Part shown: positions 1 through 64,000 of the stretch, in pieces
Numbering within the stretch: the first letter of the stretch is position 1
Layout: the number at the start of each line of letters is the position of its first letter
NCBI GenBank assembly: GCA_903917565.1
Contig: CAIXBB010000001.1
Coordinates: 124,001-188,000 of the forward strand
Source of the DNA: an uncultured cyanobacterium
GTDB lineage: Bacteria > Cyanobacteriota > Cyanobacteriia > PCC-6307 > Cyanobiaceae
Reading direction: 5' to 3'
Length of the DNA stretch: 64,000 bases
Notes under the pieces: model-generated
Told to the model about the DNA's origin: nothing
The model's input: only the letters and a program-made list of their open reading frames with translations
The model's database searches: none
Program-made: the position numbers and the translations under genes

Positions 1-2
1 GT

Positions 3-464
3 TGGTTGCCTGCCGGTCTGGACACCTCAACGCAGCTGATGCCGCCTGACAGCCTGCGCAGGGATCTGGAACGCAACCCCGCCGTGTGGAAGGCGCTCCA
101 GCGGGCCACGGTCATTGCCGCCAACCGCTATGACCTGGCCGGTTTTCTATCCCTGGCGTTGGGTCCTGGGCACCACACGACCTTCACCACGTTCAACCCC
201 GACGCCCGGGGTTTCGCCTGGTGGCAGCCCGCTGATGGCTTCAAGGGAGCCACCGGTGTGATCTTCGGGATTGAAGAACCAGGCAAGCCCTTGGTGCCAG
301 CCTCCTGGGTTCCCTGGATGGGAACCCTTGAGTCCCTGGGCAGCGTCGAGATCTATCGCGCTGGACGGCCGGCACTGCGGCTGGCCTTCTCCCGCTTCGG
401 CCCCCTTCCCTACCCGTTGCCCCGCTTCTATGGACCGAGAGCGTTGACGACCCGGTCGCCCTGA
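3..464 (+). CDS. C-terminal part of a probable membrane glycosyltransferase (GT39/ArnT-like)
   Basis: The frame is open to the left edge, so the gene is 5'-truncated by the window and only about 153 residues are visible. The visible part is soluble-looking, with the segments DLAGFLSLAL and GFAWWQPADGFKGATGVIFG and a basic, proline-rich end (PLPYPLPRFYGP). This composition resembles the periplasmic C-terminal tail of lipid-linked sugar transferases of the GT39/ArnT type that occur in cyanobacteria; the family call is inference because the catalytic membrane part lies outside the window. It ends 29 bp before the stop of the convergent rpe gene. Confidence 0.4.
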   Translation, partial: WLPAGLDTSTQLMPPDSLRRDLERNPAVWKALQRATVIAANRYDLAGFLSLALGPGHHTTFTTFNPDARGFAWWQPADGFKGATGVIFGIEEPGKPLVPASWVPWMGTLESLGSVEIYRAGRPALRLAFSRFGPLPYPLPRFYGPRALTTRSP

Positions 465-493
465 GCGTTGCAGCCCGCCAGGGTGCGGTGCCT

Positions 494-1177
494 TCAGACC
501 AGGACCGGTTCAGGGCGGCGGCTGTTGCGGATGCCGGTGATGGCCTCGGCGTAGTCGGCGTGGCCGAAAACACCCGAGCCGCTCACGATCGCATTGGCGC
601 CGGCCTCGATCACCTGCCAGGCGTTGCTGCCCTTGACGCCACCGTCCACCTCGATCCATGGATCAAGACCCTTCTCGTCGCAGAGGCGGCGCAGCTGGCG
701 GATCTTCTCCACCTGGGAGGGAATGAAGCTCTGGCCGCCAAAGCCGGGGTTGACGCTCATGATCAGCACCAGATCGCAGAGCTCCAGGCAGTAGTCCAGG
801 GTGTCGAGCGGCGTGCTGGGGTTGAGCACGGCACCGGCCATCTTGCCCAGGTCCTTGATCTGGCCGAGGTTGCGGTGCAGGTGGGGGCAGGCCTCCACCT
901 GGACGCTGATGATGTCCGCCCCGGCCTTGGCGAAATCGGCCACATACCTCTCGGGCTCGACGATCATCAGGTGCACGTCGAGGGGCTTGGTCGTCACCGG
1001 CCGCAGCGCCTCGACAATCAGTGGGCCGATGGTGATGTTCGGCACGAAGCGGCCGTCCATCACGTCCACGTGGATCCAGTCGGCACCGGCGGCGTCGACG
1101 GCGCGGACGTCGTCACCGAGGCGGGAGAAGTCGGCGGAAAGGATCGACGGGGAGATCACCAGAGGCTTGGTGCTCAT
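494..1177 (-). CDS. rpe: Ribulose-phosphate 3-epimerase
   Basis: Interconverts ribulose-5-phosphate and xylulose-5-phosphate in the Calvin cycle and the pentose phosphate pathway. The 227-residue product is a complete TIM-barrel epimerase. HVDVMDG at residues 36-42 supplies the metal-binding His36 and Asp38, HLM at 69-71 a further His, SVNPGFGGQ at 141-149 is the family signature, and EVDGG at 176-180 contains the catalytic-type Asp178. The reading frame stays open far upstream of the ATG, but the family normally begins at [13 protein letters not shown], so that ATG is used; an ATG five codons upstream is possible. Transcribed away from glpX. Confidence 0.95.
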
Positions 1178-1245
1178 GGACGGCCACCGCAACGGAAGTG
1201 TGAGGCAATTGTAAGGAGCGGCCCTCCATCGGGTCCTGGGCGCGC

Positions 1246-1254
1246 TGATACGAT
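1246..1254 (+). promoter_or_regulatory. Possible extended -10 promoter element upstream of glpX
   Basis: In the 192-bp divergent rpe/glpX spacer there is a TG-A-TACGAT sequence, matching an extended -10 box of the TGnTAnnnT form. It would give a leader of roughly 110 nt before the GTG start of glpX. No convincing -35 box was found. The call rests on pattern only. Confidence 0.3.
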
Positions 1255-1369
1255 GGCCCCGCTTCGACTCCGAGAGGCCTTGCAGCGGCTGGATCCTTCC
1301 CCGCTTTGCCTGCGGTCCGCCTCCGGCGTGCCGGCCCCTCGTTGAGGCCCCTCCCCCCGCCGGACCGTT

Positions 1370-2374
1370 GTGGATCGCACTCTCATCCAGGAACTGCTTG
1401 AAGTCGTCGAGCAGGCCGCCATCGCCTCCGCCCGCCTGACAGGGCTCGGCAAGAAGGACGAAGCTGATTCCGCTGCCGTGGAGGCGATGCGCCACCGCAT
1501 GGGCAGCATCGCCATGCAGGGCAGGATCGTGATCGGTGAGGGCGAGCGCGACGAAGCCCCCATGCTCTACATCGGCGAGGAAGTGGGCAGCGGCACCGGT
1601 CCTGGCGTCGATTTCGCCGTGGATCCCTGCGAAGGCACCAACCTCTGCGCCAATGCCCAGGACGGCTCGATGGCCGTGCTGGCCGCCAGCGACCGCGGCG
1701 GCCTCTTCTATGCCCCCGACTTCTACATGAAGAAGCTGGCGGCGCCGCCGGCCGCCAAGGGCAAGGTGGACATCCGCAAGAGCGCCACAGAAAACATCGC
1801 CATTCTGAGCGCGAGTCTGGGCATTCCCGCCAGCGATCTGGTGATCGTGGTCATGGACCGCGCCCGCCACAAGGGCCTGATCGCCGAGATCCGCGCCACC
1901 GGCGCCCGGGTCAAGCCGATCAGTGACGGCGATGTGCAGGCCGCGATCGCCTGCGGCTTCGCCGGCACCGGCACCCATTGCCTGATGGGCATCGGCGCCG
2001 CCCCCGAAGGGGTGATCTCGGCGGCCGCCCTGCGCTGCCTCGGCGGCCATTTCCAGGGCCAGCTGGTGTACGACCCCGCCGTCGCCCAGACCAGCGAGTG
2101 GGCCGACTACACCAAGGAAGGCAACATCGCCCGGCTCAACGAGATGGGCATCACCGACGTCGACAAGGTCTATGAGGCCGAGGAACTGGCCTCCGGCGAG
2201 AACGTGGTCTTCGCCGGCAGCGGCATCACCCCCGGCCTGCTGTTCAAGGGGGTCGTGTTCGAGCACGACTGCACCCGCACCAGCAGCCTGATCATCAGCT
2301 CCCTCGACCGCAGTGCCCGCTTCACCGATACGGTGCATATCAAGGAGGGCGCCAAGAGCATCGCCCTGCGCTGA
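1370..2374 (+). CDS. glpX: Class II fructose-1,6-/sedoheptulose-1,7-bisphosphatase
   Basis: Bifunctional phosphatase that dephosphorylates fructose-1,6-bisphosphate and sedoheptulose-1,7-bisphosphate in the regeneration phase of the Calvin cycle; in cyanobacteria this GlpX-type enzyme carries the main SBPase activity. The 334-residue product has the metal/phosphate motifs GEGERDEAP (56-64) and VDPCEGTN (84-91). The start is GTG, giving [15 protein letters not shown], the usual family N-terminus. hemA follows after 34 bp on the same strand, so the two may be co-transcribed. Confidence 0.95.
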
Positions 2375-2408
2375 ATCCACCAGAGTCCGGACCTCGGAGC
2401 CCGCCTCC

Positions 2409-3719
2409 ATGCACATCGCCGTCGTCGGTCTCAGCCATCGCACGGCTCCGGTGGAAATCCGCGAGCGCCTGAGCATCCCCGAGCAGACCATGGAGGACTC
2501 TCTCCAGCGGCTGCGGGCGGATGAGCAGGTGATCGAGGCCTCGATCCTGAGCACCTGCAACCGGCTGGAGATCTACACCCTCCTGCGCCATCCCGAACGG
2601 GGCATCAGCGCCGTCGGTGACTTCCTCAGCCAGCAGTCCGGGCTGGCGGTGGAGGAGCTGCGCCCCCATCTGTTCACCTACCACCACGAGGAAGCGGTGG
2701 GCCACCTGCTGCGGGTGGCCGCCGGCCTCGACAGCCTGGTGCTCGGGGAGGGTCAGATCCTCTCCCAGGTGAAGAAGATGGTGCGTCTGGGTCAGGAGCA
2801 CCGTTCCGTGGGGCCAATCCTCAACCGCCTGCTGAATCAGGCGGTGAGCACCGGCAAGCGGGTCCGCACCGAAACCAACCTGGGCACCGGTGCGGTGTCG
2901 ATCAGCTCCGCGGCCGTGGAGCTGGCCCAGCTCAAGGTGGGCCAGGCCCGCGGCCGGGACGAACTGGTGCCCCTCGACCAGGAACAGGTGGCGGTGGTGG
3001 GGGCCGGCCGCATGGCCCGACTGCTGCTGCAGCACCTCCAGGCCAAGGGATGCCGGGGCGTGGTGCTGCTCAACCGCACCGTCTCCCGGGCGGAGGCCCT
3101 GGCGGCCGATTTCCCCACCCTGCCGGTGCAGTGCCGTCCCCTGGACGACCTCGACCACTGCCTGAGCACCTGCTCGCTGGTGTTCACCAGCACCGGCGCC
3201 GAGGAGCCGATCATCACGGCCCGCCGTCTGGAGGGGCTGAACCGCCGCTCCAGCCTGATGCTCATCGATATCGGTGTGCCTCGGAACATCAGTGCGGATG
3301 CGGCCGAGCTGCCGGGTGTCGACAGTTTCGACGTCGACGATCTCCAGGAGGTGGTGGCCCGCAACCAGGAGGCCCGGCGGGAGATGGCCGCCGAGGCTGA
3401 GGGGCTTCTGGCCGAGGAATCGCGCCTGTTCCTGGAATGGTGGGACGGCCTCGAGGCGGTGCCCCTGGTCAACCGCTTGCGCCTCCAGCTGGAGGACATC
3501 CGCGAACAGGAACTCCAGAAGGCCCTGAGTCGCATGGGCCCCGACCTTTCCGCTCGCGAAAGGAAGGTGGTGGAAGCCCTCAGCAAGGGGATCATCAACA
3601 AGATCCTGCACACCCCTGTCACCAGGCTGCGGGCGCCCCAGCCCCGCCAGCAGCGTCTGGTGTCCATGGGGGTGCTTCGGGATCTCTTCGAGCTTCACGA
3701 CGACCCACCGGAGGCCTGA
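2409..3719 (+). CDS. hemA: Glutamyl-tRNA reductase
   Basis: NADPH-dependent reduction of glutamyl-tRNA(Glu) to glutamate-1-semialdehyde, the first committed step of the C5 pathway to haem, chlorophyll, bilins and corrinoids. The 436-residue product begins [19 protein letters not shown], has the catalytic cysteine in STCNRLEIY (Cys50), an NADP-binding segment ([14 protein letters not shown]) and the C-terminal dimerisation region. The frame extends upstream over glpX, but the ATG at 2409 gives the exact family N-terminus. The gene lies between Calvin-cycle and glycogen genes. Confidence 0.95.
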
Positions 3720-3750
3720 TCCTCCGCCCAGCAAACCACTGCAAAGGAAC

Positions 3751-3837
3751 ATGAACCGAGTTGCCGCCGCGCCTCGCTCCGCGTCACCACGCTCCAGTAC
3801 GGTCTGGCCAGCCAAGGACCGAGGACTGGGCTCATGA
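3751..3837 (+). CDS. Possible 28-codon leader ORF coupled to glgC
   Basis: Between hemA and glgC, an ATG at 3751 is preceded by AAAGGAAC, a good ribosome-binding site at normal spacing. It opens a 28-codon frame starting [16 protein letters not shown]. The TGA stop overlaps the glgC start codon as ATGA. That arrangement is typical of translational coupling. The peptide is basic and Ser/Ala/Pro-rich with no recognisable family. glgC also has its own purine-rich site (GAGGA at 3821), so coupling may be partial. It could be chance; conservation in relatives would decide. Confidence 0.35.
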
Positions 3838-5129
3838 AACGCGTTCTGGCCATCATTCTGGGAGGCGGGGCGGGAACGCGTCTCTACCCCCTGACCAAGA
3901 TGCGGGCGAAGCCCGCCGTGCCCCTTGCGGGCAAGTATCGGCTGATCGATATTCCCATCAGCAACTGCATCAACTCGGAGATCAACAAGATCTACGTGCT
4001 GACCCAGTTCAACAGCGCTTCGCTCAACCGTCACCTGACGATGAGCTACAACCTCTCCGCCGGTTTCGGCCAGGGGTTCGTGGAGGTGCTCGCCGCCCAG
4101 CAGACCCCTGACAGCCCCAGCTGGTTCGAGGGCACCGCCGATGCGGTGCGCAAGTACCAGTGGCTGTTTCAGGAGTGGGATGTCGACCACTACCTGATCC
4201 TCTCCGGTGACCAGCTCTACCGGATGGACTACAGCAAGTTCGTGCAGCACCACATCGACTGCGGCGCTGATCTGACCGTGGGTGCCCTGCCGGTGGATGG
4301 GGCCCAGGCGGAGGGCTTCGGCCTGATGCGGACCTCCTCAGACGGCCGCATCCTGGAGTTCAGCGAGAAGCCCAAGGGGGCGGCTCTTGAGGCGATGCGG
4401 GTCAACACCGAAAGCCTTGGCCTCTCCGCCGAGGAGGCCGTCAAGCGGCCCTTCCTGGCGTCGATGGGGATCTACGTCTTCAACCGCAACACCCTGTTCA
4501 ACCTGCTCGCCAGCCATCCGGAGTCCACGGATTTCGGCAAGGAGATCATCCCCACCTCCCTGCGGGATGGGGACCATCTGCAGACCTACCTCTTCGACGA
4601 TTACTGGGAGGACATCGGCACGATCGGGGCGTTCTACGAGGCCAATCTGGCCCTCACCGAGCAGCCCAACCCGGCCTTCTCCTTCTACGACGAGAAGTTC
4701 CCCATCTACACCCGGCCCCGCTATCTGCCCCCCAGCAAGCTGCAGGACGCCCAGGTCACCCAGTCGATCATCGGTGAAGGCTCCCTGCTCAAGGCCTGCA
4801 GCATCCACCACTGCGTCCTGGGGGTCCGCTCCCGGGTCGAAGATGAGGTGGTGCTCCAGGACACCCTGGTGATGGGGGCCGACTTCTTCGAGTCGTCGGA
4901 GGAGCGGCTGGTGTTGCACGAGCGAGGCGGCACCCCGATCGGGGTGGGCCGGGGCACCACGGTCAAGGGTGCCATCCTCGACAAGAACGTGCGCATCGGG
5001 CGCGACGTCACGATCGTCAACAAGGACCGGTTGGAGGAGGCCGACCGGCCGGAGCTCAACTTCTACATCCGCAACGGCATCGTGGTGGTGGTGAAAAACG
5101 GCACCATCGCCGACGGCACGGTCATCTGA
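3834..5129 (+). CDS. glgC: Glucose-1-phosphate adenylyltransferase (ADP-glucose pyrophosphorylase)
   Basis: Makes ADP-glucose from glucose-1-phosphate and ATP, the controlling step of glycogen synthesis; cyanobacterial enzymes are activated by 3-phosphoglycerate and inhibited by phosphate. The 431-residue product carries the nucleotide motif [21 protein letters not shown] at its start, the catalytic-loop segment YRMDY, the sugar-phosphate site SEKPKG, and a C-terminal left-handed beta-helix with a basic allosteric end. Full family length. The ATG overlaps the TGA of a short upstream frame. Confidence 0.96.
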
Positions 5130-5242
5130 GCACGGCCTCAGGGTGGGGGCTGGGCCAGCAGTTGCTGACATCCCTCCCCAGGAGACCGACGAGCTGCCGA
5201 CCGCTGGCCACACTGCCAACGAATCAAGGGAACCTCCGTCCT

Positions 5243-6661
5243 ATGGGCAAGGCGCATTTCGGACTCATCGGCCTTGGCGTGATGGGTGAGAACCTGGTTC
5301 TCAACGCCGAGAGAAACGGTTTCTCGAGCGTCGTCTACAACCGGACCTACGCCAAGACCGAGGACTTCCTGGCCGGACGCGGTGCCGGCAAGGACATCGT
5401 GGGCGCGGCCACCCTGGAGGACTTCGTCGGGGCGCTGGAGCGGCCCCGCCGCATCCTGATGATGGTGAAGGCCGGCGATCCGGTGGACGCCACCATCGCC
5501 AGCATCTCGCCGCTGCTCGAAGAAGGAGATCTGCTGATTGACGGCGGCAACTCCCTCTACACTGACACCGAACGGCGGGCGGCTGAGCTGGAGAGCAAGA
5601 GCTTCGGCTACATCGGCATGGGGGTGTCCGGTGGGGCCAAGGGGGCCTTGGAGGGCCCGAGCATGATGCCCGGCGGCACCAAGGCGGCCTATGACGCCAT
5701 CGAGAACCTGGTGACCAAGATGGCCGCCCAGGTGGAGGACGGTCCCTGCGTCGCCTACATCGGCCCCGGCGGCGCCGGCCATTTCGTCAAGACCGTCCAC
5801 AACGGCATCGAGTACGGCATCGAGCAGATCCTGGCCGAGGCCTACGACCTGATGAAGCGCATCGGTGGCCTGGACGGCGATGCCATGGCCGATGTGCTGG
5901 GGGGCTGGAACCAGACAGAGGAACTCGCCTCCTTCCTGGTGGAGATCACCGAGGTGTGCCTGCGCACCAAGGACCCCGAGAGCGGCGCTGATCTGGTCGA
6001 ACTGATCGTGGACGCCGCCGGCCAGAAGGGCACCGGTCTGTGGACCGTGGTCAGCGCCCTGGAGATGGGGGTGCCCGTGCCCACCATCTACGCCGCCCTC
6101 AATGCCCGGGTGCTGAGCTCCCTGCGCAGCGAGCGCCTGGCGGCCGAATCGGTGCTGCACGGCCCCGCCCCCCACAGCTTCCCCCTGGGGGAGCCGGCCA
6201 CCGGCATGGCGCCGCTGCGGGACGCCTGCATCCTGGCCTGCATCGCCAGCTACGGTCAGGGGATGGCCCTGCTGCAGGAGGCCTCGAAGCTGCACGACTA
6301 CAACCTCGATTTTTCGACCATCGGCCAGATCTGGAAGGGCGGCTGCATCATCCGGGCCCGGCTGCTGCAACGTATCCAGGACGCCTATGGCGCCAATCCC
6401 TCACTCCCCAACCTGATGCTGGATCCCTGGTTCGCCACCCAGGTCAACCAGCGCCTCGAGGGCCTGCGCCAGGTGGTGGCAGGAGCGGCGCTGGCCGGCA
6501 TTCCCGTGCCATGCCTGAGCAGCACCCTGGATTACATCGACAGCTACCGCAGCGGCCGTCTGCCCCAGAACCTGGTGCAGGCGATGCGGGACTGCTTCGG
6601 CTCCCATACTTATGAACGCACGGACCGCCCCGGCGCGTTCCATACCGAATGGCTCGATTGA
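5243..6661 (+). CDS. gnd: 6-phosphogluconate dehydrogenase (decarboxylating)
   Basis: Oxidises 6-phosphogluconate to ribulose-5-phosphate and CO2, producing NADPH. The 472-residue product has the N-terminal dinucleotide fold GLIGLGVMGENL, the substrate motif MGVSGGAKGALEGPSMMPGG, and the catalytic segment GPGGAGHFVKTVHNGIEYG with Lys and the HNGIEY signature. The frame continues upstream, but ATG 5243 gives the family N-terminus MGKAHFGLIGLG and is preceded by AAGGGAA. The stop overlaps the downstream pgl by 13 bp, so the two consecutive oxidative pentose phosphate enzymes are probably coupled. Confidence 0.96.
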   Translation: MGKAHFGLIGLGVMGENLVLNAERNGFSSVVYNRTYAKTEDFLAGRGAGKDIVGAATLEDFVGALERPRRILMMVKAGDPVDATIASISPLLEEGDLLIDGGNSLYTDTERRAAELESKSFGYIGMGVSGGAKGALEGPSMMPGGTKAAYDAIENLVTKMAAQVEDGPCVAYIGPGGAGHFVKTVHNGIEYGIEQILAEAYDLMKRIGGLDGDAMADVLGGWNQTEELASFLVEITEVCLRTKDPESGADLVELIVDAAGQKGTGLWTVVSALEMGVPVPTIYAALNARVLSSLRSERLAAESVLHGPAPHSFPLGEPATGMAPLRDACILACIASYGQGMALLQEASKLHDYNLDFSTIGQIWKGGCIIRARLLQRIQDAYGANPSLPNLMLDPWFATQVNQRLEGLRQVVAGAALAGIPVPCLSSTLDYIDSYRSGRLPQNLVQAMRDCFGSHTYERTDRPGAFHTEWLD

Positions 6662-7389
6662 CCGAACCCACCACCCAATACCACCTGATCGTTGCCGGCA
6701 GTCCCGAGGATCTGGCCCGCCAGGCAGCCGAATACATCGCCTCCGGCATCGACCTGGCCCTGGCCGAGCGGGACCGGGCCCAGATCGCCCTGGCTGGTGG
6801 GGAAACCCCCCGGGCGGCCTACAGCCGTCTGGCCGGCGAGCATCTGCCCTGGGAGCGGGTCGATGTGCTCCTGGGGGATGAGCGCTGGGTGCCGGCCGAC
6901 GACCCCTCCAGCAATGCCCGCATGCTGCGGGAAACCCTGTTCGCCCAGCCTCCCGCCAGCCGGGCCCGGTTCCATCCGGTGCCCACCGACCGCCCCAGCC
7001 CCGAGGCCAGCGCCGAGGCCTATGCGGCGCAGCTGGCGGTCCTGTGTCCTGGCCGTGTGCCGCGCTTCGATGTGATCCTGCTGGGCCTCGGCGACGACGG
7101 CCATACCGCCTCCCTGTTTCCCGGCACGACAGCCCCCGGGGTTGTCGACCGCGCCGTCACCATCGGCGAAGGCAAGGGCCTGCCCCGCATCACCCTCACC
7201 GCGCCGGCGCTCTCGGCCGCCCGCCTGGTGATCTTTCTGGTCAGTGGCGCCGGCAAGCGCCAGGCGCTTGCCCGCCTGCTCGATCCCAGCGAGCCCGCCG
7301 AGCGCACCCCCGCCCGGTTGGTGCGGCCGGCCGCTGAGGTGGTGATCCTTGCCGATGCCGCCGCCGCCGCCGATCTTCCCCCCCGCTGA
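6649..7389 (+). CDS. pgl: 6-phosphogluconolactonase
   Basis: Hydrolyses 6-phosphoglucono-delta-lactone to 6-phosphogluconate, the step just before Gnd. The 246-residue product has the SugarP isomerase-like fold motifs ALAGGETPRAAYSRL, LLGDERWVPADDPSSNARM and GLGDDGHTASLFPG, and matches DevB-type family length. The ATG lies inside the last codons of gnd (13-bp overlap), which fits tight co-expression. A CIA30-domain gene follows after 7 bp. Confidence 0.95.
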   Translation: MARLTEPTTQYHLIVAGSPEDLARQAAEYIASGIDLALAERDRAQIALAGGETPRAAYSRLAGEHLPWERVDVLLGDERWVPADDPSSNARMLRETLFAQPPASRARFHPVPTDRPSPEASAEAYAAQLAVLCPGRVPRFDVILLGLGDDGHTASLFPGTTAPGVVDRAVTIGEGKGLPRITLTAPALSAARLVIFLVSGAGKRQALARLLDPSEPAERTPARLVRPAAEVVILADAAAAADLPPR

Positions 7390-7396
7390 GGCGACC

Positions 7397-7951
7397 ATGC
7401 AGGTGATCCGTGGGGATGGGTTCAGTGGCTGGCATGCCCTCAACGACACCGTGATGGGCGGCCGCAGCACCGGCAGCTGCACGGTCAGCAGCCGTGGGCT
7501 GCGCCTGGAGGCGGAGGTGGTGGAGCGGGGCGGTGGCTTTGTGAGTTGCCGCTCGCCGGTGTTTTCCCCGCCCCTGGATCTCTCCGATCAGGCCGCCTTC
7601 GAGCTGGAGTTGCAAGGGGATGGCCGCCACTACAAGCTGGCCGTCGCCTGCGCTGATGGGGTGGCGGGCCTCACCGAAATGATCCCCGGTGGGGTGCGCT
7701 GGGTGGCGAACTTCGCCACCGACGCCGCTGGCCCCTGCCGGCTGCGGATTCCCTTCGATCAGCTGCGCCCCTCCATTCGGGCCAAGCCGATCGAGGCCCT
7801 ACCCCTGGGTCTGCCGCTGCGCTTCGACCCCCAACACATCACCCGGCTGCAGATCCTGCATTCGAAATTCGGCGACGATGGTTCCGATAACCCAGGCTTC
7901 AGGGCCGGCCCCCTCACCCTGGAGCTGATGGCGATCCATGCCGTCGCCTGA
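7397..7951 (+). CDS. CIA30-domain protein
   Basis: A 184-residue protein of the CIA30 (complex I intermediate-associated protein 30) beta-sandwich family. Seen: the N-terminal WHALNDTVMGGRSTG motif, the middle strand FELELQGDGRHYKLAV, and the C-terminal LQILHSKFGDDG region. In eukaryotes the family assists assembly of NADH dehydrogenase; in cyanobacteria the role is unknown, so any link to NDH-1 is inference. No signal peptide. It overlaps the next gene by 14 bp and follows pgl closely, so it probably belongs to the gnd-pgl transcription unit. Confidence 0.75.
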   Translation: MQVIRGDGFSGWHALNDTVMGGRSTGSCTVSSRGLRLEAEVVERGGGFVSCRSPVFSPPLDLSDQAAFELELQGDGRHYKLAVACADGVAGLTEMIPGGVRWVANFATDAAGPCRLRIPFDQLRPSIRAKPIEALPLGLPLRFDPQHITRLQILHSKFGDDGSDNPGFRAGPLTLELMAIHAVA

Positions 7952-8369
7952 GTCCCCGATCGGCAGCGCCAACACCGACCTGAGCCGGTTGGTGGCGGCC
8001 GCCGCCGACCTCTGCCGCAAGCCCCTGCGCCATGCCGTTGTCTCGTCAGCCCAGGGCAGCACGGCAGTCGAGGCGGACTCCCATCCGCAGCAAAGCCTCG
8101 ATCTCTGTCTGCGCCTGGAGGCCCGCACACCCGAGGGGGAGCGGGTGCCCCCGGAGGACCTGGAACTGGAGATCTACCGCAGCGGGGACGCGCTCAACCT
8201 CACCCTGGCCTGGTGCCACAGGGACGACCAGCCGCTGCTGTGGCAGGGAAGCCATCCGGTCTGGATGGATGGGGCCACGGGCCTGCGCAGCAGTTGCCCG
8301 CCCCATGGCCAGCCGCTGGAGGCCCTGGCCCGCCGCCTCAGGGCCCTGCTGCGGCCCGATCAGGGCTGA
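7938..8369 (+). CDS. Conserved hypothetical protein (143 aa)
   Basis: Function not recognised. Soluble protein with an N-terminal helical part (DLSRLVAAAADLCRKPLRHAV), a central strand-rich region (DLELEIYRSGDALNLTLAWC), and a basic helical end (LEALARRLRALLRP). Codon use is like its neighbours and it starts within the CIA30 gene, supporting a real gene at the end of the gnd-pgl cluster. It runs into the convergent CheB/CheR gene with a 10-bp overlap of coding ends. Confidence 0.6.
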   Translation: MPSPESPIGSANTDLSRLVAAAADLCRKPLRHAVVSSAQGSTAVEADSHPQQSLDLCLRLEARTPEGERVPPEDLELEIYRSGDALNLTLAWCHRDDQPLLWQGSHPVWMDGATGLRSSCPPHGQPLEALARRLRALLRPDQG

Positions 8370-11300
8370 GGCGTCGGCAACACCACCAGCAAGGCCCCGA
8401 TCCCCATGGGCGACGGCAGCCGCCAGAGCTCGGCCGGAGCCTGCATCGTGCGGCCATCCCGGTGGCGCAGGGTGAGGCTCTCGCTCCACAACGGCGCCTC
8501 ACCGGCCGAGGCGTCGCTGCCCTGGAACGCCCACGCCGCCTCCGGCAGGGTGCAGAAGAGCGACGCCGGTGACCCCACCAGGCTGTTCCGGTCGAAGCCG
8601 ATGCGTTCGCAGAGGCTTCCATTGACCATCACCACCCGTTGGTCCGCGTCGAACACCGCCAGGGCGAAGCTGGGGCTTTGGATCAGTGTCTCGAGGAGAA
8701 CGTTGAGGTCCTGGTCATGCTTCTCGACCTGGTGCTGGTCCGTCACGTCAGCCAGGGTGCCGACCACGTAACGCTCCCTGGCTTCGGTGAGCACCCTGGC
8801 GTTTTCCTTCACCCAACGGCGCTGGCCATCGCGGCGGATGATCCTGTACTCCACCGACCAGCTCCCCTGCTTCAGGTCGCGGCTGGCCCAGACCCGCTCG
8901 CGATCGGCCGGATCGATGGCGTCATCGAGCAGCTCCGGATGGGCGAACAACTCGGCCGGGGTCCAGCCTGTCAGGGGCAGGATGCGCTTGCTGGTGTACA
9001 GGAGGAGATGCAGGGAGTCGTCCCGCTTCCAGACCGCCTCGTCGAGGGCATCGGTGAGGCTGGAAAACGAATCCAGTGAGGCCTCGGCTGCCGTGCGCAG
9101 GGACAGCAGTTCCGACACGTCCGTGAGGGTGACGATGGCCCCGCAGCGTTGGCCATCTTGTTCCTGGTAGGGCAACACCTGGGCCAGGTAGGCGACGTCC
9201 TCGTTCACCGCCTCGATGCTGCGCCGGGACGCGCCGGCAAGCACCTCCCCCAGAGCCGCCCGCAGACCGGGCAGGGCCACCGTGGTGGGGATGCCGAGCA
9301 GGGGCTGGCCGATGTCTCCCTCCACGAGGGCGAAGACGCGCACCGCCAGCGGGGTGTAGCGGGTGATCCTGAGCTCCCGGTCGACGATCACCATTCCCTG
9401 GTTCAGGGAGTTCTGGATGTTCACCAGGACGGAGCTGAGCTGCTGAAGCTCCTCTCCCCTGGCCCGCAGCTGCTGGTTGAGGGTGGCCAGTTCCTCGTTG
9501 GTGGCCTGCAGTTCCTCGTTGGAGGATTCCAGCTCCTCATTGGATGACTGCAGTTCCTCGGAGGAGGCCTGCAGCTCCTCGGCGGAGGCTTCCAGTTCTT
9601 CGTTGGCCCCCTCCAGGTCGGCCATCGAGCGCCGCAGGGTGTCATGGCTGGTGAGGAGCTCCTTTTCCAGCCGGGCGATCTGCTGATCGAAGTCCGGCGC
9701 CCGGGTGACCGGCTCGCCACTGGTGGCGGACTCCGGACCATCGGCTTGCCCTGGAAGAAAGCTCAGCAGCGTGAGCTGCCGCTCGTTCACTTCCAGGGGC
9801 CGTGCCTCCAGCCGCAGGCTCAGAGGGAAGTGGGGAAGGCTCAGGACTCGGCTGCGGATCGGTTGGCCATCGGCCCGGACGATCAGCAGGAGGGCGCGGG
9901 CCTCGGCCTGCAGATCAGGCAGCAGGAAGGAGGTGGCGGCGCTGGAGATCCGGCCCTCCGGCAACCGGCAGTAGGGGGTGACATCGCCGATCACCTCCAC
10001 CAGTTCGTGGGCTTCATCGAGGACCACGCAGGGGGGACAGGTGCTGCGCACCAGGGCTTCGAGGGTGGCGATGTGCTCCTCGACCACGGTTTCCCGCAGG
10101 ATCGAGATACGGCCGACCGGACTGAACAGCTGGGGGGGGCGCTGGGCGGGCTGGGTGAACGTGGAATGGCGGCTGGGCTGGTTCTCCGCGGTGCGATAGA
10201 AGATGCGGTGTTCGGCATTGGCCACGTCGAACCCCTGGGTCCTGTTGCCGAGCGACTCGGTTCGCCCCAGGAAGAGCAGGCCGGAGGGCAGCAGGCCGAA
10301 GCGAAACAGGCCCAGAACCCGTTCCTGCAGGGGTGGGGTGAAGTAGATGAGCGTGTTGCGGCTGCAGATCAGATCCAGGCGCGGAAAGGGGGGATCGACC
10401 CCCACGTTGTGACGGGCGAACACGACGCAGTTGCGCAGGGCTTCGCAGATCTGCATCTCGCCGTTATGAGGGACAATGAATCGCTCCCGCAGGTCTTCAG
10501 GGATCGCCATGAGGGCGTCCGACGGGTAGGTGGCCCGGCGCGCTATGGCCAGGCTTGCCTCATCGAGATCGGTGCCGAAGATCTTGAGGTGATGGCTCAG
10601 ATCCTGGGGATGGTCGAGCACCTCACTGATCAGCATGCCGATGGAATAGACCTCTTCGCCGGTGGCACAGCCGGGCACCCACACCCTCAGGCGATCCCTG
10701 CGCGTGCGCTGGGCCACATAGGCCCGCAGCAGCTCCCCGAGGGCCGCGAACGACTCGGGGTCCCGGAAGAAGGACGTCACGGTGACGAGCAGGTGGTGGA
10801 CCAGGGCCGACGACTCAAACTTGTCGGCTTTCAGGAGCTGCAGGTACTCCTCCATGCTGTCCATCTGGCGCAGGGCCATCCGCCGCGACAGCTGACGCTG
10901 CAGGGTGGAGTCCTTGTACTGGCTGAAGTCGATGCCGCTGTTGTGCTTCAGCAGCTCCAGTGCGCTGCTGACGTTCACGGCCTCCGGCTCAGGCAGGTCT
11001 CGCTCCACCCAGTCGTCACCGGAATGCGCCAGGTCGCAGAGGTGCTGACCGATGGCGGCCGGATCGAGGACGAGTTCGGCGCCACCCATGGCGATGGCGG
11101 CCCTGGGCATGCCATCGAAGCGGGCGCTCTCGGGGGTCTGGGCGATGGTGAGGCCGCCGGCGGCACGGATGGACCTCAGACCGCGGGCCCCATCCGATCC
11201 GGTGCCCGAGAGGACCACGGCCGCGGCGCGCTCACCCCAGTGCTCGGCGATCGACTCGAACAGGCGATCGATGCTAGGGCTGGGGCCGAAGCGCGGTTCG

Positions 11301-11692
11301 GGCTCCACCAGTGTGACGCGGTCCCCCTGCACACGGATGTCGTGATTGGGTGGACAGACGGTGATCGTGCCGGGTAGCAACACGGCCCCGTCCACCGCCT
11401 TGAGCACCTGCAACGCCGTGACCCTGGAGAGCAGATCGACCATCAGGCTGCCGTGGTCGGGGGCCAGGTGCTGGGCCACGACATAGGCCACGGTGCCGCC
11501 GGCTGTGAGGCTGCCCAGAAGCAGCTGCAGCGCCTCCAGCCCCCCTGCCGATGCGCCGATGCCGATCAGATGCATCAATGACTCTGTAACGTTTCCTTCT
11601 TTCTCTCCAGCCGTCCCCAAGGACAGAAAAGCATCCGGAGACAATGGCAGGGATGGCGCAGGCAAGGACTCTGCATCACTGGATTCTTCCAT
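8360..11692 (-). CDS. CheB-CheR-PAS fusion signalling protein
   Basis: A 1110-residue multidomain protein. Residues about 40-225 are a CheB methylesterase with the triad Ser48 (GIGASAGG), His75 (AQHLAPDHG) and Asp167 (SGTGSDGARG). Residues about 245-505 are a CheR methyltransferase with the SAM motif VWVPGCATGEEVYS (337-350) and SRNTLIYF (444-451). Residues 675-750 form a strikingly regular coiled coil of EELxxSN heptads. About 756-1105 hold three PAS-like domains. No histidine kinase, receiver or GGDEF domain was found. The family couples a methylation/demethylation module to a sensor; target unknown. The start is uncertain: Met40 (11575), just before the CheB domain, has an AAGGAAAC upstream and is a serious alternative. 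Divergent from an AraC-type regulator. Confidence 0.88.
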   Translation of the reverse strand: MEESSDAESLPAPSLPLSPDAFLSLGTAGEKEGNVTESLMHLIGIGASAGGLEALQLLLGSLTAGGTVAYVVAQHLAPDHGSLMVDLLSRVTALQVLKAVDGAVLLPGTITVCPPNHDIRVQGDRVTLVEPEPRFGPSPSIDRLFESIAEHWGERAAAVVLSGTGSDGARGLRSIRAAGGLTIAQTPESARFDGMPRAAIAMGGAELVLDPAAIGQHLCDLAHSGDDWVERDLPEPEAVNVSSALELLKHNSGIDFSQYKDSTLQRQLSRRMALRQMDSMEEYLQLLKADKFESSALVHHLLVTVTSFFRDPESFAALGELLRAYVAQRTRRDRLRVWVPGCATGEEVYSIGMLISEVLDHPQDLSHHLKIFGTDLDEASLAIARRATYPSDALMAIPEDLRERFIVPHNGEMQICEALRNCVVFARHNVGVDPPFPRLDLICSRNTLIYFTPPLQERVLGLFRFGLLPSGLLFLGRTESLGNRTQGFDVANAEHRIFYRTAENQPSRHSTFTQPAQRPPQLFSPVGRISILRETVVEEHIATLEALVRSTCPPCVVLDEAHELVEVIGDVTPYCRLPEGRISSAATSFLLPDLQAEARALLLIVRADGQPIRSRVLSLPHFPLSLRLEARPLEVNERQLTLLSFLPGQADGPESATSGEPVTRAPDFDQQIARLEKELLTSHDTLRRSMADLEGANEELEASAEELQASSEELQSSNEELESSNEELQATNEELATLNQQLRARGEELQQLSSVLVNIQNSLNQGMVIVDRELRITRYTPLAVRVFALVEGDIGQPLLGIPTTVALPGLRAALGEVLAGASRRSIEAVNEDVAYLAQVLPYQEQDGQRCGAIVTLTDVSELLSLRTAAEASLDSFSSLTDALDEAVWKRDDSLHLLLYTSKRILPLTGWTPAELFAHPELLDDAIDPADRERVWASRDLKQGSWSVEYRIIRRDGQRRWVKENARVLTEARERYVVGTLADVTDQHQVEKHDQDLNVLLETLIQSPSFALAVFDADQRVVMVNGSLCERIGFDRNSLVGSPASLFCTLPEAAWAFQGSDASAGEAPLWSESLTLRHRDGRTMQAPAELWRLPSPMGIGALLVVLPTPQP

Positions 11693-12038
11693 CCGCAGAG
11701 AGGCGATGACGGGGGATTAACCACTTTAGCCGCTGAACACTTGGGCTCCCTGGGACGAGGTTGTTCCGGCCTCCGTTTGAACCTGGCGGCCATCGCATTG
11801 GATCGTCGCTTCCTGCATCAGAATAGTTGCTTTCAGGACAAACTCAATAGGTCCGTGGAGAACTTTAGGGGTTTCCTTTCATCCGGTAGTATGACATGTT
11901 CGCCCGTCCCAATCAACAAAGCAAAGAGAGCACGAAGCAGTATGATTACCCTTCCTGAGCGGATTTAGGCCTAATTCTGAGAACCAGTGAAAATTGTGTT
12001 AGAATAATTAACGAGCGGGAAAAGAGGTGGATCACCCC
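11693..12038. other. Divergent intergenic region between the CheB/CheR and AraC-type genes
   Basis: About 350 bp with a clearly lower GC content than the flanks, especially 11820-12020. It must hold both promoters. A TAGAATAATTA stretch at 12000-12010 is the best -10-like sequence for the AraC-type gene and TAGTAT near 11887 is another; I cannot pick a -35 for either. No coding frame is convincing. An AAAGAGG ribosome-binding site sits at 12021-12027. Confidence 0.4.
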
Positions 12039-13142
12039 ATGAGCAGCGAGGCCCATTTCCCCAATCTGCGGCATCACCAGGCTGCTCGCTTCTCCAATCC
12101 CCTGCTTCGCCAGTTGCACCTCAGCGAGGACCCACTGGCCTGCGCGTCGTTGTTGCAGGAGGCGTTGCCCCTGATGGAGTTGCAGCCTCTCGAAACTGCC
12201 GCAACCTGGTGGTTTTACGGCACCAACTTTCATCTTGGTTCCATGGTGGCCACCGCCTGGACGGCCAAGCCGATGCGAGCCTCCTTCAGCGATCGCCGCG
12301 AACGCATCGTCGTGCTCGGCTACGGCGGGGAACAGCGCCTGCGGCAGGCCTCCCGCACCTGGAACTGTGGCATCGGCTGTTGTCTGTTGATGGCAAAGGC
12401 CCCCTGCACGATGGAGACTTCCCTCTCCTCCGCCGTGGCCTTCGCCCTGTCCGATGATCAACTCCTCCAGACGGCGCTGAGCATGGGGGGATATCACAAG
12501 CAACCGGAGGACTGGCAGGAGATCCTGGACCAGGCCCACGGCTGGAGCCCCCCGGAGGATCCGGGTGCCCCCTCGCTGCTGGCGGCCCTGCGGCAAACGT
12601 TGGACATGGTCGGGCAACTCTCCGGATATGGACGGGGATTGCTGGATTCCCTGCAGCTCGATGACCAGATCCACCGGCTGATGGCGGCGATGCTGCTGCC
12701 GGATCTGCGCGAAGAGAAATCCCTCGATCGGCTGCGCCATCGCCAGCGGCAGGGCCGTGATGCTTTCGATGAACTGATCGACTACATCAAGCAGAATCTC
12801 GGCAGTCCGCTGACGCTGACCGTCCTGGAGTCCAGGAGCCATTATTCACGCCGGGCCCTGCAGTATGCCTTCGCCGAGCGCATGGGCTGCGGCGCCACCC
12901 AGTGGATCAAGAATCAGCGTCTCGACCTGGCCAGACGGCGGCTGGAGAATCCCACGGCAACCGACAGTGTCGGCAGCATCGCCAAGGCATGCGGTTACCG
13001 CTCCCTCGGTTTGTTCAGTGTGGATTTCCAGCAACGCTTTCACGTCAAGCCGTCCCAGCTGCTGCGCGAATCCCGGCCTGAGCAGGCGACGGGAGCGCTG
13101 CCCTCAGGGGGGGGGGCGCTGGAAGCTGACCATCGCTTCTGA
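12039..13142 (+). CDS. AraC-family transcriptional regulator
   Basis: A 367-residue regulator. The N-terminal ~230 residues form a ligand-sensing-type region (YGTNFHLGSMVATAW, GEQRLRQASRTWNCGIGCCLLM) of the kind in PF14525-like AraC proteins. The C-terminal ~100 residues are the double helix-turn-helix: LTLTVLESRSHYSRRALQYAFAERMG for the first and SIAKACGYRSLGLFSVDFQQRF for the second. ATG 12039 is chosen because AAAGAGG lies 11 bp upstream; a GTG at 12027 would add four residues. Head-to-head with the CheB-CheR-PAS gene, so regulation of that gene, of itself or both is a reasonable inference. Confidence 0.85.
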   Translation: MSSEAHFPNLRHHQAARFSNPLLRQLHLSEDPLACASLLQEALPLMELQPLETAATWWFYGTNFHLGSMVATAWTAKPMRASFSDRRERIVVLGYGGEQRLRQASRTWNCGIGCCLLMAKAPCTMETSLSSAVAFALSDDQLLQTALSMGGYHKQPEDWQEILDQAHGWSPPEDPGAPSLLAALRQTLDMVGQLSGYGRGLLDSLQLDDQIHRLMAAMLLPDLREEKSLDRLRHRQRQGRDAFDELIDYIKQNLGSPLTLTVLESRSHYSRRALQYAFAERMGCGATQWIKNQRLDLARRRLENPTATDSVGSIAKACGYRSLGLFSVDFQQRFHVKPSQLLRESRPEQATGALPSGGGALEADHRF

Positions 13143-13157
13143 GCGACTGTGACAGTG

Positions 13158-13331
13158 CTAAGAGGAGTGGATCGCCTGCAGCGACGTCTCCAACAGGTAG
13201 GCGGCCAGGTTGGACAGGGAACGTCCCTGTTCGTTGCTCCGCTCGATCAGAGACTGATAGGCGTTGTAAGGAATGGTGATCGTGACCCGCACAGGCCGCA
13301 GGAAAGGGCCCGGGGTTGATTGACTTCGCAT
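13158..13331 (-). CDS. Small ribbon-helix-helix (CopG-like) DNA-binding protein
   Basis: A 57-residue protein with a basic N-terminus followed by the strand PVRVTITIPYNAYQSL and helices IERSNEQGRSLSNLAAYLLETSL, the pattern of a ribbon-helix-helix dimer. Such proteins are usually autoregulators or antitoxin-like repressors; no toxin gene is adjacent. ATG 13331 is preferred, with a GTG at 13352 as alternative. Its stop lies 15 bp past the end of the AraC-type gene, convergently. A repeated CGGCTACAC sequence lies upstream. Confidence 0.6.
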   Translation of the reverse strand: MRSQSTPGPFLRPVRVTITIPYNAYQSLIERSNEQGRSLSNLAAYLLETSLQAIHSS

Positions 13332-13341
13332 GGCTTCAGGG

Positions 13342-13418
13342 CGGCTACACACCAGATCTAGACAGGTTTTCCCAGGCTGGGAAGCCGCGATTGCTGCCGC
13401 AACGGCTACACCGTGTAG
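13342..13418. promoter_or_regulatory. Repeated CGGCTACAC boxes, candidate operator of the RHH gene
   Basis: CGGCTACAC occurs at 13342-13350 and again at 13403-13411. The second copy is part of a near-perfect palindrome CTACAC-C-GTGTAG (13406-13418). Both lie directly upstream of the ATG of the small ribbon-helix-helix gene, where an autoregulatory operator would be expected. RHH proteins commonly bind short repeated or palindromic half-sites; the assignment here is inference. Confidence 0.3.
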
Positions 13419-13548
13419 GCATGGGGCGAGGACTGCACAGCGATTCGGCCTGCTGTGATCAGCAGCGCCGTTCCAGCGCCGGCAGTGCAGGTCTGCATCA
13501 GGTTGCGTGTCTTGCGCGTTTCTGAAGCCCGGTGTGAACCTGGCTGAG

Positions 13549-15225
13549 TCAGTCTGGCGGGATGTCGGTCACCGCCCCCAGGCTGCTGCTGCTCACCTGG
13601 CGGGCGTACTTGCCGAGCACGCCGGTCCGGTAGCGGGGCACGGGCTTCGTCCAGGCGCTGCGGCGCTGCGCCAGCTCGTCGCCCGGCACGTTCAGCTGGA
13701 TCAGGCGCTGCTTGGCGTCCACCGTGATGCTGTCGCCCTCCTGCACCAGGGCGATGGTGCCGCCCACGGCGGCTTCCGGGGCCACATGGCCCACCACCAT
13801 GCCGTAGGTGCCGCCCGAGAAGCGTCCATCGGTGATCAGGGCCACCGAATCGCCCAGCCCCTCTCCGATGATCGCGGCGGTCGGGGCCAGCATCTCGCGC
13901 ATGCCGGGGCCGCCCACCGGTCCCTCGTAGCGGATCACCACCACATCGCCGGCGCTGATGCGCTTCTCGAGGATGGCGGCCAGGGCGGCCTCCTCGCTCT
14001 CGAACACCCGTGCCGGGCCGGTGATCACAGGATTCTTGACGCCGCTGATCTTGGCCACGCTGCCTTCTTCCGCCAGGTTGCCCCGCAGAATCGCCAGGTG
14101 TCCCTGGGCGTAGAGGGGGTTGGAAAGGGGCCGGATCACCTCCTGGTCGGCCGGCGGCTCGGAGGGCACAGCGGCGAGCACCTCATGCAGGCTGCGGTCT
14201 TCGATCGTGCGGCAGTCACCATGCAGCAGGCCGGCATCCAGCAGCAGCTTCATCACCTGGGGGATGCCGCCGGCGCGGTGCAGATCCACGGTCACGAAGC
14301 GCCCGCTGGGCTTGAGGTCGCAGATCACCGGAACCCGCTGGCGGATCGTCTCGAAATCGTCGATGCTGAGGGGGATGCCGGCGGTGCGGGCGATCGCCAG
14401 CAGGTGCAGCACCGAATTGGTGGACCCACCCACCGCCATGATCACGGCGATGGCGTTCTCGAAGGCCTCCCGGGTGAGCAGGTCCCGCGGCCGGATGCCG
14501 GCCGCGATGGCCTGCACCAGCACCTCGGCGGAACGGGCGGCGCTGTCCGCCTTCTCCGGATCCTCCGCCGCCATCGTGGAGCTGTAGGGCAGGCTGAGGC
14601 CGAAGGCTTCGAAGGCCGAACTCATCGTGTTGGCGGTGAACATGCCGCCGCAGCTGCCGGCGCCGGGGCAGGCGTTCTTCTCGATCGCCAGCAGTTCGGC
14701 TTCGTCGATCTTTCCGCCGGATAACTGCCCCACTGCCTCAAAGGCGCTGACCACGGTGAGATCGCAGGGCCCCAGTTTCCCCGGCTTGATCGTGCCGCCA
14801 TACACGAAGATCGCCGGGATGTTCATGCGGGCCATGGCGAGCATGGCCCCGGGCATGTTCTTGTCGCAGCCGCCGATGGCCAGCAGGCCGTCCATGCTCT
14901 GGGCGTTGCAGGCCGTTTCGATCGAGTCGGCGATCACCTCCCGGCTCACCAGCGAATACTTCATCCCCTCGGTCCCCATCGAGATGCCGTCGCTGACGGT
15001 GATGGTGCCGAACATCTGGGGCATGGCTCCGGCGACACGGGCGGCCTGCTCGGCCCGCCGGGCCAGGTCGTTGAGGCCGATGTTGCAGGGCGTGATCGTG
15101 CTGTAGCCGTTGGCGATGGCCACGATCGGCTTGCCGAAGTCATCGTCCCCGAACCCCACGGCCCGGAGCATCGCCCGGTTGGGGGAGCGTTGAAGGCCCT
15201 TGGTGATGGCGTCGGAGCGCAGCAT
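13549..15225 (-). CDS. ilvD: Dihydroxy-acid dehydratase
   Basis: Fe-S dehydratase that converts 2,3-dihydroxy-isovalerate and -methylvalerate to the 2-oxo acids of valine and isoleucine synthesis. The 558-residue product contains the three family cysteines in ITPCN (Cys47), GGCDKNMPG (Cys120) and [12 protein letters not shown] (Cys192), and the C-terminal [10 protein letters not shown] motif. The ATG at 15225 gives the family start [10 protein letters not shown]; an in-frame TTG nine codons upstream is less likely. The gene has a TAGGTT box 25 nt before the ATG. Confidence 0.96.
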
Positions 15226-15250
15226 GGCCGGGGTGGATCGGATCTGCAGC

Positions 15251-15256
15251 AACCTA
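15251..15256 (-). promoter_or_regulatory. -10-like box (TAGGTT) of ilvD
   Basis: TAGGTT on the minus strand, 25 nt before the ilvD ATG. The same box at almost the same distance precedes the cobW-type gene, and variants precede several other genes here. No -35 box is visible. It predicts a leader of under 20 nt. Confidence 0.4.
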
Positions 15257-15273
15257 CCGAGGGGCCTGCGCCC

Positions 15274-15558
15274 TCAGGGCTGGGGCTGCAGCTGCTCAAG
15301 CTGGCGGCGCACCTCGTCGATCGCCTGGTTCAGCTTCTGGACGCGATCGTGCAGCTGATCGTTGCCCAGTGGGGGGGCTCCACTGGCCTGGGCCAGCCGG
15401 GAGATGCGCAGCATCTGCAGCTGGCGCTGAACGAGGTGCCGCCGTTCGGCGCGGCGCAGCAGCCAGACCGCCAGGCCCGCGGCTCCCACCACCGCGCCGG
15501 CGGCCCCCGCCAGCAGCACCAGCCCGCCGCCGGACGATTGCTCCCTGGTATCAGCCAT
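15274..15558 (-). CDS. Small membrane-anchored conserved protein (94 aa)
   Basis: Function not recognised. One N-terminal transmembrane helix (GGLVLLAGAAGAVVGAAGLAVWLL, about residues 11-34) is followed by a basic, Gln/Arg-rich helical tail (RRAERRHLVQRQLQML; DQLHDRVQKLNQAIDEVRRQ) that probably forms a coiled coil on the cytoplasmic side. Lies between ilvD and upp on the same strand with short spacers. Similar short membrane-plus-coil proteins are common in picocyanobacteria. Confidence 0.55.
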   Translation of the reverse strand: MADTREQSSGGGLVLLAGAAGAVVGAAGLAVWLLRRAERRHLVQRQLQMLRISRLAQASGAPPLGNDQLHDRVQKLNQAIDEVRRQLEQLQPQP

Positions 15559-15599
15559 GAACCTGCACGCGTCGGTGAGCCCGGAAAGGAGAACCCAGC

Positions 15600-16265
15600 C
15601 TAGGCAGTGGCGGAGGCGATTCCATAGAGCCGTTCACTCACCTCCCCGAAGCCGGGAACGATGCGGTGCTGTCCGTCCACCTCGGGGTCGATGCCGGCGC
15701 AATAGATGGTGAGCTGCCCGTGGCGCTCCCCGACGACCTGGAGCCCGGGATTCGCCGCCAGGGGGGTGATCACCCGCAGGCGCTGGCCCTCCACACCGAG
15801 CCCCTGGAGCCGGTCGAGCAGCGCCAGCAGGATCGATCCGCTGGCGAGGCAGGGCAGGAACACCAGCACGCCGCTGAGGGGATCGATGGTGGCCGGCAGA
15901 TCATCCAGGAACCAGTGGGGCTTGTGCTCCGGCCCGCAGGGCTCAAGGCCCACGTGGGCCAGCTGGGCCGAGGGCAGCACCGACTGGGCCCCCTGCCAGA
16001 GGCCCAGCCCCCCCCGCAGCACCGGAATCACCAACAGGGGAATCTCCGGATCCACCACCTGGCCCTCGCTGCGGCCCAGCGGCGTCTCGACCGTCACGCG
16101 GCGATGGGGCAGCCAGTCGCGCAGGGCTTCATAGGTGAGCCAGCGACCCAGTTCCGCCATGGAGGTGGCGAACAGGGGCGACGGGGTGGCGCCATCGCGG
16201 AGCAGGGTGAGCCAGTGGCCGATCAGGGGATGGGGGGGGACCACCACCCGCAGGGACATGCTCAT
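15600..16265 (-). CDS. upp: Uracil phosphoribosyltransferase (variant PRPP loop)
   Basis: Predicted to make UMP from uracil and PRPP (pyrimidine salvage). The 221-residue product aligns with the cyanobacterial family along its length: LRVVVPPHPLIGHWLTLLRD at the start, TYEALRDWLP, IPVLRGGLGLW, and the C-terminal uracil-side segment RIVPGFGEVSERLYG (201-215). The PRPP-binding loop, normally DPMxATGGS, reads LPCLASGSI at 137-145, so the acidic residue and a glycine are missing. Activity may therefore be altered. Start at ATG 16265; ATG 16259 is two codons inside. It is divergent from the pentapeptide gene with a 48-bp spacer. Confidence 0.85.
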   Translation of the reverse strand: MSMSLRVVVPPHPLIGHWLTLLRDGATPSPLFATSMAELGRWLTYEALRDWLPHRRVTVETPLGRSEGQVVDPEIPLLVIPVLRGGLGLWQGAQSVLPSAQLAHVGLEPCGPEHKPHWFLDDLPATIDPLSGVLVFLPCLASGSILLALLDRLQGLGVEGQRLRVITPLAANPGLQVVGERHGQLTIYCAGIDPEVDGQHRIVPGFGEVSERLYGIASATA

Positions 16266-16283
16266 GGCGGGCAGAGTGTGCCA

Positions 16284-16289
16284 TAGCTT
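16284..16289 (+). promoter_or_regulatory. -10-like box (TAGCTT) of the pentapeptide-repeat gene
   Basis: TAGCTT lies 24 nt before the ATG in the 48-bp spacer divergent from upp. It matches the TAnnnT box seen at the same distance before other genes in this window. No -35 box seen. Confidence 0.35.
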
Positions 16290-16313
16290 GAACCGGCAGC
16301 GTACCGGTAAGGC

Positions 16314-16850
16314 ATGCCCCCCAGCTTCCAGTCCTTTCCCGCGATCGGACCCAGGATCGCCGCCCTGCTGGGGACCCTGCTTGCTCTGGTGGTTCTCTGG
16401 GCCGTGATCCCGGTGGGCCCGGCGCTGGCGATCACCGCCCCGGAACTGCGGGCCCAGCGCTCCTTCCAGGATCTCGAACCCGATCTGCGGGGACGCAATC
16501 TGCAGCAACAGGAGTTCCTCAAGGCGGCCATGGAGGGCTTCGATCTGCGCGATGCCGATCTGCGTGGGGCGGTGTTCAACTCCACCAACCTGCGCCAGGC
16601 GGATCTTCGGGGCGCTGATCTTGAGGACGTCGTGGCCTTCGCCACCCGTTTTGACGGTGCCGACCTTCGCGGGGCCCAGTTCCGCAACGCCATGCTGATG
16701 CAGAGCCGCTTCCGGGATGCCCAGATCGAGGGGGCCGATTTCAGTGACGCGGTCCTCGACCTCCCCGAGCAGAAGGCCCTCTGCGCGCGCGCGACAGGCC
16801 GCCATCCCGTCACGGGTGTGGCCACCAGCGAGAGCCTCGGCTGCCGCTGA
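16314..16850 (+). CDS. Exported pentapeptide-repeat protein, probably thylakoid lumen
   Basis: A 178-residue protein with an N-terminal signal peptide (hydrophobic IAALLGTLLALVVLWAVIPVGPALA, likely cleavage after ALA). About 15 pentapeptide repeats of the A(D/N)LxG type follow, for example FDLRDADLRGAVF, LRQADLRGADLEDV and FDGADLRGAQF, which build a right-handed quadrilateral beta-helix. The C-terminal tail has a pair of cysteines (ALCARATG...ESLGCR) that could form a disulphide. Lumenal pentapeptide proteins of this design are known in cyanobacteria and plants (TL15/TL17 type), but their function is unclear. Confidence 0.8.
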   Translation: MPPSFQSFPAIGPRIAALLGTLLALVVLWAVIPVGPALAITAPELRAQRSFQDLEPDLRGRNLQQQEFLKAAMEGFDLRDADLRGAVFNSTNLRQADLRGADLEDVVAFATRFDGADLRGAQFRNAMLMQSRFRDAQIEGADFSDAVLDLPEQKALCARATGRHPVTGVATSESLGCR

Positions 16851-16872
16851 TTCCCAGCAGCGGCGCCTCCCC

Positions 16873-16878
16873 TAGGTT
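16873..16878 (+). promoter_or_regulatory. -10-like box (TAGGTT) of the cobW-type gene
   Basis: TAGGTT, 26 nt before the ATG at 16905, in the 54-bp spacer after the pentapeptide gene. Identical hexamer and nearly identical distance to that of ilvD. No -35 box seen. Confidence 0.4.
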
Positions 16879-16904
16879 GCGGTGCTGACTTCGCCTCCGA
16901 TCTG

Positions 16905-17978
<1,074 letters not shown>

Positions 17979-17994
17979 GCGGCGTCAGGGCAGG

Positions 17995-18357
17995 TCAGTC
18001 GAGGGGGATGTCCCCCCTGGCGCAGACCCCATCCCAGCAGAGGTCGGTGTGCTGCACCCAGTGGCTGTCGACCGGCTGCCAGCTGCCGGAGGGTTTCAGC
18101 ATCGTCACCTTGCCCCGGCCGTCGTGGCGGAATTCGATCCGCTGTCCCCCCACCAGCAGGAACCAGTGCAGGCCAAGCTCCTCCACCTGCATGTGGCAGT
18201 CCTGCCAGGGACCATTCGCCAGCCGGCACTGCAGCGAGACCCGGCCCGGGAGGGACTGGGCCTGGAGGACGGCGCAGGCCACGGTCAGACCCAGGAGCCA
18301 GGCCAGCAAGCGATGGCCCAGCGGATCCAGCAGAAACCTCCGCAGGGAGGGCACCAC
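17995..18357 (-). CDS. Small secreted conserved protein (120 aa)
   Basis: Function not recognised. It has a basic N-terminus and one hydrophobic segment (LLAWLLGLTVACAVLQAQS, about 17-35) that reads as a signal peptide or anchor. The mature part has four cysteines (LQCRL, DCHM, DLCWDGVC) that could form two disulphides and is strand-rich (HWFLLVGGQRIEFRHDGRGKVTML). Ends 16 bp from the convergent cobW-type gene; divergent from purS. Confidence 0.55.
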   Translation of the reverse strand: MVPSLRRFLLDPLGHRLLAWLLGLTVACAVLQAQSLPGRVSLQCRLANGPWQDCHMQVEELGLHWFLLVGGQRIEFRHDGRGKVTMLKPSGSWQPVDSHWVQHTDLCWDGVCARGDIPLD

Positions 18358-18441
18358 GGCCAGCGGTTCGGGAGACCATCTCCAGGCTGCTCAGCCGCCG
18401 GGAGGGTGGTGGGGCGTGCTGCCAAGATTTAACAAACGTCC

Positions 18442-18708
18442 GTGCCTCCGGTGCCGCTCTTCAACGCCCGCGTTCAGGTTTCCCTGCGACCGTCCGTGCT
18501 GGATCCCGCCGGGGAGGCCACCCGGGCCGCCGCCGCCCGGCTCGGGGTGGAGGGGGTGAAGCGGCTGCGCATCGGCAAGGCAATCGAACTCGATCTGGAG
18601 GCGCCGGATCGGGCCACCGCCCAGGCTCGACTCGAACTGCTCAGCGACCGACTGCTGGCCAATCCGGTGATCGAGGACTGGTCACTGGACCTGGCGGAAG
18701 CGGGTTGA
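18442..18708 (+). CDS. purS: Phosphoribosylformylglycinamidine synthase subunit PurS
   Basis: Small subunit that bridges PurL and PurQ in the FGAM synthetase complex of purine synthesis. The 88-residue product has the PurS pattern: [36 protein letters not shown], and [10 protein letters not shown]. Start is GTG 18442, with another in-frame GTG three codons on. purQ follows 13 bp downstream with GAAGGGAGCGG as its ribosome-binding region. purL is not in the window. Confidence 0.9.
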
Positions 18709-18721
18709 AGGGAGCGGAACG

Positions 18722-19375
18722 ATGACCGTCGGCATTGTTGTGTTTCCCGGCTCCAACTGTGACCGGGACGTGGCCTGGGCCCTGGAGGGCTGTCTCGGCA
18801 TCCCCGTGCGCTTCCTCTGGCATGAGGAGCGGGACCTTTCCGGCCTGGACGCGCTCGTGCTGCCGGGGGGCTTCAGCTACGGCGATTACCTGCGCTGCGG
18901 CGCCATCGCCCGCTTCGCCCCTGTGCTGGAGGAGGTCCGCTCCTTCGCCGAGCGCGGCGGTCCTGTGCTCGGCATCTGCAACGGCTTCCAGGTGCTCACC
19001 GAGATGGGCCTCCTCCCAGGCGCTCTCACCCGCAACCGGGACCTGCACTTCCTCTGCCAGAGCAGTGAACTGGAGGTGCAGCCCGGCGCCTGCCGCTGGC
19101 TTGGTGCCTATGGCGCCGGCGAGCGGATCAGCCTGCCGATCGCCCATGGTGAAGGCTGCTACCAGGTGGAGCCGGAGCAACTGCAGCGCCTCGAGGATCA
19201 GGGCTGCGTCGTGCTCCGCTACGTCGCCAACCCGAACGGATCGCGGGGGGATGTGGCTGGTCTGACGAACGCCACGGGTCATGTGCTCGGCCTGATGCCC
19301 CACCCGGAGCGGGCCTGCGATCCGGTCACCGGGGGCCTCGATGGTCGGCGCCTGCTGGAGTCACTGCTGGGCTGA
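18722..19375 (+). CDS. purQ: Phosphoribosylformylglycinamidine synthase subunit PurQ (glutaminase)
   Basis: Class I glutamine amidotransferase that supplies ammonia to PurL for FGAM formation. The 217-residue product starts [16 protein letters not shown], has the oxyanion segment [15 protein letters not shown], the nucleophile Cys86 in GICNGFQ, and the catalytic His/Glu in MPHPERA near the C-terminus. Operon partner of purS. Ends 4 bp from the convergent peroxiredoxin gene. Confidence 0.95.
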
Positions 19376-19379
19376 GCCC

Positions 19380-19979
19380 TCACTCCAGCGCGGCAAAGAA
19401 GTCCCGGCTGCCGATCGGGTCCGACGCCAGGGTTCGGCCTCCGGGCCTCCAGTCGGCGGGAGTGACCTGGCCCGGATGGTTCCGCACGCGTTGGAAGGCC
19501 TGCAACACCCTCAGGGTTTCATCGACACTGCGGCCGACGGCCAGGTCGTTGATGGTGCTGTGGCGGATCACGCCGTCGGGGTCGATCAGGAACAGTCCCC
19601 TCAGGGCCGTGCCGGCCTCCTCATCCAGCACGTGGTAGGCCCTGGAGATCTCCTTGTTGAGGTCGGAGATCAGGGGGTAGGCCACATCCCCCAGGCCACC
19701 GCTCTTGCGCTCGGTCTGCACCCAGGCCAGATGGCTGAAGGGGCTGTCCACGGAGACGGCCAGGAGGTCGGTGGCGAGGGTGGCGAATTCTCCGTGGCGG
19801 TCGCTGAAGGCGGTGATCTCCGTGGGACAGACGAAGGTGAAATTAAGGGGATAGAAGAACAGCACCACATGCCGGCCTCGGAAGTCACGCAGTGACAGTT
19901 CGCGGAACTCCTGATCCACCACGGCGGTGGCGTGAAAGTCGGGGGCCTGAAGCCCGACGAGCCTGCCGCTGCTGGTCAT
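19380..19979 (-). CDS. Peroxiredoxin, typical 2-Cys type lacking the resolving cysteine
   Basis: Thiol peroxidase of the AhpC/TSA family that reduces H2O2 and alkyl hydroperoxides. The 199-residue product has the full Prx1-class layout: [25 protein letters not shown] with peroxidatic Cys51, [11 protein letters not shown], and [14 protein letters not shown]. At the C-terminal position where typical 2-Cys enzymes have the resolving cysteine (VCPxxW), this protein reads VTPADW (Thr173, codon ACT), and Cys51 is its only cysteine. It should therefore act as a 1-Cys enzyme or depend on another thiol. ATG 19979 gives [15 protein letters not shown]; the frame stays open upstream. Confidence 0.9.
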
Positions 19980-20037
19980 GGTGGCGCCGTTCCGCGGAGG
20001 GGATCGATCCCCATGCTGCACCCCCCGAGCCGGGCCC

Positions 20038-20062
20038 TACGATGCTTGTCAAGCAAGACAAG
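20038..20062 (+). promoter_or_regulatory. -10-like box and inverted repeat before the gene at 20071
   Basis: TACGAT at 20038-20043 lies 27 nt before the ATG at 20071, fitting the TAnnnT boxes of this window. Directly downstream is a perfect 6-bp inverted repeat, CTTGTC (20045-20050) and GACAAG (20057-20062), in the short leader, a possible operator or small hairpin. Confidence 0.3.
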
Positions 20063-20070
20063 ACGTCGCC

Positions 20071-20418
20071 ATGGGTTGGGATCCAACCGTTCTGCGCAAA
20101 TACAACACCACCGGCCATTTCCGCCTGATCAATCAGCTGCGCTCCGAACTCAGGGGCAACCCTCTCATCCGCCCCAAGGATGGCGAAACCGTGGGCGCCG
20201 CCAACCGCAGCAAGAGCCTCACCCGCGCCCTTCAGAACCGTTCCCAGTCGGGCGGTTACGGGCGCAGCCGACGGCCGGTCCAGACCCCCCAGGCCGCCGC
20301 TGCTGCCCCCCTGCCCGTGATCGCTCCGGTGGCGGTTCCGTTTGAGACTGCAGAAAGTCAGGAGGCGGCCAACGCCCGCAGTTTCCGCGAACGTCTCAAC
20401 GCCATCGAGATGCGCTGA
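20071..20418 (+). CDS. Conserved cyanobacterial hypothetical protein (115 aa)
   Basis: Function not recognised. The N-terminus MGWDPTVLRKYNTTGHFRLINQLRSELR is the kind of strongly conserved block seen in small cyanobacterial proteins. A basic, Ser/Gln-rich middle (LTRALQNRSQSGGYGRSRRP) and an Ala/Pro linker follow, then a helical end (ARSFRERLNAIEMR). No signal peptide or membrane segment; basic overall. The frame is open upstream, but ATG 20071 follows a plausible leader. Followed by the tRNA-Met region on the opposite strand. Confidence 0.6.
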   Translation: MGWDPTVLRKYNTTGHFRLINQLRSELRGNPLIRPKDGETVGAANRSKSLTRALQNRSQSGGYGRSRRPVQTPQAAAAAPLPVIAPVAVPFETAESQEAANARSFRERLNAIEMR

Positions 20419-20526
20419 ATCCGAAACAAGCCTGCTGATGGGGTGATCAATCCCAGGCTCACAGGCCAGAAGAGAATCAGCCTGTTTCCCAATGGATTGC
20501 AGGCTTTAAACTCTTTCTTCACGTGG

Positions 20527-20561
20527 AATGGCATTTCCATAATGGGACATTTCCACAATGG
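20527..20561. repeat. Short imperfect tandem repeat next to tRNA-Met
   Basis: Two and a third copies of an AATGG..CATTTCCA unit lie at 20527-20540 and 20541-20556, with a final AATGG at 20557-20561, just past the 3' end of the minus-strand tRNA. The units can also fold (GTGGAA with TTCCAC), so this may be a processing or termination hairpin for the tRNA transcript. Confidence 0.4.
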
Positions 20562-20632
20562 CTCGGGGGAGACTTGAACTCCCGACCTTGGGGTTATGAA
20601 TCCCACGCTCTAACCAGCTGAGCTACCGAGCC
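20559..20632 (-). tRNA. tRNA-Met (anticodon CAU), elongator type
   Basis: A 74-nt cloverleaf on the minus strand. The acceptor stem GGCTCGG pairs with CCGAGCC, followed by discriminator A; no CCA is encoded. The D-arm is AGCTCAGCTGGTTAGAGC, the anticodon loop TTCATAA gives CAU, and the T-arm contains GTTCAAG. The acceptor stem begins with a perfect G-C pair and the anticodon stem lacks the three consecutive G-C pairs of initiators, so elongator tRNA is favoured; a tRNA-Ile2 with lysidine cannot be fully excluded by eye. Confidence 0.95.
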
Positions 20633-20642
20633 AATCGAAGCC

Positions 20643-20648
20643 ATCCTA
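20643..20648 (-). promoter_or_regulatory. -10-like box (TAGGAT) of tRNA-Met
   Basis: TAGGAT on the minus strand, 10 nt before the mature 5' end of the tRNA, the right spacing for transcription starting just ahead of it. Same hexamer as before apcD. Confidence 0.4.
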
Positions 20649-20678
20649 GACGATGACCTTCATGGCTCCCGCGGCGGA

Positions 20679-21701
20679 TCAGGCGCGGGGGGGGAGCATC
20701 TGCAGGGGGTTGACGGCGCCCCGACCGGGAGGGTGAATCTCGAAGTGCAGGTGGGGACCGGTGCTGCGGCCGGTGCTGCCCATCTGGCTGATCACCTGAC
20801 CCTGGGACACCATTTCACCCTTGGTCACCAGCAGACGGCTGTTGTGGGCATAGAGACTGCGGCTGCCGTCTGGATGGGCGATCTCCACGAGGAAGCCGTA
20901 GCCGCCCTCATGCCAGCCGGCGAAGGCCACCTGCCCCTCCTTGGCGGCCATGACCGGGGTCCCGACGTTGTTGGCCACGTCGATGCCCTTGTGCATTCGG
21001 CCCCATCGCCAGCCGAAACCGGAACTGAAATCCCCCGTGGTGGGCCAGATCCAGGTGGTGGAAGGGGCGGTGTTGCCTCCGTTGAACGGGGGCTGGGGGT
21101 CGCCGAACTCAGGGATGTCGGGCCAGCTGATGCCGCCGCTCACCGACGGCTTCAGGCCCAGCAGCAGGCGGGAACGCCCGGGGGCCGACTGGACCAGTTT
21201 CACCTGGCTGCCCACCACGAGTCTGGCGGTTTCCAGCCCTGGATTCAGACGGATCAGCTCGGCCACAGTGAGCCCGTAGCGCTGGGCCAGTTTCAGTACG
21301 GTGTCGCCGAAGTGGATGACCCCGTCGTTTTCCAGTGGCGGAGGGGTGGAAACGGGAGGGGACTGGCGCAGCACGGAGGTGTCGAGGGAGGCGATGCGCC
21401 CAAGGCGTTCCTTGCCCCGGGAGGGCACCACCAGCCAGTCGCCGTTGCTGAAGCGATGGTCCTCATTCACCTCGTTCATACGGGCCAGACGGCTTTCGTC
21501 GAGGTCGAGGGCCGCGGAGAGCTCCTCAATGGAAACCGGGCGGCGGACCTTGATCCAGACACGGTCAGTCGTCGTGGGCAGGGAGGCCAGAAGGACTTCG
21601 GTGGACACCGTGTTGGCGGCGTCGTCAGCAAGGACAGCCACGAGCGGCACGACGGCCGGTGTGGTGAGCAGAAAGGGAAGAATCAAGCGAAAAGGCTTCA
21701 T
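20679..21701 (-). CDS. LysM-domain M23 family murein peptidase
   Basis: A 340-residue exported cell-wall protein. A signal peptide (FRLILPFLLTTPAVVPLVAVLA) is followed by LysM-like regions (VSIEELSAALDLDESRLARMN and VIHFGDTVLKLAQRYGLTVAELIRLNPGL). A C-terminal M23 domain carries HKGIDVANNVGTPV and GPHLHFEI, the zinc-binding His-x3-Asp and HxH motifs, so it is likely an active zinc endopeptidase or an EnvC/NlpD-like amidase activator. ATG 21701 gives MKPFRLILP; ATG 21716, five codons upstream, is possible. Role in septal or envelope peptidoglycan turnover is inferred from family. Confidence 0.85.
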   Translation of the reverse strand: MKPFRLILPFLLTTPAVVPLVAVLADDAANTVSTEVLLASLPTTTDRVWIKVRRPVSIEELSAALDLDESRLARMNEVNEDHRFSNGDWLVVPSRGKERLGRIASLDTSVLRQSPPVSTPPPLENDGVIHFGDTVLKLAQRYGLTVAELIRLNPGLETARLVVGSQVKLVQSAPGRSRLLLGLKPSVSGGISWPDIPEFGDPQPPFNGGNTAPSTTWIWPTTGDFSSGFGWRWGRMHKGIDVANNVGTPVMAAKEGQVAFAGWHEGGYGFLVEIAHPDGSRSLYAHNSRLLVTKGEMVSQGQVISQMGSTGRSTGPHLHFEIHPPGRGAVNPLQMLPPRA

Positions 21702-21840
21702 GCATTTCACATCCATCGGACAAAACCCATCAGAGAAGCCAACATCTGTGGGTCCGGCAGACAGTAGCCCCATGAACCTCGTGCGGCAAGGTTCCTCAGG
21801 CACAACTCGGTCGGGACACCGGGACCGACCCGGTTCGATC

Positions 21841-22332
21841 TCAATCTTCTCCTCCCCCGCCGGGCCCCAGCTGGCGCAGGGCCTCGAACAGCACGATCCC
21901 CACGGACACCGAGAGATTCAGGCTGCGGACGCCCCCTTCGCCGGGGCGGGCCCGGCGGGCCATCGGGATGGTGAGCCGCGCCTCGGCCGTCGCCTGCAGG
22001 CCGTTCGGTAATCCGTCTGTCTCGCGTCCGAACAGCAGCCAGTCGTCGGTGCGGAAGCGGAAATCCGTGTAGGCCGCCTCCACCTGGCTGCTGAGGGTCA
22101 CCAGGCGGCCTCCCCGCCGCTGCCGTTCCGCCTGGAAAGCTTCCAGGTCGGCGTGGCACTGCAGAGACACCCAGGGCCAGTAATCCAGGCCGGCCCGGCG
22201 CAGATGGCGGTCACTGATCGAGAAGCCGAGCGGTTCGATCAGATGGAGCTCCGATCCGGTGGCGGCGCAGGTGCGCGCCACGTTGCCCGTGTTCGGGGGG
22301 ATCTGGGGTTGGTACAGAACCACGCGGGGCAT
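21841..22332 (-). CDS. trmL: tRNA (cytidine/uridine-34 2'-O)-methyltransferase TrmL-like
   Basis: SPOUT-class SAM methyltransferase that 2'-O-methylates the wobble nucleotide of certain leucine tRNAs. The 163-residue product is of standard length with the N-terminal VVLYQPQIPPNTGNVARTCAATG motif, the middle LLFGRETDGLP and the C-terminal knot segment IPMARRARPGEGGVRSLNLSVSVGIVLFEALRQ. Compared with typical TrmL (P...RSLNLS), the stretch RRARPGEG before RSLNLS looks slightly expanded. Located 12 bp after cobU on the same strand. Confidence 0.88.
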   Translation of the reverse strand: MPRVVLYQPQIPPNTGNVARTCAATGSELHLIEPLGFSISDRHLRRAGLDYWPWVSLQCHADLEAFQAERQRRGGRLVTLSSQVEAAYTDFRFRTDDWLLFGRETDGLPNGLQATAEARLTIPMARRARPGEGGVRSLNLSVSVGIVLFEALRQLGPGGGGED

Positions 22333-22344
22333 CCGGAGCGGTCC

Positions 22345-22923
22345 TCAACTGCCGGGAGGAACGGGCTGGCTGAAAGCCAGCAGGTCGATGGCGCGGCCCT
22401 GCAGAACAAGCCAGGCCGCCTCGCTGTGGCCCTGGAGCTCCTGCTGCATCGCTCCGAGCCGGTCGCGGAAGCGGGATCCGGCCGCCGTGACCGGCACCAC
22501 GCCCCAGCCGGTTTCCTCGCAGACCAGCACCAGGGGCGCCTGGGAGCATCTGATGGCCGTGATCAGCTCGTCGCAGCGGAGCCTCCAGTCCTCCGGCCCC
22601 AGGTCCAGATGGGCGGCCACCCAGGTCCCGAGGGAATCCACCAGGCCCAGCTGGCCGGACCCCAGGCGTCCGAGGCTGTCCGCGAGTTCACCGCCCACCT
22701 CGCGGCAGCCCCACTGGGGGGGTCGCCGCTGGCGATGACGCTGCAGCCGCTCCTGCCAGGACGGGTCTTCGGGCAGCGACGGCCCGGTGGCCAGATAGAC
22801 CACCTCCAGGCCGCACTGGGAGGCCAGATGTTCGGCCCAGCGGCTCTTTCCACCCCTCGACGGCCCGCTGACCAGGGTGAGGCGCGGATGGCGATGGCCC
22901 CCGGACGGGAACTCAGCCGCCAC
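22345..22923 (-). CDS. cobU: Adenosylcobinamide kinase/guanylyltransferase
   Basis: Phosphorylates adenosylcobinamide and transfers GMP to give adenosyl-GDP-cobinamide, late in corrinoid nucleotide-loop assembly. The 192-residue product has Walker A SGPSRGGKSRWAE (19-31), VVYLATGPSLPEDP, and the VDSLGTWVAAHL and CEETGWGVVP segments typical of CobU. Its start overlaps the end of pcxA by 11 bp and trmL follows, so it is probably part of a run from psb32 or pcxA to trmL. Together with cobN and the cobW-type gene it indicates (pseudo)cobalamin synthesis. Confidence 0.9.
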   Translation of the reverse strand: MAAEFPSGGHRHPRLTLVSGPSRGGKSRWAEHLASQCGLEVVYLATGPSLPEDPSWQERLQRHRQRRPPQWGCREVGGELADSLGRLGSGQLGLVDSLGTWVAAHLDLGPEDWRLRCDELITAIRCSQAPLVLVCEETGWGVVPVTAAGSRFRDRLGAMQQELQGHSEAAWLVLQGRAIDLLAFSQPVPPGS

Positions 22924-24058
22924 CGTTCATGTTGCGCAGGGTGGCCACCGAGGAAGGGGAGACGCGGTTGAGGTAGCGGAAGATCCAGTACTTGAAGATC
23001 GTGGCCAGCACCACGGGGAAGGTGGCGATGAAGAGCATCACGAAGTTCTCCCTGGCCGGCAATCCCAGATGGTCCGCGATACCGTCGAGCAGCACTGTCC
23101 AGCCTTCCGGACTGTGGAATCCAACGAAGATGTCGGTGAACAGGATGATGGCGAAGGCCTTGGCACTGTCACTCAATCCATACACCAGTTCATCGATGAA
23201 GCCGCGCAGCACCTGGATATCGCGCCGGCCGAAGACGGCGACCACCACGAAGCCGATGAAGCCACAGACATCCGCCAGGACATTCTTGATGGCATGGGTG
23301 CTTTCCTGATCGGCCTCCTCCTTGAGGACATGGGCCCGTTTGGCCAGTTCCGTCTGGAGCTCCTCGCGGCTCGGCAGTTGCTTGCCCTCCAGCAGGGCAT
23401 CAAACTCCATTTCCGCCTGATAGACGCGCAGCTTCTCGACGGCCCTCTCCTGCAGGTGGGGCCTTGGATAGGCGAGGAAGGCGTTCTCGGGGGCGAAGCG
23501 ATCCACCAGGGGCCCCACCACGTAGGTGCGGCTCACCTGCTGCACCAGCACCGGCACCAGGATCAGCAGCAGCAGGATTCGCAGGGACACCAGGGTGGAG
23601 TCACGGCGGCGGCGAAAGCCCGCCACCACGCTCGCTTCCGCTTCCGGATCCAGCTGGCGACGCACCGTGTCGACCACGCTCACCAGGCTGCGGGGAAGCA
23701 TCTCCGGCGAGCGACTGAGGGCCGGCAGCTCCTCCCGAGCCACGGCGTAGCGGCCGGTGACCGTGTCGATCAGCTGGAACTGGCGCAGTTCCTGACCTGA
23801 GAGTTCCTGCCGGTAGGGGGCCAGCACCGTCCTGGCCTGACGGCAGACCTGCAGGGCGGCCCGAAAGCGGCGCACCACCTGGGCCTGCATCGCCCGTGGA
23901 ATGCTCAGCTCCAGTTCGGGACGCACAGGACGGTCGTTGTAGTGCTCCATCTCGATGCTCTGGATGAGCAGGGCGGCTTCGTAGCCGCGCTCGAGATCGG
24001 AGCTCAGGTCGAGGGACTGGGCCCGCCCGAAGGTGCCCATCCAGTCAGTCAGTCCCAT
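22913..24058 (-). CDS. pcxA: Proton extrusion protein PcxA (CemA/Ycf10 family)
   Basis: Cytoplasmic-membrane protein needed for light-induced Na+-dependent proton extrusion and supporting inorganic carbon uptake; related to chloroplast CemA. The 381-residue product has a soluble N-terminal half and about four membrane segments: VSLRILLLLILVPVLVQQVS, VLADVCGFIGFVVVAVFG, AKAFAIILFTDIFVGFHSPEGW, and FVMLFIATFPVVLATIFKYWIF. The FTDIFVGFHSPEGWE-like motif and C-terminal YWIFRYLNRVSPS are family signatures. Overlaps cobU by 11 bp. Confidence 0.93.
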   Translation of the reverse strand: MGLTDWMGTFGRAQSLDLSSDLERGYEAALLIQSIEMEHYNDRPVRPELELSIPRAMQAQVVRRFRAALQVCRQARTVLAPYRQELSGQELRQFQLIDTVTGRYAVAREELPALSRSPEMLPRSLVSVVDTVRRQLDPEAEASVVAGFRRRRDSTLVSLRILLLLILVPVLVQQVSRTYVVGPLVDRFAPENAFLAYPRPHLQERAVEKLRVYQAEMEFDALLEGKQLPSREELQTELAKRAHVLKEEADQESTHAIKNVLADVCGFIGFVVVAVFGRRDIQVLRGFIDELVYGLSDSAKAFAIILFTDIFVGFHSPEGWTVLLDGIADHLGLPARENFVMLFIATFPVVLATIFKYWIFRYLNRVSPSSVATLRNMNGGG

Positions 24059-24080
24059 GGGAAGGAGAGGCGCAGGTGGA

Positions 24081-24782
24081 TCAACGGGAGAAGACCCACC
24101 AGGTCAGCATCGGCACAACGGTGCCCACCACCAGCAAGACGATCACCCAGGTGAAGGCGTTGCTGCTGGAGGTCTCCTCGCGGGTGGGAATGTTGCTGAC
24201 GACGGCGGCGGTCTCCTCGACGACGGGTTCGCCCGGATCTTCACCGCCCTGGAGCACGGTGGCAAGCCGTTGCAGGGCATCGACGGCCGACTGGCGGTAG
24301 CGATCACCGCTGCGCAGCGGCTGGGCCATGGTGGTGGCGGCGGTGCTCTCCAGCAGCTCGGTGGGGAGCTGGCGGTCGAGGGGGGCCTGGGCGGCAATCG
24401 CCGTGGCGCGGGTCTGGGTGTCGATCAGCAGCAGCAGCAGGGGGTCCGGACTGCTGCCGGCCGGGGGGTCGGCCGACCAGCGCTCCAGCAACCGGTTGGC
24501 CAGGCTGTCGAGACCAAGGCCGTAGTCGAGTCGGGTGAGGGTGATCAGCCGGGCGTCGACCCGTTCGGCGGAGAAGCTCTCCAGTTGGTGCTCGATCTCG
24601 GCCTTGCCGGCCCGGCTGAGCACCTTGGCGCCATCCAGCACATGTTCGGCCGGGGGGCGGGCGGGCAGGTCGGCGGCGGACACGGCCAGGGCGGCAGCGA
24701 CCGGAGCGACCAGCACCAGGCCTAGGGCCAGCACCAGGGAGAGCAGGGATCGGCGCAGCCGGGTCACTGAAGCCAAGGCCAT
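24081..24782 (-). CDS. psb32: Photosystem II repair protein Psb32-like (TPM domain)
   Basis: A 233-residue protein with an N-terminal signal sequence (LLSLVLALGLVLVAPVAAALAVSA), a lumenal/periplasmic TPM domain (VLDGAKVLSRAGKAEIEHQLE, RVDARLITLTRLDYG) and a C-terminal membrane anchor (FTWVIVLLVVGTVVPMLTWWVF). The architecture fits Psb32, which protects PSII from photodamage and aids its repair in cyanobacteria. ATG 24782 is used because it directly precedes the signal peptide; the frame is open 15 codons further. Possibly co-transcribed with pcxA 22 bp downstream. Confidence 0.82.
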   Translation of the reverse strand: MALASVTRLRRSLLSLVLALGLVLVAPVAAALAVSAADLPARPPAEHVLDGAKVLSRAGKAEIEHQLESFSAERVDARLITLTRLDYGLGLDSLANRLLERWSADPPAGSSPDPLLLLLIDTQTRATAIAAQAPLDRQLPTELLESTAATTMAQPLRSGDRYRQSAVDALQRLATVLQGGEDPGEPVVEETAAVVSNIPTREETSSSNAFTWVIVLLVVGTVVPMLTWWVFSR

Positions 24783-24859
24783 CGTGCAAGACGCCACCAG
24801 TCTGCCGTTGCCGCTGCGTTCCGGCATCCTGAAGGCATCTTCGGTACCCGAACTCCACG

Positions 24860-25543
24860 ATGGCGATGCCCACCGCCGCCCGCGTCGTTCTGGCCTGTGG
24901 TCTGACGGGACTGGCCCTGGTGGTGCTCAACCAGATGACCTCCCCCAGCCTCGACCCCTCCCTGGAGCGGGCCTCGGTGCTGGCCAGCATTCTGTCGGTG
25001 CTGCTGTTGCTGGTGGCCCTGCTGTGGCAACGGGTGGAGCCCCTGGCTCCGGAGCGGGTCCCCCTGGAGGGGCGGGAGGGACTCCACCTGGCTCCGGATC
25101 TGCCCGCCCAACTGGCCGAGGAGCTGGGCTGGGGCAGCACCATGCTCCTGACGGCGACGCCGGCGGCGGTGGTGCTGCTCCACTGGCGCGGCAAAATCCT
25201 GCTGGAACGCGGTCTGCTCGGCAGCGGTGGCTTCCAGCCTGGGGCGATCTGCAGGCGTTGCATGGCCACCGGCAAGGCGATTTCCCTGGTGGACCTGAAG
25301 CTCTATCCGGGTCGGGAGGAGTTCGCCGCCCTCCCCACCGGCGTGCCGGCGGTGCTGGTCCAGCCGCTGGCTCAGGAGGGTGTTCTGGTGCTGGGCGGCT
25401 GGTCTCCTCGCTGTTTCAGCCGCAGCGATCTGCTCTGGGTGGAGGGTTGGGGCCGGCGTCTCACAGGCGAATTGGCTCGGGTTTCGGGCGGGGAGGAGAC
25501 GGTCGTGGAGGTGTCTTCGACGGCGGCACCTGGAACTGGCTGA
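24860..25543 (+). CDS. Cytochrome b6f haem c-i assembly factor, CCB2/CCB4-type
   Basis: A 227-residue protein with two N-terminal membrane segments (AARVVLACGLTGLALVVLNQM and RASVLASILSVLLLLVALLWQ) and a soluble GAF-like domain (GWGSTMLLTATPAAVVLLHWRGKILLERG; GVPAVLVQPLAQEGVLVLGGW). This matches the CCB2/CCB4 group (cofactor assembly of complex C), which attaches the haem c-i of cytochrome b6. The last 83 bp overlap the 3' end of convergent lptC. Divergent from psb32, with a 77-bp spacer. Confidence 0.7.
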   Translation: MAMPTAARVVLACGLTGLALVVLNQMTSPSLDPSLERASVLASILSVLLLLVALLWQRVEPLAPERVPLEGREGLHLAPDLPAQLAEELGWGSTMLLTATPAAVVLLHWRGKILLERGLLGSGGFQPGAICRRCMATGKAISLVDLKLYPGREEFAALPTGVPAVLVQPLAQEGVLVLGGWSPRCFSRSDLLWVEGWGRRLTGELARVSGGEETVVEVSSTAAPGTG

Positions 25544-26594
25544 ACACGCGGCTCCCCGGGGCGGTGATGACGACGGATCCCTTCTCCCCCAGCTGGCCCC
25601 GCAGCAGGCTGCCCCGGGTGAGCTGGCGACTGGCGGGCCGTTGCAGCAGCACCGAGCCATCGGCCGCGATCGCCTGGGTCTTCCAGTTCCAGGCGCAGCT
25701 CTGGGCCTCGAGGCTGGCGCCGCCCTGCTGGATGAAGCAGCTCGCCGGAATCCGCACCAGTTGCTGGGACGCGTCCACCTGCATGGCCTTGCCCCGGGCG
25801 CTGACCCCGCCAGCCACCGCCGGATCGCTGAACAGCACCGGCGGCCCCAGGTTGAACAGCTGGGTCTGGGTGTTGCCGCTCAGCGAGGTGGCCGACAGGG
25901 TCTGGAGGGGAGAGCCGGTGGTTGTACCCGGCGGCCGCCGTTCCCCCAGCACAGGTCCGCGGGCGGTGAGGGCGCCGCTGCCGGGTTGCCACAGCACCGA
26001 AGCCACCGTCACCACGATCTGGGGAGCGCCGACGGGATTGGCCTGGAAGGGATCGAAGGCCTGCGCCCAGCGCCTGAGCTGGGGTTTTCCCTGCAGTTCC
26101 AGGGTGTCCTTGTCGATGCGGAACGTCGCCCGTTCGGCGGAGAGCCTGGTGTGGGGATCGAAGCCCTCGGGGTGGCGGTCGATCTCCATCAACTTGCGGC
26201 CGGGGATCCAGCGCACCCGGGACCCCTGGATCATCACCGGGGCGTTGCCGAGGCGCTGCAGGCGGATCCGCCCCTCCAGCAGGATCACGGCCCCGTCGTT
26301 GATCACCGTTCCGGTGGAGGCCTCCACCCGATAGGCGGGCTTGCCATCGCTGTAGATCACGCCGCGGGGCCGCAGGGCCCGGGCGACCCTCCGCCTGAGG
26401 TCATAGCGGGCCTCCGGGCTGGTCAGCTCCCAGTTCGGCCGCCCAAACACGTCCTGCTGGCGGAGGTCCAGGGAGCGGAACACGAAGGGGGTGGGGGCCG
26501 CCTCGCGGGCCACCTCGCCGCGGCCGCAGCCCGTGAGCAGCAGCAGCAGGGGGGCCGCCAGGTGCCAGGGCCGGGCCAGGAGGGGAGGGGTCAA
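25461..26594 (-). CDS. lptC: LPS export periplasmic lipoprotein LptC-like
   Basis: Component of the lipopolysaccharide transport bridge between the inner-membrane LptBFG and LptA. The 377-residue product has a lipoprotein signal with lipobox LLLLTGC (Cys23) and a beta-jellyroll N-terminal LptC domain (FVFRSLDLRQQDVFGRPNWELTSPEARYD; GVIYSDGKPAYRVEASTGTVIN). A long beta-strand-rich second half is usual for cyanobacterial LptC, which is larger than the proteobacterial one. The Pro-rich tail (PPSKTPPRPSPPRPKPEP) lies in the region overlapping the convergent assembly-factor gene. Overlaps metG by 4 bp. Confidence 0.8.
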   Translation of the reverse strand: MTPPLLARPWHLAAPLLLLLTGCGRGEVAREAAPTPFVFRSLDLRQQDVFGRPNWELTSPEARYDLRRRVARALRPRGVIYSDGKPAYRVEASTGTVINDGAVILLEGRIRLQRLGNAPVMIQGSRVRWIPGRKLMEIDRHPEGFDPHTRLSAERATFRIDKDTLELQGKPQLRRWAQAFDPFQANPVGAPQIVVTVASVLWQPGSGALTARGPVLGERRPPGTTTGSPLQTLSATSLSGNTQTQLFNLGPPVLFSDPAVAGGVSARGKAMQVDASQQLVRIPASCFIQQGGASLEAQSCAWNWKTQAIAADGSVLLQRPASRQLTRGSLLRGQLGEKGSVVITAPGSRVFSQFQVPPSKTPPRPSPPRPKPEPIRL

Positions 26595-28141
26595 AGGGGG
26601 GAGTCCAGTTCCAGTCGGTGCAGCACCGGCGTCGGCTCGGGCAGGGGATGGCCGCAGGTCAGCTTCCCCCAGTGTCGGGCCGCCGTCCAGCCGGTTTCGG
26701 CCGCCAGCTCCGGCTGGGCCAGCTGGCCGAGCATCCGCCCCGAGAGATCGGGCAGCAGGGGAGCCAGCAGCAGGGCCACCCAGCGGCTGGTTTCCAGCAC
26801 GGCGTAGAGATCGGCGGCCACGCCGGAACGGCCGTCCTCGCTCTTGATCGCCTTCCAGGGGGCCCGGTCGTTGAGAAAGCCGTTGGCGGCCTCCGCCAGC
26901 TCCAGGATCGCCACGGCGGCCGAGCGGAAATCCAGCTCCTCGAGGGCCGCATCGACGGCCAGGGCACAGGCCGTGCAGCGCAGGGCCAGGGGATGGCCTG
27001 TGGCGGCGGCGTCACCGGCCGGAGGCACGGCCCCGTCGAACCAGCGCCGAGCCATCGAGGAGGTGCGGTTGAGCAGGTTGCCGATGGTGTTGGCGAGGTC
27101 GTTGTTGACCAGATCGGTGAAGCGCTGCTGCTGGAAATCGCCGTCGTCGCCGAAGGGGATGTCCCGCAGCAGATACCAACGCACTGCATCGGCGCCGCAG
27201 CGCTCCAGCAACACGTCGGGATCGAGCACGTTGCCGAGCGACTTGCCCATCTTCTGGCCCTCCCGGGTCAGGAAGCCATGGCCGAAAACCTTCTCCGGCA
27301 GCGGCAGGCCGGCCGACAGCAGCATCGCCGGCCAGTAGACAGCATGGAAGCGCAGGATGTCCTTGCCGATCACGTGCAACTGGGCGGGCCAGCCGCGCTC
27401 GGCCAGCAGGCCCAGGTCGGCGGGGTCGTCGGGGCCCAGCAGCGCCGAGAGATAGCCCAGCAGGGCGTCGAACCAGACGTAGAAGGTGTGCCCTTCGTAG
27501 CCGGGAACGGGGATACCCCAGGGCAGATCGAGACGGGAGATGGAGAAGTCCCGCAGTCCACCGGCGACGAAGTTCTCCACCTCCCGGCGCCGGGAGCGCG
27601 GCGCAATGAAGCCGTCGCTGGCCACCAGTTGCTCGATCGGCTCCTGGTAGCGGGAGAGACGGAAGAACAGGTTGAGCTCGTCGCGCCATTCCAGGGGACG
27701 CAGGTGGATGGAGCAGTGGGGCTCCTGCGCCGCAGGGGGCTCCTCCTTGAACTCCTCGCAGGCGACGCAGTACCAGCCCTGCTGGCGCCCTTCGATCACA
27801 TCGCCGCTGGCCTCGACCCGGGCGAAGAACTGCTCCACGATCGCGCGGTGGCGCGGGTCGGTGGTGCGGATGAAGCGGTCGTTGCTGATGCCCCAGCGCC
27901 GCCAGAGGTCGCGGTACTCGCCGCTGATGGCGTCGCAGTGGGCCTGGGGCGTGAGGCCCGAGGCTTCCGCCGAACGCTGGATCTTCAGACCGTGCTCGTC
28001 GCAGCCGGTGATGAAGGTCACCCGTTCCCCCTGCAGCCGCCGGAAGCGGGCGATGCTGTCGCAGGCGAGCGTGGTGTAGGTGCTGCCCAGGTGGGCGCGG
28101 TCGTTGACGTAGTAAAGGGGGGTAGTGAGGGTATAGGTCAT
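26591..28141 (-). CDS. metG: Methionyl-tRNA synthetase
   Basis: Class I aminoacyl-tRNA synthetase. The 516-residue product has the HIGH-type motif AHLGSTYT (17-24), the CDEHGLKIQ loop, YVWFDALLGYLSAL, and the KMSKS equivalent QKMGKSLGN near residue 295. An anticodon-binding alpha-helical domain ends the protein. There is no C-terminal tRNA-binding (EMAP-like) domain, as is common for the shorter class of bacterial MetRS. The middle CVACEEFKEEP...EPHC segment is the knuckle region. It is translationally coupled to lptC through an overlapping start/stop. Confidence 0.96.
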   Translation of the reverse strand: MTYTLTTPLYYVNDRAHLGSTYTTLACDSIARFRRLQGERVTFITGCDEHGLKIQRSAEASGLTPQAHCDAISGEYRDLWRRWGISNDRFIRTTDPRHRAIVEQFFARVEASGDVIEGRQQGWYCVACEEFKEEPPAAQEPHCSIHLRPLEWRDELNLFFRLSRYQEPIEQLVASDGFIAPRSRRREVENFVAGGLRDFSISRLDLPWGIPVPGYEGHTFYVWFDALLGYLSALLGPDDPADLGLLAERGWPAQLHVIGKDILRFHAVYWPAMLLSAGLPLPEKVFGHGFLTREGQKMGKSLGNVLDPDVLLERCGADAVRWYLLRDIPFGDDGDFQQQRFTDLVNNDLANTIGNLLNRTSSMARRWFDGAVPPAGDAAATGHPLALRCTACALAVDAALEELDFRSAAVAILELAEAANGFLNDRAPWKAIKSEDGRSGVAADLYAVLETSRWVALLLAPLLPDLSGRMLGQLAQPELAAETGWTAARHWGKLTCGHPLPEPTPVLHRLELDSPL

Positions 28142-28280
28142 CGGCAGGCGACGTCGGCCGGATCCGCCGGCGGCAGGAAGGTTCCCCGTGACGCCGCTGG
28201 GACCTGGCCCGGGGCTCGGATCCTAGCTGTGGCCCCGGGATGGGATGCTGACTACCTGATCCCGGCCCCCCTCTCCTCCG

Positions 28281-30143
28281 ATGCGCACGGGCTTCGATCG
28301 CAGGGCAGAGGTTGTGGTGTGGGGGGGCGGCAGCGGTGGCGTGGCCGCCGCCCTGCAGGCCGCCCGCTCCGGCGCCGACACCCTGCTGCTCACACCCGGT
28401 CCGTGGCTGGGGGGGATGGTGAGCGCCGCCGGGGTCAGTGCCCCCGATGGCAACGAGCTGAGTCCCTGGCAGAGCGGCCTGTGGGGCGCCCTGCTGCGTG
28501 CCCTGCAAAGGATCGAGCCGGAGGGGCTGGATCAGAACTGGGTCAGCTGCTTCGGCTACCGCCCCGCCAGCGCCGAGCGGATCCTCCGCCGCTGGGTGGC
28601 CGCCGAACCTCGGCTCGCGTGGTGGTCCGGTGCCCGGCTGGGTCCGATCGAGCGGAGCGGCGATCGCATCAGCGCCGTGACGGCGGAGCACAGGGGTGTC
28701 CAGCGGTGCCTGCGGCCCACGGTGGTGATCGACGGCAGCGACCGCGGCGACCTGTTTCCCCTGGCCGGGGCCCCCTTCCGCTTCGGTTGGGAGGCCAGGG
28801 AGCAGTGGCAGGAACCGAGTGCCCCCACGGCGGCGGCCCTGGCGGGCGATCCCTTCTTCCAGCGGCAGCCGGTCCAGTCGCCCACCTGGGTGTGCCTGGG
28901 CCAGCTGGACGAACAGGGGGGAAGGACGGCCCCCAATGCTGAGGCCTGGCGCCGCACCCCCCCCCGCCTGTCGGAGCCGTTCGCGGCGGCCACCGAGGCC
29001 TTCGGCCTGGAGCGCACCCTCACCTACGGCCGCCTGCCCGGGGGCCTAGTGATGCTGAACTGGCCCCTGCACGGCAACGACTGGCACACCGGCCTGGAGC
29101 GGGCCTTTGCCGAGCGCGTCGCCGGCGGTGGCGCCGCCGCCGAGGCGGCCGAGCGCGAACTGCTGGAGGCCATGCGGACCCACAGCGAAGCCTTCGCCGC
29201 CACCCTGCGCCAGGCCAGCGGCGGCTGGCTGGGGCCGGCGGCGGTGTTTCCCACGCCGGACGAGGCCAGCGCCGGCCGGCTCAGCGGCGCCGGATCCCTG
29301 GCGCTGATGCCCTACTGGCGCGAAGGGCGCCGGCTCGTGGCCCGGGAGCTGGTGCTGGAGCAACACCTGCTGCCCCAGGCCAGTGGGGCCTGCATCGCCC
29401 CGCTCCGCTGCGATTCCGATGGGGCCTTGAGCAGCATCGCGGTGGGCAACTACGCCAACGACCACCACTACCCCGGCGCTGACTGGCCCCTGGCCCCCAA
29501 GAGCTGCCGCTGGGGCGGGCGCTGGAGCGGCACCCCCTTCACCATCCCCTACGGGGCGCTGGTGAGTGAGGGGGTGTCCAACCTGCTGGCGGCCGACAAG
29601 GGCTTCGGGGTGAGCCACATGGCCAACGGGGCCACCCGGCTGCAGCCCCTGGTGCTCAACATCGGCCAGGCCGCTGGGCTGGCGGCAGCCCTGTGCGTGC
29701 GCGACGGGCTGGAGCCGGCCGCCCTGCCTGTGCGGCGCCTGCAGGAGGCCCTGATCAGTGATCCCGTGGCCCCGGCCGGTGTGGTGCCGCTCTGGGACAC
29801 CCCCTGGCACCACCCCCTGTGGCGGGAGCGGCAGCGAGAGGCGCTGGAGGCACCCGAGCGGCTGGATCGGCACGGACAGCTGGTGGCGGGGTCGGCGCTG
29901 GCCGCACCGGCTGGCTGGGCCCCACCGCCCGAGCCTGGCGAGCGGCTTTGGCGTGGCGTGGTGCGGCCCGATGGTGAGGGCGGTTACCTGCTGGATGGCG
30001 AGACGGGCCCGTGGCCGGTGATCACCCTGGAGCCGGCACTGCACCACTGGTTGCTGGGCCTCGATCGCCCCACCCCGGCGGCCCTGATCGGCTGCGCCAA
30101 CCCCTGGGGCCCCTGGCTTCGGATGTCCCGGGTCGTGGCGTGA
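28281..30143 (+). CDS. FAD-dependent oxidoreductase (PF12831-type)
   Basis: A 620-residue flavoprotein. The N-terminus carries the dinucleotide fold EVVVWGGGSGGVAAALQAARSGADTLLL (about 10-37) followed by GGMVSAAGVS. Conserved later segments are VVIDGSDRGDLFPLAGAPFRFGWEA, FTIPYGALVSEGVSNLLAADKGFGVSHMANGATRLQP, and GQAAGLAAALCVRDGL, which close the FAD site. Substrate unknown. Divergent from metG. The following small gene begins with GTG overlapping its TGA. Confidence 0.8.
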   Translation: MRTGFDRRAEVVVWGGGSGGVAAALQAARSGADTLLLTPGPWLGGMVSAAGVSAPDGNELSPWQSGLWGALLRALQRIEPEGLDQNWVSCFGYRPASAERILRRWVAAEPRLAWWSGARLGPIERSGDRISAVTAEHRGVQRCLRPTVVIDGSDRGDLFPLAGAPFRFGWEAREQWQEPSAPTAAALAGDPFFQRQPVQSPTWVCLGQLDEQGGRTAPNAEAWRRTPPRLSEPFAAATEAFGLERTLTYGRLPGGLVMLNWPLHGNDWHTGLERAFAERVAGGGAAAEAAERELLEAMRTHSEAFAATLRQASGGWLGPAAVFPTPDEASAGRLSGAGSLALMPYWREGRRLVARELVLEQHLLPQASGACIAPLRCDSDGALSSIAVGNYANDHHYPGADWPLAPKSCRWGGRWSGTPFTIPYGALVSEGVSNLLAADKGFGVSHMANGATRLQPLVLNIGQAAGLAAALCVRDGLEPAALPVRRLQEALISDPVAPAGVVPLWDTPWHHPLWRERQREALEAPERLDRHGQLVAGSALAAPAGWAPPPEPGERLWRGVVRPDGEGGYLLDGETGPWPVITLEPALHHWLLGLDRPTPAALIGCANPWGPWLRMSRVVA

Positions 30144-30523
30144 AGCTGCTGGTCAGTGGGGCGTCACCAGCCTGCGGTTGTTCCCGGCGGAGCTGCCTGC
30201 TGGCCTCAAGACGGCCAGGATGGCTCCGAACAGCGTCATTGCCCGTGGCCGTGTTGCTCTCCCTGGCGGGTTCGGCGTTGCTGCTGGCTTCCCTGCCCAC
30301 CCGGGCCGAGGGGCTCAGCAACATGCGCGACCAGCTGATCCTCCACTACTGCACCCTGGCGGTGAACGCCGACTTCACCAAGGCGGGCAAGACGGTGCCC
30401 GCCGGCCTGGCGAAGGACACCTGCACCTGAGTGGCCGAGCAGGTCAATGCCAGGGCCAGCATCACCGAGGCCGAAACCGTCTGCAAGCAGCAGGCGATGG
30501 GCCAATACAACCTCTCCCCCTGA
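30140..30523 (+). pseudogene. Small exported protein interrupted by an in-frame TGA
   Basis: A frame starting at GTG 30140 (overlapping the previous stop) or more likely at TTG 30239 encodes a signal peptide (PVAVLLSLAGSALLLASLPTRAEG) and a short mature protein, MRDQLILHYCTLAVNADFTKAGK...KDTCT. TGA occurs at 30428-30430. The same frame then continues for 30 sensible codons (VAEQVNARASITEAETVCKQQAMGQYNLSP) to a second TGA at 30521. From memory, small secreted picocyanobacterial proteins of this kind have a CxC motif here, so the TGA would stand for a cysteine (TGC to TGA is one change). It is most simply a nonsense mutation or a sequence error. If the TGA is real, the product is 63 residues from TTG 30239. 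Confidence 0.55.
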
Positions 30524-30535
30524 AGGACCCCTGGC

Positions 30536-32581
30536 CTAGCCCGCGGCCGTGAAGCGCAGCAGATCCCGCAGCGAATCCACCTGCTGCAGCCTCACCAGCA
30601 GGTCATCCCCCGGCACGGGGTCGCCGTGGCACTCGGCGGCCAGATCCATGGCCAGATCCGGGAGATGCACCAGGCCGAGCCGGTCCTGGGGCCGCAGCCA
30701 GCGCAGGAAGAGGCCCGCCCACTGGTGCTGGTCCTGGGCCTCGAACCAGACCTGCTGCCAGTGGCGCTGGTCTTCGCGAGAGATCTGGAGTCCCTGGCGG
30801 ATCGCCCCCTCCAGCTCACTGAGCACCGCCTCCAGATCCGCCTCCTCCAGCACCGGCTCCCCCTGCTGGTGGGCCAGCAGCTGGCGTTGCACGAGGAGAT
30901 CGCCGTAACGGCGGATCGGCGATGTGGCCTGCACGTAACACTCCAGGCCGAGGGAGAAGTGAGGGGCGGGCGTGGTGCCGAGATGGCCCCGGCTGAGGCA
31001 GCGCTTGATGGCCGCGTGGCGCACCGGACCGGGTGCCAATCGCTCCAGTTCTTCATCAGCCGGCAGCTCGGCCGCCAGCTGGCTGCGGTAGGGCAGGGCC
31101 AGGTTCTGCTCCTGGCCGTGGCGGGCGATCACCGCCCCGGCCAGGATCATGGCTTCGGCCACCAGCGTGCGCGAGGCCGACGGTTCGGTGATCTCCAGCT
31201 GGGGCCCGGCCGCGTCGCTGCGGATCCGGCCCTCGGGCTGATCCAGGTTGAGACCCCCCCGGGCCATCCGCCAGCGGCGCCTCTGCTCCATCAGGGCGTG
31301 GATCTCACCGAGGTGGCGCTCCTGGGGCGGGGCCAGCTCGATCAGCTCATCGGCATCCGCATAACTGAGGCGATAGGCGGGTTGCACCCAGCTGGACTCG
31401 ATCCCGTAGCCGGCCACCGCGCCATCGCCCGTCAGCTCCACCCACAGGCTCAGGGCCGCGCAGCGCTGCCCCATGCGCAGGCTCAGGGGGCCGGTGCTGA
31501 GCACCTCCGGGAACATCGGCAGCGTTCCCCGGGCCAGGTAGAGGCTGCTGGCCCGACGCCGGGCTTCCTGGTCGAGGGGGCTGTCCGCCGCCACCAGCCG
31601 GCCCGGATCGGCGATGTGGATCCACAGCCGCGGCGTGCCATCGGCCACGCGCTCCAGGGAGAGACCGTCATCGATGTCACGGGTGTCCTCGTCATCGATC
31701 GTGACCGTGTGCAGGCCGGTGAGGTCGCGGCGGCGCTCGTCCCCGGGCTGGGGTGTGCCGGCCAGGGCCACCAGCCGCTGGGCCTCGGCCTCGAGCTCCG
31801 CGCCGAAGCCGGCCTGCCAGGTGGTGTTCTCCAGGGAGGGGAGATGGTGCCGTTCCCACTGGCCCAGATCCACCAGCAGGTGCCGGATCGGGGCGGACTC
31901 CATCGGGCAGTGGGCCGCCTGGAGGGCCCGGTGCAGATCGTCCGGCAGGGGGCGGCTGGTCTCCCCGCCGGCCCACTCCCGCAGCAGGGCCAGCTGCTGG
32001 CGCTGCTCGGGGTCGAAGTGCTGCGGGTCGATCGGCTGGCGCTGGCGCAGGACGTCCTGCCAGCGGCGACGGCGTTGCTCCACCAGCTGCTGGCGGCGGG
32101 CGTCCCGCCGCAGCCGCCGCACATCCTGCAGCGGCCGGGCCTCCACCTGCTGCTGGCGCCAGCGAAACAGGGTCTGGGGGCCCTGCAGCCAGAGCCAGCA
32201 GGCGGCCCTCTGGGCCGGGTCGCTGCCGTCACCGATCAGGTCGACGAAATCCCCCAGGCCCAGGGGCACAGGCTCGCTCAGGAGCAGCAGCCAGGCGGCC
32301 GCCAGCTCCCTGGGTCTGGGGGCGGCCAGCTGCAACGTCTCCTGGCTCAGGCCCCAGGGGGGCTGGGACAGCCGGGATGGGGGCGTTAGGGCTTCCGGCA
32401 GGGCGGCCAGCAGATCGAGCTGCCGGACCCCCCGCTGGACGGCCTTGGCCTCGAAACCGACTTTGAGATCAAGGCGCGTGCCTTTCTCGGCCACCACAAC
32501 AGCCAGCAGGCAGCGGCTCTCGTCGTGAACACCTACAAGATCACCCGCGGTGAACCGTCGCGAGCCGGAGGCGGGGGGCAA
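30536..32581 (-). CDS. Exoribonuclease of the RNase II/R (RNB) family
   Basis: A 681-residue 3'-5' exoribonuclease. The catalytic RNB segment TVTIDDEDTRDIDDGLSL (around residues 303-320) contains the Asp cluster that binds magnesium. PMFPEVLSTGPLSLRMGQ, CYVQATSPIRRYGDLLVQRQL and the C-terminal S1-like region complete the fold. The N-terminal cold-shock domains are reduced, replaced by a variable helical region rich in Arg/Gln (RRLRRDARRQQLVEQRRRRWQ). It sits directly after rpsR and rpmG on the same strand (1 bp spacer), a usual cyanobacterial order suggesting co-transcription with ribosomal protein genes. Confidence 0.9.
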   Translation of the reverse strand: MPPASGSRRFTAGDLVGVHDESRCLLAVVVAEKGTRLDLKVGFEAKAVQRGVRQLDLLAALPEALTPPSRLSQPPWGLSQETLQLAAPRPRELAAAWLLLLSEPVPLGLGDFVDLIGDGSDPAQRAACWLWLQGPQTLFRWRQQQVEARPLQDVRRLRRDARRQQLVEQRRRRWQDVLRQRQPIDPQHFDPEQRQQLALLREWAGGETSRPLPDDLHRALQAAHCPMESAPIRHLLVDLGQWERHHLPSLENTTWQAGFGAELEAEAQRLVALAGTPQPGDERRRDLTGLHTVTIDDEDTRDIDDGLSLERVADGTPRLWIHIADPGRLVAADSPLDQEARRRASSLYLARGTLPMFPEVLSTGPLSLRMGQRCAALSLWVELTGDGAVAGYGIESSWVQPAYRLSYADADELIELAPPQERHLGEIHALMEQRRRWRMARGGLNLDQPEGRIRSDAAGPQLEITEPSASRTLVAEAMILAGAVIARHGQEQNLALPYRSQLAAELPADEELERLAPGPVRHAAIKRCLSRGHLGTTPAPHFSLGLECYVQATSPIRRYGDLLVQRQLLAHQQGEPVLEEADLEAVLSELEGAIRQGLQISREDQRHWQQVWFEAQDQHQWAGLFLRWLRPQDRLGLVHLPDLAMDLAAECHGDPVPGDDLLVRLQQVDSLRDLLRFTAAG

Positions 32582-32582
32582 C

Positions 32583-32804
32583 TCAGCCTTCGGGATTCAC
32601 GAAGGGCAGCAGGGCCACGATGCGCGCCCGCTTGACGGCGTTGGTCAGGTCGCGCTGCTGCTTGGCCGTCAGGCCGGTGAGCCGCCGGGGCAGGATCTTG
32701 CCGCGCTCGGTGATGAACTTCTTGAGCAGATCGACGTCCTTGTAGTCGATCGGATCACCGGGTTTGATCGGCGAAAGGCGCTTTTTGAAGAAGGAACTGG
32801 ACAT
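32583..32804 (-). CDS. rpsR: 30S ribosomal protein S18
   Basis: Small-subunit protein of 73 residues with the family core [27 protein letters not shown] and [22 protein letters not shown]. Complete. Downstream of rpmG by 89 bp, a spacer that carries a hairpin, and immediately upstream of the RNase gene. Confidence 0.97.
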
Positions 32805-32872
32805 GGAAACGGAGTGATGGAACGAAGAGGGGGAACTGCCGCTGCAGGGTCACAGGGGATGTCAGGAGAGGG

Positions 32873-32889
32873 GTTTCCGCTAGGGAAAC
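32873..32889. other. Hairpin between rpmG and rpsR
   Basis: A perfect 6-bp inverted repeat GTTTCC / GGAAAC with a 5-nt loop (32879-32883), 4 bp past the rpmG stop. It is not followed by a T-run on the minus strand, so it is more likely an RNA processing or partial-attenuation hairpin than a full terminator. Confidence 0.4.
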
Positions 32890-32893
32890 AGCC

Positions 32894-33088
32894 TCACTTG
32901 ATCTCCTTGTGGACGGTGGGGGCGTTGCAGTGGGGGCAGAACTTCTTGAGTTCAATCCGTTCGGTGGTGTTGCGGCGGTTCTTCTGGGTCGTGTAGCGGG
33001 ACACGCCAGGGGACCGCTTGGCGGGGTTGGACCGGCATTCGGTGCACTCGAGGGTGATCACCAGCCGGACGCCCTTGTTTTTGGCCAT
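32894..33088 (-). CDS. rpmG: 50S ribosomal protein L33
   Basis: Large-subunit protein of 64 residues. It starts [18 protein letters not shown], and carries the zinc-ribbon CxxC pairs ECTECR and FCPHC with the Arg/Asn-rich [19 protein letters not shown] core, i.e. the zinc-containing (C+) form of L33. First gene of the rpmG-rpsR-RNase run. A TATGGT box (minus strand, 33134-33139) 45 nt upstream is a possible -10. Confidence 0.96.
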
Positions 33089-33170
33089 GGAAGGACGTTG
33101 CGCCGCGTATGCGTTGCAGAGAGACGATTCAGCACCATACCTCCCGATGGGAAGGCCCTTGGCCGCTTCC

Positions 33171-33176
33171 TAAGGT
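33171..33176 (+). promoter_or_regulatory. -10-like box (TAAGGT) of pheT
   Basis: TAAGGT lies 24 nt before the pheT ATG in the spacer divergent from rpmG, matching the TAnnnT boxes at similar distances elsewhere in this window. No -35 seen. Confidence 0.35.
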
Positions 33177-33200
33177 GGAAGGCTGCTGTGCAACGGTCCG

Positions 33201-35660
33201 ATGCTGGTTTCGCTCCAATGGCTCCGGGAGCTGGTCAGCGTGGAACCGGCGTGTCTGGAGCCTGGGCACCTGGCGGAGCGCCTCTCGATCGCCGGCTTCG
33301 AGGTGGAGGGCATCGAGGATCTGGCGGCCCGGGCTGCAGGAGTGGTGGTGGGCTACGTGGATCAGCGGGATCCCCACCCGAACGCCGACAAGCTGAGTGT
33401 CTGCCAGGTGGCGGTGGGGGATGGCGAGACCCTGCAGATTGTCTGCGGCGCCCCGAATGTGCGGCAGGGTCTGCACGTCCCCGTGGCCCTGGTGGGCAGC
33501 ACCCTGCCGGCGGTGGGGCTCACGATCAAACCCGCTGAGCTGCGGGGGGTGGCCAGCAGCGGCATGATCTGCTCCCTGCGGGAGCTGGGCCTCGACGACG
33601 GCAGTGAGGGCATCGCCGAACTCGACCGGATGCTGGACGCGGCGCCCCCCCTGGGGACAGCGGTGGGCCCTCTGCTGGGCCTGGATGACCAGGTGCTGGA
33701 GTTGGCGATCACCGCCAACCGGCCCGATGGTTTGTCGATGCGGGGGATCGCCCGGGAAGTGGCGGCCCTCAGCGGTGGCACCACCACCTTCCCGCCGGCG
33801 GCTCCGGTGGTGGCGGCCGAGCCCCTGGCCGCAACGGCTGCCGATCTGGCAACGATGGAAGCCGGTGGCCTGTTCAGCCTCACGGCCCTCAGCGGCCTGC
33901 GGGTGGGCCCTTCCCCGGACTGGCTGCGCCAGCGCCTGGAGCGCGCCGGTGTGCGCCCCATCAACAACGTGGTGGACATCACCAACCTGGTGATGCTGGA
34001 AACCGGCCAGCCCTTGCACGCCTTCGATCGGGACAGGCTGGCTGAGCTCACCGGCGGCATTCCCCATCCCGGCAGCATCGGCCTGCGCCAGGGGCGCAGC
34101 GGTGAGCCTTTCGTGGCCCTCGACGGCCAGGAGCGGACCCTGGGCGAGGAGGCCCTGGTGGTCACCTATGCCGACCATCCGATCGCCCTGGCCGGGGTGA
34201 TGGGGGGCCTCGGCGAAGCCGTCACCGAAGCCACAAGCGCCATCTGGCTGGAGGCGGCGGTGTTCGCCCCCCAGGCCGTGCGGCGCTCCGCCCGCAGCGT
34301 GGGCCTGCGCACGGAAGCCTGCAGCCGTTTCGAGAAGGGGGTGCCACCGGAGATCACCCTGGCCGCCGCCGACCGGGCCGTGGCCCTGCTGCAGGAGCTG
34401 GCCGAAGCCCAGCCGGAGGGCCGCTGGCTGCATCAGCGAGGGACCTCGGCACAGCCGTCCCTGGGGCTGCGGCGCGACGCCCTCCACAACCTTCTCGGTC
34501 CGGTTCTGCTGGAGGACGGCGAGGAGAGGGATCTGGCGGACGGACGCATCAGCGCCACCCTGGAGGCCCTCGGCTGCGTTCTCGAGGCGGACGAGGAGGG
34601 CTGGCAGGTGCGGGTGCCGCCCGAGCGGTCCATGGACCTCAGGCGTGAGGTGGACCTGATCGAAGAGGTGGCCCGGCTGGTGGGCTACGACCACTTCGCC
34701 TGCCATCTGCCCGATCCCCTCCTCCCCGGGGGTCTCGAGCCGCCCCAGCAGCTGGAGCGTCGCCTGCGGCGCGCCCTCTGCGCCGCTGGTCTGCAGGAGA
34801 TTGTCTCCCTTTCTCTGGTGGCGGCGGCCCCAGGCCGCGTGCCCCTGGCCAATCCGCTCCTGGCCGACTACGGCCACCTGCGCGACAACCTGCACCAGGA
34901 CCTGCTCCAGGCCGCCCGGCGCAACCTGCAGGCGTCCCTGCCCGGGTTCTGGGGCTTCGAGATCGGCCGGGTGTTTCCGGGCGGCGCCGCCAGCGGTGAG
35001 GAGCGCCACGCGGAACGCATCCTGCTGGTGGGGGTGATCGCCGGGGAACGGCGCAGCGAACGCTGGCGCAGCTCCGGCAAACCCACCCCCCCCGATTACT
35101 TCCAGGCCCGCGGGGTGCTGCAGGCCGGGCTCGACCCCCTGCGCCTGCCCCTTGAGGATCGCCCCTGGAGCGACCCCCCCCTGCTGCACCCGGGGCGGGC
35201 CGCCCAGTTGCTGGTGGAGGGTCGCCCCGCGGGCTGGTTCGGCCAGCTCCACCCCGCCGAGGCCGAAGCCCTCGACCTCCCTTCGGCCACCTATCTCTTC
35301 CAGCTGGAGCTGGAGCCGCTGCTGTGCGCCGGCACCCGACGCAACCGTTGGCAGCCGGCCTTCCGACCCTTCCCCAGCGTGCCGGCCTCCGAGCGCGACC
35401 TGGCCCTGGTGGTGTCCACCGAGACCACCGCCGCCGCCCTGCTGGCGGCCATCCGCAAGGCGGGCAAGCCGTTGCTGGAGCAGGCCGAACTCGTTGATCG
35501 CTACGAGGGTGCCCAGCTGGAGGCCGGCCGCTGCAGCCAGGCCTTCCGGTTGCGCTACCGCGACAGCGCCCGCACCCTCACCGACGAGGAAGTGGAGGCG
35601 GCCCATGGCCGTGTGCGCGAAGCGCTGGAGCGCCAGTTCGGGGCCGAGCAGCGCCGCTAG
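33201..35660 (+). CDS. pheT: Phenylalanyl-tRNA synthetase beta subunit
   Basis: The 819-residue beta subunit of the (alpha-beta)2 enzyme. It has the N-terminal tRNA-binding EMAP-like domain (HPNADKLSVCQVAVGDGETLQIVCGAPNV), the B3/B4 editing module (NNVVDITNLVMLETGQPLHAFD), the B5 domain (RREVDLIEEVARLVGYD), the catalytic-like core and the C-terminal ferredoxin-fold anticodon-binding domain (ERDLALVVS...FRLRYRDSARTLTDEEVEAAH). pheS is not in the window, so the subunit genes are separated, as in many cyanobacteria. Its last 4 bp overlap the convergent rlmD stop. Confidence 0.97.
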   Translation: MLVSLQWLRELVSVEPACLEPGHLAERLSIAGFEVEGIEDLAARAAGVVVGYVDQRDPHPNADKLSVCQVAVGDGETLQIVCGAPNVRQGLHVPVALVGSTLPAVGLTIKPAELRGVASSGMICSLRELGLDDGSEGIAELDRMLDAAPPLGTAVGPLLGLDDQVLELAITANRPDGLSMRGIAREVAALSGGTTTFPPAAPVVAAEPLAATAADLATMEAGGLFSLTALSGLRVGPSPDWLRQRLERAGVRPINNVVDITNLVMLETGQPLHAFDRDRLAELTGGIPHPGSIGLRQGRSGEPFVALDGQERTLGEEALVVTYADHPIALAGVMGGLGEAVTEATSAIWLEAAVFAPQAVRRSARSVGLRTEACSRFEKGVPPEITLAAADRAVALLQELAEAQPEGRWLHQRGTSAQPSLGLRRDALHNLLGPVLLEDGEERDLADGRISATLEALGCVLEADEEGWQVRVPPERSMDLRREVDLIEEVARLVGYDHFACHLPDPLLPGGLEPPQQLERRLRRALCAAGLQEIVSLSLVAAAPGRVPLANPLLADYGHLRDNLHQDLLQAARRNLQASLPGFWGFEIGRVFPGGAASGEERHAERILLVGVIAGERRSERWRSSGKPTPPDYFQARGVLQAGLDPLRLPLEDRPWSDPPLLHPGRAAQLLVEGRPAGWFGQLHPAEAEALDLPSATYLFQLELEPLLCAGTRRNRWQPAFRPFPSVPASERDLALVVSTETTAAALLAAIRKAGKPLLEQAELVDRYEGAQLEAGRCSQAFRLRYRDSARTLTDEEVEAAHGRVREALERQFGAEQRR

Positions 35661-37027
35661 AGGCGTTCGAGGGCCGCCAGGGCCTCCACATGGCTGGTGT
35701 TGGGGAAGAAGTCGATGGGCTGCACCCAGTTCAGCCGGTAGAGGCCTGAACCGCACAGCTGGGCCAGGTCCCGGGCCAGGGCAGCCGGATCACAGCTCAC
35801 GTAGGCGATCCGGCTGGGTGGGGCCGCCAGGATCGCCGCCGTGGCGGCCGGGTTCAGCCCCTTGCGCGGCGGATCCAGCACCAGGGCCTGCACGCCCTGC
35901 AGGCGCTCCTCCAGCACCAAGGGCACGTCGGCCTGCTCGAACTGCGCCCGATCCTCCAGGTCATTGGCGGCGGCATTGAGCCGGGCCATGGCCACGGCGC
36001 GGGGGTGCAGCTCCAGGCCGCTCACGTGCCAGCCGGCGGCCGCCAGGGGGAGGCTGTAGGTGCCGATGCCGCAGTAGGCATCAAGCAGGGAGGCATCGGC
36101 GGGCACGGGGCCGAGGGCCTCCATCAGGTGGGGAACCAACCGCTCGGCCTGGCGGGTGTTGACCTGGAAGAAGGTGTCAGCGGCGATGCGGAAGTTCAGG
36201 CCACAGAAGGTTTCATTCAGCCAGTCCCTGCCGCGGATCGCCCGGGTCTCGTCCCCCATCAGGCGATTGGTGGGCAGGGGCTGGAGGTTGAGGCAGACGC
36301 CCACCAGCGCGGGCCAGCGCTGCCGCCAGCCGTCGGCCAGGGCCTCGAGGCCGGGCAGGTCGTCGTGGCTGCTGATCAGGGTGAGGAGCAGCTCGCCGGT
36401 GGCCACCCCCACCCGCAGGCCCAGATGGCGCAGGCCCGGGCCATCCTCGGCCCCGGGGTCGCCGCCGTGGCGGTCGATTGGCCAGTCGCTGGCCTCCAGA
36501 TCGGCCTTGAGCGGGGCGATCATGGCGTCGATGCGGGGGTCGAGCACCGGGCAGCGGGCCATGTTGACGATCCGATGCGAGCCCCGCCGGTAGTAGCCGG
36601 CCCGCAGGGTGCCGTCGGCGCTCCGCTCCAGCGGAACCAGGGCCCGGTTTCGGTACCCGAGGGTGGGTTCGGCCGCCAGCAGGGGCCGCACCGGCGCACT
36701 CAGGCCGCCGATGCGTTGCAGGGTCTGCTCCAGGCTGCGCTGCTTCCACTGGGCCTCCGCGTTGTCGTCGAGGGGCTGCAGGCTGCAGCCGCCGCAGTTG
36801 TCAGCGAGGATGCAGGGGGAGCGGCGGCGCTGGGGAGAGGCTGTGAGTACCCGCTGCAGCTGGCCCACCAGATGGCGGCGGGCCACGGCCTGCAGCCGCA
36901 CCTGCACGGTGTCGCCTGGAAGGGCGCCGCTGACGAACACCACCTGGCCGTCATGGCGCCCCACCCCCTGGCCGTCATGGCCCAGATCGGTGATCTCCAG
37001 CTGCAGCTTTTCGCCCACCGAGGCCAT
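35657..37027 (-). CDS. rlmD: 23S rRNA (uracil-5-)-methyltransferase, RumA/RlmD family
   Basis: SAM-dependent m5U methyltransferase of 456 residues. It has an N-terminal TRAM domain (KLQLEITDLGHDGQGVGRHDGQVVFVSGALPGD), the Fe-S cysteine cluster (SPCILADNCGGCSLQPL plus a later Cys), the SAM motif LLDAYCGIGTYSLPLA, and the catalytic cysteine in YVSCDPAALARDLAQL. The family includes RlmD (U1939), RlmC and TrmA-like members, so the exact target base is inferred. Convergent with pheT. Confidence 0.85.
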   Translation of the reverse strand: MASVGEKLQLEITDLGHDGQGVGRHDGQVVFVSGALPGDTVQVRLQAVARRHLVGQLQRVLTASPQRRRSPCILADNCGGCSLQPLDDNAEAQWKQRSLEQTLQRIGGLSAPVRPLLAAEPTLGYRNRALVPLERSADGTLRAGYYRRGSHRIVNMARCPVLDPRIDAMIAPLKADLEASDWPIDRHGGDPGAEDGPGLRHLGLRVGVATGELLLTLISSHDDLPGLEALADGWRQRWPALVGVCLNLQPLPTNRLMGDETRAIRGRDWLNETFCGLNFRIAADTFFQVNTRQAERLVPHLMEALGPVPADASLLDAYCGIGTYSLPLAAAGWHVSGLELHPRAVAMARLNAAANDLEDRAQFEQADVPLVLEERLQGVQALVLDPPRKGLNPAATAAILAAPPSRIAYVSCDPAALARDLAQLCGSGLYRLNWVQPIDFFPNTSHVEALAALERL

Positions 37028-37121
37028 GTGCGATCCGCACCACTGCTGCGACCCTATCGGGGGTCGTGCAAAGGGGCGTTACACCTTGCGCCCGAATCCC
37101 GGGCTGGGGCTCCGGTCTCGA

Positions 37122-37127
37122 TAGGAT
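37122..37127 (+). promoter_or_regulatory. -10-like box (TAGGAT) of apcD
   Basis: TAGGAT lies 22 nt before the apcD ATG. Same hexamer as the tRNA-Met box. No clear -35; the upstream 60 bp also contain short GC-rich inverted segments. Confidence 0.4.
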
Positions 37128-37149
37128 TCGCCGGACTGTGGTCGCTGCT

Positions 37150-37644
37150 ATGAGCGTCGTTCGCGATCTGATCCTCCAGGCCGATGATCAGCTCCGCTAT
37201 CCCACGGGCGGCGAGCTGCGCACGATGGTGGAGTTCCTCAGTGGGGGAGCCCGCCGGCTGAGCGTCGTCAAGGTGCTGACCGACAACGAGAAGAAGATCA
37301 TCGCCGAGGCCTCGAAGCAACTGTTCCTACGCAAGCCGGAGTACGTGGCCCCCGGCGGCAACGCCTTCGGACAGAAGCAGCGTGCCCAGTGCCTGCGCGA
37401 CTACAGCTGGTACCTGCGGCTGGTGACCTACGGGATCCTGGCCGGCAGCACCGAGCTGATCCAGCAGATCGGCGTGGTGGGTGCCCGGGAGATGTACAAC
37501 AGCCTGGGTGTCCCCCTGCCCGGCATGGTGGAAGCGATGCGCGCGCTCAAGGAGGCGGCTCTGGTGTTGCTCGGTGGCGACGAGGCCGCCCTGGCAGGCC
37601 CCTACTTCGACTATCTCATCCAGGGGCTGCAGACTTCCACTTGA
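37150..37644 (+). CDS. apcD: Allophycocyanin alpha-B subunit
   Basis: Terminal-emitter biliprotein of the phycobilisome core, passing excitation energy mainly to photosystem I. The 164-residue globin-fold product starts MSVVRDLILQADDQLRYPT, and the bilin-binding Cys81 is in RAQCLRDYSWYLRL. GGNAFGQKQ and REMYNSLGVPLPGMVEAMRALK are further phycobiliprotein signatures. Features that separate it from ApcA are the LILQADDQLRYPTGGEL start and GQKQRAQCLRDY. It stands alone, away from the apcABC operon. Followed by a strong terminator at 37719. Confidence 0.93.
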   Translation: MSVVRDLILQADDQLRYPTGGELRTMVEFLSGGARRLSVVKVLTDNEKKIIAEASKQLFLRKPEYVAPGGNAFGQKQRAQCLRDYSWYLRLVTYGILAGSTELIQQIGVVGAREMYNSLGVPLPGMVEAMRALKEAALVLLGGDEAALAGPYFDYLIQGLQTST

Positions 37645-37718
37645 GGTCTTGCCGGTCCCAGTCTGGTCTTGTCGCTAGACCCATATCGAGTCTCAGTTGA
37701 GATGTTCAAGCCGATTCG

Positions 37719-37753
37719 GAACCCCCGTCTTTCGCTTGATGGGGGTTCTTTTT
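37719..37753 (+). terminator. Rho-independent terminator downstream of apcD
   Basis: Perfect 8-bp stem GAACCCCC (37719-37726) with GGGGGTTC (37741-37748), a 14-nt loop, then TTTTT at 37749-37753. Located 75 bp past the apcD stop. It is the most convincing intrinsic terminator in the window, which fits a highly expressed antenna gene. Confidence 0.85.
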
Positions 37754-38197
37754 GATGCAAGGGCTGGGGTCTTCAAGCCGTTGTCAACCGACGAAGGGTC
37801 CGCGACACTGAGGTATCGCATATCCCTGCTGGGTCCCATTCGGTGTCTTGTGGATAGACCTACCTGAGCCAGCTGAGCAACAGGTTTCCGACTTCGGGTC
37901 CGGGCCCGTTGGCCCCACGGCGGGGACGGCGTAAGACCCATCAATGGGCACGATCCACGAGGACCAACCGTGAACCTGGCCACCTGGGCGGAACCCCCGT
38001 GGTGAATGGCGCGCCTGTGGAACGTGGCAGGCCAGAGGCGCGATCAGCCAATACGAAAACATAACCCGGCTGTCTCATCTGGGACAAGCTGCTGGTCCCA
38101 GGTCAGGACGCATTCAAGATGGCTCTGTGCCTTGGCTGGCTGGCGAGGCCGGTCCTTCGCGTTCCGTCGAACGGTTGATAGTCCTCCGATCTGGCTC

Positions 38198-38224
38198 GCG
38201 TATCTGTGTCATAGACAGATACGC
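38198..38224. repeat. Perfect 10-bp inverted repeat (GCGTATCTGT / ACAGATACGC)
   Basis: GCGTATCTGT (38198-38207), a 7-nt spacer, then ACAGATACGC (38215-38224), perfectly complementary. It could form a stable hairpin or serve as a dimeric repressor site. The following bases (AGTCTTTC) are only weakly T-rich, so a terminator is unlikely. Confidence 0.7.
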
Positions 38225-38387
38225 AGTCTTTCAAGACCTAGATCTGCAAAGGATTCTCGAGAGTTGTCCAGCGCCATGGACAGCGTGGAGTGTCGTTGGC
38301 CAGTCCATGCCAGCCAACGGTCTGCATGACACCAGGGGACGGTGAGTCAGAAGCCGGGCTCGACAGATGAAATCGAGGAAAAATCTC

Positions 38388-38419
38388 TGTATTGCAACCT
38401 GCAAATTGGTCGCAATACA
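38388..38419. repeat. 12-bp inverted repeat (TGTATTGCAACC / GGTCGCAATACA)
   Basis: Arms 38388-38399 and 38408-38419 match at 11 of 12 positions, with an 8-nt centre TGCAAATT. Such a long, AT-containing dyad in an otherwise GC-rich genome is a typical operator shape or the stem of a small RNA. It lies about 170 bp past the 3' end of the minus-strand DnaJ gene. Confidence 0.65.
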
Positions 38420-38588
38420 AGACCCAGAACGAGTCCAATAGCAATCTAGTGAGACTTGCAGAGCAGCAGGATCGTTCTTGGTCCATCTCGCAAATCTTGC
38501 TCAGGTCCCGTGGCAGGACCATCGATGCGACCAAGCTGAGACAAGTGACTTGACCCCGTGGCCAGAAGCGCCGGGGTGGGTCGGGCCC

Positions 38589-39635
38589 TCAGCGCTCGAC
38601 CGAAGCCCCCTGGCGATAGAGCTCTTTCAACAGCTGGTAGGCCTCGTTCAGGCGGCGCATCGCTTCCAGTGAGCCACCGGCGTCGGGATGGTGGCTCTGG
38701 GCCATGTCCCGGTAGGCCTCCCGGATCTGGGCCAGGGTCAGGCGCTGGCCGTGATCCGTGGGCAACTGCAGCAGTCGCAGCGCGCCGTGCAGGGTCATGG
38801 TGTGCTCGAGGGTCTGGAAGGAGGTGCCCCGCCGGCGCCGGCGGAAGCGATGCACGAAGCGACGGATCAGGGTCGGGATCCGCAGGGTGAGGGTCTGACC
38901 GCTGAAGGGGTCCTCCAGCACACCGGCGGTGACCATGACCTGCTCGAACGTCGGCGCCCCATCGCTCCAGCCGGGGGCGAACTGCTGCATCACCTGGCAG
39001 GCAGCCGACCAGGTGAAGGTCCGGCCATCGCTCTGGTCGGACTGGGGCCAGATGTCCTGGGCCAGCCAGACCATCGCCGCCTCCAGCACCGCGTCGTTGG
39101 CCGGCGAGCCATAGAGGGCCCGCCAATGGTTTCCGGCTTCCTCCAGGGCCTGTTGCACCAGCTCCCCGCCAAGCGGTGGCAGGGGAGTCAGGGGCATCGC
39201 CCCGGCCCGCGCCTGGGAGGGCGGCCGCAGGCTGCGCTTGATGACATCGGAGCGGCGACGTACGAAACCGGGCAGGTCGATGCCCCCACCACCCTGCAAT
39301 GGTCGGGGGGGTGTCTCCATCGGAGCTTCCCATTCGAATTCCGCCTGGAGCGTGTCCAGCGCCCCGCGCCCCACCAGCACCAGGGCTCCCTGCTCATCGA
39401 AGTCCCGGTGGTCATCACCGTGAGGCAGGTCGTCGCCGGACGCTGGCGAGAGCCCGTCGTCGTCCCCTTCCTCGCCGGAACCGAACAGATCGTCGAGCAG
39501 CCGCTCCAGCACATCGCCCCGGCTGCGGAGGCCCCACTCCCGCCGCAGGCCATCCAGGTGGGACACCAGCTCCCGGGTGAGGTCGAGGCTGATCCGCTGT
39601 CTGGCCTCGTTCGACTGTTCAGCCACGGCAGCCAT
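38589..39635 (-). CDS. J-domain (DnaJ-like) protein with N-terminal RHH-like segment
   Basis: A 348-residue protein. The C-terminal ~60 residues are a J domain (QRLTLAQIREAYRDMAQSHHPDAGGSLEAMRRLNEAYQLL) with the HPD tripeptide that stimulates Hsp70. The N-terminus (RISLDLTRELVSHLDGLRREWGLRSRGDVLERLLDDLF) resembles a ribbon-helix-helix or short helical dimerisation unit. The middle is unassigned and includes an acidic linker and a basic patch (RRFVHRFRRRRRGTSF). No Gly/Phe or zinc-finger region, so a specialised J-protein rather than DnaJ itself. Client unknown. Confidence 0.8.
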   Translation of the reverse strand: MAAVAEQSNEARQRISLDLTRELVSHLDGLRREWGLRSRGDVLERLLDDLFGSGEEGDDDGLSPASGDDLPHGDDHRDFDEQGALVLVGRGALDTLQAEFEWEAPMETPPRPLQGGGGIDLPGFVRRRSDVIKRSLRPPSQARAGAMPLTPLPPLGGELVQQALEEAGNHWRALYGSPANDAVLEAAMVWLAQDIWPQSDQSDGRTFTWSAACQVMQQFAPGWSDGAPTFEQVMVTAGVLEDPFSGQTLTLRIPTLIRRFVHRFRRRRRGTSFQTLEHTMTLHGALRLLQLPTDHGQRLTLAQIREAYRDMAQSHHPDAGGSLEAMRRLNEAYQLLKELYRQGASVER

Positions 39636-39671
39636 CCATTGACTCTGGGTTTGCAGGCATGGGGCTGCAGA

Positions 39672-41324
39672 TCAGGGTCCCCGTTGGTCCCGCAGGAACT
39701 GTTGCTGGGCCTCGACCGCTTCGCGATAGCGATCGACCAGGGATCCCCCCGTGCCGGCGGCCCCGGTTCTGCTGCGCATGGGGGACAACAGGGGAGAGGG
39801 AGCCAGGCTGCCACGGATGGACGACGCCGGCGGCGGCGGTGGCGGGTTCATCCAGCCCGGGGCGGGTGTCGGCCTCAGAACCTGGGGCGGCGGCAGCAGC
39901 GGTCCGGTGCCCCCCATCGGCGTCTGGGGGGCGATGGTCAGGGCTGGAGGGGCGAGGGGCGGCGCGGTCGGGCGGCTGGTGGCACCGGCACGGGCCAGAT
40001 CCAGTTGCCGCTCCCGCTCCTGGACGAGTGCCAGCTGGCTGGCACTCACCACGCTCAGCAGGTGGCCTGGGGTGGCATCGGCCGGGTAGACCATGCTGAC
40101 CCGCACGGGGTTCACGACTCCCGGGCGCAGATCGATCTGGCCCAGGGAAAGGCTCTGTCCTGACCGCAGCCCCACGTGCACTTCGCGAAGACCGGCGGAT
40201 GTCTGGATCTGGATGGAGCCCCGGAAGGCCGTGAAGGGCTGTCCGCCGATCAGGGTGGGATGGCTCATCACCAGCTCGTAGGGGCCGTTCCCCTTGAGGT
40301 TCAGGTCAACGTCGAACCTCACCCCATAGGTGCCGACATTGTCGAGGGAGGAATCGACCATGCGGCTGACCAGGGCATTGACCTGCACGTCACGGGTGCC
40401 GAAGTTGTGACGGTCGGTGCTGGTCAAAGGCACATGCAACGGGCCCTGAACGTCGAGGTCGTGGGTGATGGTGGCCTGGTACGAATCGCCGAGGGCCACC
40501 CCTCCCACCCGGGAGAAGATCCGCCGGTTCTGGATGTCGTCGATGCGACTCAGGTAGACCCGGCCAGGGGCCAGCCGTCCCTCGTCCAGCACCGCCAGAA
40601 CATCGCGATCGGAGTTGGGGGACTTGGCCGCCACCACCGCGATCTGGAACGGTCCATCGCTAGACCCCCGCAGCAGGGCGTTGGCGATGCCCAGGGCCGG
40701 CAGATCGGTCTGGAACAGAACGATGCGGCTGCGGGCAGGAATGGTGATCTCGTCGGCCAGTTTGCTGTCAAGCCTGCTGCGCAGCATCTGGACCGCGGTG
40801 GCATCACCCGGACCGGTGTTCCAGGGTCTTGGGCCCAGTGGTTTCACCCCCATCAGGTTGTTGGCGAGGTAGGGCGCCTCGAAGCTGTTGCGTACCGCTC
40901 CCCTGGAGAAACGGATGTGCACCGGACGGACGCCCGGATTGAGCAGAATGGCTGCAAGGGTGAGCTCAGCCCGACGGTCGTCGGGTGAGATGGAGCGGCG
41001 GTTGGGTGGGAAGTACTTGTGGTGGAGATGCATGCCGAATTCACCATTGAAGGTGTATTCGGCATTTCGGAGCGCTTGCCCCGTTTCACTGGCATAGGCG
41101 TACCCGGGTGTCGTGCTGATCAGGATTCCAGGCCCCTCGACTTCCTCGGGCTGGTTGGAGTGGAGCACCGGGACGTTATTGAAGGTGCCGTTGAGCGGAC
41201 GTGCCTTCTGGCCTGCCATCAGGGCCACGTAGGCGTAGGCAGGCTGGGCGGGCTGCAGGAGCGCCATGCCCAGACCAAGCGTCAGCCAAACACCGATGGG
41301 ACCAATGGGAGCGACCGATCTCAA
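39672..41324 (-). CDS. Exported DUF3370-type protein
   Basis: A 550-residue secreted protein with a signal peptide (GVWLTLGLGMALLQPAQPAYA). Then comes a large beta-rich region with LNGTFNNVPVLHSNQPEEVEGPGILISTTPGYAYA and FNGEFGMHLHHKYFPP, segments that resemble the cyanobacterial DUF3370 family. The last ~110 residues are a proline-rich tail (APPLAPPALTIAPQ; PPPPPPASS) that is probably disordered or wall-associated. DUF3370 has no known function; an envelope or extracellular role is inference. A start ATG is well placed before the signal peptide. Confidence 0.65.
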   Translation of the reverse strand: MRSVAPIGPIGVWLTLGLGMALLQPAQPAYAYVALMAGQKARPLNGTFNNVPVLHSNQPEEVEGPGILISTTPGYAYASETGQALRNAEYTFNGEFGMHLHHKYFPPNRRSISPDDRRAELTLAAILLNPGVRPVHIRFSRGAVRNSFEAPYLANNLMGVKPLGPRPWNTGPGDATAVQMLRSRLDSKLADEITIPARSRIVLFQTDLPALGIANALLRGSSDGPFQIAVVAAKSPNSDRDVLAVLDEGRLAPGRVYLSRIDDIQNRRIFSRVGGVALGDSYQATITHDLDVQGPLHVPLTSTDRHNFGTRDVQVNALVSRMVDSSLDNVGTYGVRFDVDLNLKGNGPYELVMSHPTLIGGQPFTAFRGSIQIQTSAGLREVHVGLRSGQSLSLGQIDLRPGVVNPVRVSMVYPADATPGHLLSVVSASQLALVQERERQLDLARAGATSRPTAPPLAPPALTIAPQTPMGGTGPLLPPPQVLRPTPAPGWMNPPPPPPASSIRGSLAPSPLLSPMRSRTGAAGTGGSLVDRYREAVEAQQQFLRDQRGP

Positions 41325-41468
41325 ATTGCGACAGGCTTGATGGGGTGGGTGGCCATGGGAGGGTAAGGCGGGAAGCGACCGTCCCAGTCTCTGGGGGGTG
41401 CGTGCACCTGGGCAGCCCCGGATGGAAGGACGGGCTCGCTAGAACGGACCCAGTCTGCAGATTTTGTC

Positions 41469-41660
41469 ATGATTCCTCCCTTCGGGTACTGCTCCGGGTC
41501 GGAGTCCGGAACCGGTGCCCTGCGGCGGTATCAGGAACGCAAGCTCCGCATGATGAGCTTCTGGCGCGACGGCATTGAACGCCAGCTGGCCGCGTTGAAC
41601 GCCGCCATCAGCACCCTCGAACAGCAGATGCATCGCGATCAGGCCGACCACCAGGGCTGA
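41469..41660 (+). CDS. Small coiled-coil hypothetical protein (63 aa)
   Basis: Function not recognised. The C-terminal 40 residues (RRYQERKLRMMSFWRDGIER, QLAALNAAISTLEQQMHRDQ) form an amphipathic helix. Start options are ATG 41469 or ATG 41550 (with AGGAACG 11 nt upstream), the latter giving a 36-residue peptide. The 3' end overlaps the convergent sigma-factor gene by 53 bp, so the gene call is less certain, but the helix pattern and composition look real. Confidence 0.5.
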   Translation: MIPPFGYCSGSESGTGALRRYQERKLRMMSFWRDGIERQLAALNAAISTLEQQMHRDQADHQG

Positions 41661-42369
41661 AGGCCCCAGCCTCCAACTGCTGCCTGAGTTGTTCGAGGCC
41701 TTTGTGCAACAGGCGTTTCACCGTCATTGGGCTGACGTCCATCTGGCGTCCCAACCGGCGGTAGCTCCAGCCAGCCAGTACCACCTGGCGCACCACCAGC
41801 CGCTGGCGGGGCTCCAGCAGGCCCAGCATCGTCGCCACCGACGGGGCCGGTTCCTCCTGTTGGCAGGGTTCGCTGGTCGCAGGGGCCGCCACAGCTTCGG
41901 TCAGAACCGGATCGTCAAGGTTGGCGGGCCTCGCCAGCAGTCGCTGCACCTCCAGGCGCCGCCACTCCGCCGGGGTGATGCCCAGGGTCCGGCTCAGGGC
42001 CATGACTCCCGTTCTGGGATCCGCCTGGAGGAGGGGGTGGTGCTGGAGACGGTTGAACCGTTCCTGCAGTTCCGCCTGTCGCCTGGGCAGACGCACGATC
42101 GGTGCGGTGTCGCGGAGGTAGTGGAGGATGGCTCCACGGATGTGGGGCCTGGCGAAGGCCTCGAAAGGGGTTCGGCGATCCTCGCGATAGAGCTCGGCGG
42201 CCCGGATCAGCCCCATCAGTCCCACCTGGAGCAGATCCTCGAAGGATTCCCGGCAGCAGCGGGAGTAATGCAAGGCGAGAGGGCGGACCACCTCCCGGTA
42301 CTGCTCGACCCGGCGGTTGCGGCTGGCGACCGGGCAGGGGAGGGTCTGGCGGCAGGGGGTCGGGGTCAT
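41608..42369 (-). CDS. Group 3 (SigF-like) RNA polymerase sigma factor
   Basis: A 253-residue sigma-70-family protein lacking region 1. Region 2 is EQYREVVRPLALHYSRCCRESFEDLLQVGLMGLIRAAELY followed by FEAFARPHIRGAILHYLRD, the core-binding and -10-recognition part. Region 3 includes LSRTLGITPAEWRRLEVQ. Region 4 is LLEPRQRLVVRQVVLAGWSYRRLGRQMDVSPMTVKRLLHKGLEQL, a helix-turn-helix for -35 recognition. The short length and sequence type fit alternative group 3 factors, which in cyanobacteria control stress, pilus or motility genes; the specific role here is unknown. No anti-sigma gene is adjacent. Confidence 0.88.
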   Translation of the reverse strand: MTPTPCRQTLPCPVASRNRRVEQYREVVRPLALHYSRCCRESFEDLLQVGLMGLIRAAELYREDRRTPFEAFARPHIRGAILHYLRDTAPIVRLPRRQAELQERFNRLQHHPLLQADPRTGVMALSRTLGITPAEWRRLEVQRLLARPANLDDPVLTEAVAAPATSEPCQQEEPAPSVATMLGLLEPRQRLVVRQVVLAGWSYRRLGRQMDVSPMTVKRLLHKGLEQLRQQLEAGAFSPGGRPDRDASAVRGC

Positions 42370-42535
42370 GGTCTGGAGGCTGGAGCCTGGGATGGGTCGG
42401 TGGAGGTAGGAGCCCCGCGTCGCCGTTAGGGGGCCGCGGTGATCTCCTTTCCAGAGAGGGACAGCCCAGCCGAATCCCGCAACCGTGAAACCACGGAAGT
42501 TTCCCGTTCCGGTGTCAGCGGGGTGATCCGCTGAA

Positions 42536-43366
42536 TCAGGGCCGGGAGGCCGCCACGTGGGCCAGCAGGGCCCACGGACCGTGCGCCTCCAGCCACCCCC
42601 TGTCCGAGTGCTCGGTGCTCAGCAGAAACCCAGCGAAGCCCAGGGCGTTGACGCTGAAACCGGCGCCGTGCTCCCGCACCCGGCGCACGGTCAGAAACCA
42701 CTGGTCGTCGAAGAGGAGGTTGTAGGGGTAGAGGGGCTCGCTGTCGCGGCGGGGATCTCCCAGGCCGAGCGCATGGGAATGGGCCAGGTAGAGATCGGCC
42801 AGGTCGGATCCGCCGCAGGGATCGGTGCGCCGACTGAGGCAGTAGGCCCAGTTCCAGGCCGCCTCAGCCCCCTCCAGCTGCGCCAGAAACAAAGGGGCCA
42901 GGGGGCAGCTGGGCTCGCCCTGCCGGCGCGGCAGCAGCTGAAGGTGTCGATGGGGCTGGCTGGCTCCGGATCGGGCGCCGCTGTTGAAGAACCACAGGCC
43001 ACCGGTGTCCTGGCTCACCTGCTGCACCGCTTGCCAGTCGGAGGCCTCGATCCAGCCGCCCTGGGGGCGCCACTCGCGGGTGATCACGAGCAGGTGGGCC
43101 TCCTGGACCGGGTACTTGTTCAGCAGCAGTACGTGTGCAGGCTCGAGCAGCTCGACCTCCAGGGGCTTGTCCCAGGGCAGGAAGGGGTTGGGACGGGGTC
43201 CCCCCTGGCGCAGGTGACGGGGGGTGGAGGACAGGAGCTGGCGCACGACGAAGGGCTCCAGGCCAGGGATCGCCAGGACGCGCGTGTCGAGGGGCACCAG
43301 GGCTCCCCGCAGACGGGCTTGCTCGGTTACCTGCCTGGCCCGATGCCAATGGCGCTCAGTTCGCAC
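42536..43366 (-). CDS. Diadenosine tetraphosphate phosphorylase / ATP adenylyltransferase
   Basis: Phosphorolyses Ap4A to ATP and ADP (or transfers adenylyl from ATP), controlling dinucleoside polyphosphate levels. The 276-residue product has the HIT-superfamily motif GASQPHRHLQLLPRR with the nucleophilic histidine, NPFLPWDKPLEVELL, LLLNKYPVQEAHLLVITREW and YPYNLLFDDQWFLTVRR, as in cyanobacterial Apa2-type enzymes. GTG 43366 is chosen because it gives an 11-bp overlap with the upstream gene; ATG 43411 would lengthen both the protein and the overlap. Confidence 0.85.
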   Translation of the reverse strand: MRTERHWHRARQVTEQARLRGALVPLDTRVLAIPGLEPFVVRQLLSSTPRHLRQGGPRPNPFLPWDKPLEVELLEPAHVLLLNKYPVQEAHLLVITREWRPQGGWIEASDWQAVQQVSQDTGGLWFFNSGARSGASQPHRHLQLLPRRQGEPSCPLAPLFLAQLEGAEAAWNWAYCLSRRTDPCGGSDLADLYLAHSHALGLGDPRRDSEPLYPYNLLFDDQWFLTVRRVREHGAGFSVNALGFAGFLLSTEHSDRGWLEAHGPWALLAHVAASRP

Positions 43367-44405
43367 CGGCCTGCAGACGGGCCAGGGAGGCGCCCTGGTA
43401 GTAGCGCCCAAGAATCTCGTTGTAGCGCAGGCCCTGCTCGGCCAGATCCTGGGCGCCGTGCTGACTCATGCTCGCGCCCAGGTGGCCATGGGCCTCCTGG
43501 GTGAGCCGTGTGGTGGCCGCGTAGAGGCTCTCGACGATCCCCCCCTGGTAACTCAGGATCACCCCGGAGGTGCTGGTCGTGGCCTGGCGGGTGCGGGCGT
43601 TGACGCTGTTCAGGCCCTGGTAAGCCTGCCAGCGGGTGGTGTCGCCCAGGTGCCAGTGGGCACTGGCGGGGCGGGCCATGTGGGCCATGGCATAGGAGCG
43701 GGCCGCCACCGCCTGGGCCCGCAGGGCCTCCATCTGCCAGTTGCTGGGCATCTCCGCCCCCACCACCGAGCTGATGTAGCGCTCCAGGGAGACGTGGTTC
43801 ACCAGCTGGAGGCCCCGGGAACCACCCAGCACCCTCAGCCGGCCCTCGTAGGGGCGCCCGTCCACCAGCAGGGCCTGACCTGACCCGGTCTCCATCCAGA
43901 CTTCGGCCCGTCCCGCCATGGCGGCATTCAGGTCAGGGGAGGTGTCAGGGCCCCCAGCCTGCACGGCGCGCCCGTCCCGATCCACCAGCTGCCAGGGCCC
44001 AGTGGCGCCCAGCTGGGGCGAGGGGGAGGCCCCCAGCAGGGCCACCCGGATCTCGAGCGGCACCTCAGGGCCTGCCGCCGGCTCCACCAGGGACGGGTCG
44101 GGATGGCTCAGGCTGGTGCGCTGGGCGCGCAGGGAAGCCGCCGCCAGCAGGTCCTTGTCAGGGGTCGCCGCGGCGCTGGCGGCCGATTGCGAGACCTCCC
44201 GGGGCTGGGCGATGAGGGCTTCAAGCAGGTCCACGTCCGAATGGGAACGGCGGCCAGGGAGCAGATCCTGGGCAGCAAAGCCCGCCCCCACCGCCAAGAC
44301 AGCCAGTGGTGCGCTGAGGAGGATGGGATGGCGCCGGCAACCCTGGAGCAGCCACCGGCCACTGGCACGGAGTGCGGCGAAGGCGGCCGCGAAGTGCCGT
44401 TGCAC
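43356..44405 (-). CDS. SpoIID/LytB-domain protein
   Basis: A 349-residue protein with an N-terminal membrane anchor (HPILLSAPLAVLAVGAGFAAQDLL, about 26-49). A C-terminal SpoIID/LytB domain follows: LERYISSVVGAEMPSNWQMEALRAQAVAARSYAMAHM and SMSQHGAQDLAEQGLRYNEILGRYYQG. SpoIID is a peptidoglycan lytic transglycosylase acting on denuded glycan; the homologues in non-sporulating cyanobacteria probably remodel the cell wall. Overlaps the Ap4A phosphorylase start by 11 bp. Confidence 0.88.
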   Translation of the reverse strand: MQRHFAAAFAALRASGRWLLQGCRRHPILLSAPLAVLAVGAGFAAQDLLPGRRSHSDVDLLEALIAQPREVSQSAASAAATPDKDLLAAASLRAQRTSLSHPDPSLVEPAAGPEVPLEIRVALLGASPSPQLGATGPWQLVDRDGRAVQAGGPDTSPDLNAAMAGRAEVWMETGSGQALLVDGRPYEGRLRVLGGSRGLQLVNHVSLERYISSVVGAEMPSNWQMEALRAQAVAARSYAMAHMARPASAHWHLGDTTRWQAYQGLNSVNARTRQATTSTSGVILSYQGGIVESLYAATTRLTQEAHGHLGASMSQHGAQDLAEQGLRYNEILGRYYQGASLARLQAGAN

Positions 44406-44520
44406 GGCAGGGTTTCACAATGGAATAGGCGGATCATGCCTGAAAACGCGACCCTGTAACCGTCTGAGGCAGGACGGTCGCCGCATTGCACCCTTGGCCT
44501 CGTCAGGCCAGAGGCCTGGA

Positions 44521-45441
44521 TCAGGGGGCCGCTTCGGCCCTCAGGTCCCGCTGCATCAGCTCCTGCACCGCCTGCTGGGCCTGCACCTGGCCCGCCAGCA
44601 GCCGCACCACCTGGCCGCAGATCGGCAGTTGCCAACCCTCGCGATCCGCAAGGGCCAGGGAGGCCCTGGCGGTGCGGGTCCCCTCGACGGTGGCGCCGAT
44701 GCGGCCCAGGGCGGTGCTCTCATCACACCCCTCCGCCAGCAGGAGGCCGAAGCGGTAATTGCGGCTCAGAGGGCTGTTGGCCGTGGCCAGCAGGTCCCCC
44801 AGGCCCGCCAACCCGTAGAGGGTGGCGGTCTGACCCCCCAGCGCCTGCAGCACCACGGCGATCTCCGACAGACCCCGGCAGAGCAGGGAGGCCTTCGCAT
44901 TGGCCCCCAGCCCCAGCCCATCGCTGATGCCGGCCGCCAGGGCGATGACGTTCTTGAGGGCCCCGGCGACCTCGGTCCCGATGGGATCGGCGTTTGTGTA
45001 GAGGCGGAAATGGGGGGCCCTGAGCCGCCCCTGCAGGTGCCGGGCCAGGTCGTGATCCCGGCTGCTCAGCACACTGGCCGCCGGTAACCCCCGCTCCAGT
45101 TCATCGGCCAGATTCGGGCCGCTCAGCACCGCCAGCGGCACCGCGGGGAGATGGCGTCGCCACAGCTGGGTGGCGGTGCAGAGCGTGTCCAGATCGATGC
45201 CCTTGCTGCAACTCAGCAGGGGGAGTCCCTCCGGCCAGTGGCCTTGCAGCTGCGTGGCCAGGGGGGCCACGCCCACCATCGACACGGCCACCACCACGAG
45301 GTCGGAATCCAGGAGAACAGCAGCCGGATTCCCCCCATCCCGCCGGGACCAGCTGGTGAGCCGGTGGCCCTGGCGCTCCCAGAGCCGAATCAGGGTGCCT
45401 CCCCAGGCGCCCCGCCCCAGCACCGCGATGCGCAGACTCAT
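44521..45441 (-). CDS. gpsA: Glycerol-3-phosphate dehydrogenase [NAD(P)+]
   Basis: Reduces dihydroxyacetone phosphate to sn-glycerol-3-phosphate for membrane lipid synthesis. The 306-residue product has the Rossmann motif LGRGAWGGTL, a substrate-binding region LLSCSKGID and LSGPNLADEL, and the catalytic lysine in VAGALKNVIALAAGISDGLGLG. C-terminal GLAGLGDLLATANSPLSRNYRFG and TVEGTRTA complete the family pattern. Slightly shorter than usual because the region after the first strand is compact. Divergent from the SDR gene. Confidence 0.93.
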   Translation of the reverse strand: MSLRIAVLGRGAWGGTLIRLWERQGHRLTSWSRRDGGNPAAVLLDSDLVVVAVSMVGVAPLATQLQGHWPEGLPLLSCSKGIDLDTLCTATQLWRRHLPAVPLAVLSGPNLADELERGLPAASVLSSRDHDLARHLQGRLRAPHFRLYTNADPIGTEVAGALKNVIALAAGISDGLGLGANAKASLLCRGLSEIAVVLQALGGQTATLYGLAGLGDLLATANSPLSRNYRFGLLLAEGCDESTALGRIGATVEGTRTARASLALADREGWQLPICGQVVRLLAGQVQAQQAVQELMQRDLRAEAAP

Positions 45442-45504
45442 GGACCTACGCGAGGGTCAGTCCCCCTGATGGCCTTGTCATCATGCGCCATCCCCGTGCC
45501 CGCC

Positions 45505-46233
45505 ATGGCCACCGTCCCCAACCCGTACTGGCAGGCCTGGGAGGGCCAGGCCCTGGTCGTGGGCGCGGGGGGGCTCGGCCTCGCCCTGGCGGCCGAACTG
45601 GCCCGGAGGGCCCCCTTGCTGCGGGTCCGCACCGCCGGGCGACGCGCCGCCGACCTGCCGCTTGACCTGAGTGACGACGGCAGCCTGGAGCGCTTCTCGG
45701 CCATGGCCGCCGTTGATCTGGCCCCCCTGAGGGTGGTGATCAACACGGCCGGGATGCTGCACGACGGCGCGCTGCAGCCGGAGAAGCGTCTCTCCCAGGT
45801 GCGCCGCCACGCCCTGGAGCGCAGTTTCGCCGTCAATGCCTATGGGCCGCTGCTGCTGGCCCAGGCGATCGAGCCGGCCCTGGCGAGGGATTGCCCGGTG
45901 CACTTCGCCAGCCTCTCGGCCCGGGTGGGCAGCATCGGCGACAACCGCCTGGGGGGCTGGTACGCCTACCGGGCCGCCAAGGCGGCCCAGAACCAGTTGT
46001 TGCGCACCCTGGCGATCGAGTGGCAGCGCCGCCTGCCCCAGGCCTGCGTGACCCTGCTCCATCCGGGCACCGTCTCCACACCGCTCTCGGCCCCCTTCAG
46101 AGGTTCCCTGGCGCCGTCGGGCCTGTTCACGCCCGCACGCTCCGCCTCCCATCTGCTCGATGTGCTGGAGGGGCAGATGGCCTCCACAAGCGGGGCCTTC
46201 CTGGCCTGGGACGGCCAGCCGGTGCCCTGGTGA
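45505..46233 (+). CDS. Short-chain dehydrogenase/reductase (SDR)
   Basis: A 242-residue SDR. The cofactor motif reads LVVGAGGLGLALAAELA rather than the strict TGxxxGxG. The middle NTAGMLHDGALQPEKRL corresponds to NNAG. The catalytic set is Ser in SARVGSIGDNRLGGWYAYRAAKAA with YxxxK (Tyr-Arg-Ala-Ala-Lys). HPGTVSTPLSAPFRG follows, similar to C-factor (CsgA)-type SDRs. Substrate unknown. ATG 45505 is preferred; the frame extends upstream across the gpsA start on the other strand. Confidence 0.8.
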   Translation: MATVPNPYWQAWEGQALVVGAGGLGLALAAELARRAPLLRVRTAGRRAADLPLDLSDDGSLERFSAMAAVDLAPLRVVINTAGMLHDGALQPEKRLSQVRRHALERSFAVNAYGPLLLAQAIEPALARDCPVHFASLSARVGSIGDNRLGGWYAYRAAKAAQNQLLRTLAIEWQRRLPQACVTLLHPGTVSTPLSAPFRGSLAPSGLFTPARSASHLLDVLEGQMASTSGAFLAWDGQPVPW

Positions 46234-46239
46234 TGCCGG

Positions 46240-46626
46240 CTACGCCGCGTGGCCGCGCAGGACCTCCAGCGGAATCACCTCCAGGCTGGAGAGGGCAGAA
46301 CTCTCCAGCCGCACAGGCGGGGCCATGCCGTCCTCGTAGGCCTCCAGCCAGCGGGCGGCACAGACGCACCAGTGGTCTCCGGGCTGGAGGCCGGGAAAGG
46401 AATGGGCCGGCACCGGCCTGGAGAGGTCGTTGCCCTGGGCGCGGCTGTAGATCAGAAACGACTCGTTCACCACGCAGCACACCGTGTGCCGTCCGAAATC
46501 GGCGGAATCACTCTGGCAGTAGCCATCTCGGAACCATCCGGTGAGGGGGGCACATCCACACTCCTGCAACGGTTCACCCAGCACGTTGCGCTGGTCGGCT
46601 GGGGGCTGCAGGGAGGAAGCGGCCAA
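46240..46626 (-). CDS. DUF2237 family protein
   Basis: A 128-residue protein with the DUF2237 hallmarks: NVLGEPLQECGCAPLTGWFRDGYCQ, TVCCVVNESFLIYSRAQGNDLS and FPGLQPGDHWCVCAARWLEAYEDGMAPPV. Conserved cysteines suggest metal binding or redox chemistry, but no function is established. The apparent start is TTG 46626; a nearby ATG is lacking, so the first residues are uncertain. Ends 6 bp from the convergent SDR stop. Confidence 0.75.
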   Translation of the reverse strand: MAASSLQPPADQRNVLGEPLQECGCAPLTGWFRDGYCQSDSADFGRHTVCCVVNESFLIYSRAQGNDLSRPVPAHSFPGLQPGDHWCVCAARWLEAYEDGMAPPVRLESSALSSLEVIPLEVLRGHAA

Positions 46627-46690
46627 GGCCTGGGCGATGGAAGAACGGCATGAGTCTGCCGGAGGACTGGCACAAAAAGCGGCCAGGAGG

Positions 46691-46720
46691 TTGACGAATT
46701 CCGGGGGGGAGGCGTTAAAG
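46691..46720 (+). promoter_or_regulatory. Possible sigma-70 promoter of the gene at 46743
   Basis: TTGACG (46691-46696), an 18-bp spacer and TTAAAG (46715-46720), 22 nt before the ATG at 46743. It is one of the few places in the window with a near-consensus -35. The -10 is a weak match. Confidence 0.4.
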
Positions 46721-46742
46721 GTCTTTCAGCACGACCCCCTTC

Positions 46743-46973
46743 ATGAGCTGGGATTTCACCGAGGATGCGGCCTTTCTGGCCCTCTGCGACGCCTACAAGG
46801 AAAGCGGTGAGCCCTCCGCCATGGAGTTTCTGGCCCATGGCGAGGGTGCCTTCCACTTTCAGGAACTCACCCAGAACGCGGCCGGTGAGGGCATCGATCT
46901 GAGTGATTCCGATGCCCTCGACGCGTTCCAGCAGGAGGTGATCGACAGTCTCGAGGAGATGTGCAGCTGTTAG
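46743..46973 (+). CDS. Small acidic conserved hypothetical protein (76 aa)
   Basis: Function not recognised. Strongly acidic: MSWDFTEDAAFLALCDAYKE, SGEPSAMEFL, IDLSDSDALDAFQQEVIDSL. It ends in a CxC motif (EEMCSC). Small acidic proteins of this form are widespread in picocyanobacteria. Transcribed alone, with its own likely promoter, convergent with the next minus-strand gene (12-bp gap). Confidence 0.6.
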   Translation: MSWDFTEDAAFLALCDAYKESGEPSAMEFLAHGEGAFHFQELTQNAAGEGIDLSDSDALDAFQQEVIDSLEEMCSC

Positions 46974-46985
46974 CGCCCGAAGGCT

Positions 46986-47258
46986 TCAGCCGTAGAAGAA
47001 CCCGATTTCCTTGTCCTTGAGCCCCTCCCAGCCGGCTTCCCGCAGGCGCTGGTCGAGGGTGAGACGGTCGAAATGTTTGGCGCCGGTGCGCACGATGCGG
47101 TTACGCATCGACTTTTTGACCCCACTGCGGGCCCGCCGGGCCTCGAGCTCCATCACTTCGCCGTAGAGGGCCAGCATGGCGGCCGGAATCGGAGTGCCGT
47201 CGAGGTCCACACCAGCAGCGATGGCGTCATCGACGCCGCCGGGTCCTGCGATGGCCAT
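46986..47258 (-). CDS. Small conserved hypothetical protein (90 aa)
   Basis: Function not recognised. Helical, basic protein: DLDGTPIPAAMLALYGEVME, LEARRARSGVKKSMRNRIVR, TGAKHFDRLTLDQRLREAGW, ending EGLKDKEIGFFYG. The C-terminal block looks highly conserved in form and could bind nucleic acid, but this is a guess. 60 bp upstream of it on the same strand is the stop of metH, so it may be the last gene of the ilvE-metH run. Confidence 0.6.
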   Translation of the reverse strand: MAIAGPGGVDDAIAAGVDLDGTPIPAAMLALYGEVMELEARRARSGVKKSMRNRIVRTGAKHFDRLTLDQRLREAGWEGLKDKEIGFFYG

Positions 47259-47318
47259 GGCGAGGGAGGCAAAGGGTGCCCAAAGCCTGCCATGTCCAGG
47301 ACCCTGCCCGGGGCCGGC

Positions 47319-50998
<3,680 letters not shown>

Positions 50999-50999
<1 letters not shown>

Positions 51000-51916
51000 C
51001 AGGCGTCGAGGCGGATGCGGGTGACCCAGTGGTCATAGGAGGGATCGCGGCCCTCCGTGATCGCCGTGAGGCGGTCGCGAAGACGTTCCATCACCGGCCG
51101 ATGGCTGGAGAGGTCGGTGGATTCGATCCGCCGCACCGGAGTGACCCTAGCGGCGGTGCCGCTGAGGAACACTTCGTCGGCGATCATCAGCTCGGTCTTG
51201 TCGACCGCCCGCTCAAGCACGGGGATGTCCATCGATTGGGCCAGCTCCATGATGCTGGCCCGGGTGATGCCTTCGAGGATGTCCTGATCGACCCCCGGCG
51301 TGATCAGCACACCGTCCCGGACGATGAACAGGTTCATGCCGCTGGCCTCGCTCACCTTGCCGCGGCTGTTGAGAAGCAGGGCCTCATCGAAGCCGCTCTT
51401 GACCGCTTCGGTCTTGGCCAGCGAACTGGTGATGTAGGCGCCGCTGATCTTGCCCCTCAGGGGCAGGGAGCGGTCCTCCTGGCGGCACCAGCTGCTGATC
51501 CGGCAGCTGACACCCTCGGGGGAGAGATAGTCGCCCATCTCGATGCCGTAGATGAGAAAGTCGGTCTGGATGTTGTGCAGCCGCGGCGCGATGCCGAGAT
51601 CGCTGGTGTAGACGAAGGGCCGCAGGTAGATCGGGCAGGTGGGCCGGTTGGCCTGCAGGAACGCCTGGATGGCGCTGTGGATCGTCTCTTCGGCCAGCTC
51701 GGTCAGCAGCAGCCGCGCGCTCTGGCTCAGGCGGCGGGCGTGACGATCGGCGCGGAACAGGAGGATTTCGTTGTTGTCGGCGGGATTGGGCAGGGCCCGC
51801 ATGCCGCCGAAGGCGCCCGTGCCGTAATGCAGTGCATGGGTGGCCACCGACAGGGTGGCTTCAGCGAAGGGGACGCATTGTCCGCCGAACCAGGCATAGG
51901 GCAGGAACTGGTGCAT
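50999..51916 (-). CDS. ilvE: Branched-chain amino acid aminotransferase
   Basis: PLP-dependent final step of leucine, isoleucine and valine synthesis. The 305-residue fold type IV aminotransferase has [65 protein letters not shown] (with the PLP lysine in the SSLAKTEA part), and the glycine-rich [21 protein letters not shown] 51916 gives [17 protein letters not shown]; the frame is open upstream. Upstream of and coupled to metH; divergent from cobN. Confidence 0.94.
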
Positions 51917-51969
51917 GGAAGGCGGTGGCGACGATGCGATCTTCTCATCGCGTTCGGCAGGATGGGGTG

Positions 51970-54900
51970 ATGCATCGACTCGCCTCCATCCCCGGGGAAA
52001 GGACCGAGGGCGAGGGGGCCCTCTTCGTGGAGCAGCCACCGGCGCCGGTGGTACTGCTCAGCAGTGCCGACACCGATCTGCTGGCGGTGTCCCAGTTGCT
52101 CGAGGCGGAGCCGGCGCTGCTGCCCGCCGAGCTGAGGGCCCTCAACCTCTCGGCCCTGCAGCACCCGGCGGTGATCGACCACTACGTGGCCACCACCCTG
52201 GCGACCACCCGTCTGGTGGTGGTGCGGCTGCTGGGGGGACGGGGCCACTGGAGCTACGGGCTGGAGTGTCTGCGGCACTGGACGGACAGCGGCGAGGGCC
52301 GCCAGTTGCTGGTGCTGGCCGGCACCGCCGAAGAGGAGCAGGCCCTGGCCTGCCTCGGCAGCCTGGATGGCCCCCTGGCCATGGCCTGTGCGGCCTGCCT
52401 GCGGGAGGGCGGGGCCGCCAATCTGCGCTTGCTGCTCCAGACCCTGGCGGCCCTGCTGGCCGGCGAGTCCCCCGAACCACCCCGACCGACGCCCGCCGCT
52501 GATCCCCTGCCCCACGACTGGCGCCACGAGCCTGGCTCCAGGGTGGGGGTGATCCTGTATCGGGCCCTCTGGCAGGCGGGGGATCTGGCCCTGATGCAGG
52601 CGCTGCTGGAGGCCCTGCGCCGGCGGGGGCTCTCACCAAGGGCCCTGTGGGTCAGCAGCCTGCGGGACGGGGCCATGCAGCGGGGCGTGGCGGACCTGCT
52701 GGGACGGGAGCGGGTGCAGGCGGTGCTCTGCGGGACGGGGTTCGCTTCGGTCTCGTTTGAGGAGGCGGGTCTGGGGGCCCCCCTGTGGGAGCGGCTCGGG
52801 GTGCCGGTGCTGCAGGTGCTCTGCAGCGGCCGCAGCCGCGGCGCGTGGCACCAGAGCAGCATCGGCCTGGCCCCGCTCGACCTCAGCCTGCAGGTGGCCT
52901 TGCCGGAACTGGATGGGCGCCTCACCACCCGGGTGGGGGCCTTCAAGGAGCGAAGCTCCACCAGCGACACCCTGGCCACGGCCCTGCACCGCTACGAGCC
53001 CGACAGGGAGCGGCTCGACTGGATCGCCCAGCTCACCGGTGCCTGGACCAGCCTGCGACTGACGCCGGCCCCCGAGCGGCGGGTGGCCCTGGTGCTGGCC
53101 AACTACCCCAACCGCAACAGCCGCCTGGCGAATGGCGTGGGCCTGGATACCCCCGCCAGCGCCGCCCTGATGCTCAGCTGGCTGGCGGAGGCCGGCTACG
53201 ACCTGGGGGCGTCTGCTGATCTGCCCACCGATGGCGATGCCCTCATCCACCGGCTGCTGGAGGGACGCAGCAACGACCCGGAGAGTGGCCATCGCCCTCC
53301 CCTGGCCCACCTGCCCCTGGCCACCTACCAGGCCTGGTACGCCACCCTCCCGGTGGAGGGCCGCCAACGGCTGGAGGCGGTCTGGGGGCCGCCGACAGCC
53401 GACGGGGGCCTGGAGCCCGCCGCTCTGGCGGAGGGGGGCCCGGCCTTCCCGGTGCGGGGACTGCGTTTTGGCCGGGTGTTGCTGCTGATCCAGCCCGAGC
53501 GCGGCTACGACAGGGATCCGAGCCTCAGCTACCACAGCCCCGATCTCCCTCCCACCCATGCCTATCTGGCCCAGTACCTGTGGCTGCGCCAGAGCTTCGC
53601 CGCCCAGGTGGTGGTGCACGTGGGCAAGCACGGCAATCTCGAATGGCTGCCGGGCAAGGGACTGGGGCTGTCGCAGGACTGCTTCCCCGAATGGGCCCTG
53701 GGGCCGCTGCCCCACCTGTATCCCTTCATCGTCAACGACCCGGGGGAGGGCAGCCAGGCCAAACGCCGTGCCCAGGCCGTGATCCTCGACCACCTGACCC
53801 CGCCCCTGGGCCGGGCCGGTCTGCACGGCGACCTGCAGGCCCTGGAGGCCCTGCTCGATGAGTACTGGGAAGCGAGGCAGCTGGGCAGCGCCCGGGCTCC
53901 CCTGCTGCGGGAGCGCCTGGGCACCCTGCTGGAGCAACTGCAGCTGCCTGCCATGGCCCAGACGGATCTGGAAGCCCGGCTGGAGGCGGCCGACGGCTAC
54001 CTGTGTGAGCTCAAGGAAGCCCAGATCCGGCTCGGCCTGCACACCTTCGGCACCCTGCCGGCGCCGGCAAAGCTGGCCGAACTGCTGTTGTGCCTGGCCC
54101 GGGCGCCCCAGGCGGGAATTCCGGGCCTCACCCAGGCCTTGGCGCTCGACCTGGGGCTGGATCTCGACCCCTGGGCCGTCCCGGAGGAGGCCCCCCTCGC
54201 CGCCGCCGACCGCCTGCGGCTGGCTGTTCTGGCCCAACCGGGGGGCCTGCTGCGCCACGCCGGTGACGGGGTCGCCGTGCTGGAGGGGCTCGCCCTGGCC
54301 CTGGTGAGCCACCAGCTGGCCGGAGCCGCCCCAGGGGCAGGGGCCACGCTGCCGATGGGGGCCGCCACCGAACGGGCCCTGCAGCACCTGCGCCAGGCCC
54401 TGCTTCCACCGTTGCTGGCCTGTGGGGAGGCGGAGCGGCAGGCCCTGCTCACGGGCCTGGCCGGCGGGCGCATCGCCGCTGGGCCCTCGGGGGCGCCCAC
54501 CCGCGGGCGGCCGGACCTGCTGCCCACCGGCCGCAACTTCTACAGCGTCGATCTGCGCGGCCTGCCGACGGAAGCTGCCTGGGACCTGGGGCGGCGCAGC
54601 GCCGAACTGCTGCTGCAGCTCCATCTGCAGGAGGAGGGCGACGACCTGCGCTGCCTGGCCCTCTCGGTGTGGGGGACCGCCACCATGCGCAACGGTGGCG
54701 AGGACATCGGCCAGGCCCTGGCCCTGATGGGGGTGCGGCCCCTCTGGGATGGCCCCACCCGCCGGCTGGTGGATGTGGAGGTGATTCCCCTGCGCCTGCT
54801 CGGGCGCCCCCGGGTGGATGTGACCCTGCGCATCTCCGGCCTGTTCCGGGATGCCTTCCCCCAGCTGGTGGGCTGGTTCAACCGCGCCACCCGCCTGGTG

Positions 54901-55713
54901 GCTGGCCTGGCGGAAGATCCGCAGGACAATCCCCTGGCGGCCTCGGCCCGGCAGGAGGGCCACGGGGGACGCGTCTATGGCTCGGCGCCCGGGGCCTACG
55001 GGGCCGGGCTGCAGGGCCTCATCGACAGCGGCCATTGGGAGGAGCGCGGCGACCTGGGCGAGGCCTTCCTCAACTGGAGCGCCTGGCGCTACGACGGCGA
55101 TCCCACCGATGCCCCCAGCGGTGGGGCCATCGCCGCCACGGCGGACCGTGGCGGGCTCGAACGGCGTCTGGCCCAGGTGCAGGTGGTGCTGCACAACCAG
55201 GACAACAGGGAGCACGACCTGCTCGATTCCGACGACTACTACCAGTTCCAGGGGGGCCTCAGCGCCGCCGCCGAGCGACTCCAGGGTCAGGCCCCGGCCC
55301 TCTGGTTCGGCGACCATTCCCGCAGCGAGCGGCCCCGGCTGCACCGCCTGGAGCGCGAGTTCGACAAGGTGCTGCGCTCCCGCCTGCTCAATCCCCGCTG
55401 GATCGAGGCCATGCAGGGCCACGGCTACAAGGGCGGCTTCGAGATGGCCGCCAGCCTGGATTATCTGTTCGCCTACGACGCCAGCACCGGACGGGTGCCG
55501 GACTGGGGCTATGGAGCCATCAGCGCCGCCTGGCTGGAGGACGGGGCCGTCCGGGAGTTTCTGGGCCGTTCCAACCCCTGGGCCCTGCGGGACATGGCCG
55601 AGCGCCTGCTGGAGGCCCACCACAGGGGCCTCTGGGAAGGGGCCGATCCGCAACGGCTGGAGCGGCTGATGGCCCTGGTGCTGGAGAGCGAGGGCCTGGT
55701 GGAGCAACGCTGA
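51970..55713 (+). CDS. cobN: Cobaltochelatase subunit CobN
   Basis: Large subunit of the ATP-dependent aerobic-type cobalt chelatase that inserts cobalt into the corrin ring. The 1247-residue product contains the CobN/magnesium chelatase H family blocks: VLANYPNRNSRLANGVGLDTPAS, VVVHVGKHGNLEWLPGKGLGLSQ, LYPFIVNDPGEGSQAKRR, LLPTGRNFYSVDLRGLPTEAAWDLG, and WGTATMRNGGEDIGQAL. ChlH is closely related, but the length and these blocks favour CobN. Start ATG 51970; a GTG is the codon before. No cobS/cobT gene is visible; cyanobacteria commonly share chlI/chlD. Confidence 0.92.
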   Translation: MHRLASIPGERTEGEGALFVEQPPAPVVLLSSADTDLLAVSQLLEAEPALLPAELRALNLSALQHPAVIDHYVATTLATTRLVVVRLLGGRGHWSYGLECLRHWTDSGEGRQLLVLAGTAEEEQALACLGSLDGPLAMACAACLREGGAANLRLLLQTLAALLAGESPEPPRPTPAADPLPHDWRHEPGSRVGVILYRALWQAGDLALMQALLEALRRRGLSPRALWVSSLRDGAMQRGVADLLGRERVQAVLCGTGFASVSFEEAGLGAPLWERLGVPVLQVLCSGRSRGAWHQSSIGLAPLDLSLQVALPELDGRLTTRVGAFKERSSTSDTLATALHRYEPDRERLDWIAQLTGAWTSLRLTPAPERRVALVLANYPNRNSRLANGVGLDTPASAALMLSWLAEAGYDLGASADLPTDGDALIHRLLEGRSNDPESGHRPPLAHLPLATYQAWYATLPVEGRQRLEAVWGPPTADGGLEPAALAEGGPAFPVRGLRFGRVLLLIQPERGYDRDPSLSYHSPDLPPTHAYLAQYLWLRQSFAAQVVVHVGKHGNLEWLPGKGLGLSQDCFPEWALGPLPHLYPFIVNDPGEGSQAKRRAQAVILDHLTPPLGRAGLHGDLQALEALLDEYWEARQLGSARAPLLRERLGTLLEQLQLPAMAQTDLEARLEAADGYLCELKEAQIRLGLHTFGTLPAPAKLAELLLCLARAPQAGIPGLTQALALDLGLDLDPWAVPEEAPLAAADRLRLAVLAQPGGLLRHAGDGVAVLEGLALALVSHQLAGAAPGAGATLPMGAATERALQHLRQALLPPLLACGEAERQALLTGLAGGRIAAGPSGAPTRGRPDLLPTGRNFYSVDLRGLPTEAAWDLGRRSAELLLQLHLQEEGDDLRCLALSVWGTATMRNGGEDIGQALALMGVRPLWDGPTRRLVDVEVIPLRLLGRPRVDVTLRISGLFRDAFPQLVGWFNRATRLVAGLAEDPQDNPLAASARQEGHGGRVYGSAPGAYGAGLQGLIDSGHWEERGDLGEAFLNWSAWRYDGDPTDAPSGGAIAATADRGGLERRLAQVQVVLHNQDNREHDLLDSDDYYQFQGGLSAAAERLQGQAPALWFGDHSRSERPRLHRLEREFDKVLRSRLLNPRWIEAMQGHGYKGGFEMAASLDYLFAYDASTGRVPDWGYGAISAAWLEDGAVREFLGRSNPWALRDMAERLLEAHHRGLWEGADPQRLERLMALVLESEGLVEQR

Positions 55714-55739
55714 ATCAGGCCCTCACGCCCTTCAGGGGA

Positions 55740-56276
55740 TCAGAGGTCGAGGTCCCGGACCATGGAGCGGAAGGGGTCGGTGTTGCCGGGCTTGGCGGCC
55801 TGCTCGGTGATCTTGGGCTGGCTCTGGGCTTCGGCCTCCTTCTGTTGCTTCGCCGCCGACGCTCCACCGGGGATGTTGGTGGGGGTGACGGCGGCCCCCT
55901 TCATGCGCTGGCCCAGCTCAGCGGCGCTCATCTGCTGGGCGAAGGTTTTCCTGACCGCTTTGGGGATGCCACCGGTGAGGTTCGCGGAACCCTTCTCGGC
56001 GGGCTGGATCCCGGCCAGGCCAGGGGTCATCTTCTCGACCCGGGCCTGCATCGAAGCCACCTCGGCCACCATCTCCTTGTCGCCCGGGCTGTCGGCGTTG
56101 CCGGGGAAGGTGTGGCGGATCGTGTTGGACCGCTTCATGTACTGGACATCACCAAGACTCGTGGAAGCCTCGGCATCGAGGAAGAAGGACTCGGCCTTGG
56201 GTTTGGCCTTGGCGGCAGCCTCAGGCTTGGTCACCGACGCAGCACGGGAACCGAACAGACGATCGAACAGGCCCAT
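55740..56276 (-). CDS. Conserved picocyanobacterial hypothetical protein (178 aa)
   Basis: Function not recognised. Soluble, starts MGLFDRLFGSRAAS, then an Ala/Lys-rich linker, then the ordered-looking block ESFFLDAEASTSLGDVQYMK and SNTIRHTFPGNADSPGDKEM. Further blocks are AEKGSANLTGGIPKAVRKTF and a C-terminal NTDPFRSMVRDLDL separated by Ala/Gln-rich linkers. The pattern of short conserved motifs joined by disordered linkers suggests a scaffold or interaction protein. ATG 56276 begins the conserved MGLFDRLFG block; the frame is open upstream. Confidence 0.6.
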   Translation of the reverse strand: MGLFDRLFGSRAASVTKPEAAAKAKPKAESFFLDAEASTSLGDVQYMKRSNTIRHTFPGNADSPGDKEMVAEVASMQARVEKMTPGLAGIQPAEKGSANLTGGIPKAVRKTFAQQMSAAELGQRMKGAAVTPTNIPGGASAAKQQKEAEAQSQPKITEQAAKPGNTDPFRSMVRDLDL

Positions 56277-56305
56277 CGACGCAAGCAGAAACGTGTCAGC
56301 AAACC

Positions 56306-56971
56306 CTAGCGGCCGCGGAGCACCAGCCCATGAGTATCCGTACCACAACTCATCAGAAGCCCCCGGCGCTGCAGATCGGCCGCGATCGCCTCGCACACCA
56401 GTTCAGTGGGTTGCCAGTGGGGCCGCATGGCGTAGTCGTACCAGACCTCCGCGCCGTCGAAGCCCAGATCCGCCGCCGCCGCGATCAGGCGCTGGTGGGG
56501 CAGTCGGTAGCGGGCGGGGTGGGCCAGCAGTGCCAGGCCCCCCGCGGCCTGGATCGCCGCCACCACCGCCTCGGCCCCCAGGGCCGGCCCCACCACGGAG
56601 GTGCCCTGCAGGTAGGGAAGGAGCGAGGGATGTTCCTCAGCGAACCCCAGCCCCAGGACGTGGACCAGGCATCCCTCCAGCAGGCAGCTGATCTCCACCC
56701 CGCGCCAGAGGGTGGGGGCCGACTCGCTGCGCCGTCGCCGTGCCTCGAAGGCGGAAGCGATGGCCCCATGGGCCGCCAGGGCGTGGTGATCGGTGACGGC
56801 CAGGTGCTCCAGACCGATGGCGAGGGCCTCGGCAGCCAGGTGCTCGGGATGGAGGCTGCCGTCGCTGCAGACGGTGTGGCAGTGGAAGTTGAAGCGGCCC
56901 GGGCAGCTGTCGGCCTCCACCTGGCGCAGCACCGGCGTGAGGGGATGGGCGAGAGCCTCAGGCCGCAGCAC
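56306..56971 (-). CDS. PHP-domain phosphoesterase
   Basis: A 221-residue metal-dependent phosphoesterase of the PHP superfamily. Motifs: FHCHTVCSDGSL (motif I, HxH), LAVTDHHALAAHG (motif II), GVEISCLLEG (motif III), LLAHPARY, and GTDTHG at the C-terminus. Members cleave nucleoside or nucleotide phosphates or act as 5'-3' exonucleases (YciV/RnaAM type); specificity cannot be read here. GTG 56971 is inferred as start, giving a 14-bp overlap with hemJ; longer upstream reading would run far into hemJ. Confidence 0.82.
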   Translation of the reverse strand: MLRPEALAHPLTPVLRQVEADSCPGRFNFHCHTVCSDGSLHPEHLAAEALAIGLEHLAVTDHHALAAHGAIASAFEARRRRSESAPTLWRGVEISCLLEGCLVHVLGLGFAEEHPSLLPYLQGTSVVGPALGAEAVVAAIQAAGGLALLAHPARYRLPHQRLIAAAADLGFDGAEVWYDYAMRPHWQPTELVCEAIAADLQRRGLLMSCGTDTHGLVLRGR

Positions 56972-57575
56972 CGCCGCTCTCCTGTTGGGCCAGCCGTTCG
57001 GAGCGCAGTCGGCGCCAACGGGCATAGAACTGGATGGAGGCGGCCATGAACACCACCAGCGCCACCAGGAACCAGGTGGCGGCACCGGTGGGGAACTGGT
57101 TCTTGAACACCACCAGCATCACCACCAGCACCAGCAGCAGGGTGGGCAGTTCGTTGAGCGCCCGCAGCTGGCGGCCGCTCCAGTGGGACTCACCCCGCTG
57201 CAGCTGGCCCATCAGCCGGTAGCAGAACCAGTGGTAGACGAGCAGGGCAGCCACGACGGCCAGCTTGGCGTGCATCCAGGCCTGTTTCAACCAGATGGGC
57301 TCCACCAGCAGCAGACCCACCGCCATGGCCACGGCCACCACCATGCCAGGGGTGGTGATGATGTTGGCCAGGCGCCGCTCCATCAGGGCGTATTGGGCCT
57401 CGAAGGCCTGACGCAGGGGGGGGTCCAGCTCGGCCGCCTCCTGGTGATAGATGAACAGCCGCACCAGATAAAACAGCCCGGCGAACCACACCACCACCCC
57501 CACGATGTGCAGGGTCTTGAACCACAGGTAGGCCTCGGGGGGCCAGCTCACGGCCATCGGCAGCGGCAGTGTCAT
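56958..57575 (-). CDS. hemJ: Protoporphyrinogen IX oxidase HemJ
   Basis: Membrane enzyme that oxidises protoporphyrinogen IX to protoporphyrin IX, at the branch to haem and chlorophyll. The 205-residue product has membrane helices with the family motifs EAYLWFKTLHIVGVVVWFAGLFYLVRLFIYHQEA (conserved His), RLANIITTPGMVVAVAMAVGLLL, MHAKLAVVAALLVYHWFCYRLM and RALNELPTLLLVLVVMLVVFK. ATG 57575 overlaps the upstream stop as ATGA. Clustered with a small secreted-protein gene and the PHP gene. Confidence 0.9.
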   Translation of the reverse strand: MTLPLPMAVSWPPEAYLWFKTLHIVGVVVWFAGLFYLVRLFIYHQEAAELDPPLRQAFEAQYALMERRLANIITTPGMVVAVAMAVGLLLVEPIWLKQAWMHAKLAVVAALLVYHWFCYRLMGQLQRGESHWSGRQLRALNELPTLLLVLVVMLVVFKNQFPTGAATWFLVALVVFMAASIQFYARWRRLRSERLAQQESGGAAA

Positions 57576-57910
57576 GTCAGGGCCTGCGGGGAAACCGGAA
57601 GTGCGTCGGATCGCCAAGTTAGTCGGCAGTAGCGGCGGGCCAAGGCAGCGGCATAGGCCCGATCCACGGGCCCCAGCTGCGGACTGATGCCGCCATCGCG
57701 GCAATCCACCACGATCCGCTCGTGGTGGCTCTCCTGGTCACTGACCCGGAGCCTGAGCTGCCAGTGATGCTTGGCACTGCGGCTGATCTCGTCGCCACAG
57801 ACCGGGCCGACACAGAGGCCCGGTGCGGCCAGTGCCGCCCCCGGGACGCAGGGGAGCAGCACCAGCAGGGCCAGCACTCCGGCCACCAGCCACGCGGACA
57901 GGATCCTCAC
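57572..57910 (-). CDS. Small secreted conserved protein (112 aa)
   Basis: Function not recognised. N-terminal signal sequence (ILSAWLVAGVLALLVLLPCVPGAALAA) and a mature part with Cys residues (GLCVGPVCGDEI, VVDCRDGG, RRYCRLTW) that could pair. GTG 57910 is chosen because it directly precedes the signal peptide. Overlaps hemJ by 4 bp (ATGA) and follows uvrC by 16 bp, so it is probably in a uvrC to PHP-gene transcription unit. Confidence 0.6.
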   Translation of the reverse strand: MRILSAWLVAGVLALLVLLPCVPGAALAAPGLCVGPVCGDEISRSAKHHWQLRLRVSDQESHHERIVVDCRDGGISPQLGPVDRAYAAALARRYCRLTWRSDALPVSPQALT

Positions 57911-57926
57911 ACCATGACCCTCCCAC

Positions 57927-59927
57927 TCATCCGGCCAGCTCCATGGGCTCGCGCTCGCCTTCGCCTGGGTCTTCGGCTCCACCGCTGGGGGGATGGAAGT
58001 GCTCCCATACCTGCCGCGCCATGGCGGGCCCGATCCCGGGAACGGCGGCGATCTGCCCGGCGCTGGCCAGCTGGATGGCGTCGATGGAGCGGAAGTGGGC
58101 CAGCAGATCCTTCACCCGCTTGGGTCCGAGCCCAGCGATGTCGCTGAGGCGGGAGCGTTTCATCCGCTCGCCCCGCTGCTGGCGGTGGAAACTCAGGGCA
58201 AAGCGGTGGGCCTCGTCCCGCAGCCGGCGCAGCAGCACCACCCCCAGCTGGTCGGCTTCGCTGTCGAGCGGCTGGCTGGCGCCGGGCAGGAAGACCTCCT
58301 CCCGTTGCTTGGCCAGGGAACAGACGGTGAGTTCCTCATGCAGGTCGAGCTCCCGCAGGGCCTCCATCACCGCCGACAGCTGGCCCTTGCCGCCATCGAT
58401 CATCACCACGTCCGGCCAGTCGCTGAGGCCATCGGTGTGCAGGGCGGAGGCACCGGCGCGGCGCAGGGCGGCCAGGTCGGCCCCCTCCGCCTTGGCCTGC
58501 GACCAGCGCCGAAAGCGCCGTCGCATGATCTCCGCCATGGCCATGAAGTCGTCGGAATGGCCGGCGCGGATGCTGCTGCTGCGGATCCGGTACTTGCGAT
58601 AGTGCTGCTTGGCCGGCAGGCCGTCGATGAACACCACCTGGGACGCCACGGCATCACTGCCCTGGATGTGGCTGATGTCGTAGCCCTCGATCCGCCGGGG
58701 CGGCACCGCCAGCTCCAGCAGCTGGGCCAGATCCTCGGTCGCCAGTTGCTGCTGCTCCGCCCCCCGCTGGGCCCGGGCCAGCTCGAAGCCTGCGTTGCGC
58801 TCCACCAGTTCAATCAGATCGGCCTTCTGGCGCCGCTGCGGCACGGCCAGCCGCACCTTGCGCCCCCGGCGCTCCGCTAGCCACTCGCCGACCAGCTCCT
58901 GGGCCGGCAGCGGGTGCTGCAGCAGCAGCTCCGGCGGGATCTCCACCGGCTCCACCTGGCTGTAGTGCTCCTCGACCACCCGCTGCAGCACCTCGGCGGG
59001 TGTGGCGATGGCCGCGTCGGCGGTGTAGCCCAGACGCCCCACCAGCTTGCCGGCGCGCATCTGGAAGATCTGCACCGCCGCCACCCGATCGTCCGCGGCC
59101 AGGGCGATCACATCACGGCTGACGGAGCTGTCCCCAAGGCTCATCTTCTGGTCGGCGGTGAGCAGGTCGAGGCCCTGCAGTTGGTCCCGCACCCGGGCGG
59201 CGGCCTCGAAATCGAGGCGTTCGGCATAGCGGTCCATCTGCTGACGCAACAGATCCAGAAGTTCGTCATTGCGGCCCTGGAACACCATCGCCACCTTGCG
59301 CAGGATGCGGTGGTAGTCATCAGAGCCGATCTTTTCCTGGCAGACCCCGGGACAGCGGCCGATATCGAAGTTGAGGCAGGTGCGGTCGCGATAGAGGGGC
59401 TGGGGACGCTGGCGCAGGGGAAAGACCCGCTTGACCACGGCCAGGGTGCGGCGCAGCAGCCCCACATCCACATAGGGCCCGTAGAAGCGATCGAGCGGGC
59501 TGCGCAGGCGGCGCCGCCGTGTGATGAAGATGCGCGGATAGGCCTCGCTCCAGGTGATGCAGAGGTAGGGGTACTTCTTGTCGTCCTTCAGCAGGACATT
59601 GAAATGGGGCTGGTGGTTCTTGATCAGGTTCGATTCCAGCGCCAGCGCCTCCGCTTCACTGTCGGTGACGATGAACTCGATCTCGCAAACCTGCCGCACC
59701 ATCAAGGCGATGCGGGGGCTGATGTCATGGGAGCTGCGGAAATAGCTGCGCACCCGCGCCCGCAGGCTCTTCGACTTGCCGATGTAGAGGATGCGGTCGC
59801 TCGCATCCCGCATCAGATAGCAGCCCGGCTCCGCCGGCAGCTCCCGCAGCCGGGCCGCCAGGCGCTCACGCTGCAGCAGCAGAGGCCCGACAACGTCACC
59901 GACCGGAGTGCCGACAGGCTCAGCCAT
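57927..59927 (-). CDS. uvrC: Excinuclease ABC subunit C
   Basis: Dual-incision nuclease of nucleotide excision repair. The 666-residue product has the N-terminal GIY-YIG nuclease ([29 protein letters not shown]), the Cys-rich segment ([17 protein letters not shown]), the UVR motif ([19 protein letters not shown]), the RNase H-like C-terminal nuclease ([37 protein letters not shown]) and a helix-hairpin-helix pair ([38 protein letters not shown]). First gene of the run that ends at the PHP gene, or second after the flavin reductase. Confidence 0.97.
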
Positions 59928-59936
59928 GGCGGGGCC

Positions 59937-60428
59937 TCAACCGCCGTACTGCCAGCCCGTGGCGGACAGTTCCAGTGCGGGGGCGTCGCGGTGCAGGGTC
60001 GCCGTCTTGACCTCCCCCACGAAGACGGTGTGGTCGCCATGGGCCACCTGGCCCACCAGGGTGCACTCCACCGCGCCAAGGGCATCGTCGAGCACCGGCA
60101 GACCCAGGGGACCCGGCTGGAACGGGGCGGCATCGAAGCGCCCACCCACCCCCTTCTGGGGTTTGAAGAACACGGCCGCGAGATCCTTCTGGTTGGCGGC
60201 CAGCACGTTGAGGGAAAAACGGCCGGTGCGCTGAATCATGCCGTTGCTGGTGGAGTCGGAGCGCACCGCCATCACCACCAGCGGAGGCTCAAAGGAGCCC
60301 TGGGTGACCCAGCTGGCGGTGAACCCGTTCACCTCCGCGCCTTCGGCCACCCCGCAGATGAACACCCCGTGGGGAATCTTGCGCAGCAGCGTTTTCTTGG
60401 CGGCCGCGTCCAGAACAACGTCAGTCAT
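59937..60428 (-). CDS. Flavin reductase domain protein (FMN-binding split barrel)
   Basis: A 163-residue protein of the flavin reductase-like family. MTDVVLDAAAKKTLLRKIPHGVFICGV, NGFTASWVTQGSFEPPLVVMAV, RFSLNVLAANQKDLAAVFF and VECTLVGQVAHGDHTVFVGEVKTA match the reductase domain attached to cyanobacterial flavodiiron proteins. Here it is free-standing. It probably reduces FMN or FAD with NAD(P)H; partner unknown. ATG 60428 begins the conserved segment, and a -10-like TAGAGT lies 25 nt upstream. 9 bp before uvrC. Confidence 0.82.
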   Translation of the reverse strand: MTDVVLDAAAKKTLLRKIPHGVFICGVAEGAEVNGFTASWVTQGSFEPPLVVMAVRSDSTSNGMIQRTGRFSLNVLAANQKDLAAVFFKPQKGVGGRFDAAPFQPGPLGLPVLDDALGAVECTLVGQVAHGDHTVFVGEVKTATLHRDAPALELSATGWQYGG

Positions 60429-60453
60429 GGGGGTGGCCGGCAAGGATGGGACG

Positions 60454-60459
60454 ACTCTA
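60454..60459 (-). promoter_or_regulatory. -10-like box (TAGAGT) of the flavin reductase gene
   Basis: TAGAGT on the minus strand, 25 nt before the ATG at 60428, in the 67-bp spacer shared with divergent coaD. The central CTAG gives a second TAGGAA on the plus strand facing coaD. Confidence 0.35.
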
Positions 60460-60495
60460 GGAACCCGCCCGGGCCCTTCTCCATAGGCTGGGGGC

Positions 60496-60999
60496 ATGCG
60501 AGCCCTCTACCCCGGCAGTTTCGATCCCCTCACCCTCGGCCACCTCGACCTGATCGAGCGGGCGGCGCACCTCTTCGACGGTGTCGTGGTGGCGGTGCTG
60601 ACGAACCCCTCCAAGCAGCCCAGTTTTTCCCTCGAGCGGCGGTTGGAGCAGATCCGCATGGCCACCGTGGGAATGGCCGGCATTGAGGTGAGCCATTTTG
60701 ACGGCCTCACCGTCACCTACGCCCAGAGCTGTGGAGCCCAGGTGATCCTGCGGGGGCTGCGGGCGCTGAGCGACTTCGAATTCGAGTTGCAGATCGCTCA
60801 CACCAACCGGACCCTGGCCCCCCGGGTCGAGACCCTGTTCATGGCCACGTCAGCCCACCACAGCTTTTTGAGCAGCTCGGTGGTGAAGGAGGTGGCCCGC
60901 TTCGGCGGGGACGTCGGCCACATGGTCCCGCCGGGAGTGGCGATCGACCTGGAGAGGCTCTTTAATCGACTGGCAGCGCCGGAAACCCCATATGGCTGA
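60496..60999 (+). CDS. coaD: Phosphopantetheine adenylyltransferase
   Basis: Adenylates 4'-phosphopantetheine to dephospho-CoA, the penultimate step of coenzyme A synthesis. The 167-residue product has the nucleotidyltransferase motif [19 protein letters not shown] (TxGH), [23 protein letters not shown], and the second motif [17 protein letters not shown]. Very short or absent 5' leader is likely. The stop overlaps the following coiled-coil gene by 8 bp. Confidence 0.95.
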
Positions 61000-61939
61000 A
61001 GTCCGCTTCACCGTGCTCGACCAGCTGGACCAGCTGGAGGACATCGTCCTTGAAGGCAGCAGGATCCCCTTCAGCGGTGGACGGCTGGTCAATGAGCAGG
61101 ACGCCATCGAGATGATGGATGCCCTGCGGGAGGCCCTGCCGGGGCAGATCTCCCAGGCCGAAGACCTGATCCGTCAGCGGGAGGGATTCATCGAGAAGGC
61201 CAGGTTGCAGGCCGAGGAGATCGTCACCCAGGCGCGGCGGGAGCGGGAGCAGCTCATCAATGCCGCCGCCATCCGCCAGGAGGCCGAGCGTCAGGTGACG
61301 GAACAGCGGGAACTGGCCCGCCAGCAATGTGAGCAGATGGTGCTGCAGGCCCGCCAGCAGGTGGCCCAGACCGAACAGGAGCACCAGGCCCGAATGGCCC
61401 AGTTCGAGCAGCAGTTCGCCGGCCGCCGCCAGCAGCTGGAGCAGGAAGCCCAGCAGCGCCGTCAGCTACTGGAGCAGGAGGCGGCGGAACGCAATCGCCA
61501 ACTGCTGGAGCAGCACGAACGCGGCCGGGCCCAGGCCCTGCAGGATCTCGAAGGCATCCGCCAGGAAGGGCTGCGCCTGCAGCGGGACAGCCAGGTCGAA
61601 GCGGAGCGCCTCCATGCGGACGCGCTCCAGTTCCGCCAGCAGACCCAGCAGCAGTGTGAGGCCCTGATTGCCCGCAGTCGCCAGGAGTCCTCCACCATTC
61701 AGGAGGGGGCCAATCGCTACGCCGAGCAGGTGCTGGGGGAACTGGAGGTGCGTCTCAAGGAACTCAGCCAGGTGGTTCTGGGCGGTCGGCGCGAATTGGT
61801 GCGCCTTCAAGGCCAGGAGGCCAGCGCCGCCAGCCGCCCCACAGAAGCCCCGATTCCCCTGGAAAACGCCGCAGTGGATCGGGCCCGTCGTGCTGCCGGT
61901 CGCCTCAAGCGCGCCGCCAGCCGGGGCCTGGCCAGCTGA
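60992..61939 (+). CDS. Long coiled-coil protein, possibly DivIVA-like (315 aa)
   Basis: A distinct N-terminal block ([20 protein letters not shown] and [20 protein letters not shown]) is followed by almost 200 residues of Gln/Glu/Arg-rich coiled coil and a basic C-terminus ([19 protein letters not shown]). The architecture resembles DivIVA/Sepiva-type cell-division scaffolds (Cdv3 in cyanobacteria) or V-type ATPase E/H-subunit-like stalk proteins; neither can be shown here. Starts 8 bp inside coaD, so the two are co-transcribed and probably coupled. Confidence 0.65.
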
Positions 61940-61979
61940 GGCCTCCGCCCGGAAGCTGGGAGTTTCAGACTCAGTGGCC

Positions 61980-63308
61980 TCAGAGGGCCTGCTGACAGCC
62001 GCCCACGCTCTGGACCTGGCGCAGGACAAGCCCGATCGTCTCGTTCGGAGCACCCGCCCCGGCGGACATGGCGCTCACAAAGCGGGGTCCATCCACTGTC
62101 TGGAGAACGCCGCTGATCGAGCGCACGCCGGTGAGCGTTCCGGTCTTGGCGAAGAACTGTCCATCGAGACTGGTGCCCTTGTAGAGGTTGCGGAGGGTGC
62201 CGCGACGACCGGCGATGGCCAGGGAACTGACGTAATCCCTGGAATAGGGGTGGTGGTCCATGCGCAGCAGCAGGGCCACCAGGAAGCGGCTGGTCAGCCG
62301 GTTGGAGCGATCCAGGCCACTGCCGTCGGCGATCCTGATCCCCTGCATGGGCAGGCCCTGGTCATTCAACCAAAGGGACTCCTGCCGCGTGGCGCTGGTC
62401 ACATCCCAGGTGCCGGCCGCCTGACGCAGCAGCACCTCGGCGGTGAAGTTATGGCTTTCGGTGTTGGCCAGGCTGAGCAGGCCATGCATGGAGGTGGAGG
62501 GTTCCTCATGCACCAGCACGGCATCGCTCGGCAGCGGCTGGCGAGCGGAGACCATGGCCAGCTGCACCTGCTGGCCGCTGCCCTGGGCCATGGAACGGCG
62601 TAGCAGGGTCTGGAGCCGGGAGGGCGGGTTGCTCACGGCCTCGTCAATCGCGTTGCTTGTGATCGCCAGGCGAGTGATCGGGGCGCCGTAGGCATAGGCC
62701 CGATCACCCATGTTCCAGCCACTCGGCCACCAGTTCTGGGAGGCTTCCTCCGCCAGCTCCAGCCGCACGGGGGTGCCGGCCGCCATGGCGAGCTGGGCAA
62801 AACGCTGCAGCTGGGGCAGGGCCAGATCGGGGTCCCCCTGACCGATCAGCCGCAAGGTGCCGTCATGCAGCCGCCAAAGCTGGGTGGTGAGCCGGTAGTC
62901 GGGACCGAGGCGGTCGAGGGCAAAGGCCGTGCTGACCAGCTTCTGGTTGGAGGCCGGCACCCTGGGCTGCCGGCCGTTGACATCCGCCAGCAGGCGGCCG
63001 CTGCCATCGGCGACGCTGACGCTCCAGCGGGACTGCTCTTCCCCCAGCACCTGGGCCACCTGCCGTTGCAGCGTCGGACAACTGACTTCGCTGGCCAGCT
63101 GCGGGAGGCCCACCGGCGGCGGGGCCGACGGCAAGGAAGCCACGGGCAGGGGCCGCAGGCTTCGACCTGACGGCAGCGCCGGTGTGCTCTGGGCCCAGCC
63201 AGCCGTGGCCAGGGGGATGGAGCCACCGGCGGCCAGGAGCATCGCCATCACCAGCAACGGACGGCGGCGGCGCTGGAGCCAGGCCAACAGGCGGGCGGGC
63301 GATGTCAT
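61980..63308 (-). CDS. dacB: D-alanyl-D-alanine carboxypeptidase/endopeptidase (PBP4 class)
   Basis: Class C penicillin-binding protein that trims or cleaves peptidoglycan cross-bridges. The 442-residue product has a signal sequence (LLVMAMLLAAGGSIPLATAGWAQS), the nucleophile motif SxxK as ASNQK (Ser120, Lys123), the SxN motif in ANTESHNFTAE, and KTG in FAKTGTLTGVRS. A large insert domain between SxxK and SxN is usual for PBP4. Located directly after the DUF4330 gene (1-bp spacer) on the same strand. Confidence 0.92.
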   Translation of the reverse strand: MTSPARLLAWLQRRRRPLLVMAMLLAAGGSIPLATAGWAQSTPALPSGRSLRPLPVASLPSAPPPVGLPQLASEVSCPTLQRQVAQVLGEEQSRWSVSVADGSGRLLADVNGRQPRVPASNQKLVSTAFALDRLGPDYRLTTQLWRLHDGTLRLIGQGDPDLALPQLQRFAQLAMAAGTPVRLELAEEASQNWWPSGWNMGDRAYAYGAPITRLAITSNAIDEAVSNPPSRLQTLLRRSMAQGSGQQVQLAMVSARQPLPSDAVLVHEEPSTSMHGLLSLANTESHNFTAEVLLRQAAGTWDVTSATRQESLWLNDQGLPMQGIRIADGSGLDRSNRLTSRFLVALLLRMDHHPYSRDYVSSLAIAGRRGTLRNLYKGTSLDGQFFAKTGTLTGVRSISGVLQTVDGPRFVSAMSAGAGAPNETIGLVLRQVQSVGGCQQAL

Positions 63309-63309
63309 G

Positions 63310-63840
63310 TCAGGAGGTTCGCAGTTTCAGGTCCGTGACGGTGCCGTTGAAGCGGTAGTTGAGGCCCTCCAGTTCCACCGGGGCACCGATCTTGATCGTC
63401 TGGTTGCCGAAGACAACGCCGCCATCGGTGCGCCGTCCCTGCCCCTCAAGGACGAAACGGCCATCGAAGGTGCTGAAGGTCTTCTGGTTGGGATCAGGGG
63501 CACTGACCACCTTCCCGTCGGGGGTGAGGGTGGAGATGATCCGATTGAAGGGAATGATCTGCTTCACCGCCACACTGCCGTGGGGTTGGTTGCGGATCAC
63601 GATCGCCACCTTGCCCTCCTGGCGTGCCTGCTGCAGCAACTCCTGGGGGGCAGCGGCGGGTTCGCCGCGCACATCGACCATCACGGTGACCGGCACGAGG
63701 GCTCCGGTGGCCTGGGCCACAGCGCCACTCAGGCGGGGGCTCCAGATCACGCCTCCGATCGCCAGAAGGGCCGCGGCGGCGGCTCCGAGGTCGACGAAGC
63801 TCCAGGAACGGGTTCGGGGCGAATCGCTGGGCATGGGCAC
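63310..63840 (-). CDS. DUF4330-type membrane-anchored protein
   Basis: A 176-residue protein with one N-terminal membrane helix (FVDLGAAAAALLAIGGVIWSP). It is followed by a periplasmic beta-rich domain (VPVTVMVDVRGEPAAAPQELLQQ; VAIVIRNQPHGSVAVKQI; GVVFGNQTIKIGAPVELEGLNYRFNGTVTDLKL). The pattern matches DUF4330, common in cyanobacteria and of unknown function. Start at ATG 63840 or two codons downstream. Co-transcribed with dacB, hinting at an envelope role. Confidence 0.7.
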   Translation of the reverse strand: MPMPSDSPRTRSWSFVDLGAAAAALLAIGGVIWSPRLSGAVAQATGALVPVTVMVDVRGEPAAAPQELLQQARQEGKVAIVIRNQPHGSVAVKQIIPFNRIISTLTPDGKVVSAPDPNQKTFSTFDGRFVLEGQGRRTDGGVVFGNQTIKIGAPVELEGLNYRFNGTVTDLKLRTS

Positions 63841-63897
63841 CTGGAAGCCAGCGAAGTGTACGCAGCCTTTCCGGGATGCACCAGCCGGGCCGGAGCG

Positions 63898-64000
63898 TCA
63901 GTTCTGCAGGTCTTCGATCATCTGGCCCAGGGCCCGCAGGTTGCTCCCCAGACCCGCCTCCTCCCGCCCGCTCAGGGCCAGGTCCTGCTGCTCGGCATCG
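63898..64000 (-). CDS. 3' end of an unidentified gene
   Basis: The minus-strand frame open at the right edge encodes 33 residues ending in LALSGREEAGLGSNLRALGQ and MIEDLQN, with the stop at 63898-63900. The helical, acidic composition and clean codon use mark it as the C-terminus of a real gene truncated by the window. Family not recognisable. It lies 57 bp upstream of the DUF4330 gene in the same direction. Confidence 0.55.
   Translation of the reverse strand, partial: DAEQQDLALSGREEAGLGSNLRALGQMIEDLQN

Follow-up and report, generated by a model that had tools for sequence, protein, structure and literature searches.

The spacer and its neighbors

The spacer under study occupies positions 37645–38588 of the 64,000-nucleotide stretch of cyanobacterial DNA that was analyzed (the window) and separates two convergent genes whose 3' ends face each other (Table 1). 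The upstream gene, named apcD in the original prediction, encodes an allophycocyanin-type protein whose top NCBIfam model is ApcA, with a score of 194 bits that lies under the model's cut-off of 270. In the downstream gene, the Pfam DnaJ model scores 26.6 bits, slightly under its cut-off of 27.8. The original prediction had singled out positions 37754–38588, and both the sequence and the coordinates of that segment are borne out. It was described as lower in GC than its flanks, and GC content is indeed 0.586 there vs. 0.684 across the window, with 14 of 1264 sliding 835-bp windows of lower GC. It was also described as holding no credible gene, which agrees with the behavior of the 26 open reading frames in the spacer: their matches to the spacers of relatives are weak, occur in several frames and on both strands, and favor no standing frame, a pattern that conservation at the nucleotide level would give. 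A search for copies of the spacer elsewhere in the same genome returned matches of chance size only.

The two inverted repeats reported earlier are present as described. Dyad 1 is a perfect 10-bp repeat (arms 38198–38207 and 38215–38224), and dyad 2 pairs at 11 of 12 positions (arms 38388–38399 and 38408–38419). Each is rarely matched by dinucleotide shuffles, since with loops of 3–10 one or more perfect 10-bp dyads arose in 3 of 200 shuffles, and one or more 12-bp dyads with no more than one mismatch in 5 of 200. Conservation in close relatives, named at the outset as the test of the dyads, gave a split result. Dyad 1 is strongly conserved, in line with the view that the spacer is not idle. 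Dyad 2 is not: in the 11 other close relatives in which the neighboring box can be placed, its pairing reaches at best 6–9 of 12 positions vs. 11 of 12 here, which rules it out as a conserved element. From its sequence, dyad 2 is read as a putative terminator-like hairpin particular to this genome and outside the conserved site. The neighboring box, GAAAAATCTCTGTAT, is conserved in close relatives and sits between the arm repeats described below and the dnaJ-side gene.

Table 1. Features of the spacer and its borders (positions in the window).
Feature	Position	Strand	Basis or remark
Allophycocyanin-type gene (apcD of the original prediction)	37150–37644	+	Open reading frame and Pfam Phycobilisome, 190 bits; stop at 37644 borders the spacer
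Intrinsic-terminator-like hairpin for the allophycocyanin-type gene	37718–37749	+	Hairpin 3' of the stop
Core of the composite site (palindrome 38198–38224 plus two outer bases per side)	38196–38226	.	Arms GCGTAYCTG and CAGRTACGC, 9-bp center
Asymmetric 9-bp center TGTCATAGA	38207–38215	.	Host logos: left inner half better conserved than right
Accessory region (A-rich 38233–38235, T-rich 38254–38256)	38233–38256	+	Conserved, dnaJ side
Arm-type repeat 1, TGTCCA	38265–38270	+	Repeat counts and alignment
Arm-type repeat 2, TGGACA	38277–38282	+	Repeat counts and alignment
Possible degenerate extra arm repeats TGGCCA and AGTCCA (one mismatch each)	38297–38307	+	Inferred
Box GAAAAATCTCTGTAT	38378–38392	+	Located by a simple pattern; 12 of the 16 close relatives have it, counting this genome
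Dyad 2, putative terminator-like hairpin of the dnaJ-side gene	38387–38420	-	Near-perfect in this genome
Gene with C-terminal DnaJ domain	38589–39635	-	Open reading frame and Pfam; convergent; its stop starts at 38589

Conservation of the core site

When the region was searched against 42 genomes of the genus, 41 matched, chiefly through the two flanking genes. The spacer alone matched 29 of 197 relatives at E ≤ 0.01, and the matches in members of the genus consist mostly of one short island, query positions 442–470, that is dyad 1. Both flanking genes lie on one contig in 36 genomes, comprising 34 of the genus (including this one) as well as G094 and G300 from other genera; in the remaining 8 of the 42 genus genomes the genes lie apart, are cut or are missing. 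All 36 spacers lie between convergent genes and are long (874 to 3383 bp, GC 0.50–0.65), and all 36 contain the palindrome GCGTAYCTG-N9-CAGRTACGC, with some variants. Their mismatches to the close-relative consensus number 0–6, vs. a minimum of 8 in shuffled spacers.

A scan of named genomes with the core pattern matched at least 117 stretches. Among the matches listed, many belong to Synechococcus, Cyanobium and Vulcanococcus and one to Prochlorococcus, with the same genes nearby, while the others come from unrelated bacteria that lack the flanking genes, as expected by chance. One sequence labelled as a Bifidobacterium breve MAG (CALPNT020000153.1; L196) has the cyanobacterial site together with the DnaJ-domain gene, and from this content its label or bin looks wrong.

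Flanking genes allowed 115 sites to be oriented, 111 of them within three mismatches. Restriction to sites with no more than two mismatches and whole flanks left 109, and the 104 that were non-redundant yielded the logo TTGCGTACCTGTGTCTAAA(A/G)CAGGTACGCAA, with an asymmetric center. The exact core pattern, which by itself fixes the arms, was the source of 56 of the 111 sites, and a separate logo was made from the remaining 55. In these pattern-free sites GCGTA-CTG and CAG-TACGC are nearly invariant, with no letter falling below 51 of 55. Positions 6 and 22 are variable yet complementary, in 92 of 110 sites and in 44 of 55 of the unbiased set. In some sites (G094, L291, L316) one arm reads CAGTGACGC in place of CAGRTACGC.

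One-sided repeats beside the core

Conservation continues beyond the palindrome on the dnaJ side, where A-rich positions (+36 to +38) and T-rich positions (+57 to +59) are followed by TGTCCA/TGGACA hexamers. In counts made over 150 bp on each side of 103 non-redundant sites, the dnaJ side contains 129 copies of TGGACA vs. 3 on the other side, and 54 of TGTCCA vs. 5, so that the two hexamers sum to 183 on the dnaJ side vs. 8 opposite, with ~5 expected. Shuffles of the dnaJ-side sequence give 3.5 TGGACA and 2 TGTCCA. No other hexamer is present in as many dnaJ-side flanks as TGGACA, and at least one repeat is found at 91 of the 103 sites on this side and at 7 of the 103 on the opposite side. The same bias is seen at 54 sites obtained without the core pattern (104 repeats vs. 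4), and TGTCCA is invariant among 16 aligned close relatives. Core, accessory region and repeats together span ~110 bp.

Copy number and distribution across the family

Presence of the site was scored in 280 genomes of the family with the pattern GCGTANCTG-N9-CAGNTACGC, allowing at most one mismatch. It was matched in 169 genomes, including 130 of the 187 of high quality, and 163 of these 169 have exactly one match while 6 have two. A control pattern, the same motif read backwards, matched 26 of the 280 genomes when counted by eye, so that a minority of the single site matches may be chance. Of the six two-copy genomes (G063, G103, G228, G254, G283 and G454), G103 and G228 were the two sampled over 200 kb around the site and have one core each there; the second match of G063 looks like chance.

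Tallies by genus and of absences, both for the site and for the recombinase described below, were made by eye. The site was found at no more than one mismatch in 4 of 20 genomes of genus g56, where the copy beside dnaJ in G096 has two mismatches. At the same threshold it was found in 0 of 20 genomes of genus g17, which is probably high-light Prochlorococcus, and in 0 of 10 of genus g8, though the recombinase is present in both genera; in the g17 genome G057, no site was seen near dnaJ.

Position at the replication terminus

The cyanobacterial oriC lies near dnaN. As dnaA and dnaN lie apart, dnaN rather than dnaA was used as the origin marker, a choice that the two AT-skew halves of G050 support. 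The distance between the site and dnaN is 0.445–0.494 of the circle in 14 of 15 complete genomes, the exception being G094 at 0.362. A control gene, that of the recombinase, lies at a median of 0.328 from dnaN, with its position in G044 assumed from among three matches. This position is consistent over a range of genome sizes from 1.7 to 3.9 Mb. In G094, the variant arm CAGTGACGC occurs together with the off-antipode position of the site.

Strand composition was examined around the site as well. All 10 windows sampled ahead of the site in G050 have negative AT skew, and all 10 sampled beyond it have positive AT skew. Local AT profiles place the change point 8 kb from the site in G050, 23 kb in G079 and 17 kb in G071 (R2 0.28–0.32), distances that are bounded by the 90–160 kb covered by the profiles, which were centered near the site. 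GC skew in G050 shows no switch at the site, most of its values being positive up to 1.18 Mb. The GC change points are poor (R2 ≤ 0.13), at distances of 33, 3 and 76 kb from the site in G050, G079 and G071, respectively, and GC skew was uninformative in contig 1 of this genome (G000) and in the sampled part of G002. Considered jointly, the dnaN distance and AT skew locate the site at the terminus of replication, which it marks.

A conserved tyrosine recombinase

PF00589, a tyrosine recombinase domain, is matched in every genome tested, with exactly one match in G050, G071 and G079. A shared tyrosine recombinase of ~380–460 residues is found in 260 of the 280 family genomes and in 183 of the 187 of high quality. 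Its gene in this genome lies outside the window (G000:C5:67745-68917), on a contig other than that of the site (C1), and in G002 it is 518 kb from the site; in neither genome does it show the lambda-type arrangement of an integrase gene adjoining its site on a mobile element. Among 21 aligned members, identity to the copy of this genome is 51–91 percent. R244, K271, R336, H359 and Y368, which we take to be the catalytic residues of a tyrosine recombinase, are invariant in all 21, and position 333 is Y.

The recombinase exceeds the cut-off of PF00589 and lies well below those of the Xer models, the G004 protein scoring 20 bits against XerA (cut-off 220), 18 against XerS (267) and 15 against XerD (330), short of all three equivalog thresholds. 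Since these cut-offs are not reached, the enzyme is not filed as Xer; it is the site that would work like dif. AlphaFold2 predicts a strand-strand-strand-helix N-terminal domain, with a mean pLDDT of 92 when folded alone, and the full model contains core-binding helices and a catalytic domain that is poorly predicted at its end, residues 346–376 (mean pLDDT 78, pTM 0.47). Of the 21 members, 7 match PF12167 (Arm-DNA-bind_2) at E ≤ 1, with a best value of 9e-4, and the protein of this genome scores 16.4 bits vs. a cut-off of 22. The top Foldseek matches are XerA structures (E 2e-5), and the N-terminal domain alone gave no Foldseek match at E ≤ 0.001. VIA-align returned XerA, lambda integrase and XerH at Z 9–11 (rmsd 6.5–25); lambda integrase was placed from model residue 2 at Z 9.8 but with an rmsd of 24. 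On these models, the N-terminal domain is a candidate arm-binding domain.

The link between recombinase and site consists of their shared distribution and of domain logic. A site match persists in 8 of the 20 genomes without a recombinase match, and 7 of these 8 are <90 percent complete (by eye). Four high-quality genomes lack the recombinase, and three of them (G065, G089 and G444) also appear by eye to be without the site. Both are present in other members of the genus to which G444 belongs, and the joint absence looks like a natural loss. Further tyrosine recombinase genes occur ~9–13 kb from dnaN in G002, G004, G016 and G000, where they perhaps mark an integration hot spot near the origin.

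The site in phage contigs

The palindrome GCGTAYCTG-N9-CAGRTACGC is also carried by at least 120 IMG/VR contigs. Spacing is specific, with at least 120 viral matches for N9 as compared to 7 for N8 and 1 for N10, and a scrambled palindrome of equal make-up gave 1 viral match. Among the matches listed, the host flanking genes were matched in none of 120 viral loci. Terminases of a T7-like type are encoded at 57 of these 120 listed loci and terminases of an unrelated type at 19, for a total of 76 with cyanophage-like terminases, and neither was present in the stretch examined at the other 44. The closest named relatives of the two representatives are all cyanophages, namely P60 and Syn5, at 68 percent, for one and MED4-184, KBS-S-2A and S-H1, at 42–44 percent, for the second. 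The site is absent from the isolated cyanophages P60, Syn5, S-CBP1, MED4-184 and P-GSP1, while KBS-S-2A has a half-like match only. DNA look-ups with three phage-site regions left two unmatched and matched one to an uncultured relative.

Of the 120 listed loci, 117 had flanks, 83 were non-redundant at 150 bp and 51 could be oriented. TGGACA/TGTCCA is again the top hexamer, being found near 62 of the 83 listed non-redundant phage sites, with 8.8 expected, and far repeats (60–115) occur on one side only at 53 of these 83 sites, on both sides at 1 and on neither at 29. An earlier phage flank logo had been oriented by the host flank and was hence biased; orientation by the far repeats was used instead. 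The 51 sites oriented in this way share the host accessory profile at positions 30–59 with a correlation of 0.41, which rises to 0.59 for the inner part shifted by one base and is 0.05 for the mirrored profile. The 9-bp center is hardly conserved among the phage sites listed. When the 120 listed phage 27-mers were compared with 53 from hosts, 3 proved identical to a host 27-mer and 5 had a center in common with one, and with so few identical sequences, integration at the host site by strand exchange is not supported as a general phage use. CCCCCC, on either strand, occurs near 54 of the 83 listed non-redundant loci (L346–L465), where 15 are expected.

Interpretation and competing explanations

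Taken together, a usually single site at the terminus, inverted arms, a fixed asymmetric center, one-sided repeats and one conserved recombinase make a dif-like site the best reading. We assign a probability of about 0.62 to the proposal, drawn from comparison of sequences, that the spacer holds a dif-like composite site for site-specific recombination at the terminus and that a core tyrosine recombinase uses it. The core has the dif layout, measuring ~28–31 bp with two inverted ~11-bp arms and 9 bp between CTG and CAG. It is a single-copy feature of the terminus, as dif is, although 6 of the 169 genomes with the site show a second match and GC skew is not concordant. Arm-type repeats lie beside this core as they do in att sites, and the recombinase may read them. 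The candidate recombinase is probably the user of the site, and the purpose would be the resolution of chromosome dimers. Genera g17 and g8, in which the recombinase is present and the site is not found at ≤1 mismatch, are unexplained by this dif-like reading.

Under the mechanism we propose, one chromosomal tyrosine recombinase would bind the two core arms via its core-binding and catalytic domains, and its N-terminal arm-binding domain would bind the TGGACA repeats. Once replication has duplicated the site, recombination between its two copies would convert joined sister chromosomes into two, and cyanophages with the composite site may use or divert the host enzyme. A broader version of the idea, which we put forward tentatively and at slightly less than even odds, is that the picocyanobacteria (Cyanobium, marine Synechococcus, and Prochlorococcus) resolve dimers by a lambda-integrase-like machine that phages with the site join or compete with. 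In such a machine one core recombinase would replace the Xer pair, and its arm-binding domain would read the one-sided TGGACA array beside the terminus palindrome. Carriage of the composite site by two unrelated cyanophage lineages would allow phage genomes to enter or compete for the terminus recombination complex of the host.

The location at the terminus, the usually single copy and the arrayed repeats beside the palindrome would also suit a terminus mark bound by a protein other than a recombinase, such as a fork trap, an anchor or a centromere-like segregation site, with phages borrowing or blocking that protein; the center of the phage sites, being hardly conserved, may likewise be mere spacer. 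We consider such a mark unlikely. Tus- and RTP-type fork traps are not known to consist of one site per chromosome, several polar sites around the terminus being the expected arrangement, whereas 163 of the 169 genomes that contain the site have a single match. The host center, moreover, is fixed in length, asymmetric and conserved, in keeping with strand exchange, and nearly all high-quality genomes encode a core tyrosine recombinase whose predicted domain would fit.

Less probable still is that the spacer holds the attachment site of a widespread integrase, the target of a domesticated or selfish element, with the terminus position being secondary. Phage contigs do have the core, with the repeats present in many of them as well, spacer length varies from 874 to 3383 bp, and an arm-binding domain strongly predicts mobile-element integrases, according to excerpts of a survey of tyrosine recombinases (PMC8138268). 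The enzyme in question, however, is encoded by a core gene (260 of 280 genomes; 51–91 percent identity in 21 members) that does not lie beside the site, the two-copy genomes G103 and G228 show one core each over 200 kb, and the terminus position is stable over genomes of 1.7 to 3.9 Mb. Among the suggestions of the original prediction, that of an integration scar came nearest, insofar as the site resembles a recombination site; no sign of a past insertion was seen.

A small RNA, which had also been suggested, or a bidirectional transcription terminator between the convergent genes is very improbable as the source of the hairpin. The genes are convergent, a 10-bp stem would form in RNA too, and positions 6 and 22 vary while staying complementary in most sites. 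No Rfam family reached its cut-off within the spacer, however, at gathering or at relaxed thresholds, no sigma-70-like promoter was found in 37400–38700, and a T-run is absent at dyad 1. Except at positions 6 and 22, the arms are nearly invariant by letter, the signal in the flanks consists of one-sided repeats, and the same site, with a center fixed at 9 bp, recurs in phage contigs. The remaining suggestion, a decayed or transferred gene with the dyads as leftovers, is in line with a GC content below that of the flanks and is scarcely tenable given a long spacer with the core at the same place in 36 of 36 genomes, at GC 0.50–0.65.

Significance

As excerpts of the study by Kono et al. state (PMC3025954), dif prediction succeeded in none of 5 cyanobacteria, and cyanobacterial Xer and dif were thought too divergent. 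The failure of dif prediction in all cyanobacteria tried there left the end of their chromosome cycle without a defined site. A 110-bp site and one recombinase make this question of the cyanobacterial chromosome end testable. Excerpts of the literature on cyanobacterial dif and Xer, the Prochlorococcus terminus, FtsK and cyanophage dif yielded no published account of the site. The cyanophage-like contigs that carry it point to phages interacting with the segregation of host chromosomes, an interaction of which no description was found in the literature searched. A terminus site also bears on the DNA of Prochlorococcus vesicles, which peaks at the terminus according to excerpts of the report (PMC10913375), where the terminus of MED4 is placed at 826–832 kb.

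Comparison with known systems

In the excerpts consulted, dif is described as one site of ~28 bp with inverted ~11-bp arms that lies at the terminus, is served by a tyrosine recombinase and is exploited by mobile elements (PMC3025954, PMC5357621). The present site shares with XerCD/dif its inverted ~11-bp arms around a short center, its location at the terminus, an associated tyrosine recombinase and carriage by mobile elements. It differs in having one recombinase candidate rather than a pair, far under the cut-offs of XerD and related models, and in the one-sided TGTCCA/TGGACA repeats that adjoin the core.

Closer in enzyme number are XerS/difSL, XerH/difH, XerL/dif and XerA/dif, in which a single recombinase acts with an atypical dif, and the nearest solved folds to the candidate include XerA and XerH. 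The XerL system of Legionella, a divergent single-recombinase system, was discovered via the dif mimic of a mobile element, as excerpts of its description relate (PMC9765430), and by analogy XerL is a precedent for this system. The genes for XerS and XerH adjoin or lie near their sites, according to excerpts of the relevant account (PMC5357621), whereas the recombinase gene is distant here. Accessory repeats and an arm-binding domain, which are features of the present system, are not mentioned for XerS, XerH, XerL or XerA in the portions of the literature compared.

A possible relationship within the cyanobacteria is suggested by the survey of tyrosine recombinases, excerpts of which describe some cyanobacteria without Xer but with a 'Cyan' subgroup proposed as a stand-in (PMC8138268). 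The 'Cyan' recombinases are described there as a simple type lacking an arm-binding domain, whereas the candidate has a predicted one, the two having been compared by description; a target site for the subgroup is not given in the survey text compared (PMC8138268).

The lambda-type att systems share with the present one a core site with arm-type repeats and an enzyme with, as predicted here, N-terminal arm-binding-like, core-binding and catalytic domains. They differ in that the recombinase is here a chromosomal core gene with a fixed site at the terminus rather than part of a prophage module, and in that the arm repeats of the host lie on one side only. If the recombinase reads these repeats, chromosome dimer resolution can follow a lambda-type plan, and such a plan, if true, would cut across the rule, given in excerpts of the survey, that an arm-binding domain predicts the integrases of mobile elements (PMC8138268).
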